64,000 nucleotides of DNA from Polytrichum commune. Its lineage: Eukaryota > Streptophyta > Polytrichopsida > Polytrichales > Polytrichaceae. A program made the position numbers and the translations under genes. Location of the stretch: the NCBI GenBank assembly GCA_950295325.1, contig OX485805.1, positions 14,061,501 to 14,125,500 on the forward strand, read 5' to 3'. Shown here in pieces: positions 1-64,000 of the stretch (its first letter is position 1; the number at the start of each line of letters is the position of its first letter). Under the pieces are notes generated by a model. The model saw nothing but the letters and a program-made list of their open reading frames with translations, made no database searches and was not told the DNA's origin.

Positions 1-17
1 AAGGAGGAGGTAGGAAA

Positions 18-41
18 AGAGGCCTCGGATCCGAGGCCTCT
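18..41. repeat. 24-bp perfect palindrome
   Basis: A perfect 24-bp inverted repeat centred on GGATCC, with AGAGGCCTC arms. It lies about 170 bp upstream of the first coding exon of the gene that follows. It could be a promoter element or simply a chance or cloning-like palindrome; no function can be assigned. Confidence 0.6.
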
Positions 42-212
42 CATTCGTAGGTAGGTTAGTGCTAGAGTTGACCACTTGACTTAGCATTCGGCCATTTTCA
101 TTTGTAGTTTGCTCTCGGCCTTGTATTGTTTTTGTGAGGCTTTGTTTCTTTATGGTTACGAAGTTATTGACTTTTCTTTGTGAAATTCTCATTTTCTCCA
201 TGTTCTTAGGAT

Positions 213-3200
213 ATGGACTCTTCACAGGTTGCGCAATCGCAACCCCAATCTGGAGAGGATGTTGTTCTTGCGGCCCCCGCGGTTGAAGTTGAAGCTGTGC
301 AGGTTGAGAGTCTCAATTCGCAGGGCCCATTACAAGTAGAGGTGAGTTGGATAGTTGTTGAGTAATTTGTTGAGTAATTTGTTGAGCAAGTTTTTTGAGT
401 TCTAGCTTTCTAAGCATGGTTTTATTGTTTGTGTTTTTGTTAGGCTCTCGCAATGAGCGAAGATGCCGTTCAAGCAGTTGCCGACACGGATCCCGTGGTG
501 TGTGAGTTTGAGCTTCGGAAATCACAAAAGGAGGACTCCATTGGTGTTATCCAACGCCTCCAGATTAAGCCAACCTGTAAGTCTCGCTTATCCATTCCTT
601 TGTGCCGCTTGAGAGCCCTCCCTCTCGTCCGTCCTATCAGTGAGGTTGAGGTGCAGCGCTTGGAATGTGAATTTGTAATGGGATACCGAGAGGGTGATCG
701 GGTTCTTTACGTGTCTGCTTTCAACGACGTTCCCGTGGACCTCCCCATTCCCCTGGCATTATGGCCTCTTGGAGCCCTCTCTGGCAAGAGGCCTCCGCAG
801 AATTTGACGCCAAGCTCAAGGAGGATCCGGATCTTGCACATTTCGCCGGGAAGATGTTCTTCGTCTGGGAAGGCAATCATCGTCTCACCGCTTAGTGGAG
901 ACACATCAATAACCACCACGCCGATGACAAGAGTTGGCATATCTCGGTGGATTACATTGTTGTTGACCCTAGAGGATACACCGGTGTATTCCTCAATGCC
1001 ATGAGCGACATTAATTGGTAAGCTCACTCATTTTTTTCATTCATTTTTCATTTTTGTTTTAATTCTTTTCCATTCTTTTTACCTCACGTTCCTCACATAT
1101 TTTCTCTTAGGTCAACCGAGCATGATTATGTCAAGGCAAACATTCCGGCCAAGCTCCTTCGAATCCGCACTTTTGGGAGGTTAGAGTTGTCCACCTTCAA
1201 GGATCTCATATCGCCATCTGACTACAAAACATGCGAGAAGATAAAGGAGAGTCGCCCAACTTGGTATACATTGACCGCGGATGTGTTCGTTAAGTTTCTT
1301 TACAAGGTATGGTTTTGTGCATTCAATCATTTAGAGCTTCCAACATAGATAATTTCCATGCCGATTATATGAACTCACAAGATCATTTCTTGTAGAGAGA
1401 CATTTCGGCTCAAGCAGACCTTGCAGTGAGGCATTACCGTGAGACCACACCCGTTGCGGAGAGGTCGGCCACTGAGATTTGGAATGTTATGACCAAGGCC
1501 CAGGAGAGGACAATCAAAAGTATTCGGGCCCGTTTTTTTGAGAAGTACATATCCGTTGCACACCCTGACAATGGAGAGGATTTCTTTCATGAGGTACTCT
1601 TTTGAACTCAAATCACTCTTGAACGCAGTTCATCCAAATCACTCTTCAACTCTATTACTCTTTTGAATTCAAATCATTTTTACTTTGTGCACAGATTGAC
1701 CGCCATTTTAATGAGTTCTCTTCGACGGACATGACAATTGAAAAATTGCAAAAAATTGTCACATGCCCGGTCGAAGCTTCGTTCAAAGCTAAGTGGCTTC
1801 ACTGGGGGAACGCCCCTCTTCGTGAAAGGTTAGATAACAAGTTCCCCGTCGACAAGCCTATGAGGGAGAGGGCTTTGGACGACTGGCTACACAAGGCGTC
1901 CTTCTGGGGTCAGATAAATCCATTCCTCGGCCTTCTTCATTTTCATTTTCCTCTATTCCATTTATTTCATATCTAATCATCTCCCTCTCTGCAGTTGGAG
2001 AAGGAAGTCACGGTTGAAATTGAGACCTTAGAGGAAAGCCTCTCCGTCGACATTGATTGGGACGCATCAGAAACTATCTTGCGCCCTCGTGAGAACGTTG
2101 ATCATTGGCGGATTGTCCTTTGGGACAAGGCCTTCAAGCCTTACCTCGGCGATAAATTTGACATCGCCTTTGCCAAAGGTGATAATCTCTTGGAGTTCGA
2201 GGAGGGGGCTCTCGCTATCAAGCGTGTGGCCTATCGGTAATACATCTATCCTCCACTTTGCACCTCTTCTTATTCTCATTTCTTGTTCGTTTTCTTGGTT
2301 TTCTTACATTCTTGTTTTGTCATGTAGGTATATCATGAGAGAATTGGTTGTGAAGAATGCATTGGCCTCATCTTCCTTGCCGGACTACCTCTCAGACTGG
2401 GTGAATATTTTTTCTAGCCTCTGCGTGTATACGACCGCGCAAACAAACAAGTTCTCCGAATTGCACTTGTAGGGTGGTGGATAGTACTTGGATTGTGTTG
2501 CAGGATTTGTCCCCGGGGAAGAGAAGGCTTTGTTTGCTAGCCTTGTGGGTAGTGCTCCGGATAATAACATTGTTACCTTGGAGGAGCCTGACATCGTTGA
2601 GCTTCCCCCTCCTCCTTCTAAGGCACCAAGGAGAAAGGGCAGAGCAAAGAAGACCGCCACTCAAGTATCTTCCCAAGTTCTCACTCGGTCTGCTTCTAAG
2701 ACCCCGGTTGAGCCACCCACCCTTCCACACAGTCCATCTATCGCTCCCTCCATTGCTCCCTCTCTTGCCCCCTCTGTTACTCCATCTGCATTTCATCCAC
2801 AATCTCTTGCCACTCCATCTCACAGTGGCACTTCTTTCCTCTCTTTGCCTCGCAAGAGGAAGGTCGCTCTCTTGGATACCAGTGCCACTTCTTTGGATGC
2901 CCCTAACACGCTCTCCCTCATCGAAAATGTGGACATGGTTCAACTAATGCTGGATTCCGAGGTTGTCAGAGGTCCCCTCCCCGCATATACCCGCATCCAA
3001 GAGTTTATTGCCAAGGTTTGTATATTTGCCTTCGTCAATTCTCAATTTTTTTTCCTTTGCTTTGCTTATTTCTTTCCTTCTTATTTTCTCATGAAGTTTC
3101 AATTGCAGGTTGGAGCAGGTTGTTCCCGTGTGAACACCTTGACTACAACTCACAAGGGCCTCGATTTGCTCTTCGCCGACATTTCCGAGAATTTGCCGGT

Positions 3201-4415
3201 GCCGAACATCTCTACCGATGTTCCTGCTTGGAACAAGCTCCATGAATCATACTATGAGTGTCTTTTTGCATTTGCGAAATCTAACCTCTATGATCATGGT
3301 GTCTTTGTTCTTGCCCATTGTGCGAGTGCCAGTGTTTCTAGGAGTATTTTCGATTGGGCACACACTTATGACTTCTACGTCGCGGAAGATTGGTTTGGAA
3401 TGAATGATTTGGACCTCCAATCTCCCGTTGTTCCCTCTGGAGTGGTAAGTAAGTATCCCTCTCTTCCCCTTCCGTATTGCTTATCATTTCAATTTCAATT
3501 CAATTTCAATTCAATTTCAATTTCATTTTCATTGTTGCAGACTCGGAAGTTCAGCATCAAAGTTCTTGTTCGTGTTAACTCCGTTCTTAGAGTGCGGGAG
3601 GAGGCCATACAAGAGTATGGTTACAACCTCCAACGAGATGGATGGTTGAATACCTTCACCGATGAGAAGAGCCAGGCGATGCGCAGTGATGGGGTTTCTT
3701 GGCGAGGTGCCCGTGAGAAGCATCATGTTTTTTTTTCCATCCTTCTCGCTACTCTCACCGACAAGAATGATGTTATTATGGACTGGCAGTGTGGTGTAGG
3801 TACGCCTTCTTTTTCAACTTCATCCTTAGTTTGAATTTTCTATTATTTTTCCTTGACTAGTTTCCATACTAACATTTTACCTCTCTTTGCTTTAGGTGGT
3901 TCGATTACAACATGTCGCTCCCTTGAGCGGCATATTGTGGCCCTTGAGAGTGACCCCGTCATTTTCAATTCACTCCTACTCCCCATGCGCGATCCCCAGC
4001 CTGCGCGTATATCTCGCTCAGTTGCCGCACCGTCTACATCTATCTTTGATCCTCCTCAAAAGATGACCAAGAGGGCATTCGGATTCCTTTGTGCGTAAGT
4101 TTGCTTTCTATATTTTGCCATGTTTGCCTTGATTTCAAATTCTTATTTTCTAGTGTCATCATGTTTCTAATCCTTTTGCTTGGGTGTTTAGAGAGCCAGC
4201 GGAGGTCGCAGTCATTCGTCGAGACATGTTTTTCAAGTCCTCCGAAGCCGTTTGAGCTTCCCCCGTATGCTAGTGCAATGGCGGATTGTTTTGTGAAGGC
4301 GGAGTTCCCATCTCCTCCTCGCGTTCGTCATTTCTCGCTTCTAGCACGAAATTTTTTCTTGTTAGAAGCAAATGAGGGTGAGGAGAGTGATAGGGAATGT
4401 TCTCCAAGCCCTTAG
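213..4415 (+). pseudogene. ParB-like / permuted amino-methyltransferase-like fusion gene, 12 exons, decayed
   Basis: A multi-exon gene that I reconstructed from splice sites. Exons are 213-341, 444-1017, 1111-1306, 1396-1593, 1695-1913, 1995-2236, 2328-2400, 2473-3015, 3109-3444, 3541-3799, 3896-4094 and 4192 onward, and all intron phases agree. The product would be about 1,000 residues. The N-terminal part carries F-V-W-E-G-N-H-R-L-T-A (EGNHR at 869-883), which resembles the DGNHR box of ParB/sulfiredoxin-fold domains. A Pro/Ser-rich, basic linker (about 2,600-2,870) follows. The C-terminal part resembles a beta-class DNA methyltransferase: the motif IV position reads A-D-I-S-E-N-L-P (3178-3192), and motif I, D-W-Q-C-G-V-G-G, comes last (from 3781, across an intron). 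Lesions are a 1-bp frameshift near 750-758, TAG at 893-895 and 2482-2484 where Trp would fit, and an AT instead of GT donor at 1914. The ending is ambiguous: TGA at 4253, or TAG at 4413-4415 in another frame. Domain names are inference; the gene structure is well supported. Confidence 0.6.
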
Positions 4416-4470
4416 TTTATCATTTTGGTTTTGGAGATTATAACTCCATTTGTTGTTGTTATCCGGCTTT

Positions 4471-4476
4471 AATAAA
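4471..4476 (+). promoter_or_regulatory. AATAAA polyadenylation signal
   Basis: AATAAA followed by GT/T-rich sequence, 55 bp after the furthest possible stop codon of the upstream 12-exon gene. It is placed as expected for that gene's 3' end. Confidence 0.5.
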
Positions 4477-4479
4477 AGT

Positions 4480-5412
4480 TGTGTGTTGGTTTTATTTTTG
4501 ATATCCGGCGCAAGTTTCATTCTTTCTCTCCATTATTTCATATTCATAATGTCAACCCGCATTGCATTCTTTATTTTTTCTTCATCGTTCGGATCTCTTA
4601 ACTTCTAGTCACAAAACAATCTAGCTCTCGGCTCTTAGTGTGAGATCTTAGTTATAGGGGGACCATACTTTCTATTAGTGTGGATGGTTTATTTTATGGT
4701 TGTGCACACTAATCACATTGGCCGTCTTCCAATCCCAATTGCTATATAGCAATTGGAAGTTTTGTTTGGCACGCGAACATAACCTCGTCAAACTTTTTAA
4801 ATTGAACTTCATGTTGTTCTCAAAGAGCCGGCACGTCACCTCAAAAATTTCCAAGAGGATTCTAAGGTTGGACTTGGGGGATTTGTCTTTGAGGTCTTTG
4901 GCTAAGCTAAGGACTGAATTGGAAGGCTGTTATGGTGCGACGGAGTTTTATGGCATGTTCTTTGGATCATTTTACCCATATTGGACATGCCCGGCAGATA
5001 GGGTGTAGATGGCCCTAAACTAGAGTATATAGCTATTTTAACTAACTACCCATTTTTGTAAGTCTTGAGGTTGGCTACATTTTGTTGACCAATAAAATAT
5101 TTTGTGTATGGTATTTTGATTTCAATTTGGTGACGTCAGCCCTAATTTAATATGATACATTTGAAAACATATACTATAAGATGTTTGATAACAAATGCAA
5201 TCTTCCACGCCTATAGGATCCGTTGGTTTCTCAAACAATTCTGGGTTATTATGTCCACGGGAATGGGGGTACCTTTCCAAATATAGAATTCAAATTATCT
5301 CTAATTCCACGGAAATAAGCACTGCTTCTCCTAAAATTACCCAACAAAATCTAAATTTTCCGCTCTCCAATCTCCGCTCTTCGCTCTCCGCTCTACGCTC
5401 ACATACTTGAGT
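4480..5412. other. gene-free AT-rich stretch
   Basis: No gene is recognisable. The TTAGTGTGG motif near 4674 recurs at 38.7-39.0 and 48.1 kb, so part of this stretch is probably an old small repeat. Pyrimidine-rich CTCTCCGCTCT runs lie at 5361-5400. Confidence 0.4.
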
Positions 5413-5482
5413 TTCCCATTGCCGGAGGATTGAAATTACAGTTGGATTGTCATCCAATGGTTGGAAATTTGGACCGGCCATG

Positions 5483-7034
5483 TGTGAGGCCAAACCACCC
5501 ACCCTTAAGCGTCCTAGTCCGGGTGAGGGAATGGATATCACATTCATGCTTCCACACTCCATTTGACCAAATTCGTGAGAATCCATTACATTTCCCATCA
5601 ATCAGTGCACACCAATCCATTCCACGATAATATTACAAGCGTTGACAAACACTCTTCTCTATTATCCCAATCATAACACCCCCTATTGCTACCCCAATAT
5701 CATTCACACCCCAAATCCAACCGCTAATCCTACCATCCAATACTTCTTGTTATCCTAGCTTACTACGAACTAATTATCTAAACTAATATTAAGTGATAAC
5801 CTAATTAACTATATATTACCAAGTCCCATGTGGCACCAAGGGTTCCCCCCTTTATATTCCTTGGTTCCCTTGAGTCTTATAACTAAATCCCTCAAGCCTA
5901 GCATTAAGCCCTTGAAGCCAGCGCTCCACATTCCCTTGTGACTGGCAGCTGCCCTCCCTAGCTAAGCTTAATATGTGAAATGTGGCCTTAGCCTGCCTCG
6001 GCAGCTGCTGCCTCCCTAACCTAGTTTAATCCTTGGACTGCAACTGATATTCGAAATGTGGCCTTAGCCTGCCCTCGGCAGCTGCTGCCTCCCTAGTCCA
6101 GCTTAATCCTTGAATTGCAACTGCCTTCTTTGAACTGTTGCCTAGCCTGTCCAAGGCAGCTGCTGCCTCCCTAATCCAACTTAATCCTTGAACTGCAAAT
6201 GCCTTCTTTGAACTGCTGCCTAGCCTGTCCAAAGCAGCTGCTGCCTCCCTAATCCAGCTTAATCCTTGAACTACAACCGATCTTCGAAATGTGGCCTTAG
6301 CATGCCCTCGGCAGCTGCTGCCTCCCTAGTCCAGATTAATCCTTGAACTGCAACTGCCTTCTTTGAATTGTTGCCTAGCTTGTCCAAGGCAGCTGCTGCC
6401 TCCCTAATCCAGCTTAATCCTTGAACTGCAACTGATCTTCGAAATGTGGCCTTAGCCTGCCCTCTGCAGCTGCCTTCTACATTAACCACACTAAGCCCTA
6501 CTTAATCTCACTAATTTCCCCAAGACCCCTTTGCTAATATTCCTACCTAATCAAACTAAATCCCCTAATACCCTCTTACTAATTCACACACTTTCTTCTA
6601 ACTCTAAGAGCTCAAAAATCCTAGAGAGGAGGGGGAGAGAGAGGGGTGAGGAGAAGAGAGGAAGAAGGAAGGGAGAGAGGAGGAGGAGGAGAGGGCACCC
6701 AAGACCACAAACCCCTTAACCTTCTCCTACTTAGTAGGACCTTATCATATCCACTAAATCCTCACCCTCTAAACCAACAAGAGCATGTTCTAAATCAAAC
6801 ATTAAAGTCCAAGGCCCTTCCCCTTGCTTCATCAACCACTTCTCAATTAACCAAAATACTTCCTAATGTCACTAAGCTTCTACTTAACCACACAAAATAG
6901 GCTTAAGGCCTAAAACATAAATCACACCAAGCCTCACTCTTTTTATACTTTTGATTGTTTCAATAACACTCCAAATGCAATTCTAAATAAATTCTAAACA
7001 TAAAACCAATATGAGCACTCATTTTGGGCTCATA
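5483..7034. mobile_element. solo LTR of an LTR retrotransposon
   Basis: This 1,552-bp insertion interrupts a hAT-like element. It is flanked by a 5-bp direct repeat, CCATG, at 5478-5482 and 7035-7039. It begins TGTGAG and ends CTCATA, the expected short inverted TG...CA repeat with one C-to-T change in the final CA. The size, the 5-bp duplication and the lack of any gag-pol sequence identify a solo LTR left by LTR-LTR recombination. Internally it has a 78-bp tandem array (5990-6480), a purine-rich tract at about 6623-6695, and TATA-like sequences near 5851 and 6940. The superfamily (Copia or Gypsy) cannot be told without the internal region. Confidence 0.8.
5990..6480. repeat. ~78-bp tandem array inside the solo LTR
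   Basis: The block GGCAGCTGCTGCCTCCCT recurs every 77-78 bp, at about 6000, 6078, 6155, 6233, 6310 and 6388, with a last partial copy near 6465. Two spacer types alternate: one contains CTTCGAAATGTGGCCTTAGCC, the other CCTTCTTTGAACTG. The higher-order unit is therefore about 155 bp. Confidence 0.85.
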
Positions 7035-7093
7035 CCATGAGGGGAAATCCATCGGCTGATAATGAACTAGCTGTCGGTTTTCCCCGATCATTG

Positions 7094-8012
7094 GTGGGAA
7101 TGCATCATTTTGGAGTTGGGGACATATGCCCTTGGCACATGAGCTAGTCATTACTTATGGGGTGAAGCACCATATATAGTGGGCCCCGCTAGTCTTGTTG
7201 CTTGCCCTACCTAGGCTATAGGTGGCGGATGCATGCACATGCCGTTGCCGCCACCGCCCAAGCGGTGGCCAAGGTAGGTGGGCCAGAGCAAATTCAATAG
7301 GCTTTGGGCTAGGCTTGTCCTAGCCAACTATGTAAATGAGTCTTACATGGAGGCTTTTCTCAATTGGTCCCCTACACTTGATTGATATGTGGTTCACTGA
7401 GAATCAAAGATCAAACATCACTATCTTACATGTTGAGTATTTAGTGGATTAAGGTATGTATGTGTTATTTTGTACTGATTAGCTTTTAATGTTCTCCAAC
7501 TTCTACATATCAGAGGCAACAACAAAACTTGTATTACATTACCAAATCTATAATGAAGCATCATCAAAAATTGGATTGAATGTCAAACTCCCTTCATTTA
7601 GTTATGATTTTTACAAGTGCATGATTCTTGACTCCTTGAGTGATTACATAGGTCGTCCAATTTGTCATCACTATTGAATTTGGAGTGCTTAATAATCTTT
7701 GAAGATGTAGTTCAATATTGTTTCACCAAGTTTCTTTATGTTGTTTGATGTTTAGGTTCACACAAACCACATACCAATGAAAGTTAGGGGTACAATCTTA
7801 AAATGTAACCAAATAACACTTGCATAATTATGCCTTCCAAGGCCCTAGCTAGGTTGCAATGGACAATGACGCACATTAACATGGACCCGTGTATCTAGTT
7901 TAATTATCAACAAATCTACACTTCCAACCTCTATTATTAAGTAAAAGGAGGGCTAATTTCCAATTTGGTTTAGGAAATAGGTCGTGGTTTTTCCATAAAT
8001 TTGCAGTGGCAA
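7094..8012. other. gene-free stretch
   Basis: No gene or RNA is recognisable. A GC-rich patch with CCGCCACCGCC and CAAGCGGTGGCC lies at 7247-7270; the rest is AT-rich. Confidence 0.4.
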
Positions 8013-8242
8013 CACTACACTCAATATTGAATTTAGTGGCACTTACTATTTGGTGCTACACAATGCTCCATACTTTTTTTTAATGATTTTTTCTAATGTT
8101 TTACCAAGTACATATGTTAATATTCCTTATGTCCCAACACCAAAATTGAGCTATTTTGGCAAATAATGATATATACAATACATAGTTATAGCAATGCGTG
8201 CTTCATAATATGGTGACACCAAATACAATACCTAGGGTAGGG
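8013..8242. mobile_element. small inverted-repeat element, family C, copy 1 (~230 bp)
   Basis: It starts CACTACACTCAATATTG. Its inner terminal sequence GGCACTTACTATTTGG...ACACAATGCT is repeated in inverted, diverged form at the other end (ATGCGTGCTTCATAATATGGTGACACC). The same terminal sequence occurs at 11127 and 45807. It is a non-autonomous MITE-like element with terminal inverted repeats of roughly 55 bp. The outer CACTACA resembles CACTA-superfamily ends, but no clear target duplication was found. Confidence 0.6.
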
Positions 8243-9299
8243 TTTTTTTTCCTGTAACCCAAATTGGTGGAGGTTGGGGGACGAATAAAATGAACCAAAT
8301 AATACCCTCATACACTAGGGATTAAATCCTAAGACAAGATGTTATTTGTAGTCTATGCGTATGTGCTCACCGTATTAATAGTATGTTTGGTGAGTATCCT
8401 CTGTGAAATTGTCTTTGTTACATTGCCATGTAATCTACATCTCTTAATAAATTGGTGAACAACTTCCCATAGTGCATACAAACATTGGAATCACTTGACA
8501 ATCTAAAGCTCCGAAGGTTGTTGGACAATAATTTTGGGACGGAGGGAGTACATTAGAAGCCCAATCAATTCATGTAGAGGTAGAATGTAGTCAAACTAGA
8601 ATGTTATTTTGAAAGTCAAGTAGAGAAAATAACAAAATTTCTCACGAAACTAAGCAAGAGACAAAAAAACCATTACCGCCAATGTGTGGATTTGTGGTTA
8701 GCCAAAAGTGTCAATATAACCATCATCATAAATGCACTTTGAAAACCTCAATCCTAAAAAATATCAAAAACCCAATAAAAATGAAAGAACTCAAGAAGGA
8801 CATGACATGCTGGCCATAATAACGACTAACATGGCAACTATCCTCTCTTGCAAGACAGTCTCCAACTTGGCAACTCAAAATATAACGTTGTTTGTGGACT
8901 TCACCATCTCCTTGTTAGCATCAATCATTGCAATTGACGTTTCCTCAAACACAACAGTCTTGTGCTCTTCCATATGTGCGGATCATGCTGCGAAATCAAT
9001 TGTGTTCGCCATGTACATTGTGTTAGCCAATGACCTTTTCTAGGCATTTGGTTAACTTGAATCCTTGGGCTTCTTGCAAGAGGTAGTGTGCAACAAATCA
9101 TGCATGGGTACAAGTCCCTTGTCTCATGTACTTTCCTAAGAGCTTTCACCATCAACATATGGCGGGGTGACATGCACATGATCACCCATATAACCTCCGC
9201 CTTCCACCAAATCAACAAATTAATGGTGACCCAGGCAATTGGTCACTCTAAGTTTTTGGCACATGTTCGATACTGGCATTACCCTCTTCCCGCAAAGAA
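8243..9299. other. gene-free stretch
   Basis: No gene with a recognisable product. Minus-strand open frames between 8925 and 9218 may be the distal part of the trihelix-like relic just to the right, but they show no motif that I can name. Confidence 0.35.
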
Positions 9300-9645
9300 C
9301 GTCCCTAGTCAACACCGCCCTCTAGTCCATCACCTTTCGCACATCCTCTCATAATATGGTGTATACGATCAAACCACTACTAAGTTGAGCTAGAGCTGCC
9401 GGTCGGCTCCTCAGGTAACGATTTCTACCTACAATACTTAGCCTTCATTGTCTCATTGTTGTCCTTTATGTGAGCCTCTAGCCTCTGGAACTCATTAGGC
9501 ATCTATCGCATATACGCCATGCGAATATGCGTCCAATGTTTTTTGGCCAATGAATCAGGGTTGCATCGTCACCACTCCTCCTTATAAAGATCCAAGATGT
9601 TTGCCACAACTGCATCTGATTACCGTCCACCCACCATCACATCCA
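9300..9645 (-). pseudogene. trihelix / Myb-SANT-like DNA-binding gene relic
   Basis: On the minus strand, from about 9640 down, the translation reads S-D-A-V-V-A-N-I-L-D-L-Y-K-E-E-W, then N-P-D-S-L-A-K-K-H-W-T-H-I. This is the helix pattern of plant trihelix/Myb-SANT domains (I-L-D-L-Y-x-E-x-W ... K-x-x-H-W). Further downstream, W-F-D-R-I-H-H-I-M and G-C-A-K-G-D-G-L-E-G-G-V-D resemble the conserved C-terminal block of the same proteins. Several in-frame stops interrupt it, including TAA at 9620-9622 where the domain's first Trp would sit. It could derive from a host transcription factor or from a PIF/Harbinger accessory protein. No intact start or end is visible. Confidence 0.45.
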
Positions 9646-10142
9646 AAGCTCGAGTAGCGGTTCTCTACTTCCCCCTAGGGTTTTGACACTTACAAGGACA
9701 CAACCAATGGAGGTGCTCTTAAAACTACAAGCGGGAGCGAAGAGGCACTAATCCTAGGCAGACTCGTGTTTTGAAGCCCAAAACCCCCTAGACCTTCACC
9801 TTGGTCCCCCAAACTGGTTGTCACCCATCGTAGCTAATGCCCCTACGATTCCAACGCCCCTATGTATGGCTAATCTTGACCTAACGGAAATAATTTACAC
9901 AAGCATTAGCATTGAAACCCTAAACTTCAAAGCTCTGAATAACTATAAACAATTGCGTTGGTTTGTGTGTGCATATGGGACCCAAGTGCCGAATTTGCCC
10001 GAAGCCATGTCTGTATGGCACAGTCAAAGGCACTGGAGTTATTCTAGCCCCGTCATGCTCATGAGTTACTATACTTGAAAGGTAAATTTGCTTCCGGGGA
10101 GTTACCTCAAAATCCTTCAAGCCTTGGACAACTGCCAAAATA

Positions 10143-10560
10143 ACTACAATTAACTAGATGTTTTTCAATACATTTTAGGGAACAACTATAGTTAACTAGA
10201 AAAATTTAAGACCAGATTCAAGAACAACTATAGTTAATTATTGTCGAAATTGCCTCTTTGTTTGTTTCAGTTAAGGGTTTTAAATATGCTCGGGTCATTG
10301 AGGATCATCAAGAAACGCATGTATATGATCACTCACAGTATTGGGCTCTGGAACAACCTTCATGTACACCACCAATACAAACAACACGCTACTAACACTA
10401 CACCACTACAACAAAATCCCGTGAACATGTTGCGCTCGATTTTAGTTAACTAGGTTTTTTGACATACCGAATTTGGAACAACTATAGTTAACTACATTTT
10501 TTGGCAGGTCAAATCGAGGACAACTATAATTACGAAAGGCAACTAGTTAACTAATAGTTG
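10143..10560. repeat. dispersed AACTATAGTTAACTA palindromic repeats
   Basis: The motif (A)ACAACTATAGTTAACTA or a close variant occurs at about 10181, 10223, 10477 and 10520, with related AACTAGTTAACTAATAG near 10541. The core AACTATAGTT is self-complementary. The run stops about 40 bp before a hAT-like insertion. Confidence 0.6.
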
Positions 10561-10601
10561 AATGAGTTGGTTAGTTGTCCAAGGTCTGAAATCCTTCTCT
10601 G

Positions 10602-10834
10602 CAATGATCGGGGAGGACCGGCAGTTAGTTACAAATGAACCGGTTGAGTTTGAAAAAATAACTGGTTGAAGTTGGAGACTTCAGGAGAATTGCCGACCAC
10701 TTTAGAAGAATCTATGGAATATACCTCAAATCAATGAAGAAAAACCGAAGGATGTCAACAACATGTAACCGGTTGGACTTGCAAACACTAGGATCTCAAC
10801 CGATTATTATGCCCAAAAATCTCCCCAATCACTG
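10602..10834 (+). mobile_element. hAT-like family 2 element, complete (233 bp)
   Basis: It starts CAATGATCGGGGAGGACCGGCAG and ends CTCCCCAATCACTG, giving imperfect terminal inverted repeats of the CARTGATCGGGGAGA type. The flanks CTTCTCTG (10594-10601) and CTTCTCTT (10835-10842) match at 7 of 8 bases, as expected for the 8-bp target duplication of hAT elements. Internally it has the family's paired ACCGGTT motifs. It is non-coding. Confidence 0.85.
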
Positions 10835-11126
10835 CTTCTCTTGCGCTGACTGAGAGCCCATGTTAAATACATCTTCTTCGCCCCTTTCTTACAAGCCTTT
10901 CAAGTTGGTCAATTGGCACAAGGTCAGTCAAGGAAGAAACACTTAACAAGGTGCAGACTAAAAACACGTTCTAATCTATCTATCTATGTGCATAGAATGA
11001 AAGAGGTGGTGGTGGCGGCATCGTTCCACCATTTCCCACTGTTTTGGAAAGGTAGGGGGGTAACATGTTAAGGTGATATGTTGTTTTGCATGGGTGTAAA
11101 GGGTTGGGATGGCACATGCTTGTACG

Positions 11127-11347
11127 ACACTAAATATGATATTCACTGTCACTTACTATTTGGAGTTACACAATGCTATATCTTATTATTGTTGATGTAA
11201 ATTTTCACCAAGTAAAGTTGTTAATGTGCTATAATGTCCAAACAACCAATTTCACATTTGTTGGTCAAATATGAGATACATACAAGAAATAGATATAGCA
11301 CTGCATAATTCCAAATAGTAAGTGATGCTAAATATAATATTTAGTGT
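11127..11347. mobile_element. small inverted-repeat element, family C, copy 2 (~221 bp)
   Basis: The left end, ACACTAAATATGATATTC then TCACTTACTATTTGGAGTT, is answered by an inverted right end: AATTCCAAATAGTAAGTGATG, then ATATTTAGTGT. The terminal repeats are about 55 bp and the loop about 110 bp. This is the best-preserved copy of the family. It is non-coding. Confidence 0.75.
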
Positions 11348-11804
11348 AGTTGTTAATACATGGAAGACTGTGAACGTGAACTTCCTAGTAGAAGCCTTGA
11401 GTAAGGCGGTGGCACCGTAAGAGAGTGTGCTTGGTTTTGAACCTGGTTTCATTCATGTTTCAAGGAGTTCAGTGGGTAATGCATATGGACGATTTAATCT
11501 TGGTAAATCTCACCATAAATATGTCATGTCGAAAATGTGGAAGAATCATACTACTGCGTCCTACCAATTGCTTCTTAGATTAAACTGACAAGAGTAATGA
11601 AGTCCATGAACAACAAAACATTAAGAATTACAACACAAAGAAGGTGAACTGCATACAATGCAATATCGTAACTATCGTGCACATTCTTCTTCATATAAAG
11701 ACCCTACAAGAATAGCAACTGCATTGAATCACACGTGTCTGAATTGTACAAGGCTACTCCTAATTAAACTACATGTTGACTGCCAAGTGACAATGCTCAC
11801 ATTG

Positions 11805-13386
11805 TCATGATAAACGAACCTTTGTTAGGGCTTCGCCAAGTATGATTGTGGTGCGCCTCAATGAACCAAGTTTGGGATTCTCTACACATCTTGAGTTGTA
11901 GTTTGTGATTTGATGATCACTGTTAATCCCTCCAATTGCCAAGCACGTTGCCGATCCTACACAATCTTCAAACAATCCTTCAAGAATTGCCATTCCTTGA
12001 GAGGCCTTCACATTCAGGAAAAGCTGCAAGAATCTGTGGCCTCCCACAATGACTTCCCTTAACAATATTATTACATTTGGTGGAGCTTGGATGAGTGCCA
12101 AACATGTATAAGTTGATTTCAATGTCGATGCTAGAAGTCCGAAAGGCCATAATTCTGAATCTGTCTCATAGAGAATCCATGAATTCATCATCAAAGTCAT
12201 TCAACAGTGATCTAAACTACAACTACAACCAACATCTGAAGTGGCAACTGCAGTCTCCACCTAGAGATTAATTCCAATGTGATGAATAACATTGAACTCG
12301 GTGTCACTTTGCAATAATGATATCATGAGACTGGCCCACTCACTTATCAAATATTTCATTCATGACGTGACATGAATGAGCTGGGGGTCCCAAGTGTACA
12401 TTTGTGAAGAAAAGTAGCTCATAGCCTCGGAGTGTGCACTGGAAGGCTCTAGTCCCACTCTAATACATAAACTTGATCATCTATTGCAGGCTCCTTGGGC
12501 ATTGGAACTTGGGTTTTTATGAACGTCCATACCTCTTTATCTACTTGCTACTCAATTTAGATAGCACACTTCAGAGGTATCCGTGAAGTCTCTCAAAGAG
12601 GGACGAAGCAATGGGTTTGATCCTTCTCTGTGAGAACTTTCTATTGAGAGATTATTAATTTGTCATGTATTTGAACCTATTTTGGAAGTTGAGAGAAGCT
12701 TGTGGGACTTCCTTTCTTCACCTCTAAATTTTGAGAGGATTTTTAGATTTAAAATAGTGTATGCACATGGGATTCGCTATCCTATATCCCGGATTAACCA
12801 ATTCAAGGCTAGCTTGGCCCAACCATCCTAGTAGGACAAGCTAGGAAGCCGGTTTTTAATAACCTGACATCACTTTGTGTGTGGTTATTTTAAGCATTGA
12901 GAAAACTTGGGTGATGAGTGGGTGACTTTTGTGTTGTTTCTCATAAATCTCAAGGTTGGGGACTAAATCCATGGTTCCATTTGCTTTTACTTTACAAAAC
13001 TCTTTTGTTGCATTATCAAACATCAAGCCTAGGATCAACTTTCACCCTGTCACTTTGCAATACCTTTTGTGAAATGTAGGCTCCAATCCATCCTTGACCG
13101 TTCATAATCATCAAAGGCCTCAACTTTTGAGGAAATGCTACAAGCACCTGCCTCCCACAAATTATTTCCTTCAACACTAGTATTAGTACGCGTGTTGAAA
13201 CTTAAAGTAGTGCCAAGAAAAAAATATAGTTTCAATGTTGATGCTAGTATTAGTCCAAAAGACATTACAGACATCATGTAGAAAGTCCACGAGTTCATCA
13301 TCATTGTTATGAAAACCACCACTACATATCATTCCTTCAAAATAGTGCATTGATTGTAGAACGGTAAATATTAACATTGGACTCAT
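11805..13386 (-). other. two diverged copies of an unrecognised minus-strand open segment
   Basis: Minus-strand open frames at 11805-12200 and 13050-13386 share M-M-N-S-W, then F-G-L-x-L-A-S-T-L-K, and later a region around a V-G-G-H/W-E-A-G block, in the same order. They are probably duplicated fragments of one old gene. Both copies have frame changes, and the 650 bp between them contain nothing else that I recognise. I cannot name the family. Confidence 0.3.
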
Positions 13387-13572
13387 ATATAGGTGTCATA
13401 CATTGCATGGTATTAACACCCATTGTCAACAATAAAAACAATGCCGAGTATCAATAAATGGTATCAAATAACCTAGCCCACCAGTTTCCACATTGTGTGG
13501 TAGTCAAAAATTGATGCTTGGTGAACAGAGATAACAATCAAGATGCCCTGAAAGGCTATTCCTCCCTTACAC

Positions 13573-13654
13573 CGTGCTCGGCAGGATTCGAACCTGCGCG
13601 GGCAGAGCCCACATGATTTCTAGTCATGCCCGATAACCACTCCGGCACGAGCAC
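13573..13654 (-). tRNA. tRNA-Ser (anticodon AGA)
   Basis: An 82-nt class II tRNA. The acceptor stem GTGCTCG/CGAGCAC has all seven pairs, the discriminator base is G (13573), and the anticodon stem CATGA/TCATG encloses loop CTAGAAA (anticodon AGA, reading UCU). A long variable arm GGGCTCTGCCC is followed by T-arm GCAGG-TTCGAAT-CCTGC. The B box GGTTCGAATCC is intact. The long variable arm and the G discriminator are serine identity elements. No T run lies close downstream: the first TTTTT on the minus strand is about 65 bp beyond the gene, so transcription termination may be poor. Confidence 0.93.
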
Positions 13655-13659
13655 TAGCT

Positions 13660-15880
13660 GATGCTATGAAGAGAAATGGACAATTTTTTGTTTTATTGAA
13701 GCTTTGGGGATGAAGGCATTCTGCCAAGATACTTGCCTGTCAATGGACTTGTTTGGTTGAAGAGACAAGTTTACCTAATTATTACTCTCCGAAATTCTTT
13801 ACACCCAATAAGGTGTGTGGCCCTATTGTGGGCAATTCCAATTCTATGGGTTCGTGCATTGTCTCATCTAGTCAGCAATTGTGAAACACAAAAGTCATCA
13901 ATTCAAGCTTCAACAATATTATGTTCGTTGAGATGTAGGAGTTGTGGGAGTGCAAAGAGGAGATTTTTTTGTTTTTAAGCGAAAATAACACCTCCTGATT
14001 GTGTTTCACTATTGAATCTAGAATGATTTCTATGTTTTGTGGACATAGTTTTGTCTCATCATAACACATCATGTCTTGCGTGTGCAAGCCTTGCCATATA
14101 CTACTGAAATATAGGTGTCCGATTAAGAAAATGACCATCATTTTCAATAGTTACTGTGACCTTAGTTGAAGACGGGGAGGGTTGGGCTTGGGAAACACAG
14201 AGTAGAGCCAATCAGAAGCCAATTGAATATGTGTGCAATTTTTATCACAACATACATTCATTGTTGGGCAAAGGATATATAACAATAGTTAAATCCTCCT
14301 TGAAGCTAAATATGTTGATAGTGGGGTCCAATGCAATTGAGAGAGGGAATTATCGTCTTCAAGTGTACCTCTCATTCATCCAAAATAAAAGCCCTGAAAT
14401 AGCATGCAACCGGGAGGTTAGTTTTTTTTAGCTGATTTGACATCAAAATTAGTTTAAAAAAACCATGAGATCATTTAAGATGAATTGGCAACGAACCTAC
14501 AAGGGGTCAAGTTTTTATGTTGGATGGATAAGAGGTACACATATACAATAATTCCCTCTATCCCAATATGACATGTGACCCGGTTGATGGTCAAATTTTT
14601 TAATTAGGCAAGATAAACAAACAATCTACTATTGTCACTGGTTCATTTACCCATGTGAACCCTTTGGAGAAAGGGCCACTTGGGGGCAAGGTTACACCAA
14701 CATATAGATAAATGCTCGTAGCGAGTAAGGAAAATAACTTCTTCCAAGTCCGTTGCTGACCACAATAATATTGGACTTGGAACTTGGCGGTATTTCAGAA
14801 ATAGAATACAGATATGTATGAGAGCAACCTTCTTTGCGATCTGGGTTTCTCAGTTATAATACCAAGTTTCCATAGGGGACCCATAGAGAGACCTAACTTG
14901 AGATTTTTGTTGAGCAGGAGTCACCTTAATTTGGAGCTTTGCATGATTGTGAGAAACTGTGTCAACTTTGTAATTCACAACTATTATTCAACCAAAAAAA
15001 TACTAAAGAAATGAGAGAAACTCGACTTGCTCCCCTGTCCGACCACCAGAACATCCATTGAACCCCTAACTTTCCATCAACTTTCCAAACCTAATTACAA
15101 TTTCCTGGAATTGCAATGTGCCTCAGCCACTACTAAATTGTGTTACTCATAATGAAGGCCCAGTTTATACACGGCTTAGGGCTAGGCTGAGCATTGGCCT
15201 GATTCATGTGCAATAAAGCCCTCAATCCGGTCCAACTTTATCAAATTTTTGTACGTCCAATCTTGTCACATGTAAAATGACGAGGCCTAATTTTAGGTCT
15301 TGATGTTCTTGAGGAGAAAATGTAGTGAAGAGGATTAAGCTTCCATGAACCGACGGTAGAGATGTTCACCATCCAACGGATGAGTCCAATCCAGTCCATG
15401 TTGAGAGTTTGGGTTGAGGAAAAGCTTGTCCCCATTTCTTCAAGCCCACCCAAAGGTTTGGAACCAAAATAGGGTGTCACCTAGGACACCACATGGGGTG
15501 AGTGAGTGTTTGGACCCAATCCTAGTATAAAGCCCTTGGACTGGATTTGATGGAACTGAACGATCTTATTGAGTCAAATTTTAGAATTCAAGCCAACCCT
15601 CAATCCGGCCCCAAGCATAAAGTGATGTCAAACAGTACCTGAAACTTTCAGGCTTGTCCTTGTATTTGCTCCAGACTTCTAGTGATTTCACAGTTCATAA
15701 TCTGAAACCAAGTGTCCAGCGAGGCAACAGTTCCATCCTATTCCTGAAACTAATAGAGAAATGAATTCTCCCAGCACTCAAATTTGGCAGAGACAGTACT
15801 CATCATCTAGATAGGAACTGATACCAGAAGAAATCCTCTGATTTCAATTAGAGTGCATTCATCAGCTATAATAAATGTGG
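13660..15880. other. gene-free stretch
   Basis: No convincing gene. Short open frames occur on both strands, none with a recognisable motif or supporting splice sites. Confidence 0.4.
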
Positions 15881-17040
15881 GACCGGTGCCAAAAATCAAA
15901 CCTGAGAGCTTGCAAAACGCAGGGATCGAAAGGAGTCATGAACTGAAGCGAGGATGTCCTTCAATGTTTTGGAGCTGATCAGTGTCATTTAATCACTCAA
16001 TCAAACACGCCGCTAGGTCCAAATGATGGTGATCGATTTATGTGCAAAAATGATTCCTCGGCCCTGACATTAAAACCAGTCGCTAACACCTATCTACATC
16101 ACCTGAGGCGATTGTCTACCTCGATATCTGGGGACGATAAGCCTGCGGTCAGGTTCTCACTCCCACAGAGTGATCAGGGAGATTTTTGGGCATATTCGGT
16201 TAAGAACCTAGTGTTTGCAAGTCCAACCAGTTACATGTTGGCATCCTTCAGTTTTCGTTTATTAAATTGGGGTATATTCTATAAATTCCTCTAAAATGAT
16301 CGGTAAATTTCCTGCAGTCTTGAACTTCAACCGGTTATTTCTCAAACTCCACCGGTTCATCTGTAACTAACTGCTGGTTCTCCCCGATCATAGCTCCCAC
16401 AGATGTATAGGCCAACCCACACGCAAGGTAGAACGAACCCAAGCTACCATAAACAATATTAAGCTCTCATAAATAGAGGCGACAGAAACTTAGGGAGAGA
16501 AAAGAAGACCTGAGGAGATGTCCATATAAATTTGGAGACAAGTGTAAGTTAATTACTTGATTGAATCAAAGTCCGGGTTCAAATGATGATGATAAATTTC
16601 TGTGCGACAATTTATTCAGCAAACGTGCCAGTCGCGGATGCCTATATATAGAATATCACAAGCAGTTTTGAAATATATTCATCGCTCGCGCTTTCCACAC
16701 GATTTGTCCAAGTGAACCTCGAGCTTCATACTCAGACAGGCCCAACCAAGGACACTCCATTCGCACTCCAGTAGGGGTCAGAGGTCAAACTGCATGTGAG
16801 ATAGAAAGAGCCCGAGCAGCCATAAATAATAAACTCTCAGACAGGTGCCAAAATGCAGGGAAGATAAGAAAACCTCAAGAGGAGTCCATACATTTGGAGC
16901 TGAGTAAATTGATCACTCACTCGCTCTATCAAATACAATGCTGGGCTCAAATGATAATGATTGATTTCTCTCTAAAGACAACTATTTGGCAAAACACACG
17001 AGTCGCAGATACCTGGATTAATTCTAGTTTCTAATATCAC
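15881..17040 (-). pseudogene. tandem remnants of dirigent C-terminal and 3' sequence
   Basis: On the minus strand this region carries repeated, diverged copies of the dirigent gene's 3' end and following DNA. At 16690-16760 the reverse complement contains AAGCTCGAGGTTCACTTGGAC then TCGTGTGG, matching the C-terminal coding end of the intact gene at 63101-63135. At 16840-16870 and 15885-15935 there are counterparts of the CCCTGC..TTTTGGCACCT..CAGA block that follows the intact gene at about 63340. At 16930-16970 there is a counterpart of the ATAAATTGATTCTCATCAT block at 63231. One copy is interrupted by a hAT-like family 2 element (16168-16393). All coding sense is lost. Confidence 0.65.
16168..16393 (-). 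mobile_element. hAT-like family 2 element, complete (226 bp)
   Basis: It begins GAGTGATCAGGGAGATTTTTGGG and ends GGTTCTCCCCGATCATAG. It is flanked by a perfect 8-bp duplication, CTCCCACA, at 16160-16167 and 16394-16401. Orientation is opposite to the copy at 10602. It lies within the decayed dirigent cluster. Confidence 0.92.
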
Positions 17041-17362
17041 ATGCAATTATTGATCTAGCTCTTGTACTTCCCACATGAGTAGATTAAGTGAACCTCCAGC
17101 TTTATGAACGGCACGCCCAAGGCCCAAAGGAAGAATACGCCAACCCACGCGCAGGTAGAAGGAGCCCAAGAGCAACTGTAAACAAAGAGCTCCTGGAGAA
17201 ACGAGAGCACGTCTACAGCATTCGAAATCAAGAGTATCTTGTTGAGGTTCTTCTCGGGCTACTCGATTCTGTGCACCGAGTTCAAGAAGTCGGTGAAACT
17301 TTCCGCCGTCCAGGTCGTGGTGCCAAACCTCGTTCCAACGACCTCCGAATTCAAGTCTGCAG
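17041..17362 (-). pseudogene. dirigent-like pseudogene, central and C-terminal part
   Basis: The minus-strand translation from 17362 reads D-L-N-S-E-V-V-G-T-R-F-G, then T-D-F-L-N-S-V-H-R-I-E. This aligns with residues 83-114 of the intact dirigent gene at 62587-63147. The next codon is TAG where the intact gene has Trp. Base similarity continues through the gene's end (AAGCTGGAGGTTCACTT near 17100), with small indels that break the frame. The N-terminal part is replaced by a tandem array (17354-17855). Confidence 0.85.
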
Positions 17363-17855
17363 AACAACCCACCGAGGGTCGAAATTGAAATCTGGAACCC
17401 GAATTAGAGTCATCGGTTTTAACGCTGCATATTTGGAGTTTTGCATTTCCAAATATACACATTCGTCACAAACCTTGTATTTAATGTTCAAGAAGAAATC
17501 ACTGCTACATTGATCGAACAAGTCTGCAGAACAACCCACCGAGGGTTGAGTTTGGAATCTGGAACCCGAATTAGAGTCATCGGTTTTAACGCTGCATATT
17601 TGGAGTTTTGCATTTCCAAATATACACATTCGTCACAAACCTTGTATTTAATGTTCAAGAAGAAATCACTGCTATATTGATCGAACAAGTCTGCAGAACA
17701 ACCCACCGAGGGTTGAGTTTGGAATCTGGAACCCGAATTAGAGTCATCGGATTTAAAACTGCATATTTGGAGTTTTGCATTTCCAAATATACATATTCGT
17801 CACAAACCTTGTATTCAATGTTCAAGAAGCAATCAATGCTATACTGGTTGAATGG
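17354..17855 (-). repeat. 167-bp tandem repeat, three copies, derived from dirigent 5' coding sequence
   Basis: Three near-identical units begin at 17354, 17521 and 17688, each starting AGTCTGCAGAACAACCCACC on the + strand. Read on the minus strand, each unit ends CGACCCTCGGTGGGTTGTT-CTGCAGAC. This matches the intact dirigent gene around residues 68-83, with a deletion of about 24 bp. Upstream, CCAGATTTCAATTTCGACC matches the same gene's CCAGATCACAAACTCGACC. The unit is therefore a triplicated N-terminal coding segment of the adjacent pseudogene. Copies 1 and 2 differ at only a few positions, so the triplication is much younger than the gene decay. Confidence 0.85.
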
Positions 17856-17879
17856 CATCATCGATAAGGAAACGTAATC

Positions 17880-18782
17880 GAGTGTTATGGTTCCCCTCTT
17901 TTAGATTCGGTCCTGAACCACCTTATGGTGAAGTTTACCTTGCAAAAGGAAGGCATTTGTGCAGCTTATACTGTAACATGAGAAAATCCATGAACAATTA
18001 CATCTAAACCATCTTAAACCTACCTAAACCATCTTGATATGAGTTCTTAATTGGGTTCTTGATATGAACAGCCGCTTCAAAGTATTTACATCTTACAACA
18101 CTCTCCAATATTTGTGTGATTTTATCCATGTTCTTATATTTGTAACTGTTTCAAAATGCCGAAAAAGTCTCAAATTAACGAATAAAGTGATTAGTGCGAC
18201 AACTTCTTACAGAGGACACAATCTCTTGTTAACTAAATCTAACAAGAGCCAATCTCACTTATTGATTACATACTCAAAAGTTTTCACTCAATGAAACCAC
18301 TCTATTTTCATCTTGTATTGCTTGGAAAAAAGGGTTATTTGAAATTTTATTAGAAGTAGTTTCGTTATAGTAGGTTTATTCCATGAATATCACATATACA
18401 ACAACAATAGTCTATGAAGTTTCTCAAAATTATCTTAAAATCATTCAGCACCATATGTTAAGTTACTTTGATGCAACACAAAAATAGTAGCTTATTTTCA
18501 TGTTTTCTGATTCACGATTATTAGCGAATTGCTTCGTCTAATAGCGTAATAAACATAGTATATTAACAATGTGATTACAAATGGATTAAACTTTGTAAGA
18601 AAATAAACTACTTTGAACATATGTAGGGGCAGGGTTGTTAAGTGTGCACCCTAAGTTACACTCTCTCTCTCTCTCTTTCTTTCATTTTTTTTCTTTTCTT
18701 AACACAAACAAATTTGGATATTCATTGCAATGACAGAAATTTGAGAAACATGGTACAATCATTACACCTTGACCTCAAGAGA
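17880..18782. other. gene-free stretch with a (TC)n tract
   Basis: AT-rich, no gene seen. A short TC microsatellite lies at about 18660-18682. Confidence 0.4.
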
Positions 18783-18790
18783 GTCTAGTG

Positions 18791-19437
18791 CAATGATCGG
18801 GGAAAACTGACAGCTAGTTCATTATCAGCCGATGGATTTCCCCTCATGGCCGGTCCAAATTTCCAACCATTGGATGGCAATCCGACTGTAATTTCAATCC
18901 TCCGGCAATTAGCCAATGGACCAGAAATGGTCCCGGAAATATAGCCGATTTTTCTTGTGAGTTACTGGATTTCAACCGGAAGAAGTATTCAAATACTGGC
19001 TGATACTTGGGAAATGGTAACCAATATCCTCTGAGTCATGAGCATGGGTATCTGAGTGCAGGCAAGTATCGAGGGATGCAAATCAGGGCTTCGAAGATGA
19101 ACGGCAACTTGCTCCGCGGCAGCGCCTCCATCCTCCGCTGCTCTTCAAATTAAACTCTTCAAATTTAAAGTTTTGAACATGCCTTTCTTTTCACTTATTC
19201 AAGATTTTATACTAAGAAATGATTTCTAAAAACTTTTCATACATTTTTTAAACAATTAGTGCCGATATGAATTCCATTTAATCGGATATTGACCAATGAA
19301 AATATGAAAATATAGGCAATTGGCCGATTGATGTTACAAAAGACCGGCTCTTGCCGATGTAAATTGGAAAAAGTCCGACCCTTCGTAGCAACTACCGGCA
19401 ATTAGCCACTAAGGCTTCAAAAACTTCCCCAACTCTG
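18791..19437 (+). mobile_element. hAT-like family 1 element, complete (647 bp)
   Basis: It starts CAATGATCGGGGAAAACTGAC and ends ACTTCCCCAACTCTG. It is flanked by a perfect 8-bp duplication, GTCTAGTG, at 18783-18790 and 19438-19445. It is homologous over most of its length to the copy at 56271-56931 (opposite orientation). It has no coding capacity, so it is non-autonomous. Its first 12 bases are also those of the shorter family 2, which suggests that the same transposase moved both. Confidence 0.93.
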
Positions 19438-19576
19438 GTCTAGTGAACTGTACTCGATTATCAAATGTTTTTAGATGCCCCCACATGACTTCTTGAGCAT
19501 CATTGTTGTTTTTGTCACCTTCAGAAGTCTACGCTACTAGACCTTTAAGGATTTAAAAAGGATATGGTAACCTATG

Positions 19577-20090
19577 CCTGCTTTACACTAGAGAAGGTGA
19601 GAGTTGAAGACGGGGAGCTTGAAGAAAGGGCCTCTTTCCTTGATGGGGAAGCTTCTTGTGCTTGTTTGTTCATTCAAGTACATTTCACGTTTGCATATTC
19701 AAATTGAGAACTTGGAATTTTTTGTCACCATGTTTATAATGTTCAGATGAATGACATCTTGATGAATATAATGTGAACCTACTAGTACGACAAGCTCTCA
19801 GTCAAAATTCTAGCGTGCCTTGTGAAAATTGCTTAGGGTTGTTGAGAGTTCAAGTTCTTTTTTATGGGCCTCCTTTACACTAAAGAGGTTGAGAGTTGAA
19901 GACTAAGAGCTCGAAGAAAGGCCCCTTCTCCTTGGCGGGGAAGCCACTTGTGCTTGTTTGTTTGTTCAAGTATACATCACATTTGCATATTCAAATTGAG
20001 AACTTGGACTTTTTTGTCACCATGTGAATAGTGTTTAGATGACATCTCAATGGATCCTATGTGAAACTTACTTGGTCCGGGGGGCACAAA
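19577..20090. repeat. tandem duplication, ~215-bp unit at 292-bp spacing
   Basis: The segments 19577-19790 and 19869-20090 align throughout. Shared blocks include TTGAGAACTTGGA, CTTGTGCTTGTTTGTT and GTTGAAGAC. A shorter related piece, CCTTTACATTAAAGAGGCTTGAGAG, occurs at about 50949. No gene is recognisable in either unit. Confidence 0.7.
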
Positions 20091-20990
20091 TATAATTGAC
20101 ATATTTCAAGGTCATGGAATCGATCCACTTGGTTGAATAATGTTATGAAACTTCTCGTAAAATATGAAAAACATTTATTCCGAGATGATTAGTAAATCCA
20201 CACCCTACCAATAGCCAATTTCCTCATAACTTTCATAGTTCATATGAATAACTTATTCGTTCTCATTCTTATTAAACGATCACATAGATCCCCCCGCTGC
20301 CCTCCCCCCTCCCCCAATTCAATGTGTTGAGTATTAAACTTCGATTGGTTAACAAAATTGAACACATAGTCCAACCTCCTTTAAGCACTTATCTTCTCAC
20401 TGATCGTTCTTAGATCCACCCTAACCACACACCACTAAAAGGAGGTGTCCAAGCAGGTGTAACCAAGTTAGGCCCATTTAAATTAAAGGGATGTTCATTA
20501 AGACCACTAAAGCAACTCACATAAAAGCTACAATGAGGGAGGCTCACAAAACTTGCCACAAGTTCTAATTGTTACATTGCAGGATTTTTAATCTTTTAAA
20601 AAAAAATTAATACTATAATCAATTAAGTTACTTGGGTGACTCAACTCCCTTCACTGCTACAAACATGGTTATAGAACACACTTTGCATTTGACAAGGGCG
20701 GTCATTGCGACCCGACATTTGTCATAGATTGAACTTGACACACGTAAATGGGTTCATGTTGCAATGACAGGTTGGGTCAAATGGGAAGTTTGTTCTAGGC
20801 CCCACAATCCTAGTAGAGCTTGCAACCCACAAGTTACAACTCACAAAAAGCAAACATAAGTGGTACGGTTTGTCTCTTTTCGTAAGCAAATCCAACTTGT
20901 GGATTATCCTTTGTATCCGTACGTAAGACGCATCATTATATCACAGTCTGCCCAATTTCAAAAACAATAAGGTACACTGGACCAATGGCA
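20091..20990. other. gene-free stretch
   Basis: AT-rich sequence with a short C-rich run at 20289-20318. No gene, RNA or element ends seen. Confidence 0.4.
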
Positions 20991-20993
20991 TCA

Positions 20994-21060
20994 CCACCAC
21001 CACCACCACCACCACCACATTGAGCTTTTCGTATAGTGTGTGTGTGTGTGTGTATACACA
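20994..21060. repeat. (CAC)n and (GT)n microsatellites at the LINE 3' border
   Basis: About nine CAC triplets (20994-21020) are followed 18 bp later by (GT)9 and TATACACAC (21037-21060). They lie about 100 bp beyond the ORF2 stop of the minus-strand LINE. A simple repeat at this spot may be the LINE's own 3' tail, since no poly(A) tail is visible. Confidence 0.7.
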
Positions 21061-21157
21061 CTTACCTATTACTTATTACTCCTTTGCATTCTAATCTTGA
21101 TGGGTCTCACGACTACATGGGTCAAGATATGTTATCGATTGAGTTGGGCCTAGTAAC

Positions 21158-23945
21158 TTATCTTCTTACTGAACAAAAGTCAAAAACTTGACAACAACAA
21201 GCAAGACCTAGTTCTTGTGTATATGATGTTTCGTAACACCTACTAAGGGTGTTCCATGGGAACAATTCTTTTTGGGGAAGCCACTTGTTGTATATGGTTT
21301 CATGGGGGAGTATCCATTGGCATAGGTAGGATGTGTAGCTTTTGGTAATTTTGTGTTTGTCTTTGTAGGTGTGGGGGCGGTCGTTTATTATAGAGTGAAT
21401 TGGGTATTGTATGTGGTTGTTTTGTATGTACGAGGGTGGCTTCGGGTATACCGGAAGTGGAGGTGTGGGTAGGTGTGCATTATGTCTTTCTAATCGGGTG
21501 TCTATGTGGTGGTTGTGTATTATGTAGGGGTTTTTGAGGGTGTTTGATAGGGTATGTGTTGAGCAATTATTTAGGCATGGGTTATGACACGGTGGTTCGC
21601 AAAAAAGAATTCGGGCTTGTTCTAGGGCGGCTTGTGTTGTTTTAGTGAGTGTACCATAGTAATGTTTGTAGTCATCGTTTGTCATAAGAAGTGTGCCGAT
21701 GGGGTGGGTTATGTGTTTGAGTTCGGTTATGTTGTGAATGATGAATTTATATAGGTGTTTAAGGGAGAGTGTGGGAGTTAGTGTTGGTATGGTTTGTGCT
21801 TGGAGCATCCATTGAGTTTCTAAGGGTGTGGGAAGGAGAGGAAATTTCTCGAGTTGGCTCTTGAGGTGAATGTTACTGGTTGTTTTGAGTAAGAATAGCG
21901 TACGTGTAATTGGTGATCGGATACAATCTTGGCGGGATATGCGTGGTAGTTTAAGGGATCCGCCATGTTTGGCAAGTATGTGTTTAGTTAATCCATTATA
22001 TATTTTGCCTAGTCGCCATTTGTCATTGAGGGCATTGATGAGTTGTTCGCCTATACATGTAAGGTATGCATTTTTGAATGAAAAGGCTTCCGTGCCAAAC
22101 ATATCTTGTGGTAGCTGTGTAACCGCATTGGACATGCATTTCGGTAAGCCACATATAGTTTTATGTAGGGCGATTATTCGTTTATCAAGTTTCTTAATGG
22201 AGGGGAGTGAATATGGAACAACGTAGAAACTGTAGGCGATGCCAGCTCTGATGACTGTGTCAATCATTTGAATTTTTTGTTTCATGGTGGCTGGGCAAGC
22301 GGTTAGTAGCTTGCATTGTTTGATTAATTTATTTGTTGTTATGTGTGTTTGAGTTTTCCATTGTAGTGAGGGGACTAGATTCATTCCAAAATAAACATAT
22401 GGCTCGTGTTGGCTTAGGATAGGAATGGGTTGATTTCTAAAGTTTATGTTTATGTTTTTGATGTGTGTTTTGAAGGCTTGGGGGTTTAATTTTGTTTTGT
22501 TTGGACAACCCGTGATAGCGCATTTTGGGATGCCGAGGTCCATTCCTGCCCACTCACAGAATTTGTCCAGTTTATTTAGTTGGAGTTGGAGGGATGGCAA
22601 ATTATTGGATATTGCGGCCAAATTGTCTGCATAGGCTGCGGAACTTAGTTTCGTATTAGAGGTGTGAAAGGTGTATCCATTGTTTCCCCGTTGTAGCCAT
22701 CGTAGGAGTGGTTCAAGAAATATGATGAAAAGGTATGGACTCAAGGTGTCACCTTGTATAGTGCCACGTTGTATGGGTATGGGTTTTGTTTGGTCAAAAT
22801 GTTCTCCGTTAAAGGTGGTAGTGGATTGTGAGTAGATATTACCTACTAAGGCCACAGCGTCTTGTGGGTAGCCTAGGTCCTTCATAATGGCAAGAAGTCT
22901 GGCATGATCGATAGATCCGAAGGCGTTTTTGAAATCGATGTATAATATGTAGATATCTTGAGTGGTAAGTCGTGCGTCTTCTAATGCCGCTATGATGGTT
23001 TGTAATTGTCTTGCGGTGCATCGTTCAGCCCTAAAGCCTTCTTGGCTGTCGTGTAGGATTTGGTATTTTTCTCCGTACGTGAATAATATGCTTGTAAGTG
23101 TACTAATAAATAGTTTGTAGATTGTATTAGCGAGTGCGATTGGTCTGTAGTTAGTAAGGTGGTGGGGGTTGCCCTTTTTATATAAAAGTATTGTGAGGCT
23201 TGTTTTCCAGGATGCCGGGATTTGCTTTTGCTTGTAGCAGTGGGTAAAAAATAACAGTAAAAGTGTGTGAAATCTGGGTGGCATATTTTTTAATATGGCA
23301 TTGGGTATTTTGTCAGGTCCAGGGGTTTTCCCGTTGGTTAAATTTTTAAGGCATATGTCGTATGTTCCTTGATCTAGATATGTATGTAGGGGGGTTGATG
23401 CTTCGCCTCTTTTTTCAAGGGCATATCCGTTCAGATCATGCCACGGGTATTGTCTGACTCCGCATATGCACTGTTGTGGGTGGTCTGGTTGATAATAGCA
23501 GGTTGGGACAGTTGGTCTATTACTGATTGATTGTTGGGCATGTATTTCTTGGGCAATGTCTTTTGGGTTGGTAAGAATGTTGTTGTGCCTATCTATGAGG
23601 CAGTCGAGTGGGGGTGTGTCGGTATTTTTAAAAACTTTTCGGTTGATAGTCTTAGGGCTTTTATCATAGAGTTGTTGATACTTTGATATGGCTTTTTTAA
23701 TTTGTTTGGTGGTGTAGTCGGTTGTGATTTTGCGGGCTTTGTTCTTGGCTTCTTTTGCAATTTTAGCTAGGGCATCCACCCATATGTTGTGTGAGAGAGA
23801 GGAGTGTGGTGGTGGGGGTATGATGGCATGAGTATGATTGTGTATTTCTTGGGTAATAATGGGGTGGGTGCGCCAGTTCGGGTTGTTTTTTATGGTGCAA
23901 ATTGCCTTCCGGATGAGGTGGTAGGTGAATAAGTGTAGTTTCCAG
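21158..23945 (-). pseudogene. LINE ORF2, reverse transcriptase part
   Basis: An open frame of 873 codons from ATG at 23779; similarity-like sequence continues in frame to about 23945, where a frameshift separates it from the endonuclease part. The RT fingers region has G-K-T-P-G-P-D-K-I-P and the N-Y-R-P-I-A-L block. Palm motif A is L-Y-I-D-F-K-N-A-F, with catalytic Asp at residue 282. Motif B is I-Q-R-G-T-I-Q-G-D-T-L-S-P. Motif C reads Y-A-D-N (residues 383-386, Asn codon at 22622-22624) instead of Y-A-D-D, so one metal-binding Asp is lost. A Cys-rich stretch, C-x3-C-x3-C-x3-C, lies in the C-terminal third. The protein would copy the element's RNA by target-primed reverse transcription; this copy should be inactive. 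Confidence 0.9.
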
Positions 23946-25060
23946 GTTTTTGTGTCTTCTTTGGGAGATAGCCTCCTTGGTTAGCAATTCGGTTTGGCAA
24001 TGTGGGGATGGGTGGGGCACTACAAGTTTCTAAGACGATGTTGGTGATGTTTTCGGTGAGGGTGTTTAGTGAGTCACATGCTAATGTCCATTGGTCATTT
24101 GTTAGTTGGCTATGTTTTAATAGTAGTATTAGCTCATCAATTTGAGTGGAATTAGTTTCAAAGAATTTGGTGTGGAAGTCTTCGATTTTCTCTTTTGGGA
24201 TAGGGTTAAGAATTCTTGGTGGTGGTTCGGATACTACAATTGGTGTTCTAGCGATGAGTGTGTTAGGGGGAATTTTTAATTGGATGGGCATGTGGTCAGA
24301 GTTTAGCTGAGTATGTTGGTTTGTGGTAGCTGAGTATTGGTTGTTATCGGGGGTTATTATGAAAAAACCATCAATTAGGCTATTTTGTGTGTAGTTCTAT
24401 CTCCCTTGTCTGGAGAATGTTGTGTCTGTTGGAATATATGTCAGTCCAAGGTCAAGTATGAAAGATCGCCATAGGTAGTCCTCTGTTTGTGGCGGTGTAA
24501 TTTGTTGGTCGTTTTGTCGTCCTATTAGGGCGATGTCCCTATCAAAGTCTCCGCATAAGATATATGTGTGAATCAGGTGTGTGTTGATTTGGTCCGTAAT
24601 GGTATTTTGGATGGTGGGGATGAGAGGTAGGTCGTCCTCATGTGAGGGCATATATAGGTTAAGTAGGAGCCAAGGTTGTAGGGGTTGGTTGGCTATGCGT
24701 GTTATTTGGAGAAAAGGGGATATTGCTGCAGGAGTGGGTATTTTGGAGATGTTACCAGGGAATGCATGTTTGATGTGTATAAGTAATAGAAGACCTCTTC
24801 TAAAGCCTCTATAGGTCATTCTTTGGCGTGTAATTCTCGTGATGTTATGTGTATTGTTAAAGAAAAATTTATATTGGAGAAATAACCTTTGTATGTGTTT
24901 TGTGGATTTTGTGGCGGATAGCTTGGTTTCTTGTAGGGTGATGATTGACGGGGGTTCATTTGTAATTAAGTCTTGTAGACATGGCATAGCGGTGTTAAGT
25001 GAAGAAACATTCCATGTTATGGCATATGTTTCTAGGCTTGTTAGTGGGATTGTTTCGGAT
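23946..25060 (-). pseudogene. LINE ORF2, AP-type endonuclease part
   Basis: In one minus-strand frame the sequence reads A-I-T-W-N-V-S-S-L (about 25025), then L-Q-E-T-K-L, then C-G-D-F-D-R-D, then S-L-I-D-G-F-F-I, then N-S-D-H-M-P-I (about 24295). These are the ordered catalytic blocks of the exonuclease-endonuclease-phosphatase fold used by LINEs to nick the target. A TAG codon at 24397-24399 interrupts the frame between the D-x-D block and the S-D-H block. About 450 bases further on, a frameshift near 23945 precedes the reverse transcriptase frame. The middle block has D-F-D where D-F-N is usual. Confidence 0.85.
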
Positions 25061-27197
25061 GGTGATGGTGGGGTGGGTATGGGTGGGTTAGGATGTGTAT
25101 ATTCATTTATGGGTTCGTTGTATCTTAAGGCTTCCGTTATAAGTTGCTTTGGTAGGTATGAGAATGCTTCTTGTAATTTTTGTATGCTAAGTGAGTCGGA
25201 ATGTAAGTGGATGTAATTATATAATTTTTGTGTATTGTGTTGGCGGGGTTGATTGTATCATTAAATACGTTACAAAATTGCGTGTATGGGTGTGGGGTGT
25301 CTATGTGTCTTTCCGGTGGGTTAGATAGTTTGGTCATTTTTTCTAATATTTGTTATGTCCAGTTATGTGTTGGTTGTTGTTGTAGGTACGAGTTACATTC
25401 TACAGTAGAGGGGCTAATTGTTACTATTATTGCATATATGATTCCTGAGGGGGGGTGGATATGGTATTTTTGTATATGGTTGTATAAGTATGGGAGTGAG
25501 AATGTTATTTGTTCGTGTAGGGGATGTGTATTTTGGAAAAAAGGTTTGAATGTTTTGGCAAGGTGTTGATATTCGGGTTGAAATTTGATCGAACTAGGTA
25601 AGAAATATGTATGTTGTCGTCTTTTATGAGCTGGGGGATGTTTTTGTAGTAGGGTGTATGTCTCCACATTGTAAAAGGAGATGTTTTTGGTTGCTGTGAT
25701 GTGTGCTTATGCTTAATTGTGGTTTCTTGTTGTGTGGTTGTATGGCGGGTGGTGGTTGATTTTGGGGTAAGTAGGGTAATGCCCATATGTGAGTTATGTA
25801 TTTATGTATAATTACGGTGTTATGTTGTGAGTTTGGGTGTAAGGGTTTAGGGGCGGTTGGTTTGTGGTGTGAATGGCCTAGGCTTAATTTAATGGGATTA
25901 GGGGGGTGTTGTGGTAAGTGTATGGGTGATAGGCTTAGTAGTTGGACGTATCGGAATACGGATGGATTTTTAATAGAGTATTGTTTTGTTTTTTGTGTGT
26001 TTTTTATAAGGAGGTTTTTATAGATGCATGAAGGTGGGCCCGGGTTGGGTTGTATGTCTCCACCCCTTAGGATGAGTGTTTGGAGGTCAATAATTTGTGT
26101 AGAGGTTTTGTATAGTGTTGGGCGTTTTAAGTGTGTATGTCTTATTATGTAGAAGTTAATTAACGTAATGTTGTGGAGGTTTATGTGGCTATATCCAATG
26201 TGGTGATGTTTTAATGGTGGGGTGATGTGATGTAGTGGAGGTGTATGTGGGTTTAGTGTGGGTGTGATGGATGTGCCTAATAGGTGAGTTTGTATTGTTT
26301 CTTTTAGTATATAAAATACCTCTTCTTTTTGAGGTGTTGTTTTGTTTGATCTTGGGGTGGTATTATAGTTTTGATGGTGGTGGGTGGTTGTGTGGGTATG
26401 TGTTGTTGGATGTATTGTGGTGTGTGGGGTGAGGGGGTTAGTATGTATGTAGACCTTTGTGTGGGTTATGTTTTGTGGGGTTGGGGGGTTGGTGTGGGCG
26501 TATGTTTTTATGTTGGGACGTGCAATTATTATAATGTATGTTTGGTTAGTAGAGGGTGTAGTTTTGTAATTGATCGTGTATGAGGGAGATCTTACTCCGA
26601 GTGTGACCATTTTGAGCACAATTGGGTATCCTTTATTTATATGTAAGCAGGAAGTACCTAGTAGGTGTATGAGTATCGTCCATGCGTATGTAATGTTACC
26701 TATGGATGTTGAGGTGTGATTATGTGGGATTTGGGTGGTAAATTGTTTTATAAGCGTGTTATGTATGATTATAGAGTTGTTCCATATGTAGTGTTGGAAG
26801 ACTTTGCTTTCGGGGTTTTTTAAAAATATGTGGGTTATGGATTGGAAGTTGCCTATATATTTGTGGTGTTGACGAGTGGGATTGGAATTTTGGGAATTTT
26901 TTGAGGCAAGGTTGGGTTGTTGTGTATTGTGCTATATATGTTGTTGGGGGTGTTTTGAAGAGTGGTGGTGGAGGCTTTGTGGTGTGAGTGATTTATGTTG
27001 CTTGGGTGTATTGTTGCGTTTGGTGTGTAGTGTGAGGTTATAGTGTTGTGATGGTAGAATGTTCTTGATATAGTGTGTGTAGTAATGATAGTGGTAGCAA
27101 ATTGTTGGGTGTATGTGCCCTTTTTATTTATAAATAGGAGAATACATATGATGTGTGTGAGTAGCGTCCATGCATATTCTATTGGTGTGCTATTCAT
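25061..27197 (-). pseudogene. LINE ORF2 N-terminal region with 2A-like motifs, frameshifted
   Basis: ORF2 appears to begin with ATG at 27195-27197, overlapping the ORF1 stop. Its start, M-N-S-T-P-I-E-Y-A-W-T-L-L, leads into a hydrophobic stretch (T-H-I-I-C-I-L-L-F-I). A frameshift near 26935 leads into an open frame running from 26931 to 25624. That frame contains a second Y-A-W-T-I-L-I-H-L-L block (about 26685) and the motif L-I-L-R-G-G-D-I-Q-P-N-P-G-P. It is rich in His, Thr, Pro, Asn and Ile. At least two more frame changes (near 25650 and 25220) occur before the endonuclease. Apart from the 2A motif the region is unlike any domain I know. Confidence 0.6.
26035..26064 (-). other. 2A-like ribosome-skipping motif (GGDIQPNPGP)
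   Basis: Ten codons on the minus strand read G-G-D-I-Q-P-N-P-G-P, preceded by L-Q-T-L-I-L-R. This fits the 2A consensus (D-x-E/Q-x-N-P-G followed by P, with a Leu-rich upstream helix). At such a motif the ribosome skips the Gly-Pro bond and releases the upstream polypeptide. 2A-like motifs are known in APE-type LINEs of trypanosomes and animals. It lies in frame in the ORF2 leader, about 1.0 kb upstream of the endonuclease. Confidence 0.75.
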
Positions 27198-30100
27198 GGG
27201 GGTGGTTTGGGCCTTTGTGGTAGCTTGATGGTGAGTTCCTATAGTGTCCGTTGTTGAAGCCCGGTGGCGCTAGTTGTGACATGTTGTTGTCTCCTGTGGT
27301 GTTGTGGGGTACGTGTGGAAGTCTTGCGGAGTTGGCGTATGGGGGGTCCGGTGAGGTGGCGGCTAGTGTTTGCATTATGTTGTGGATGCGATGGTTTGAT
27401 TGTTGGAACTCTATGGCCATCGCACTCATAATGTTGTGGATGTTGGTTGCATGTGACTTGAGTGTGTCCGTTGATGCTTCGATATGTTTATCCGTGTTGA
27501 GGTTGATGTTGCTAGTGAGAGTGTTGAGCTTGTCGTCCATGGTCTCGGTGAGCTCTTTTATGGCCTTGGTGAAGAGTTTCTCCGAGACTAGTGAGGAGGC
27601 GGCGGCGGTGTTGTTCATGGCTTGGGCTTTTTGAGCTATGACCTCTCTCACGGGTGCATGAGCTAACCGGATGGCGGTGGGGTTCGGTGCAGAGCCATCT
27701 ATGCTACCTTTGTGCGGAACAAAGTCAACTCGTCTACCGAGGATGTAAGTGGACTTATGTAACCACTCCGTGTAAACGGCCGCGTTGAGGCACTGGATGT
27801 GACACCATCCGGCTTGCCTATCATCTTCTTGCTTGGTTTGGTGTCCGAATATGACTCCGGTGACATTCTCCTCTCCGATTAGCCTCTTGAGGGATTTGAC
27901 AATCGTTGATTGCGATTCCCGTTGTGGAAGGTTGTTTGCTACAAGGGTGGTGCTTATCCTTAGTTCCGATGGATTGCCCACGTCTTTGTCCTTGGTGATG
28001 CTAACCTTGACGCGTTCGGAGTGATAGGTGAGACCGTTGTTGAGAATATCATCTTTAGCTTCTTCGGTGGTGAGTGTGATGAAGGCAAAGTCCTTTTCGG
28101 TGTCCGATTTGGTGAGTGAGAGGATCTCGATTTCCCCGCCGTCGTAATAAGAATCTCTCATGAGAGTTCTAAGTATGTCGGTGGCCGTGTTGTTTCGGAG
28201 GGCGTTTCCTTTGAGGTGGAGTCGCATGTTTCGAGCTTTGGTGATGAGTTCGAAGCCTTTCTCCACCTTGCCAATGATTCTTTCCCCGTCCCCCATGGTC
28301 ATGACAAAAGCGCGTTCTCCTCGGAGTAGTGCCAATCCGTCGCGCTTTGGATGTGAGAGGTGGATTTTAATAAATCCGGCCCAATTCCGTGTGACCGTGT
28401 TGATTCCGATGTCGATTGGGTTGGAGTAGGTAGTGCCAAGAGGTATGTTCATGGTGCGAAGCCTTTCTATGCATGCAATCTTGACTTCCTTCCTATTGAG
28501 TTGTTTGTATTCTCCGTCGAATCGTATGGTCACGTGGAAACCTTCGGTGAGGCCCGTCTCTTGCGAAATCTTCTCATACATGGGAATTTGCGTGAAGTGT
28601 AGATGTTGTCCGGGTACCACATCCGGGCGTTCGGTGGGGAAGAGAATTTGCTTCGTTCTTGGGAATGCTCTTCGGAGTGATCGAAATTCTTGAATTTCGT
28701 TTGCGGGTGTGCCAATGTTGATGAAGTCCTCATCGGTGCGCCGCTCTCTCAACTCCTTCTTGCCTCTTTGGATAGCGAGGGCTTCTTGCATTTGGAATCC
28801 TAGCCACATTTGGCCTATCATGTCAATACTTAGAGTGGCTATCCGTTTCGCTCTTGTATGTGAGGGTGGTGGTGTGCATTTGCTTGACGCCTCGGGTGTG
28901 GATGTTGCGGTGTAGTCCTCGGCTTTGCGTCTCTTGCTAGTTTGGCTCTCCGATGGGTCCGCAATCCTCGGGTTGCGGTATTGTAGTGTTGGCGGCGTGC
29001 TTTCGGGGGTGTGAATGGGCTTGGAGAGTGTTGTGGCGGCTTGGTTCGAGTTCCATTCATAGGTCAATTGTAGAGAGCCGCTTCCCCTCTCTGGAGAGAC
29101 GTTCTCTAGTTGAGCGTCCATGTCCAAGTCCTTTTCCGCTTCGACATCATTGAGGTGTAGGGCTTGATGGGATGCCTGTGAATTGATGGGGGCCGGGGGC
29201 GGCGCTAACACTTGTTGTCGAAACTCATGATACTGGAGGTCCAGGGGTTGCGGCTGTGAAGTACCTGCATGTGAGTGAGTGTGGTCCATGGGAGTGAGGA
29301 GTTTGATTGAGAATTCACCTGTAGTAATGTATAAATTGAGGTGGATGGCCGAGGGTGGGGTGGAAGGATCTCCTGGTGTCGATTGCCTTGAGGGCGGTCC
29401 TTGCTGCAGACTGTTGTTGTTGAGTTGGTGTTGTGCTCGTTTGCTGTTCGCCGACTTGGGCTGTCCTGCTTGTGTAGCTTTTTGTTGGAGGGGGCTGGTC
29501 TTGATGTGCGTTGGGGTGGGGGCTGGGCTGATGCTTGATCGGAGTGTGTTTGGGTGGATGAATCTTGCGCGGTGGTCGATGTAGTGCTGCTGTGGTGTTG
29601 GTGCGTTGTCTGCCTGTGTGTCTTTTGTTGGTGAGGCGCTAATGTGTGTTGTTGTGTGTGTAGGCGGCTGGTGGCGGGGCGATTGGTGTAGCGTCGAGGA
29701 TCGCGTCGAGTCTCCGGGGCGGGGCGGTGCAATTCGGTCTGCTGGTTGTCGTGTGGATGTGGCTGCGAATTTGGAGGAGGACTGCCTTGTGCCTGTTGGG
29801 ATGTGGAGCTGTGGTGTTGTCGTGGGTGACTGCCGAATGCAGAGGCGTCGGTGCGGTGTCCTGGGGTCGGGTGCGCTTGTGCTCCGTCGTGGTCGAGGGC
29901 TCGTGCAGAGGCTATCTGTGCTGCATTGCTGGAGTTTGTTGAGTTCTACGTTTTTGAGGGTGGAGTAGGCAATGGAGTGTTGAGATGGAGTGGAGTGAAG
30001 TGAGAGAGAGTGGGATGGATTTCTATGTGCTAAGATGGGGTGGGAGGGAGGAGGGCCTATAGTCTGGAGTGGAATTGCTTGCGAGCTAGTGACTAGAGCG

Positions 30101-31008
30101 TTGAGGCAGGAGAGAGGTGAGAGAGGTGTGTGTATTGGAAGATGAGTGATAATGTGGTTAGGATTGAGTGTGTTAAGTAGTATGTGTGGGATGGTCGTGA
30201 CTGTTAGTGGGTGGGTGGTTGTTTGTGTTGGTGGGTGTGGCCAGGTAGGATGCGTTGTTTGCTTGAGAGGAGTGGGGTGTGATGTGCGCTTGGTGGTGTT
30301 GTTGATTTGGTTACCTGTGAGCTGTGGGGCGAGTGTGTGGGTTGTCTTGTCAGTTCTTTTGCTGTGTGTGCTTTTTTGAGAGGCATTTGTGTGGGTGTTG
30401 GTATGTATTGAGTTGGATTGGGCATTTTTGGTATGGCTGCATTTGGGTGGTTGATTGTATGGCTTGTCTTTGCTTGTAGGGGGTTTGTCCTGTCTGGGTG
30501 GTATTGGCTGTGTGGGATGTGGTTGTAGTTGGGTAGGTAATTTACCCGCATACTTGGGTGTGTGCGGGTTGTCTTGCCTAGTTATTTGTGTTTTGGTGCC
30601 AATTCGGAGAGCGGATATTCTTTGACTCAGAGGCACTGAGGAGGATCGGAGCAGGTAATTTGTTAACCTCTGCATGTGGGAATTTTGTGTGCTGGTTTTG
30701 TGTTGCGATTGTAGTGTTTTTAGGTGCTGGAGGGGTCTGGGTGGGAATGAGTGTGTGGGTGGGCAGATGTATGGGTGGGCATTGAGTGGGATTGAGTGTG
30801 GGTTTGTTGCACGTTGTGTTGGGTGAGCATTAGTGTGAGAGAGGAGAGGTGGGTATTGTGAGTTTTGGCCGAGCATTTCTCTTTCGGTGTTGTGTTCGAT
30901 GTGGGTCTGGAAATTTGTCCACGTGTGAGGGCTGGCCGGACGGTGAAGGAGATTGATCGACTTTGGCCATCTGCTTTGGTAAGTGTGTGGTTGGATTTGT
31001 GTGTACAT
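27190..31008 (-). CDS. LINE ORF1 (gag-like RNA-binding protein), 1,272-codon open frame
   Basis: A continuous frame on the minus strand. Residues 1-573 are low-complexity, rich in His, Thr, Pro, Ser and Gln, with no fold that I recognise. The ordered part starts around Met 574 (ATG at 29287-29289), which may be the true start, leaving a 699-residue protein and a long leader. In it, a nuclear-localisation-like S-K-R-R-K lies near residue 690. A segment at about 1012-1095 has RRM-like character (T-T-L-V-A-N-N-L ... G-W-C-H-I-Q-C ... R-R-V-D-F-V), and a heptad-rich, probably coiled-coil region covers about 1130-1205. No CCHC knuckle is visible, unlike plant L1 ORF1. Its stop TAG (27190-27192) lies inside ATGAATAG, where ORF2 begins. 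No internal stop is present, so this is the best-preserved part of the element. Confidence 0.75.
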   Translation of the reverse strand: MYTQIQPHTYQSRWPKSINLLHRPASPHTWTNFQTHIEHNTEREMLGQNSQYPPLLSHTNAHPTQRATNPHSIPLNAHPYICPPTHSFPPRPLQHLKTLQSQHKTSTQNSHMQRLTNYLLRSSSVPLSQRISALRIGTKTQITRQDNPHTPKYAGKLPTQLQPHPTQPIPPRQDKPPTSKDKPYNQPPKCSHTKNAQSNSIHTNTHTNASQKSTHSKRTDKTTHTLAPQLTGNQINNTTKRTSHPTPLKQTTHPTWPHPPTQTTTHPLTVTTIPHILLNTLNPNHIITHLPIHTPLSPLSCLNALVTSSQAIPLQTIGPPPSHPILAHRNPSHSLSLHSTPSQHSIAYSTLKNVELNKLQQCSTDSLCTSPRPRRSTSAPDPRTPHRRLCIRQSPTTTPQLHIPTGTRQSSSKFAATSTRQPADRIAPPRPGDSTRSSTLHQSPRHQPPTHTTTHISASPTKDTQADNAPTPQQHYIDHRARFIHPNTLRSSISPAPTPTHIKTSPLQQKATQAGQPKSANSKRAQHQLNNNSLQQGPPSRQSTPGDPSTPPSAIHLNLYITTGEFSIKLLTPMDHTHSHAGTSQPQPLDLQYHEFRQQVLAPPPAPINSQASHQALHLNDVEAEKDLDMDAQLENVSPERGSGSLQLTYEWNSNQAATTLSKPIHTPESTPPTLQYRNPRIADPSESQTSKRRKAEDYTATSTPEASSKCTPPPSHTRAKRIATLSIDMIGQMWLGFQMQEALAIQRGKKELRERRTDEDFINIGTPANEIQEFRSLRRAFPRTKQILFPTERPDVVPGQHLHFTQIPMYEKISQETGLTEGFHVTIRFDGEYKQLNRKEVKIACIERLRTMNIPLGTTYSNPIDIGINTVTRNWAGFIKIHLSHPKRDGLALLRGERAFVMTMGDGERIIGKVEKGFELITKARNMRLHLKGNALRNNTATDILRTLMRDSYYDGGEIEILSLTKSDTEKDFAFITLTTEEAKDDILNNGLTYHSERVKVSITKDKDVGNPSELRISTTLVANNLPQRESQSTIVKSLKRLIGEENVTGVIFGHQTKQEDDRQAGWCHIQCLNAAVYTEWLHKSTYILGRRVDFVPHKGSIDGSAPNPTAIRLAHAPVREVIAQKAQAMNNTAAASSLVSEKLFTKAIKELTETMDDKLNTLTSNINLNTDKHIEASTDTLKSHATNIHNIMSAMAIEFQQSNHRIHNIMQTLAATSPDPPYANSARLPHVPHNTTGDNNMSQLAPPGFNNGHYRNSPSSYHKGPNHPHE

Positions 31009-31820
31009 TCTGTCTGGTGTTTTGTGTGTATGGTTTTGTATGATGCCTTTGTATGCGGATGTAGTGTGGTTGGAATGGATGTCTGAGTTAGGGTGTGTAG
31101 GGGTGCTGTACCTGTATTGACAGAGTGGTCCATCTGATGTGTGTGGGGTGACTTCCTATGATCTGCTGTGGGAGCGCTGAGGTTGCGAGCGCGGGGGTTG
31201 CGAGATCTGCACTCCGGGGGGGTGGTGTGTAGCTTTCCGTTGGTGCGGCTATCTCTCCAGGGGTGTCGGCGCTCCTTCCAGCTGTGGTATCTCTGCGATC
31301 TCCTTCCGTGAGTGCTCCATTGGGGGTTGCTGCTCAAGCCGTGATTCGTCCTTCCGCGAGTGCGCCATTGAGAGTTGTTGCTTGATCCGTGATTCCGACA
31401 GCGGTGGGCTCCGGGCTGTCTTGCGGTGGTTGCTGGTGGTGGATCTCTTAGCTGGAAGATGTAGCGGCAGGGTGGTCGGGGTTTGGGTTTAGGGTTGTTT
31501 TGAAGGTGGGTTGTAGCAGGTGCAGACCAGCTTCTATCTGTGTCTGCGTGATTGAGGCCTATGAGTGTACACAACACTAGTAAAACTGCTAATCGTTGAT
31601 GTTGCACCTTTGCTTGCTGAGTTCTCCTGTTTTTGAGATTTCTGCTTGAGGGTGCCGCCAATCTTGTGTTTGTTCTCCGTGTGTTTGAGGGAGGTGTTGG
31701 TGTGCTTGGGATCTGGCCTTGGCATTGCTTGCGGTGTAGATCTCGTCCTGCTCTTCCCTCTGTCTGTGTTCCCTGTCTCGTTCTAAGTGGTGGCGCGATG
31801 CGGAGCGGAGCGGCAGCCAT
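30720..31820 (-). other. 366-codon open frame in the LINE leader
   Basis: It starts with ATG close to the element's apparent 5' end (M-A-A-A-P-L-R-I-A-P-P-L-R) and overlaps the ORF1 frame over 30720-31008. The composition is Arg/Thr/His/Pro-rich, with one hydrophobic stretch (L-A-V-L-L-V-L-C-T-L-I-G-L). It may be an ORF0-like frame, or it may be open only because the G-poor, A-poor codons lack stops. No domain is recognised. Confidence 0.3.
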
Positions 31821-31869
31821 CGAAAAAAAAAATTTGCCCTTGGCAACCCAACATTCTATAACACACTAA

Positions 31870-33180
31870 AGAGCATCTCCCTGCATATATCTGGGGCATT
31901 GCTCTAAAAGATTATTTTGATTTGAAACTAATAGTAGCACATAGGGTTTGGTGATTGGTGCTTGGTGATAGCAAGTCACAATTTACTTAGAAAAAAGATC
32001 ACGGATGGAGTCTCTATCGAATGTCATGAAGGGATTCACTGTAGTAAGGAGTGGACGACTCACAAATTGTGTTGTTAACTAAAAGGAACATCACTGGTTG
32101 ACTACATGGGACATGGTGGTCTGTTAGGATTCTAAGTTTCTTAATTGCTGAATTTCTTTCCAAGTCCAGCCAGTTACGTGTTCATCTTTATGGCCAATAT
32201 AAGTGTTTTTTCACGTCCTCTTCTTTTGGGCTCATACAATTTCTTGGTCACGGCTCTTTGGCTTTAACCATTAACTTTCTGTTGTGTGATTGTATTGCTT
32301 CCTGTTGTTCTCCAAGTTCGATTTATGTTAAGTTTAGAGGAATAAATTTCTGGTGATATTATATTTCTGCCGAGAATCTGGGTATAAGGTTTTTGCTGAG
32401 TTTGTAGTTTGACATTTCAAGGTAAGGCAAGAATCATAGTTCTTTATAGATCTAGATTACCGCGCATTTCTTTCAACCTTTTCATTCCCGGAGTTTTGGG
32501 TTGCTTTATTTCTAAATTTCTAGAGTTTCCAAGTCCAGCCAGTTAGATGTTCACAACTTTTGGGTTTTCTTATGTAATTCAAACTAAGTTCTCTAAATTC
32601 TGTCAGTGTAAGTGTAACATATGCAACATACTAGAGAAAATAACTTATTGTTGATATCATTATATTTCATCTTCACTAATGCCAAAAATGTGATTTCCAC
32701 ATTGGATTCAAGGAGGCCCGATTCTGGTTAGTCTAGGGTAGGTGACCATGTTCTGTTCCGAGAGTGTCGGTTTCATAGCCATGTCCTAGAAGTAGGCCTG
32801 GAGGTGTCCACTTACGTGCGGGAACAGGGTTTAGGGTATATGTGTGCACATTCTTGAGTTTTTTGTGCAGGTGATGTTAGATCTTCGTATAGAAGCCCAC
32901 TGACTGCTTCGCTTTATGAGTGTTATTTTGTGAGTCTTCTAATACCTCTGACTTTCCCACTTGATGTGCACTCTCCTTCTCGATTCCACTGGCTCCAGCC
33001 GAAGTCGAGTAGACATCCAGGCTAGACCTAGTAATACTACAGTCAACATTTACTGACCTGGTAGTAATGTTATAGTCAACCATTGGTGTAGTGGTAGTCA
33101 ACTAGTTCTGAAGTTCCTCAGCACTTCAGAACTTGTTTATGCGTATATATCAAACTCTGTAACCATGTTTATGTCTGATT
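31870..33180. other. gene-free stretch with two short hAT-like relics
   Basis: No gene is recognised. CCAAGTCCAGCCAGTTACGTG at about 32160 and CCAAGTCCAGCCAGTTAGATG at about 32530 match the inner CAAGTCCAACCGGTTACATG of hAT-like family 2, so two old, eroded copies are likely. From about 33020, AGTCAAC and GACTA motifs mark the start of the CACTA-like region to the right. TATATATC at 33144 precedes the next gene's ATG by about 40 bp. Confidence 0.4.
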
Positions 33181-33186
33181 AATGGA

Positions 33187-35005
33187 ATGCAATGCAAGAG
33201 GGTCTTGGTGCAGGCAGCAGAGTTGCAACGGGATCCAAGTCGCGAGGAGATAGAGTTGGAGATGCTACGCCAAAAATCTCGCAAGAAGCAGCCGGTAGGC
33301 ACGCCAAATGTGTCCCACATTTCTGGTAGTGGAAGCGGAGTCCAGGAGCCGTCGACGTCCCTGGCAATGGAATTCAAATCGATGAAACGCGACTTTTATA
33401 CCCGAATGGCTGGGATGGAGGCAAGTATGAAGGCAATCATGACAGCACTAAACATACCAGTTGTTCCAAACCCTACTACTTGCAATGTGCAGCAGCCTTC
33501 ATCTTTCGAGCAAAGGCAGTCAACTCCGAACATGGGTAGCACCGAGTGCTTGCCCAATTCCGTACGTTTTTAATTCCAGCCCTCAACCTGAATTTGCCTT
33601 GGTAGAGTTCACGTGCAACCACTCTAAATCCCAAACATTAAGGGCGTATTGTTGCCCATGTTGTGTAGTTCCCAAACCAGAATTTGGCCTCACCAAAATC
33701 CAAGGGACATTCAAGAGAAGATACTCCTCAAATTGACGAAGCTCATGTGGTACACGCACACACTACACATGAGCAAGAGGTGACTACAAAGACATTCTGA
33801 ACATAGAGTTTGTGACCACAGCATAGTAAACTAGAGATCATGTCGTGAGTAGTAGTAGCTAATGTTGTTGAGCTCTCGAGTATGAAATCTGAAGTTCATT
33901 CTTAGCGCAAAGTTGGCTAGCTTTGGAGTGATATAAATTTGCTAGACTAAATGTTACTGGGGTGGATACTTTGAACAGGGAAAGAAACGGAAGGCAGAAG
34001 ACGAAGGTCCCACTCAGCAGGAGGTTGCAGAGTTGGAGACTCAGAACGATCAGGAGGTAAGCTCCGGCTCAAGGGAGAAGGTGGCCACCGATGTTGCAGG
34101 TGACAAAGAGGGCGGGATAGGAACTCCGAAGAAGAGGGCGCGGGCCACGGAGTTGCAGAAGCTACAGGTTGGAATGCAGTCACCGCAAATGCCCCGGAAA
34201 TTACGAGCCAAGCATTATGTGGAAAAGGAATCGGAGAAGATTGGCAAGAAGCGGCCCCCCAAGAAAGGTGCATCAAAAATCACAAAGGTAGGACAATGAC
34301 TTATGCTTGACTTATGCTTGACTAATGCTTGACTTATGCTTGACTAATGCTTGTCTAATGCTTGTCTAATGCTTGTCTAATGCTTGACTAACCCGTGACT
34401 AATGTTTGACTAACACGTGACTAATGCTTGACTAACCCGTGACCAATGCTTGACTAACCCGTGACTAATGCTTGACTAACCCGTGACTAGGTCTAGACTA
34501 ATGCTTGACTAGGTCTAGTCAACATGTCGTAAATATCTTTAGCAGAGTGGGCACTACATGTTTACTACTGGTAGTTGACAATGCTTGACTTTTTGAATGT
34601 CACTGGTATTAGTAATCAAATGACAAGTCATGTATCCATGGTTGTAGCTCTTACTAACTCCGAAGCATGTCAATTTCTTTGTAGGAGAAAGAAACATTGA
34701 AGGAGGTTGAAGCAATGCTACCCTTTGTAGCAGGAGACATTGTACAGATCATGGGAATAGGAGTCGACGAGGAATCTCTTCTAGTAGGGGAAGGGAGGGT
34801 CACGACTCTTCCGGGGGGGACATTGCACGGAGTAGTAATCGCTGAAGGAACTGTGTCCTTGGCAGTGCTGCAGAGCCACGATGACGGATATGTGCTATAT
34901 AAACCCTTAATGCTAGATGATCCAGTAGTCTCGAAAATTGGTGATGCCGTTGGGCAGTTTATTTTGTGGCCCACAGAATGTTTGCACCGGCCTCCACCAG
35001 TTTAG
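33187..35005 (+). CDS. three-exon gene resembling plant CACTA (En/Spm) transposon accessory proteins
   Basis: Exons are 33187-33561, 33979-34287 and 34685-35005, with GT-AG introns all in phase 0, giving 334 residues. Exon 1 has an acidic/basic coiled-coil-like start (E-I-E-L-E-M-L-R-Q-K-S-R-K-K). Exon 2 is Lys/Arg/Glu-rich with nuclear-localisation-like runs (G-K-K-R-K, P-K-K-R-A-R). Exon 3 has L-P-G-G-T-L-H-G-V-V-I-A-E-G-T-V, then I-G-D-A-V-G-Q-F-I-L-W-P. This pattern resembles the plant-specific domain often found in proteins carried by CACTA transposons (H-G-x-x-x-x-x-G-x-V ... A-x-G-x-x-x-x-W-P). No transposase core is present, so the gene may be a 3' fragment or a separate accessory gene; an upstream exon cannot be excluded. 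No inactivating lesion is seen. The second intron holds an 11-bp repeat array. Confidence 0.5.
34299..34510 (+). repeat. 11-bp tandem array (TAATGCTTGAC / TAACCCGTGAC) in intron 2
   Basis: About 18 units of 11 bp with core TTATGCTTGAC, TAATGCTTGAC, TAATGCTTGTC or TAACCCGTGAC; towards the right end two unit types alternate. The array lies wholly inside the second intron of the CACTA-like gene. It resembles the subterminal repeat arrays to which transposon-encoded proteins bind. Confidence 0.85.
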
Positions 35006-35711
35006 TTTTTGACTAGTTCTAGGAACCCGCATGTGCTTATGGGAGGACTATACCCAGAAACGATTATTTTCAATATAAAATGCTATTTTAACCAGTGTAT
35101 GGATTGCCACCAGTGATTGTTTCTATGGAATGTTTGAATATGCGCAGCTGAGCTTGTTACCACAAGTAGTACAGATTGCACATACATGGATATGCATCTA
35201 ATTCTATCACTAGTCGTATTAATTTGACTACTTGTGATAGCAATATTAAAAATGAAGACCAGAACAATTCACATGGGCTGACTAGAGTCAGTCACGAATC
35301 TGGAATGCAAGACTAAAGTGAATGAGGAGAGTTGACTATGCGTGGTAGTTTCCAATTGACAACAATTACTAAAACGATTGCAAGTAGTGAAGAAGACAAT
35401 CTTTGAGGCCAGCTGAATGCCAATTGTGTGACTAGTTTTAGTCAAGGTAAACCCTGGATTGTCCACCATGAACAATCCCTTGACTAATCCTAGTCACACC
35501 AATGTGACTAAATATAGTGGAATGTTGTAGCAAAGATGACTATTTTTTTTGGATTATACACAAATCATTATGACTAGACTTAGTGAAGCGACATAATTAT
35601 TGACATGACTAAGCTTTTACTAGGTATAGTCAAGATATCGTAACTATCTTTACTAGAGTGGGCACTACATGTTTACTACTGGTAGTTAACAATACTTGAC
35701 TATATGTAGTC
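34503..35711. repeat. GACTA-N4-TAGTC palindromes and an 88-bp direct duplication
   Basis: Palindromic motifs GACTANNNNTAGTC (or one base off) occur at 34507, 35430, 35482, 35506, 35572 and 35698, and many GACTA/TAGTC half-sites fill 33,030-35,900. Separately, 34503-34589 is repeated at 35613-35700; both copies contain GAGTGGGCACTACATGTTTA. The two copies flank the last exon. The motif density is as expected for the subterminal region of a CACTA transposon, but no matched pair of CACTA termini was found. Confidence 0.7.
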
Positions 35712-36106
35712 GAGACACAGGAGGTCCCAAGGGCGGTGCCAATCGAGGTCCCAAAAGGTCATTGGGAACGTGCATAGGGAACGAAATGCCCACAGAATAA
35801 ACCATAGTCAACTTGTTGCAAGCGACTAGTCCGACCTGACAAGCATTTGACTCACTTTGCCACTACAGTAGTCCTAGTCAAGTACCTGGTTTTATACCAT
35901 TTTTAGTCAAAAACCCCAGTCAAAAAAGCATGTATTTGGCATAGTGAAGCCTTGTGCATAATTGATTCCCAACGCAACATCCACCAACTCATCAATACTC
36001 TATTCTAGCTCAATAATCTCTTCCCCTTCCATCTAAATGTAAATCTCGATTGGCATTTCATCATCATCCAATCGCAAATTTGAAATTAGAGCACCAAGTT
36101 CATCTT
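35712..36106. other. gene-free stretch with TAGTC half-sites
   Basis: No gene is seen. AGTCAA and TAGTC half-sites continue to about 35925 and then stop, which may mark the edge of the CACTA-like element. Confidence 0.4.
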
Positions 36107-36163
36107 ATTCTTCTTTCATTCTATTCTTCTTTCATTCTATTCTTCTTTCATTCTATTCTTCTC
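36107..36163. repeat. 16-bp tandem repeat (ATTCTTCTTTCATTCT) x 3.5
   Basis: Three full units and a half. It abuts, and partly encodes, the Lys/Glu/Arg/Met-rich tail of the minus-strand transposase relic. Confidence 0.85.
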
Positions 36164-36887
36164 CCTTTCATCAACTAGGGCAAAATCAACATTCCATGTT
36201 GCAAGTAATATACGCGCCATTCTCCAACAATTTCTAATTATATGTGCATCCAACTCACTCCATACTTCATAACTCGACATGATAGCATGTTTGATGTTGG
36301 GCACCACCTTCCTCAAGTCCTTCAATGTAGCATCATAATATTGTGATAAAACCCACTGCAAAAGTTTTCTTCATGTATTGAATTTTGAATGATGCTATTA
36401 TACCTTGATCCAAAGGTTGAACTACACTTGTAACATTGGGAGGAAGGAATACCAAAGTCATGTTGCTCAATTCCAAGGTTGAATAACCACCAGACTTACC
36501 AACTTTGGCAAAACTAACAACATGTGAAGATGCATTATCCAAAATCATAATCACCTTTTAATTTTGGCTTTTGAACTTATTGTTGAGTTGCAAAATCCAA
36601 GCTTCAAATATACCCCCCTTCATCCAAGCTATTTTATTTGAATGCCACCGAACATACTCATGAGGCTTCCACCTTCCAAAACACCGTGGTTGCTTAGATG
36701 TATAAATCACAAGCAACTTCAACTTATCAGTCCTAGTTGAATTAACAACAAGAGCAAGTGTTACATGCTCCTTCTTTAACTTCCAACCCCTCACCTTCCT
36801 TTGTGCTAATGTTTTATTAAGATGTGCTCTAAAATACAATCCAATCTCATTCATGTTGTATACATCTTTAGGCTCATAATTTGACAA
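36138..36887 (-). pseudogene. pogo/Tigger-type (DDE_1) transposase, partial
   Basis: On the minus strand the blocks appear in order: D-V-Y-N-M-N-E-I-G-L-Y-F (about 36865), P-R-C-F-G-R-W, then A-W-M-K-G-G-I-F-E-A-W, I-L-D-N-A-S-S-H (about 36545) and P-P-N-V-T-S-V-V-Q-P-L-D-Q-G. These are the catalytic-domain motifs of Tc1/mariner-superfamily pogo/Tigger (jerky/CENP-B-like) transposases. The first catalytic residue is Asn (N-M-N-E) where N-M-D-E is normal; the other two Asp are present. A TAA at about 36555 and a frameshift near 36360 break the frame. The N-terminal CENP-B/HTH DNA-binding region is missing, and no terminal inverted repeats were found. Confidence 0.88.
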
Positions 36888-36899
36888 TTGAAGAGGAAG

Positions 36900-39800
36900 G
36901 AGGCCACTCTAACCCTAACCATGTCCATTCTACACTAGTAGCCCTATTTATCATTGAGCTCCCAATGATAAGTGAAGTTCCCAAGTACTAGTTCCCAAGT
37001 GAAAATAGATGTATTTTAGATGCATATGACATAGATGAAAGGAATTTTAGCATTAACTACCTCTTTTTAATATGAAAAAACAAAGATTCTAAATGTCGTA
37101 TTATTGAGTGTTGTAGTCATATAAAATTTTGGTTGCGCAAAAATGTGTCATAATATCGAGGGTGTCATATAAATGAGTGTTGTATTAACGAGGTTAAATT
37201 GTAGTGTCATTTTATATTTAGTTGATTTGACACTAGAATTAGTTTAAAGACCTCAATTTAGCTTAGACAAGGTCATTGAAGATAAATTAGCATATTCATT
37301 CAAAGTTGGTGCATGTGGGAACCCTTATTAGAATCTCCTACATGTACAAAATTTTCATGGCCAAAAAGTAGATTATTCATACAAATCATAAAATACATAA
37401 TAGTCTCACATATGTATATGGAAATTTTGAGCTCTAGAGTAAAGTGAGTGATGATGTGTACAAAATATAAATGATTGCCAAAAAAAAAGTTGACATTGTT
37501 TGGATCTATACCTATAGATCATTTTGTATTGAGAAAATTATCAAAGTATGACACAAAGGATGATAACTAACACCTCATGGAGTAACAAATAATGAAATTT
37601 TGGGGTATAAGGTAAATATGGATGAAACAAACTCTTCTTGTCAGTAACCTTAATGAGACCTTAAGCTATGGTTACTCACCACCGTCCCTGCCCTCGCCCC
37701 CCCCCCCCCCCCTTATCTAGGGTATGGTGGGCAGTCTTACCGAATACTGCGATCGACTGCTTGATTGTGGTTCCCATACAAGATAGATTCCCCCTTTTGC
37801 CCATTGAATATATCTAGCCTAGGTCCAAAACCTCAAATATTGGAGGCAATTGGAGGTTAAATTAAGTTGAAGTTGTGATGTCATTGTCAAACAAATACCA
37901 AAGCTAATCCAAGTGCTAAGGTGTAATGTTAATTCTAACCCTACATCTCATCACTTTAGTGCATGGGATGTATATTTTAGAAAAAGAACATAAGTTACAT
38001 AAACATTTGAGAATGATTTGAATACTAATATACTTCTTTTTAAATAATATGCTCATCTATATGTATACCACATCATTCAATTTCAATGGAATAGCAACTT
38101 ATTTTCAGTGTATAAAATTGTAGTAATTGACATGATTTTTCACATGATAGTTGTACCACCAAAATTATGTCATTCTCATTGAATTACACGCGCTTTTAAG
38201 TATGATTTTGGTGCAATTGGAACACTTTGACCAGCAAGTTGACATTAGGTTCATTAGCCTCTATCTCACGGAGGCCACCGCACTCGCCACTCTAGGTAAT
38301 GAGCCGATTTGAAACCACCATGACGTATTCTTACTCTCATTAGCCTTTTGACTTCATGGACTTTAAATGAACTTCATTTCATTTCATTGATAAAAAAACC
38401 ATTCAAGAAATTCCATCCACCTTTGATGCCAACATAAGCATAACTTCAAATCTCCATATGCAAAATGCCGCTCTAATAATTCAACAGGGTTTCTATAGTC
38501 TGTCCATTTAATTTTTTAATTTTTTAATTTTTTTTTTTGCACATTACATAAACCAATCTCAATAAACCACAGTTTTGGATGAGTGAGTGAAAAGTGTGAT
38601 GACAATTTGGATCATTCTCCAATGATTCTTGCTTCACCTTGTCCCTCCCATATATAATGTTGAGTATGGTTGTAAGAAGATCCAAGGCCTTAAAGCTACA
38701 CTAAATACCCTTATTAGTGTGGATAGAAAATTAGTGTTGGCTAAACTAAATTTCTAGTCAAAGTGGAATTAGTGTGGGTCCAAGATCCAAGGTCTTTCCC
38801 CAAGTCTTCATGAAGACTTCCGACCAACACATTCAATGTTAGTTATAGGACAAAAGTAACACAAAATAAAATAATCATCCACATTACTTTTCTAGGGAAT
38901 CAATTATTGTGGCCCACACTACTTTTTTTCTAGACATTTAGTGTGGATTGAAAACTATTGTGGCCCCCACATTATTCTCATCATGAAACTTAGTGTGGGC
39001 TCTAGAAATTTATTGTGACCAATAGTAATAGGACGATTTTGTGTAGTTTTGATGTGAATTAACTAGAAATAATAACCTTTGGGCCGCATATTATTTCATG
39101 AATGAAAGATATGCATGTATGCAATAATTTACTCTTTCAAGGGCATAATGGGTAAATTTGAAGTGGACCCTCTAGAAGAAACATTTTTTTGAACAACCTA
39201 TAGAATTATAAGTATAACATTACATTGTTCGTTGGTTGCGTTCCAACAAACCATGTATCACATGAGCATAATTTTTCTTTAATTTTGGGATTCCCCATTT
39301 ATGGGGAGCATTCAAGTTGTGTTGTGTGAATTTCTAGACAAGTAGTTGTAAATCATCAAAGTATTTTAACTCCCTTATAATGTCATGTAAGAACTCTTGC
39401 TTCAAATCATGATTTTTATATTCTATTTTGGTAGAAAATTTCCATTGTGATGAAGTACACAATGAGGCAAGAGGGGCTTCTAGGATACAAGGATATCTCC
39501 CCAATCCATCCATATTAAAAACATCCCACCCACATGTTTGTGATTTGAATCAATTCAAACATGTTTCATGGGATCAAATTGTATGAGGTCTTTCAACACA
39601 CCCTAGAAAAGGGGGAAATAGCATGTGGACAAAGCTCGGGGGGGGGGGTGATGGGCCAAAATTTAGAAACCACGTGAGAACAACTGTAGGGTGCTTTTTA
39701 TTCATTGGCAAGAAAATTTGTATAAACTTTAGATCTATCATAGCCTACTTAGCTTGCAAAATATGTGAATATATATAATTTAGTATAAGGGGAAACCCCC

Positions 39801-40240
39801 CACTTTAGGTTTGATATAGAAAGAAATTAGTATGACAAAAGTAAGAAAGGAATTAAAAAATAGAATGAATATATTCACATATAATACATGGGAAATGAAT
39901 GAAAAATTGAATGATTGGGTTGTGATGTGTACATTCTTCTTTCACCAATATATAGCAACATGAATGTATGCCATGCCATATTGAACTTAAGGGTTTGCCT
40001 TCATTCGGAAGGAGTAAATCAAAATTTTATAAGTAATTTAGCATCATTTGAAATAGTCTAGGTTCTCTTTTATAATTACCTATAGGGTGCTGAATATTTG
40101 GTGAGGTAGTTTTTTTTTTCCTCCTACTTAAAGGGTTCCCTAAAATCCAAATAAGGAGGCCCCAATAAAAATTCCCTTTGTAAGTGACACCCCCCCCAAG
40201 GGACAAAGAGTCTATTCATTAGACATGAGCCTTGCCCGCT
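36900..40240. other. gene-free AT-rich stretch
   Basis: No gene is recognised. A C14-like homopolymer lies at about 37699-37712 and G runs at 39639-39648. Between 38700 and 39040 the motif TTAGTGTGG and its variants occur about six times on both strands (TTAGTGTGG, TTGTGGCCCACA), suggesting a degraded inverted-repeat element. Confidence 0.4.
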
Positions 40241-40241
40241 A

Positions 40242-40242
<1 letters not shown>

Positions 40243-40280
<38 letters not shown>

Positions 40281-40908
40281 GCCATGATATTAAATCTTTT
40301 GATTATAAACTTTCACATTAATCTACTATCAATTGTCTTCTTTATAACTAAATGATGATATGCTCAAAAGATCCTAAATAAACATACATGGAAAATGGTC
40401 ATACTACATACGTAACAAGGATGTAGATGAATGGAGCAAAATAACCATGATTACAGCCGTGACCCACATCTCTAACCCATGGTAAAAATAGGGTTTGGAA
40501 AAACTTACCATAGGTAAGAACTCCAATATAAACCCCTAACCCTAAAAGGAGCTTCCTTTTTTACCATTCATGCAAGCATAAGGTGGGGTGACTTTGTGCA
40601 TACTCACTAGAATATACGTGTGGAAAGTGAGAGAAACTAGGTCTAATCACCAAGAGGAGTATTCTACTTGGAGTAACCCAATCATGGCCAAGGAACAAGT
40701 TTGAACACCCATATGTCATTTTGCAATGAGTGTTGTAATTCGAAATATTGCAATACATTTGATGTTGTTTGAATGTGTGCGACATGGATAACAACTGGGT
40801 CCTGATGTTATTTACCTCGTGTACGTAACTAATCCTCAAATGTTTGTTGATTGGTTGCATGGGCACAAGTGAGGCAAGCCCTTCACACTTTCAATACAAT
40901 TATTGTGG

Positions 40909-40940
<32 letters not shown>

Positions 40941-41183
40941 ATATACTTAATTTCTAGTTGTTGTGTGGTGAGAGGAAATTATTGTGTGCAAAATAACCTC
41001 TCATTCATCCAACATAAATGCTTTCAAATGATATTGCTTCGAAAGTTAATTTTCCTAGATATGTTAATGCCAAAATTAGATCGAAGGGCCTTTGAAGAGA
41101 TGTAGATATATATCTAGAGATATATCTAGAGATATATCTATATGTCAATATATATAGATATAGAGAGAGATAGATATATATAT

Positions 41184-41234
<51 letters not shown>
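40243..41234. repeat. microsatellites: (CT)n, (TA)n, (GATA)n
   Basis: (CT)17 at about 40243-40277; (TA)n at about 40909-40937; ATCTAGAGATAT and TATAGATA units from 41107 leading into (GATA)n at about 41184-41234. Apparent open frames across them are repeat artefacts. No gene lies between them. Confidence 0.85.
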
Positions 41235-41239
41235 CAACC

Positions 41240-42470
41240 AAGAAGAGAATCATAAACACTTGACTACACAAGAATTTTTTTTTAAAAAATTGGTAACACA
41301 TGGGCACAAAAAATCACAACACACCAAACATGTAAATTAAACAAAACTCAAACAGGTAACCTTCTAGGGCCACCTCATTGTTAGTAGGAGTTGGGCCAAG
41401 GCAATTTAACCGCATTGCACACTTGATCATCCAATGAATGGATGTAATCCATATGTGAAGTTTGCAACATGCATTATGTAGTAGGCAAGCAAGGTCTTTA
41501 TGAGGCGGCTTCTTTGAGAAGTGGCACCTAGGAACCACCAAAAAGATCAAAATTTTGTATGTGTCAAATGTATGTCAAAAACATTTGACACAAAGTTTGT
41601 TGTTTTCCTAATATCTAGATGACAATGTACTAGTACATTTTGTAGCTTGTGTGGGTTAGAGCCTAGTACAAGCTTTGGATGGAATTTTTCTTCCTCGAAG
41701 ATCATGGTGGTTTCACCCCTAAACGCTTTTAGCATGTTCGTACAAACTTTATACTTTCTCATTATATTGGATGATGTGAAATCTTCATTAAACTCTTTTC
41801 AAGTTAGTTTGTGTGGGTACCAACTTTCAAGAAAAATAAGCTTGCAAACAACAAGCTATCACTATCTACATAAAGGTCACATTGCAATCTATATTAACAT
41901 TGCACGATTTCAAAATACCGCCAATGTATGAAGAGGCCCAAATCAGGCTCCAAAAGTGTATAAGGGCTCACTTGTTTCCCCACGTCTAAAGGAATATTTA
42001 ATGATAATTTCATTGAGAGAGTTCAACCCTAATTTGATTTCCTAACACATACTCTAGGAGTAACATTAAGAGCATGTCCCTTGCAAGTTGATTTGTGATT
42101 TGTTCCAAATCAAGCTCGCTAAATTTACTTAAGGTCTCTGACCCCAATTCAAGGGTCAAAGTAGTTAAAAGTACTTACCCTGGGGTCTTCAATATTGATC
42201 AATGTTTTCACTCTCTCCTCCCTCAATTTTTCCCTCCCGCTCACGCTACTAAAAAAGACGAGTCAAGGGGACACTAGAGTGACATAGACATGTCACCATT
42301 TTGACCAATCCAACACATGTTAGATTCCACGCAGGGTTAGCCCTTGGCCATGTTGAAGTGGTGTCATCTTGGACGTAGTCTTTTGCAAGCCCCTGTGAAT
42401 GAAAAACTAGCAGGTGTTAGATTAAACCTCAAATTGAAATTTATTCAAATTACTCAATTTACAACCATGG
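41240..42470. other. gene-free stretch
   Basis: No gene recognised on either strand. Short open frames of 70-95 codons have no motif. Confidence 0.35.
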
Positions 42471-42477
42471 TAAGTAA

Positions 42478-42800
42478 AATAAGTCTAGGGAGAATTTTGG
42501 GCATAATCGGTTCAAATCCTAATGTTTCCAAGTCCAACTGGTTACAGGTTGTGATCTTTCGATTTTCTTTATAGAATTCGAGGTATACTCTATAGATTCC
42601 TCGAAAATGTCCGGCAACTTTTCTGAAGGCTTGAGCCAAGACGCATTGTTTAATCCTCTTATGGAGATGTTGTGATCTTTCGTTTTTTCTATCTAATTTG
42701 AGGTACATTCCATACGTTCCTCTAAAGTGATGAGTAAAATGAGTTTGAAAAATAAGTGATGAGTAACGGGTTCATTTTGCAACTAACGTTCGGTTCATTT
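42478..42800 (-). mobile_element. two eroded hAT-like family 2 copies
   Basis: 42478-42638 matches the inner 160 bp of family 2 (GGGAGAATTTTGGGCATAAT, CAAGTCCAACTGGTTACAGG, ATAGATTCCTCGAAAATG). A second, more diverged copy of the middle and right part follows at about 42672-42800 (TTTCGTTTTTTCTATCTAATTTGAGG). The TGATCGGGGA ends are lost, so no target duplication can be seen. Confidence 0.65.
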
Positions 42801-43205
42801 TGCAACTAGAAACCCCAATTCACATGACACCGGAACTCAAAATCTAATTCTAAAATTTTAAATGACTTATTCATGATGTGCAATCGTCTCATCTACACCG
42901 GTATCACCTATTAGTGTGGTTTACAAGTTGGAATTACGTGTTGCTATCAAATTCTACCAAAAGTGTCATTGTTTACAATGATTATCCCAATTAGTGTGTG
43001 TGACTATTCAACGTTACGAAGTGTTATAACTATCCAATAAGAATGTAAATTTCTCTAAGAAAACAAATTATATTCTTTAATATCTTAGAAACCTATTGAA
43101 TTTTTAAATTAAAAAAAAAATTGAACTCTTGAGTAAGATTACTGTAAAGTAAGTTATAGTTCTCATCATGTCATTGTAGATGTGGGCATGTTAGGCAATT
43201 AACAA

Positions 43206-43283
43206 GGAGAACCGACTGCTCGTTATAGTTGAACCGGTTGAGTTTGAGAAATAACCGGTTGAAGTTAAGGACTTCAAGAAATT
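43206..43283 (+). mobile_element. hAT-like family 2, left-end fragment
   Basis: GGAGAACCGACTGCTCG, then GAACCGGTTGAGTTTGAG and AACCGGTTGAAGTT, match the first 80 bp of family 2. The rest of the element is absent. Confidence 0.7.
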
Positions 43284-43289
43284 TACTAG

Positions 43290-45800
43290 TGTCAGTAGGT
43301 GAGGTGAACATTCACCTGTTGAAGCCCGATCATACCAAACGGAAAGTTCATTTTATGTAAGTGAATAAGTCTCCCACGGTGACTCTCATGATGGGTCATC
43401 ATCGTCCAACTTGTATGACAGTGCCAGAGATGGCCACCACCCTCAGGGAGGTGACTATCAGGATTTTAGAAAATTACGTGAGATTAAAAATAAAGTCAAT
43501 TTAATTCTTTTAGGATAAATGTTTATAATTTTGTTAGATCTACCATACTATTGGAATTATGTCCCCTACGTTATTATATGTAAAATAGGGTGATGGATAA
43601 TTCCTTCATTTATGAAAAAAATAGGGTCATAGACATAGGATCCCCCTAAAAGTGTACAATAGGATCAATAGAAAATATTTGAGTTTGACTACTTGGATGA
43701 AGTGTGTAAAATCTGTCCAAATTTAAATCAAGCGTGTTAGTATGAAGGAAAATGTTGTGGGATTATTTTGGGGGAAGGAATGTGTTGGCACTCCTCAACA
43801 GCCACTAGGTTTTGCAACGACGTTGAACATGTGAGACCTCGTTGAATGCTTAGAACCTAACAACCTCCACCATCACCCTTAACTGTTTCTTGTGATCGGT
43901 TTTGGTTTTGTCACAACCTCAGTCCTCGATCGTCAAGCTCACGCTTTTTATGAGCATTTTCTAGGATTTCTTTCATGGAATTTGATGATGCACAGTGGCC
44001 ACTTCCTTTGCAATGTTTTCCGCGTGTATTTGGTTCAAGGTTTAGCTTTGATGGATCATTTCTTCTTTGTTGGTTTTGTGATTACGAGTTAATTTTGGGT
44101 TTTTGGGTATGAATTTGCACCCTTTCTTGTTGTTTGGTCTTGTATAGATTTATTAATAAGCATGTTCTATTCTTTGAATATGGAAATTTGGTTTTTGGGC
44201 CATGAATTTATGGGAATTAAGGGTAGCTTGTAATTCAATCTTCATCATTTTTTTGTTGTTGCTCTTACTTGTCTTGCTAGTAGAGTCCAATATGCCAACC
44301 TTGTATTGAGTATCCTTTTGCTACATCAACCCTTTCTAGATGATGGATGGTGTGCTATAACATTTGGCAACCTCACTATGGTAGACTTGGAGGATTGTGC
44401 TTTGCCTTGGACGAAGACAAGTTGGAGTGGTTGGAGACTTTGAAGGTTGCCCCCTCATGCCATCATCTAGTTTTAGATAGTCATCATCATTAGTGCTAAA
44501 CCTCTCATAATTGATTAGAATTATCATGACATTATAGAGGATGTTGAACATGTATCTTGATAGTATTGGAGGGTGCATAGTTGTATCCTAACCCTTCACA
44601 TTGTAAATGTTTGTTACAAGGTTTGAATGAAATAATAGTTAAATGTGTTTGTGAACATAATTAGAGCAAATGTTTTTTTAATTTTTTGTGTATAGCCTTC
44701 TTGTATTTGAATGCAACCTTGTTTTCTTAAAGTAGGTAGTTGTGCAAAATCTCATATCTTGTCATAACTGTTTATATTTCTTGTTTTGTTCTATCCGTGT
44801 TTACAACTTATCTATTTCAACTTGTATATTTATCTCCATATTTATTGGTAACCCTTTGACTAGTATTCAAGTGATATTGGTTATGTTTTGAATGGTACTT
44901 TGAATGATTTAAGATTGGTATTACTAATTGGAACCAAATGAATGACAACTTGAATGGAATGTTTGTTGCTCACATGGTCGGTTTCGCAATGCTATTGTAT
45001 TCCGTTCATTATTGGATACTTGTATAATTTACAAAAGAATATTATGCCAAAAACTAGCTTCTCTAAAAATTTATAATAAATATAGGGTGATAAAAAATAC
45101 GTCAAAGTAACTTTTTGTTTATAATTAGGGAGGAAAAAAATGGTTGAGAGGTACAGAAATATATCTGCATTAAAGACCCCATTATCACACATGGTTACAA
45201 AATGTAAGGGGGTGTGATCGCCCCAAGCCACCACCTACACTTTGACATCCACATTTGGACGTAGGTCGGATGTGTGAGGCCCATCACCCAAAAACAGTTG
45301 CCCCTCCAAGATTAGCCTCTGCCGGTCACTCTCTTCCGGTTGCTACACATTAAAAAGTTCCTTATAAGACACTTCCTCATTGTGTTGTGCATCTTTATTT
45401 CATATCCGAAAGTTGACCAAAAAAATTTGGTGTGATTGGAGCATGAGTGGTGTCCATATAGATGAGCCTTATGCACAATTATATTTACGGATATTCATAA
45501 ATTCCAAGGGTTCGCCTCTTTTAAGGGAGGTACACATAGGACTACATTCTAGTTCTTGCTATTATGTAACTAGTACACATAGTACTACATAATAGCCTTG
45601 CTATTTATGCAACCCGGCACTTGTTTAAGAAAAAAAGGGATAATGAAATACTATTTAGAAATGATTGAGCCCGAGCTAAAATTTTAGAAATATATAATAC
45701 CATTGGAGAATGTGCTACCATGAAAGTTGGAACTTGGGTCCAAGCTCCATGAACTCAAAATGATGAGGCATCTACAATCTAGGATACTATGTGGGCCTTC
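43290..45800. other. gene-free stretch
   Basis: AT-rich sequence with no recognisable gene or RNA on either strand; the open frames near 43.9 and 44.4 kb have no motif. Confidence 0.35.
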
Positions 45801-45806
45801 ATTGAA

Positions 45807-46038
45807 CACTACAGTACATAGTGTATTTAGTGTCACTTACTATTTGAAATTACGCAATGTTATATCTATGTGTTGTATATCTCATATTTTACCTACAAAT
45901 GTCAAATTCGTTGTTTGGACATTATAGAACATTGACAACTTTACTTGGTTAAAAAAGAATACATCGATAGTAAAAGAAGATAGAGCATTGTGTAACTTTG
46001 AAGAGTAAGTGATACTTAATATCATATTATAGTGTGGT
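45807..46038. mobile_element. small inverted-repeat element, family C, copy 3 (~230 bp)
   Basis: It starts CACTACAGTACATAGTG, then GTCACTTACTATTTGAAATTACGC. The right end carries the inverted counterpart GAGCATTGTGTAACTTTG, then AGTAAGTGATACTTAATATCATATTATAGTG. It has the same family layout as at 8013 and 11127. Confidence 0.65.
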
Positions 46039-46039
46039 T

Positions 46040-47625
46040 ATGTGTAGACATCTCGCTTATACTTGAGTGGTATATGGCAAGGCTTTCAATTAAGAACGTA
46101 TAGTGCCAAAAAGACATGTGTTACTAGGAGATTGGACTATGTGCTCAAAATTAGGACACCATTCTAGGTGCAGAAGTTAACACAAATGATAGGGTGTATA
46201 TAATCGCTCAAAAAAAAAGAGGAATTTTTGTTTTGATCTCGAATATCTTTTGCATCTCAATTTCAATCATGACTCCTGAAATAATAATCTTCATGATTCA
46301 CAATTGTTGACTCAATGAGACAATCCGTGATCCCCTCCAATTTGCCAAAAATGGACATGGAGTTCGAAGTGTTTGGCATATGCCTCTTACCTTATTCAAC
46401 GTTTGCAATGCCACACCTCATTCTTCTAGAAGAGTATTATACTATCAGCATCTTGAAGGTGCATTGAATTTTTTTTTGCATGATATGAGATAATATGTAC
46501 ATCCAAGGAGGGTTGGTCCCTAAGCATACTGTGAGAGGTGTTATCTAACTTACTAGCCTAGCCTGCCTTGAAATTTAAGTCCACAAGCTATGTAACATAG
46601 TAGAGGCGCCATATTCCCTATTAGGACCCCATCGCCAATCTATAGGGTAGAGGAATATTAATCAAGTTCACACTGAATTTTGATCAAGCCGGAACTATAA
46701 GCGCCATGACACATGTCCTAGTTTTGAATGCTAAATTGAGGAAGAAAGAGTGATTAAAATGAGGGGTTATGTTGAACTCTAGAAATTGGTAATATGTTCG
46801 GGTCAACTTTTGGGTTAAAAAATTCACAGTTATTTCAATTATAACGAATATAATTGTTGAGTTTTTTTTGTTGCAATCTTCTGATTTCTATCTTCCTACA
46901 CGGAAAAATTTACACTGCCTTATACTCCTCCAAATTTGACGCAAAATCTCTTAAGTAATCGGTTATGAGTGCCTCTACTCTAGAGCTACATACTTCTATA
47001 AGATACTAATCGTGCAATGAATGACCTATCTTCTCCTTGACATAGATTCAAAGGATAGATTATTACATAAAATTTCCAAACCCAGACTCATAGAGATTAA
47101 CTTATGTACATGGAGCCCCTTACACGTTTAGGGTCAACGCAGCATAAGCATTGTTCAAGATGGTGGCATGTTAGGGCCACTTCACACACGAGGCCCAGTG
47201 TCTGACCATTGCACTTCAAGCACTCTCATTGGTGGAAAAGGCGGAGCCGGTCCAAGTTCAAGCTTCACACTACACTTGAGGGACCAATGGAGTATGTGAA
47301 TGCAAGATGCATGTAAAAATGCATGGACTCCTACATGGCATCAAATGGATCATGTTTCATGGTCACTTGGACTGTCATAAAAATGCATGTTGTTACATAG
47401 TAGTGGCATGAATAAAAGCATGTATTGGAGTGGGCTACTCTTCAATAACTTCTTATGCTTTCGTATGGTAAAAATAATACTATTTTCAACACATTAGGTT
47501 ATAAGCCGATGAGCTTAGCAAGAGTAACGACTGGATCAAGGAAAGGTGAAAATAACCCTAAAAGAGGGAGTGCGATAGAAAACATGAAATCCGATGCAAA
47601 CAATCATTCAAAGGACAGAGTAGAC
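46040..47625. other. gene-free stretch
   Basis: No gene, tRNA or clear element ends recognised. Confidence 0.35.
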
Positions 47626-47629
47626 CAAA

Positions 47630-47957
47630 GGGTTGGGCACATGGCATGGGCTTCCACAGCCTAGGCAGCCCTTGAAGACTTGGACCGCAACAATAAAAGT
47701 AAAGAAACTAAACATAACAATAAAAACTTTTGGTGAAATTTATATTTGTTTACCATTGGGTAAAATATATGTAGTGTGTTTATTGTGTTGGGGTAAATAC
47801 GGTTTGTGTTTCTGGTGCATTATGCGGCTTGCGCGATGGTTTGTCTTGGCGGTAGCTACTTTTAAGCTTTTCTATATAGTTGCTTGCCTGGTTGCCTTAC
47901 CACCCCAATGGTTAAAAACAATTACAAAGTAACAGAGCTGGGCCATGTGCCCAACCC
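47630..47957. mobile_element. 328-bp segment with 16-bp terminal inverted repeats
   Basis: GGGTTGGGCACATGGC at 47630-47645 is exactly inverted at 47942-47957. This is the signature of a small non-autonomous DNA element, but no target duplication is evident. A 99-codon open frame inside is unlike any protein I know. Confidence 0.5.
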
Positions 47958-47959
47958 AT

Positions 47960-48850
47960 AAGTATGAATAATGGGAAAGAAGAGATTGCATTCTCTTATG
48001 CGCCTTGTTATTCAAAACTTTCCACTCTAACAATGAATCTTTTGCATAACGAGCGAGTGAGTAAATGGACACATCAAGCTTAAGGCATTAGGTGTAGGCG
48101 CAATGAAGTCAAAAACTACATTGTTTTTGTCTAATTAGTGTGGGTGGGAAATTTATGTGGGTTGGACATCTGTGTGGCCCACAATTATTTTTGAGTATTT
48201 TCCTTTGTTAACACCATTTTGGATGAAATTTTTATTGTCATCTTGAACACTTCATCCATGTACATTAGGGTTCTCCATGTTGCGCCATTAGATATAAATT
48301 AGGTTTGAGCACAAACACGATTTGGACACATATTGTAATGTCCACCTTTTCTTTGTTGCCAAGCTTAATGGAGGAGGAACCACTTTACATCGGTATCTAT
48401 CTTTAGTGTTGTACTTTAGGTTTTTCAACTCATCTTTATTGTTAGGTTGCACTTGTGATTTTGATTTTTGATATATAAGCAGGTAAGTTATTGGGTTGTC
48501 CACTAGGATGCTTCAAATTATTGGATCTTGGTTATCAATTTTACTCATCTTTGATTTTCATGCAGATGAACATGTTCGATTGAGGAAAGTTGCAAAATAC
48601 TTTTGGATGAAAAACTTAATTACAGGTTACTTACCATCAAATTTCACAATTCTAGCAATGCCCGGTGGTCAAATAAACTTAATTCTTGACCCATTTTTGG
48701 CCTTAAAACCCGACACCATTGACTTGTACTAGGCACATACAATAGTAGGTAAGTTGGAGAATATTCTTATGAATGGAGGTTACACTCAATAATTCCTTGG
48801 AAATGTCACATGATTTATGTCTCATTTATTGTTTCCATATCCCTTGACTT
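47960..48850. other. gene-free stretch
   Basis: TTAGTGTGGGTGGG and TGTGTGGCCCACAA near 48135-48185 match the degraded repeat motif at 4.7 and 38.7 kb. Otherwise nothing is seen. Confidence 0.35.
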
Positions 48851-48856
48851 TGTTCT

Positions 48857-49247
48857 TAGGGCCGGTCCACATGGGGTCCCGAGTCCCGAGTCCGAACTTT
48901 TCAACTATTCAACTTTTTAAGCATATTTCAAGGAGAATTAAACATTAAAATATGGTTAAATAACATTAAAGTCGGATCTTCATTATTTTATGCCAAAATA
49001 TTCATGGAACTTGTGTTGAGAGTTGGGTCTAGCTTTTTGCTTGATCCAACTCTCAACACAAGTCCCGAGCCTCACCTCCAAAAAAATTTGCCACGTGGGC
49101 ATCCATGTCATACTTGGGACTTAAGACTTGGGACCCCCTGTGAAGTGGGAAGCCCCAACTTTCATGCTCTCATTGGCGAAGATTGCATGGATTGAGCTCA
49201 AGTGACTTCGGACTTAGGACTTGGGCCCCCATGTAAACCAATCCCTA
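48857..49247. mobile_element. 391-bp foldback element with a central 21-bp hairpin
   Basis: The left end TAGGGCCGGTCCACATGGGG and the right end (reverse complement TAGGGATTGGTTTACATGGG) form imperfect terminal inverted repeats of about 35 bp; the TAGGG ends are hAT-like. In the middle, 49009-49029 pairs with 49043-49063 over 21 bp with one mismatch, around a 13-nt loop. No perfect target duplication was found. No coding sequence. Confidence 0.6.
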
Positions 49248-49249
49248 GG

Positions 49250-51100
49250 CTCTTGGGGCATGTGAACCATGCTATAATTATGGGAATGTCCTTGGGATAT
49301 CGCATTTTCTCTCAACATCCATACTGGTATGTATGTTTGATAAATTTTACTTAACATTCAACTTCAATCCAAAGTGTCACGTGATGATTTCAAAATAAAA
49401 TAAAAGTGAATGTCAATTCTCATTGACATTCTATTATTAAATGTCACCTCAAATTCTAATTATATTTCATTTTAAATTTTAATGTGTCAATTAACATATG
49501 ATTTTCTTTCTTCTTCACAAGTCATGTCGTGTATCAAATTCTAAATTATGTGTGGAAAATGTCAAAAATTTGTAGAAACTTTGTCAAAAATACACAAAGA
49601 TCCATACCATTATTCAACACTAGGGTGCTACATTCTAGGGTCGGGATTGTTGGGAGCATAATATCCCTTTTATGTTGGGCTTTACAAATGAACAATATCT
49701 AGTCTAAGTATTAATCATTCTCCAAGATTAAACCGGCAGTTGGGCCAACACTAGAGTTCAATGATCATTTTAATACCAACATAATAAATCAAAGCCAACA
49801 ATTGACATTGTGTGGCTACAAACTAGGATGCCACATGGGTTTGTATACTTGGTGGATAGCTCACTACCGCAAGCATGTGATGTTAACCTAGGAATTGAGG
49901 ATTTTTCTAAAGCCTACTTACAAATTTATATGCCATCTTACTAAGCCTATTGTCTACCCCTCCCCCTTTAGGAAGTGTGCAGAGGGGGTAGGTTTAGTAA
50001 TGTTATGCCAAGCATATTGTACTCAATTGTCAATAATTTAGACCTTGAAATGAACTTCCATTGTTGGTCAATACCTAGAAAAAAAATCCTCATATTAATA
50101 TGGTTTAAAATGATATCTACCCAAATATACACAAACTATACAAGCTACATAATCAATGTCACATGCCTAGTAATACATATCATGTCAATTTCCAACATGC
50201 CAACATTTTCAACATGTCAATTTCCAACATGTCAATTTTCAACATGCTGCATGTCAAATTCAAAATTGTACATTTCAAGTGACATTTTATTTTATTTTGG
50301 GGGTGCAAGTTATGAGACCTATATATATTGCTTATTATTTCCAATGTCAGAATAAAGTACAACTTTAGGACACCAACGTGGAAAACATTTAATGCACCCC
50401 TTGTGTAGCTTGTGGCGTAAAATCCTGGGACACTGTAAAGTGAAAAGAGAATGTTACTTTTGCTAGTACACTATTATTTTGAATGTCCCATGCAATTCAA
50501 CAACACCAATGTCTATGATGTCCATGGATCTATCCTCATTTGCAAGCATTTTGCCTCTCTAGATGTAAGGTATTGTGGGTGTTTTTCGTGTTCTCCAACT
50601 TCTACCGATTATATTTACGTGGCATACCTTGTGTTGCATTGGCAAATCTACGATGAAGCATCAGCAGAAATCGGATTAAAAATCGAATTTCTCTTGATTT
50701 AGTTATGGTGTTTGAAAGTGCATAGTTGATGACTCCTTAGCTGAATACATAGGTTTTCCAAATTGTGTTCATTGTTGATATAGTATAGTTAATGATATTC
50801 GAAGATGTAGTCCAATCTCTTTTAAACATGTGTCTTCAAGGTGTTTGTTCTTTAATCCTCACTAAACTCCATACCAATCACATATAGGGGAGGGATTAAG
50901 AAGCTGAATCAAATAACATCCACATACCTTATTAATTATAACTAGGACCACCTTTACATTAAAGAGGCTTGAGAGCTTGATGAAATAGGCAGAGACTCGT
51001 CCCTTTACTTTATATGCTTCCACACATAGTTGTTTAGTGATTGTACATCAGGGTGGTCAAATGAACCGCAATGGGAAAACGATTGCGGTTTTTTTTGCAT
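49250..51100. other. gene-free stretch with a short CAACATG repeat
   Basis: No gene seen. At 50188-50252 the unit CAATTTCCAACATGT and variants (15-17 bp) occur about four times in tandem. Confidence 0.45.
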
Positions 51101-51107
51101 AGTTTTC

Positions 51108-51428
51108 TGCTACATTAAATAGGATATTTAGTGTTTGATAATCTAAATATGAATGCACACACTAAATATCAATAACCCTATGTAAGTAAGTAACATTAAA
51201 AGTAAAATCAAACACTAAATATCAACCATGGTAATATGTGGAAGGTACATGTTTGAATTTAGTGTTAGTAAGGATATAAAAATAAATAACAATGATAAAA
51301 GGAGAATTCCAACATATCTTCTAGCAAATCTTCTAACACTAATTATCAAAGAATTGAAAATTAATGTTGAGCAAAGTAGGGTGGTAACAAAATATAATCA
51401 AACACTAAATATCCTATTTAGTGTAGTG
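51108..51428. mobile_element. 321-bp element with ~32-bp terminal inverted repeats
   Basis: The left end TGCTACATTAAATAGGATAT, followed by TTAGTGTTTGAT, is inverted at the right end (ATCAAACACTAA, then ATATCCTATTTAGTGTAGTG). Only about two mismatches occur over 32 bp, so the copy is young. The right terminus TGTAGTG matches CACTA-type ends, but the left end reads TGCTACA and no 3-bp duplication is seen. Additional ACACTAAATATCA copies lie inside. A separate 9-bp hairpin (ACCGCAAT/ATTGCGGT) sits just upstream at 51065-51090. Confidence 0.7.
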
Positions 51429-51429
51429 A

Positions 51430-53200
51430 CAACACAAGGTACATGTCACATGTAAATTACACTTGGGGGGTTCACTCCCTCTTATATTTTGCATACACGT
51501 GCGTTCGGGACCTATTTATTGGGGGGCTATTTACCTTGCAGAAAAGATTATAAGGTATGGTATTTTTTAAAATAAAGGTGTGATGGTATTTTACATGTAA
51601 TCATTTTTCATTATTTTAAAACCCCCTATATTTTATGTAAGTTTTTTACAAAATTTATCTACAATGAATATATTAGACCCTATTTTTTATGGCACGTTGT
51701 TCTACGATTTTCGCTAGTGAACCCCCCGAGAAATTACATTGAACATGTACAAATAAAATCGCTCATTTTTTTTTGTAAAAATTGTTGTGAGAAGATTTGC
51801 AAGCCACGTCTTTGACATATTTAACAAGAAGGGAGGACAAGTGAAGCCCAAGAGAAGACAAGAGAATGGTCAAACTTGAATTTTTTTCAAAACTACATTT
51901 TTTGTGCAAGTTAAAAAAAAAAAAACACCTTCACTTTTTTGGGCATGGTCATTCTTCTTGGTCCACATTCGGCTTACACCTAGTGAGGGGCCCAAGGCTT
52001 TCAAAATTGATTTCTTAAGAAGTTAGACCATGAACTCAGTCCATTCACAAAGGCCATCTTCCATGGTCACGGGTAGATCACTCTAAGGCATTTTTGTGCA
52101 CCACGTGCGGCTGGGGGTCTTTTGTTTTGGGGCTATTTACCTCCAAGGGTTGAATTAAAGCCTCCCTATAATTACTTAAATTTCAAAATTGGCCCATTTG
52201 TTTGCACCTTTCCATTACTTATATTGTCCAAGTCACTGCAATTTTTTGTACTCTATATTACTTTTAAGTAATAAAAGCTAATCTACTTCCTAACGCAATT
52301 GACGAGTGTTGAGGGAAAGCATGAAAACAAAGAAGGGTGCAAACAGTAGTACCATTGCAAACACTGTTATGATGAAAACACATAGGAGATGCCAACACAA
52401 ATACCATAGCGGTCATTGCAATGTTGAACATACCTTCTAGGATCCTTATCTTCAACCCCTATATTAATTTTACAAAAAAATAATGGCCCACGTTTTATGT
52501 CCATCTAACTTACTTATAATGGGATTGCACAGGTAGATCACTCCATTGTCAAGTTGAACACCACGTGCGACCAAAAAAAATCTTCTTTTGGTAAGTTGCA
52601 CCACCAAAATAGGTCGAAAGTTTATCAAATTTTTTTCATGAGTAGATATACACAATACCTATGACATAGTTAAAAGTGGTAACTAAATTTGATGAGTTGT
52701 TTTTTTCATAAAACATATTGTTTCTAACTAGAATGACACAGAAATGAACTAAAACAATTACTAAAAAAAATAAAGATGACTAAAGATTTCAAAAAATATA
52801 CAAAAGATACTATCAATGGTTATGTATATGTAGAAAAAATATCATAAATTTTAAAATTATATATGGCATGTAATATAGGGGTAGCAAACTTTGTCCGCAC
52901 GTGGTGGCAACTTGACAATGAAGTGACCTCCCCGTGTGGGATTGTCTACATTTAATGGCCCCTTCATTATTTGGAACTCCTTTATAATTTTTATTTCAAA
53001 TGATTTTAATCCTCTCTATATTATGCTGCACGTCGTTTTTAAAATGCACTAAGTGATCTACCCGTGTCCATGGTCCGACTTCATGGTCCATAGTGTAAAC
53101 CAGCCCTAAGTCTACTTCACACTGAGTTTTTAACTTGAGAGCTTTAACTTTTTCTTTTCTAAGCTTAGGGCGAGGTTCCATGTACCGGTCCCAGTTTATT
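51430..53200. other. gene-free stretch with inverted fragments of a dispersed repeat
   Basis: CCATGGTCACGGGTAGATCAC (about 52062) is inverted at about 53055 (GTGATCTACCCGTGTCCATGG). GGTCCACATTCGGCTTACACC (about 51981) has an inverted match at about 61565. These are pieces of one dispersed repeat family that also lies upstream of the dirigent gene. No gene is seen. Confidence 0.5.
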
Positions 53201-54142
53201 TTTTGAAAAATAAATGGATGGGCAGGTGGGAAAAGGGTGGTGCCATGTGCCCATCCCCCTCACCCAAGGATTGGTACCCCCCATGGATGGGTGTCCTGCA
53301 TTGTACATTGTGCAAGGACTGGTGCCAAAGGATGGGCGGTCCTAACGGTCAAGAGAAGGACATGTGCCAGTTAGAGAGCTCCAGTGACCGGATCGGCCAG
53401 TCACCTTGGGTACTAAAGGCCACTTTGTTCTTCAAGTCCTTTCTTTTGAGGGGTACTCCTAGGGCTCCTTGCTCTTGCATCATGCACTCTTTGTACACTC
53501 AAAGCCTAGTTGTGAGAAGGAATGAAAAGGAAAGAAGAGATAGAAAATGATTGTATGTTATATCGTCGGAGTTCTCATCGTGAACTGAAGTGAACTCATG
53601 GGAACATGTATCTCATGATGTTTGCAAGAACTTGGAACTTAATAACAAAAAATACATATATAAAATGCAATGTGATAGTAAGTGCTGGGTTTAATAAATT
53701 TAAACAAAATTCAAAGACTACGCAAATGTATCAAAAATCAATTATAAAATAACGTACAATCATGATTTCAATCAAAAGTAAAATATATAAATATTTGTAT
53801 ATTTTCATAGATGACATTTGTACCACCTATGGACACCAAGAATAGATAATTTGAAATTCATTCAATAAATGTACATGAATTCTTGTGCAAGTCAAATATC
53901 AAAAGTTAAATGATGATGACCTTCATTACCGGTCACCTTCATAAAATGTGACATCTTATTCCTCACCAAATTTGGTGAGAAAGTAGGAAATTGGAATAAA
54001 CTGGCACACCACATAGAAGTACCCCTCCATTAAATGGGTGACATCTTCCATTTTGTGGATGATGTCACCCATTTCTCACCCACTTAAAAAATGGACCAAC
54101 ACCGGCACATGGAACTTGGCCCTTATAATTATTTATAAGCGT

Positions 54143-54144
54143 AC

Positions 54145-54181
<37 letters not shown>
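54143..54181. repeat. (GT)n(GA)n microsatellite
   Basis: About twelve GT units followed by six GA units. No gene is seen in the surrounding 53.2-55.8 kb. Confidence 0.85.
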
Positions 54182-54182
<1 letters not shown>

Positions 54183-54189
54183 CATGATG

Positions 54190-55820
54190 CCCAAATACCA
54201 ATACCAATACTATAAGAATTAAGGAAAACATGCCCACTTCAAGGGGATATGGAGCCTTCAGACGTGCCAACCATAATATCACTAAGTGCTATGGTCTAGT
54301 TCTCTTTTCAGATAGAGACACGTCAAAGACTAGGGCCCTTGACATCCAAAAACTGGCATGCTTCATAGAAGACACTAGAATTATGACATAATATACTTTT
54401 CAAACCTCGCTTCGGGTGTCAAATGGACCACCATTGGAACGATATTATTTTCTTAGGGATTGCTCCATTCCTATGACCCAAGACTACTGGCTGCAAGCCC
54501 CTCAAATGGAGGCTACACACACCCTAAACTGGAGGTTTTCACAAAAAGCCGTCTCAAACCGGAGAGGTGAAACCAGATGCTTTGAAACTTGTGGCCACAC
54601 TATACGTGCAAGTGAGCCGTCATTTTTGTTAGTTTAGTGAAACCCAATCTCAAAGTTGGTTACTTAACAAAAAGACCAAAATATTAAACTTAAACATCTA
54701 AGACTTGATGTTACATTCTTATTGGCTCCCAAAATGATGGGATGTGTTATCCCCCACCATTTCTCAAGAGATGGTAGTCTAGTGGAAATGCAAACCCCCT
54801 TATTCACAACTGCTAGTTCAATGAAGAATCAACTGTATTATTAATTCCCGGTTTTTGAGGGTGGTGGCATAAATCCTCTTAATTGAAAGTTTGCCACCCT
54901 ATGTGGCCTCCCCTTCAAGAAAGACATGTTTTGCAACACTTGGGATGTCCACATCGAGGATTGGTGCAGAATTTAGTATGACAAGAAAAATATTAGAGGC
55001 ACAAGGGGACACGATTTAGGCGCAAATCCATTTATAATTCTTGGGGCCCATTGAACCAAATGGGTATATTTTGATGATGGCTTTTGGACCATTTTGATGG
55101 CTTGTTTCTCTATAAAGTGATGAATACTTGAAATATTCAAAACCATCTTGATGAATCTAAAGTTGAAAAAAGAAGAAGATTCTGTTGTGCTCATGATGAA
55201 CTCCTAATAAACCATCAAATTGATTGTAGCCTATATCTTCACGGAAACCATTGCACTCCATTACTCTAGGGATTTAACCTTTTTGACACCATCGCAAAAT
55301 ACTTTTAGTCCATACACCTCTTGCCTTTGCAAACTTTAAAATCTATTTCATTTTCATCTTATTTCATTGTAAACCTCTAAGGGAGAGCCATTTGTCGAGT
55401 ATACACCCTAAACTCCGTAAGATCAACCTCCATAATGTCACGCACTCTCTAATATCCCGAAACCCTAGGGAATGGATGTTCGTAGTTCAAATCTCACTCC
55501 TTATTGTCACATTTCTCTCCTTGATATCACGAAATTTGTCAATAATGCAAACCACCAAAGAAGACAACCCACACCCTCACATTGTGGCATGTGTCATCAT
55601 TTGGAGTGTCACCTTCTTATTCTTATTCTTATTCTACCACTTGTTCAATATTGGTGTGCATGCATCCGCCACATCGCCTGGGAAGGCCAAGTGAAGTGGA
55701 CCACACTAGCGCAGGTGACGGGAGAACGAATTCAAATTGTCCTCACATCGCCTTTGTGTTATTCCATAATGTCACATGCTACACTAATTCTGTAGTATCA
55801 CGCATCCATGTTACCACTAC
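54190..55820. other. gene-free stretch
   Basis: No gene is recognised. The words TATCAC(G) and ATGTCAC recur at 55436, 55506, 55528, 55769 and 55797, ahead of the hairpin at 55822. Confidence 0.35.
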
Positions 55821-55821
55821 A

Positions 55822-55877
55822 AAACTCCGTACTATCACATGCACTTTGGTTGCCACAGGTGTGATACTACGGAGTTT
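55822..55877. repeat. 18-bp inverted repeat with 20-nt loop
   Basis: AAACTCCGTACTATCACA (55822-55839) pairs with TGTGATACTACGGAGTTT (55860-55877) at 17 of 18 positions. No T run follows, so it is not a terminator; the function is unknown. Confidence 0.7.
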
Positions 55878-56151
55878 CAAGTGTACAAGTCGGATTCTCA
55901 AACATGTCTTCAAAATTTATGTGCATCGTGACAAGCTGTCTCAGATTTATCATTTGACAGGTCAACTGTGGGATCGAAGTGGCACATTCGTTGGCTTTAC
56001 CCACCATTTAAAATTCAATATTCCATATAGTGGTGGTTGTTGCTTGAGAAGCGTCGCCGTTTCTGGTGTCGGAATTGGTGGAACACAATTTACATCATGC
56101 ATGATGATTCTTTTAATGAACGGACGGTATGTACAGTAATATGCTTGAAAC

Positions 56152-57068
56152 CGATGAATGGGGAGCGCTGACCGCTGGTTACGAATGAAACGGTTGGGTT
56201 TGAGAAATTACCAGTTGAAGTCAAAGACTTTAGGAAAGTTAATTATCGATCCATTTAGAGGAGTTTACAGCAGAGTTCGGGAAGTTTTTGAAGCCTAAGT
56301 GGCTAATTGCCTGTAGTTGCTATGAAGGGTCGGATTTTTTCCAATTTACATCGGCAAGAGCTGGTCTTTTGTAAAATCAATCGGCCAATTGCCTATATTT
56401 TCATATTTTCATTGGCCAATATCCGATTAAATGGAATTCATATCGGCACTAATTGTTTAAAAAATGTATGACAAGTTATTAGAAATCATTTCTTAGTACA
56501 AAATCTTGAATAAGTGAAAAGAAAGGCATGTTCAAAACTTTAAAGTTGAAGAGTTAAATATCCTTGGCAGGAATTGAACCTAGCAATGCCTTCACCGCTT
56601 GAAGGCCAAGGGTCCCCCAATTCTTCATAGAAGCAATTGGATTTGGTCATGGAAAGGTTGCATAATTCAAAAAGTTTAAGGTTTAGGGTACTTCCTCAAG
56701 TGCATCATCAGATGCCCCAGACAAATAGCGCTCTGGATGCTTCCGGCTGAAATCCAATAACTCACAAGAAGAATCGGCTACATTTCCAGGACATTTTTTG
56801 GTTCATCGACTAATTGCCAAATGATTGAAATTACAGTCGGATTGCCATCCAATGGTTGGAAATTTGGACCGACCATGAGGGGATATCCATCGGCTGATAA
56901 TGAACTAGCCGTCGGTTTTCCCTGAACATAGGTTTACAGAATACTCCTCAACTCAACAAAAGAACAACTGAAAGATTTCGGACATTGTCAACTGGACGGT
57001 CTTGAAAACAACAGGATCTTGACCCCATTCTACATGCCCAAGAAACTCCAAGAAACTCCAGGACACTG
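56152..57068 (+). mobile_element. hAT-like family 2 element interrupted by a family 1 insertion
   Basis: 56152-56270 and 56940-57068 together make one diverged family 2 copy (GAAACGGTTGGGTTTGAGAA on the left; GGACGGTCTTGAAAACAACAGG and ATGCCCAAGAAACTCC on the right). The flanks CTTGAAAC (56144-56151) and CATGAAAC (57069-57076) match at 7 of 8 bases. A complete family 1 element sits inside it, so this copy is the older insertion. Confidence 0.75.
56271..56931 (-). mobile_element. hAT-like family 1 element, complete (661 bp), nested
   Basis: It begins CAGAGTTCGGGAAGTTTTTG and ends TTTTCCCTGAACATAG, with a perfect 8-bp duplication GTTTACAG at 56263-56270 and 56932-56939. About 280 bp at the left and 190 bp at the right align closely with the copy at 18791. 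The middle (about 56556-56755) differs and includes a tRNA-like fragment (56562-56611). Confidence 0.93.
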
Positions 57069-57076
57069 CATGAAAC

Positions 57077-57333
57077 TTCACTGAATTGGATTTTGTGAGA
57101 ATATCTTGACAAATCTCTACAAAATGCTATAGTCTATACCCACAAAAGTGCCTCGCTAGTTGGCATATGATGACAAAACTGTTTAAAAATTGTCAAAGTA
57201 ATTTGAAGTTCACAACAGTGTAGCTAGGTACAAAACTGTGCTTACAAAGTCAACAGATTTGGACGTACAAGGTAACTTACATCGCAATTCCAGCAATCGC
57301 TACTAACTTAGGTACGCCCTGGCGGTCAATCAA
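57077..57333. other. gene-free stretch
   Basis: Nothing recognised between the nested hAT-like elements and the minisatellite. Confidence 0.35.
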
Positions 57334-57335
57334 TT

Positions 57336-57580
57336 ATCCAGATGGATTCTTCGAAGTATCATTCCTAGAGTCAATATTTGAGTCATCAATGTGACACTGT
57401 GGATTCTTTGAAGTATTATTCCCAGAGTCAATATTTAAGTCATTGATGTAACACTGTGGATTCTTCGAAGTATTATTCCCAGAGTCAATATTGAAGTCGT
57501 TGATGTGACACTGTGGATTCTTCGCAGCATCATTCCCAGAGTCAAAATTTAAGTCGTTAATGTAACACTGGGAGCCGATC
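57336..57580 (-). repeat. 60-bp tandem repeat, open as a 20-residue peptide repeat
   Basis: Four units of 60 bp. On the minus strand each reads roughly N-P-Q-C-x-I-N-D-x-N-I-D-S-G-N-x-T-S-K, with no stop, inside a 95-codon open stretch ending at 57334. Most differences between units are isolated base changes, several silent. No start codon is seen: the frame is closed by TGA just upstream. It would therefore have to be an internal or last exon, or a non-coding minisatellite. Confidence 0.6.
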
Positions 57581-57639
57581 GGTTCAGCTTGGGAATTGTG
57601 TAATCCGATTGGCGATTCCAAATCTCGTAGCCCATGATT

Positions 57640-60400
57640 TCAAGATTGAGGATTGGAAATGAGATGCAAAAGTTAGTGGAGGTCAAAGTACGGATACTCT
57701 TTTAATCATCTCAAAAAGAAAAAGAAAAAAAGAAAACAAAGCAAAGTGTAGTTTTGTTTAGATGAGATTAGATTATGCGTTCAACATATAGACATGTCGT
57801 TCTAGGTTCAATAAGTAACACGACTCGGAATGCCTATGTGATGATCACTAAAAATTTTGAAAGACAATCTCCACTTTCACCTCATATAGCTTTTGCAATG
57901 CTATTTCAATTGTAAAACTTGAATTGACCAATGATAATCGACATTAATTGCAACTAGATATGATAGTTTATGATCCAACCTAATAGTCAAAATTGTCTGT
58001 GGAGTTTGGAAGTGCCCACTATTGGGCACATACCTTACCACTTAGATGTAAGGTACGAGGGATGCTAACCTATATCCAACGAGCTGTTTGGGGGAGGGGT
58101 CTCCTATAGGATAAGGTTGGAGCCTACGACCCGCAACCCTTAGGCAATCATAGAATTCATTTTCGAAACCCAACCAGAAATGTTGCGTGTCCCACCTAAC
58201 TTCAGAGAATAGTTATTGTTGCATTCTTCAAGGTCGCCTTGACTACAAAACCCAAATTGAGTGCACCTCAACTTCAAGACCTACAACCTATATGTGTATG
58301 TCTATATATATATATATATATATATATTCATTTGCACTTTATAAGTAAGAAATTTACCGGGATTTCATTCCCATTGAAACCATCAGTAATGCATGTAATA
58401 GGCTTAGAAGTTTAAAATATGAAAAATCCCTTATTAGGAATAAGGAGATAGTTATTGTGGTTTACCATTTGAGAGGGCCCTTTTGAATGTAAAATATAAC
58501 TAAATAATATGCTAATTTTAGCTCATTCATTTTATAAACTATAATATAAGCCTTCTCATTTCACTGATATCTATACACATTCAAAGCAATTAAGCATTAA
58601 TTAAACAAAGAGCGTAATTGAGAAATATTACATTATTATCATTTTATAAAGTTGAGGCTCTATGTCTTTACTAGGTTTGGTACAACATTGCTTTGGCAAC
58701 ATGTTGTTATGGTTGTCCAAGTCAACGATCGCAATGCAAATACATTATTGCATATAAAAAAAACATTGAATGTGAAGACTTGGAGGGATTGAAAGAACCA
58801 AGTTAATTCTTTTGTGACAGAATAAAGAATCAACGATTTGAAGTCACCAGCACCAAAATCAAATGATGCACCATCAACTAGTTTCAAGCAACCTACTGCA
58901 ATACAACATAATAAGGTGATGTCCATATTCACAAAGATGAAAAATTTACATTTTTAACATAGCTATGATAAGGTTGGTGGGATTGAGCCCTCAACACCTC
59001 GGCGAGATTGATAATTTACATTCACAATTCAAATCTCTTTTGAACCATGTTAACTTTTAACCATGTTTCTCGTCTAAATATAAAGGTACAATGCGAAGGG
59101 CCGGGAGTGGCATCTGCCCCCAAAAATTCAATGTTACAAAAACAAGGTTAGGATTCAATGAATCTTAAAAACTTCCTTCTCAATTTATAGAAAACAACTT
59201 CCAGATTTTGCCCAAAGCTCAAGCCATTGAAGAAAGGGAAAGACGTCGAATGATATCTAGAAAGCATTTGCATGTGAAATTTCTCGAAATATTCAGTAAG
59301 ATATGTTTAAATTGCGGACTCCACAGTATGCTTGTTGGCAACGAAATTTCTGTTGAATAGTATTGAATGTGCTAAGAATGTGAATAGTATTGACCCTGAT
59401 GAGTGCATAGATGGCAATGACGAATCTTGGTCAAAATGTGGAAATTCACAGGTGAATGTGACAAAAGGGAAGTGGGCACACTCGTGGAGTATGTTTTGAT
59501 GCATTTGACTCTAATGCCCAATCTCATCGCGTGAAGTTGTTGGATGTATCCACATCTCGGGGTACTAGATTTCTTGACATGAGAAGATATGAATTTTATA
59601 AGCATTACTTTGAGAATGCATTTGTTCAATTTATTTAGCATTGTTTTGAAATATGATTTTTCATTTGGATTGATCGACCAAAATGACATTTATTCAATTA
59701 AAAATCCAAGTTACTGCATTGTGCAACCACTTGCTTTCTTTCAAAAGTTTAATTTCCTTTTCATATAGAAAATTTTATTGATGATCTTCAAATGGATTGA
59801 TATTATATTTATTACCTATAATGATAATAATATGATCAACTTATAAATTAACCTTGATATTATCTTTTTAATTTAATCGAAAAAAACTAAAATATTATAG
59901 TTTGTGTTATGTGAAGTAAAAAATTTCATTGCTCATACTTGCATACACAAGGTAGTAAATATTAGTATGAAAGTCACAAGAGTATCCATTTACTTATAAA
60001 CGTAGGTTTTGTACGCTTGCGTAACCAAGTAAAAACTCCGGGCGTAGTGTTTTGTGTGGAGGAGTTGTCCAGTGTTCAAGTTTGAAGTGTGCACATGCAT
60101 TTCAATGTGAAGGGCTTTAGAATAATCACACTTCACTCAAACTTTCAAACTTTTCTGCACCACTTCGCAAAAAAAAAACCTGATATTGGCCGTTTCGTAT
60201 TTAATATGAAAATAATATGACGTCTCATTGATTTGAAAAAGTGCATGCAATGAAATGATGCACTAAAATCATTTAAATTCCCTACATAATGCACTCAATC
60301 ATCATCCAGCTCCAAAGACAAAACCCTTCGTTTCTTGGTCTTCCGAAGACTTCAATATTGACCACCGGAGCTGCCCCTAGCCCCCCGCGCGGATTCCCTC
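57640..60400. other. gene-free stretch with a (TA)n tract
   Basis: AT-rich; (TA)n at about 58305-58326. No gene recognised on either strand. Confidence 0.4.
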
Positions 60401-60557
60401 ATTCCCTCAACCCCCATGCCTCGTGAGCCATCTCATGTCCCCCCCGGCTGCCCGAGCCACAAAACCGTGTGAAAAGTGTCGGAAGATCCTCTCCGTCCAC
60501 AACGGACGGCCGAGATCCCTCGCCTGCTCCCAGTAGGAGCCGGTGACGAGGCCGGCC

Positions 60558-60785
60558 CAGTGATCGGGGAGATTTTGGGCATGCATAACCGGTGGAGATC
60601 CTAGTGTCTGCAAGTCCAACCGGTTACATGTTGACATCCTCCGGTTTCCTTTATTAAATTGGGGTATATTCTATAAATTCCTCTAGAATGATTGGTAATT
60701 TTCCTGCAGTCTTAAACTTCAAACGGTTATTTCTCAAACTCAACCAGTTTATGTGTAACTAACTGCTGATTCTCCCCGATCATAG
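60558..60785 (-). mobile_element. hAT-like family 2 element, complete (228 bp)
   Basis: It starts CAGTGATCGGGGAGATTTTGG and ends GATTCTCCCCGATCATAG. A perfect 8-bp duplication, GGCCGGCC, flanks it at 60550-60557 and 60786-60793. It has the best-preserved termini of the family in this window (12 matching bases, TGATCGGGGAGA). Confidence 0.95.
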
Positions 60786-60793
60786 GGCCGGCC

Positions 60794-60989
60794 TTCCCTC
60801 CTCATATAATACATGGCCACGAATTAATATTCGCCTCTGTTCACCTCACTTATTAGCTTGCTCTTGACTCTACTAAGCGGCTTGCTGGCTTCCGCTATGT
60901 GACAGTCCTGCCTACCATTTTGTGACATGCTCGCTCGCTTGCTTGCTCACTTGCTTGCTCGCTAATTACCACCGGGTCCATCTGATGAG
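60794..60989. other. spacer between two inverted hAT-like copies
   Basis: It contains a short CTTGCTCGCTTGCTCAC repeat at about 60928-60962; nothing else is recognised. Confidence 0.4.
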
Positions 60990-61227
60990 CAATGATTGTG
61001 GAGAACTGGCAGTTGGTTACAAATGGACCGGTTGAGTTTGAGAAATAACTGGTTGAAGTTCAAGACTGCAGGAAAATTACCGATCATTTTAGAGGAACCT
61101 ATAGAAGAATATACCCCAATTTAATAAAGGAAAACCGGAGGATGTCATCAACATGTCACCGGTTGGACTTGCAAACACATAGGATCTCAACTGGTCATGC
61201 ATGCCCAAAAATCTCCCCCGGTCGCTG
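60990..61227 (+). mobile_element. hAT-like family 2 element, complete (238 bp)
   Basis: It starts CAATGATTGTGGAGAACTGG and ends AATCTCCCCCGGTCGCTG. It is inverted relative to the copy 205 bp to its left. The expected 8-bp duplication is not clear (CTGATGAG on the left, GGTGAGCC on the right). Confidence 0.85.
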
Positions 61228-61229
61228 GG

Positions 61230-62420
61230 TGAGCCCCGGGAGGAAAATGTCAACCTGTTTCCAAACCTTGTTGAGCCAAACGTGGTGATTGACCTTCTGT
61301 GACGTGCGATAAGACTGGTTGCTTATATGCCAGCCACAGCTACATTTGTCAAGTTGCAATAATAGGATGCCACTGATGACACCACTACACGGCCAAGTAT
61401 GCACGCACACGCATGAGATAAGGTTTGTATACCGCCATGGACCATGAATTCGGACTGTGGAAGAGGGCCTTTTCCCATGGTCCAACTTGGTGGTCCAACT
61501 TCCATGGTCCGATGTTCTTAATAAAGTCAATATACAAAGCCTTTGGGGTCCCGCACTAGGTGGAAACCGAATGTGGACCAGGAGGGATGACAATGCACCA
61601 AAAAGTGAATGTGTTGAATTTTTTTTGAAATGTATGTCCAAAAAAGTTAGTTTTGGGAAATTGAATTTCAAGTTGGATCATTTCTCTTCTCTTTGCTTAT
61701 CTTCATCTTCTTTTCCCCAAAGAGAATTTCATTGAATTTTATTATTATTTTATAATTGTATTGTTTTTGCCATTTGAGCCTTGCCTTTTTCTACCAGAGC
61801 ACCTATTTTACTTCTCCCTCCGCCAAAACCCTTTGGACCATGTCAATGGATGATGTAGGCCTTATAATAGGTCTTTTGGGGACCTTGAACTCCATGCAGT
61901 GTTCAAGATTGAAGCCCTCATATGATTTTCATTTTGAAGGGCTCTCAAATTCTAGCCTTTCAGTTGAAGGCTTGATTCAAATCCAAGAACATAAAAATGA
62001 AATTACAAACTCATATTAAACTTGTGCATGAATTATATGGTACATGTTTCCAGTATAGTGTGAAGAATTAAGAATCAACCATTTAACTCCACTTCTTGTA
62101 GTGACAATGCCCTAGTACGCTTGTTGGTTCTTGTGATGGACAAATTATATCGAGGACTTCAAGTGACGTCTTCATTTTCAATTTGGGGTTGCGTTTTGAA
62201 GCGCTATTTTGAGAGAGGTATATTTTGAAGGGCCAAATGGCATTCGAAGGGCATTGACGACGTCAATCTTAAACAATGACTCCATGGTCACTTTGACGTT
62301 TTTTTCCCCCTAAGTCTAAACCGAAAGTGGTCCCGGGACGAGTTGAACAACCAGTCACATATTTGACACGGCCTTGGGACGGCTTCATGGTCCATGGTGT
62401 AAACAACTCCATAGTAACCT
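61230..62420. other. gene-free stretch with dispersed-repeat fragments
   Basis: CATGGTCCAACTTGGTGGTCC near 61478, GTGGACCAGGAGGGATG near 61572 and TTCATGGTCCATGGTGTAAAC near 62384 belong to the repeat family also present at 51.9-53.1 kb. No gene is seen. Confidence 0.45.
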
Positions 62421-62427
62421 TGGATCT

Positions 62428-62435
62428 TATATAAA
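62428..62435 (+). promoter_or_regulatory. TATA box of the dirigent gene
   Basis: TATATAAA, 159 bp upstream of the dirigent ATG. Transcription would start around 62460, giving a leader of roughly 125 nt. Confidence 0.6.
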
Positions 62436-62586
62436 CCCACAACATCCAACCCTTCCGTGGCGGATCGATTTCCTCTTCTATAGTTTCTTCAAGACACACA
62501 CGACGTCTGCGGCTCCTCGATCGGGTCTATACCTCGCGGCGACGTATTTTGATCCTGCGAATCTATACATTTCGATCGCAAAAATT

Positions 62587-63147
62587 ATGGCTTCTTCAAG
62601 AGGGATGTTAAGTGCGGTTACGGGCATGCTCTTTTTCAAGGTGTTGCTGAGTATTTGCACGGTGTTGGTGTTCCAGAGTAGCCTTGTGAGCGCGAATTCG
62701 AGCAAGCCCTGTCTGAGCACGCTCGTATTCTACGAACAACAGAACTTGACGACCGACACTTCGCGGCGCCAGATCACAAACTCGACCCTGGGTGGGTTGT
62801 TCGTCCTCAACCTGAAGCTTACCGCGACTGCAGACTTTAATTCGGAGACCATCGGAACGAGGTTTGGCTCCACGACCGGGACGGGGGGCAGCTCCACGGA
62901 TTTCCCAAACTCGGCCTACAGAATCAACTGGCCCGAGAAGAAACTCAATGGAACGCTCTTGATTTCAAACGCCGTGGACGTGCTTGCGCCTCTCCGCGAG
63001 CTCATCGTTTACGGTGGCTCGGGCTCCTTCTACCTTGCGCGTGGGTTGGCGTATGCATCCTTCGGGAGTGCCAACAACACGTTGGGCGTGTCGTCCACAA
63101 AGCTGGAGGTTCACTTGGACTACTCGTGTGGGCAGTGTCGTGCGTAG
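62587..63147 (+). CDS. dirigent-like protein, secreted, 186 residues
   Basis: An intronless gene for a dirigent-family beta-barrel protein. Characterised members steer the stereochemistry of phenoxy-radical coupling in the cell wall; the substrate of this one is unknown. The ATG has A at -3 and G at +4. Residues 1-36 form a signal peptide (hydrophobic F-F-K-V-L-L-S-I-C-T-V-L-V-F, cleavage after V-S-A). Family blocks are L-V-F-Y-E-Q-Q (46-52), I-G-T-R-F-G-S-T-T-G (89-98) and G-G-S-G-S-F-Y-L-A-R-G-L-A (143-155). N-glycosylation sequons lie at residues 37, 53, 65, 121 and 163. The C-terminus ends C-G-Q-C-R-A, with a CxxC that could form a disulphide. Length is typical (180-190). Decayed relatives lie immediately downstream and at 15.9-17.9 kb on the other strand. 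There are no lesions, so it is probably functional. Confidence 0.9.
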   Translation: MASSRGMLSAVTGMLFFKVLLSICTVLVFQSSLVSANSSKPCLSTLVFYEQQNLTTDTSRRQITNSTLGGLFVLNLKLTATADFNSETIGTRFGSTTGTGGSSTDFPNSAYRINWPEKKLNGTLLISNAVDVLAPLRELIVYGGSGSFYLARGLAYASFGSANNTLGVSSTKLEVHLDYSCGQCRA

Positions 63148-63344
63148 GTAGATAATTGCTTCTCCTTGCAGTCATGACCAGATTCTAGATAGGGCTCCGC
63201 AACTGGCATGTTTGCAAAATAATTCTTGCACATAAATTGATTCTCATCATGTGACCCCCACACCAGTGTATCCAACTAAATGATTAACTTACACTCAACT
63301 CCAAATCTATGGTTCACATCACTCTAGGTCATTTCCCTGCATTT

Positions 63345-64000
63345 CCCTGCGTTTTGTCACCTCTCAGAAAACGCTTATATTTGTGTAGGGGAACTTGGCA
63401 TATGCATCCTTCGTCAGTGCAAAACAGATCTTTTTCATGCTATACACGAAGATCGAGGTGCACTTGGACCCTAGTACTTGTGTGGGAAGTGTCGTGACTA
63501 TATAAAAATTGCAATATCTTCATGTGATCTAGACAGGTATCTATCGATTCGCGTATTGGTCAGATTTGCTAGTTGCATAGAACTTTATCATCAAAATCTG
63601 AACCCATTGCACTGGAGTGATTGAGTGGTCACCCTCAGCTTTAAATTGTTCCCCTGTGTTGCCGGTGTTCTGTCACCTCTCAGAGAGGTTGTCGTGTAAG
63701 GCGTCTGGGGTTGTTCTATATCGTGAGCAGTACGGGCCATTCATCCTTCAGTAGTGCAGATTAAGATGTGTGTCGTCCACGAAGATCGAGCCACATGCGG
63801 ACCACTCGTGTGGGCTATGCAACGACTAGTAGATAGATAATTGCGTCATGTGGACTAGATAGGTATCAGCGACTAGGATATTGATCCTTTATGTCAGATT
63901 TTCTGATTGTATTTTGCATAAAATTGATCACCATCATTTGAACACCCATCAGTACATTCAGTTGAGTGGTTAACTACACTCAGCTCCAAATTATGGACAT
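63345..64000 (+). pseudogene. tandem partial copies of the dirigent 3' end
   Basis: Two diverged copies of the gene's C-terminal coding and 3' sequence follow the gene. In the first (63345-63690), GTTTTGTCACCTCTCAG leads to CTTGGCATATGCATCCTTCG and ATCGAGGTGCACTTGGAC, parallel to residues 131-180 of the gene. In the second (63659-64000), GTTCTGTCACCTCTCAGAG leads to CATTCATCCTTCAG and ACTCGTGTGGGCTATGC. Each is followed by the same ATTGAT..CATCAT..TTGAGTGGTTAACT spacer. The unit is about 320-350 bp. The copies are not open and continue past the window end. Confidence 0.75.

What the first reader, a model, noticed from the sequence alone, without database searches (positions are those of the whole stretch)
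213..4415. Plant gene fusing a ParB-like region to a circularly permuted amino-methyltransferase-like region
A 12-exon gene with consistent intron phases encodes E-G-N-H-R-L-T-A in the N-terminal third (ParB/sulfiredoxin-like box). The C-terminal half has a motif IV-like block before a motif I-like block (D-W-Q-C-G-V-G-G then A-L-E-S-D-P), the order of beta-class DNA amino-methyltransferases. ParB-methylase fusions are familiar in phages and bacteria. I do not know of a characterised intron-rich plant version. It could be a domesticated phage-type gene, or cargo of a large transposon that modifies DNA. Exons and motifs are seen; the domain assignments are inference.
Basis: partly seen in the sequence, partly recalled or inferred. 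Interest (0 to 1): 0.8.

Follow-up and report, generated by a model that had tools for sequence, protein, structure and literature searches.

The report
Transposon gene beside self-palindrome arrays
The odd gene is a broken copy of a gene carried by a high-copy jumping element; it is built on a DNA-methylating-enzyme scaffold that seems to have lost its active site, and several related elements carry their own repeated palindrome in front of the gene, which suggests, but does not prove, that the protein recognises its own element.

Summary
The gene is real but is a decayed copy (11 exons, not 12) inside a 15.3-kb DNA transposon whose left end lies outside the window. Two of three near-identical copies read are intact (1,087 aa). 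The element has inverted terminal repeats and 9-bp target duplications (11 of 12 copies checked); its exact right end occurs 93 times in the 408-Mb genome. The C-terminal half is homologous to beta-class amino-methyltransferases (PDB profile E 8e-11; Pfam N6_N4_Mtase in 8 of 8 genes pooled from several families, best 2e-10), but the catalytic aromatic of motif IV is E, D or Q in 11 of 12 genes read. The ParB assignment rests only on a conserved GNHR box; Pfam, PDB and profile tests do not support it. Upstream of 6 of 14 genes examined, an identical perfect palindrome is repeated (3 to 46 times; 0 of 10 control stretches, 0 of 280 shuffles); it differs between families and is often alike in related ones. 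Best reading: a transposon accessory protein that recognises its own element's palindromes, working like VANC anti-silencing factors. Binding is not shown. ParB-methylase transposon proteins were already reported in algae.

The parts
1..5417 (+). Right-hand part of a 15.3-kb TIR DNA transposon (G000:C3:14051640-14066917); its left 9.9 kb lies outside the window
   Evidence: Copies A, B, C and the window copy align at 96-99% and share the same sharp right end; left end in copy C and the window copy; exact ends searched genome-wide
19..40 (.). Last copy of the 22-bp palindrome GAGGCCTCGGATCCGAGGCCTC; 21 perfect copies in L013 plus window 1-6000, and 25, 26 and 44 in the stretches of copies C, B and A
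   Evidence: 1,903 places genome-wide, reversed control 0
213..341 (+). Exon 1
   Evidence: splice sites and alignment with copy A
444..1017 (+). Exon 2, ParB-like region with EGNHR box at 869-883; frameshift and TAG 893-895 in this copy
1111..1306 (+). Exon 3
1396..1593 (+). Exon 4
1695..1913 (+). Exon 5; its splice donor is changed in this copy
1995..2236 (+). Exon 6
2328..3015 (+).
3109..3444 (+). Exon 8, methyltransferase-like region, motif IV position DISE at 3178-3189 (DIPE in seven of the eight other copies aligned, DIPK in L020)
3541..3799 (+). Exon 9, methyltransferase-like, motif I begins (DWQCGV)
3896..4094 (+). Exon 10, rest of motif I and the following acidic residue (ALESD)
4192..4415 (+). 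Exon 11; frameshift in this copy
5364..5417 (-). Right terminal inverted repeat, ending CTCACATACTTGAGTTTCCC (extent carried over from copy C)
5418..5426 (.). 9-bp target-site duplication ATTGCCGGA, same 9 bases before the left end in L013

Best explanation
The gene is a decayed copy of an accessory gene of a high-copy TIR DNA transposon (9-bp TSD, Mutator-like behaviour). The intact protein has a conserved N-terminal region with a W-[DE]-G-N-H-R box, a low-complexity linker and a C-terminal region homologous to beta-class amino-methyltransferases that kept part of the cofactor motif but lost the catalytic aromatic. I propose that the protein recognises the palindromes that its own element repeats upstream of the gene, by its N-terminal half or together with the transposase, and that binding many sites marks or shields the element, so that it escapes silencing or is recruited for transposition, as VANC proteins do for VANDAL elements. 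Shown: transposon, multicopy, selection on the protein, methyltransferase homology, missing aromatic, family-specific palindrome arrays in part of the families. Inferred: that this protein is what binds the palindromes; that binding counters silencing; that the methyltransferase part no longer methylates.
For: Element ends and TSDs: (9 of 10 pairs by script, plus window copy and copy C by eye = 11 of 12). Intact copies: A and C of three read. Selection. Methyltransferase homology: profile of 8 genes against PDB, E 8.4e-11 (5hfj) and 1.3e-5 (CcrM), 12 of 13 distinct sequences at E<=1 named methyltransferases or methylases; Pfam N6_N4_Mtase in 8 of 8 genes, best 2e-10; hhalign 98.9% over 173 columns (biased set). 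Aromatic missing: 11 of 12 genes. Palindromes: 6 of 14 upstream regions have a repeated identical perfect palindrome, 0 of 10 control stretches, 0 of 280 shuffles; a near-palindrome scan gives the same six. Kinship: the window family has TCGGATCCGA and L047 TCGGTACCGA (57% aa); L052 and L055 share GCCGTTAACGGC (61%); L045 and L062 share TGCGTTAACGCA (80%).
Against: 8 of 14 upstream regions show no repeated palindrome, among them L064 (88% aa to L052, which has nine) and L053 (66% to L047). Palindromes sit in tandem repeats, so copies within one array are not independent, and the shuffles do not model tandem duplication; control stretches overlap and come from one window. The core CGTTAACG is shared by L052/L055 and the distant L045/L062 (36-40% aa), so it does not follow kinship strictly. 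No binding data; the transposase could be the binder. The ParB relation fails every statistical test. Anti-silencing is by analogy; relation to VANC was not tested. AlphaFold models were useless (mean pLDDT 35 and 31).
Confidence: 0.5

Rival explanations
1. An active DNA amino-methyltransferase with a changed motif IV writes 6mA or 4mC on its own element (the proposal in print for algal elements), with the palindromes as its target sites.
For: Homology to 6mA and 4mC enzymes; cofactor region partly kept; phage and plasmid enzymes also have D-[LI]-P-Y, so only the last residue deviates; one copy, L041, has DIPY; exons 8-10 under purifying selection.
Against: The aromatic is E, D or Q in 11 of 12 genes from several families; L041 may be a chance mutation, since its near relatives L040 and L044 have DIPD and L041 is itself damaged.
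Confidence: 0.17
2. The palindrome arrays are binding sites of the element's transposase or cis transposition signals; the methyltransferase-like protein does something unrelated.
For: Subterminal repeats that bind transposon proteins are a known feature of other transposons (recalled); a transposase-like gene lies on the other side of the arrays.
Against: In the five other genes with arrays the palindromes lie within 2.7 kb upstream of the ParB-like exon, and their sequence partly follows kinship of that exon; kinship of the transposases was not tested, so this does not separate the two.
Confidence: 0.24
3. A domesticated host gene with a cellular role.
For: Intact copies and low dN/dS.
Against: 93 exact right ends, TSDs, decayed copies, 3,523 first-look candidates. 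Selection during transposition can explain the low dN/dS (inference).
Confidence: 0.03

Closest known systems
ParB plus N4C/N6A methyltransferase accessory proteins of algal transposons (Sola1-1_Ec32 of Ectocarpus, PMC12477816; green and red algal ones cited there as refs 50 and 51, neither held here)
   Same: Similar size (1,104 aa against 1,087), ParB-like and amino-methyltransferase-like parts, accessory gene of a large DNA transposon on the strand opposite the transposase
   Different: Element with 9-bp TSD; ParB not detectable by profile here; catalytic aromatic missing in 11 of 12 genes; palindrome arrays, of which the passages read say nothing. No direct sequence comparison was possible
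VANC anti-silencing proteins of Arabidopsis VANDAL elements (PMC5735166 passages, PMC10398659 abstract)
   Same: Accessory protein of a Mutator-type element; [quoted passage not shown]
   Different: Motif is a long perfect palindrome; the protein is a methyltransferase homologue; binding and demethylation not shown here; homology to VANC not tested
Phage ParB-methylase fusions (for example Lactobacillus phage T280, L023)
   Same: Order: ParB box, then beta-class methyltransferase
   Different: In the phage protein both domains pass Pfam cut-offs; here ParB does not and motif IV is changed
Adenine-specific DNA methyltransferase DpnA of PDB entries 5hfj and 5hek, and CcrM (6pbd)
   Same: Best solved relatives of the C-terminal region by sequence profile, same motif order
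   Different: Active enzymes with an aromatic last residue in motif IV (5hfj reads DPPY)
Bdelloid N4CMT (PMC8885841, start of abstract in a listing) and the Marchantia N4-cytosine enzyme (recalled)
   Same: Amino-methyltransferase-type genes in eukaryotes
   Different: Host enzymes (recalled); here a transposon gene with changed catalytic motif

Membership tests
TIR DNA transposon | Inverted terminal repeats and target-site duplication | tested here: met
   9-bp exact TSD in 9 of 10 pairs plus window copy and copy C; TIR 42 bp at 95% plus an imperfect outer 12 bp
Mutator-like (MULE) | 9-bp TSD | tested here: met
Mutator-like (MULE) | MULE transposase domain PF10551 | tested here: not met
   Left-hand ORFs give only weak unrelated Pfam hits, best FERM_M 0.0099; 150 genome matches scored of 271, none listed inside the window copy or copy C
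Mutator-like (MULE) | SWIM-type zinc finger in the transposase | tested here: inconclusive
   CxC...CxH pattern seen by eye in the ORF at 9599-11263 of copy C; no Pfam match
Beta-class DNA amino-methyltransferase (N6_N4_Mtase) | Sequence homology | tested here: met
   (and 138, biased set); the window family alone is below cut-off (best 0.012, 3 of 5 members)
Beta-class DNA amino-methyltransferase (N6_N4_Mtase) | Motif IV before motif I | tested here: met
Beta-class DNA amino-methyltransferase (N6_N4_Mtase) | Catalytic motif IV ending in an aromatic (motif recalled; seen as D-[PLI]-P-Y or S-P-P-Y) | tested here: not met
   E, D or Q in 11 of 12 genes; Y in L041 only; K in L020
ParB_N domain | GNHR-type box | tested here: met
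   GNHR in 16 of 16 rows of A7 and 23 of 24 (L041 has GNHP); L016 of the window family has RNHR
ParB_N domain | Profile match to ParB_N | tested here: not met
   0 of 5, 0 of 16; hhalign to 11 phage ParBs 1.8%, no better than an unrelated control at 2.4%; genome PF02195 matches lie only on contigs C12 and C23
ParB_N domain | Fold | tested here: inconclusive
   AlphaFold mean pLDDT 35, no Foldseek match at E<=0.001
VANC-like anti-silencing factor | Family-specific motif arrays in non-coding parts of its own element | tested here: inconclusive
   Arrays upstream of 6 of 14 genes; element limits were worked out for the window family only, and that the motif is the protein's target is not shown
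VANC-like anti-silencing factor | Binds the motif and removes methylation | not testable with these tools
   needs experiments
VANC-like anti-silencing factor | Sequence homology to VANC | not tested
   no VANC sequence was fetched

The most novel reading that the evidence does not exclude
A clan of plant transposons built a ParB-parS-like self-identity system: each family has its own long palindrome, repeated upstream of the gene, and a cognate protein in which a methyltransferase fold, stripped of its catalytic residue, serves as a cofactor-binding or DNA-reading module; binding nucleates a protein coat that keeps the host's methylation off that family only.
Probability: 0.2. Interest if true: 0.85.

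Novelty: new variant of a known kind. Interest (0 to 1): 0.67.

Why it matters
How a transposon's protein recognises its own family and evades silencing is, to my knowledge, worked out for few elements. Here one genome holds many related proteins and, in several families, distinct long palindromes that can be paired and swapped in binding assays. The repeated absence of the catalytic aromatic also tests the published suggestion that such proteins methylate their own DNA.

Tried and rejected
AlphaFold on the ParB-like exon and on exons 8-10 read through two introns: mean pLDDT 34.8 and 30.9, Foldseek without a match at E<=0.001; not used. Viral contigs: two scans, 93 and 30 pattern matches, none confirmed. 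Window protein against Pfam: nothing at E<=1; the methyltransferase relation needed several families. ParB: Pfam, PHROGs, NCBIfam, PDB and profile tests gave no ParB match; the best hits of the 16-exon set were unrelated (katanin 0.024 in PDB, MSL3 chromo-like 0.0074 in Pfam, one member). DUF1015, hit by 3 of 16 members at best E 0.049, has a similar box by my recall only; not counted. Domesticated phage gene: rejected because multicopy with TSDs. Set A5, used, was picked from hits to the query, so those two are biased; searches are not. Two cited papers (Iyer 2011, Petroll 2025) were not held. Searches for a land-plant report: searches showed none among the rows listed; most subscription papers are not held. 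The host was not identified: seven contigs hold 406.1 of 407.8 Mb; a guess at a Polytrichaceae moss was recall, and one paper search on it did not settle it.
Full report
What is in the window. A gene lies at 213-4415 on the + strand. Alignment with three copies (A, B, C) and of copy A with seven more divergent ones gives 11 exons. Spliced as they stand, copies A and C encode 1,087 aa without interruption and copy B has one stop at residue 37; 10 of 10 introns are GT-AG in each. The window copy has two frameshifts, three premature stops and a changed splice donor, so it is a pseudogene copy. No transcript data were available.

It belongs to a transposon. Copies A, B and C are about 99% identical to each other, the window copy 96-97% to them, and all four end at the same base on the right. 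In the window copy, 9 bases (ATTGCCGGA) before the left end are repeated after the right end; copy C has another 9-base repeat. Of ten further end pairs that I picked by eye, nine have an exact 9-bp duplication and one has none. The ends are inverted repeats: 42 bp at 95% and an imperfect outer 12 bp. The exact 20-mer of the right end occurs 93 times, the exact 21-mer of the left end 24 times, reversed controls 0. The window copy is 15,278 bp long; its left 9.9 kb lies outside the window. On the other side of the arrays and on the other strand is a long split gene that looks like a transposase by eye but matches no Pfam transposase, and the genome PF10551 matches listed do not include it. I therefore call the element Mutator-like by its 9-bp duplication only.

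The protein. Pairwise dN/dS in 8 deep pairs (of 12 computed) is 0.10-0.16 for exon 2 (7 pairs), 0.07-0.13 for exons 3-6, 0.16-0.26 for exons 8-10 and 0.27-0.47 for exon 7; the other four, shallow pairs gave 0.26-0.50 overall. The C-terminal region of the window family alone is a weak match to N6_N4_Mtase: best 0.012, 3 of 5 members, PDB E 0.04 to an adenine methyltransferase. In phages and plasmids the 30 places listed (of 72 and 22 records, several near-duplicates) lie under annotated methylases, apart from one record without annotation; best E 8e-4, 23 of the 30 above 0.01. A genome search with PF01555 found 118 matches at E<=10, five over the cut-off, three of these on contigs C10 and C12; this led to further families. 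A profile of eight genes then hits 13 distinct PDB sequences at E<=1, 12 of them named methyltransferases or methylases, best 8.4e-11, and 8 of 8 members match N6_N4_Mtase, best 2e-10, the window-family member at 0.1. Motif IV stands before motif I. At the motif IV position the sequence is DIPE, DLPE, DIPD, DIPQ or QCPD in 11 of 12 genes and DIPY in one, whereas the nine phage and plasmid enzymes aligned all have PY there, D-L-P-Y and D-I-P-Y included.

The ParB question. The exon with the box has 150 scored matches of 1,017 candidates in the genome when searched with a family-2 sequence, all at E 4.7e-23 or less; the window family's own exon-2 places are not among them (checked by eye), so this is a lower bound. 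GNHR is kept in 23 of 24 rows; A7 is 16 of these rows, those with stops and some near-duplicates left out. No ParB match appears in Pfam, PDB, PHROGs or NCBIfam, and hhalign with 11 phage ParBs gives 1.8% (P 0.028), no better than an unrelated control (2.4%), although its best local match is exactly this box. ParB-like is a motif-level suggestion.

The palindromes. The window element's copies carry arrays of tandem repeats (307, 127 and 96 bp units among others) with 21 to 44 perfect copies of GAGGCCTCGGATCCGAGGCCTC; 1,903 genome-wide, reversed control 0. I took 13 further upstream regions (5.1 to 8.3 kb) of related genes. With copy A, 6 of 14 have an identical perfect palindrome of 16 bp or more repeated: A 46, L052 9, L055 8, L062 8 and 3, L045 3 and 2, L047 3; eight have none repeated. 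L045 and L062 belong to one family (80% aa), so this is five families. Of 280 first-order Markov shuffles none had a repeat; of 10 overlapping control stretches from window 6001-64000 none did. A near-palindrome scan gives the same six. Families differ, and related ones are often alike: the window family and L047 share TCGGnnCCGA, L052 and L055 GCCGTTAACGGC, L045 and L062 TGCGTTAACGCA; FastTree groups the window family with L047 and L053 at 0.98, L045 with L062 at 0.996, and L055 with L052/L064 weakly at 0.54. Against this: L064 and L053 are close relatives without arrays, CGTTAACG is common to the distant L052/L055 and L045/L062, and copies within a tandem array are not independent.

What is known. 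PMC12477816 (abstract, passages and part of the reference list seen) reports a ParB plus N4C/N6A methyltransferase accessory protein in an Ectocarpus Sola1 element and cites similar ones in green and red algae, with the suggestion that they bind and modify their own transposon. PMC5735166 (passages) and PMC10398659 (abstract) describe VANC proteins that bind tandem-repeated motifs of their own VANDAL elements and remove silencing. PMC6446971 (passages) describes extra ORFs of Mutator elements. The present case seems to join the two: an algal-type accessory protein with a VANC-like arrangement of repeats. I therefore rate it a new variant of a known kind.

Judgement. Transposon origin and methyltransferase homology are close to certain. 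Loss of catalysis is likely, not shown. Self-recognition by palindrome is supported by arrays and partial co-variation in a minority of the genes examined and needs a binding test.

Noticed in passing
window 52593-52870: An 80% similar, 279-bp inverted fragment of the element's non-coding part, among the palindrome arrays.
   Followed up: no
window 5976-6473: Tandem repeat of 78/155-bp units with GCAGCTGCTGCC, starting about 550 bp beyond the insertion.
   Followed up: no
window 13573-13654: tRNA-Ser (AGA) gene on the minus strand.
   Followed up: no
window 17352-17843: About three copies of a 167-bp tandem repeat at 96% matches.
   Followed up: no
G000:C12:29034-30278, C10, C23: Contigs outside the seven large ones carry ordinary ParB and methylase genes, one a 501-aa frame matching both PF02195 and PF01555: possibly bacterial or phage DNA, not tested.
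   Followed up: no
L069 (upstream of L053), about 2,134 bases before the ParB-like exon: A single perfect 54-bp palindrome with internal repeats.
   Followed up: no
L095 (upstream of L062): A second palindrome, up to ACAGTTTGGGTCGGCCGACCCAAACTGT, three times within 215 bases of the ParB-like exon; a similar one (GGGTCGATCGACCC core) lies 8.1 kb upstream of the L047 exon.
   Followed up: no
G000 genome-wide: 150 scored MULE-domain (PF10551) matches, none seen inside the window copy or copy C.
   Followed up: no
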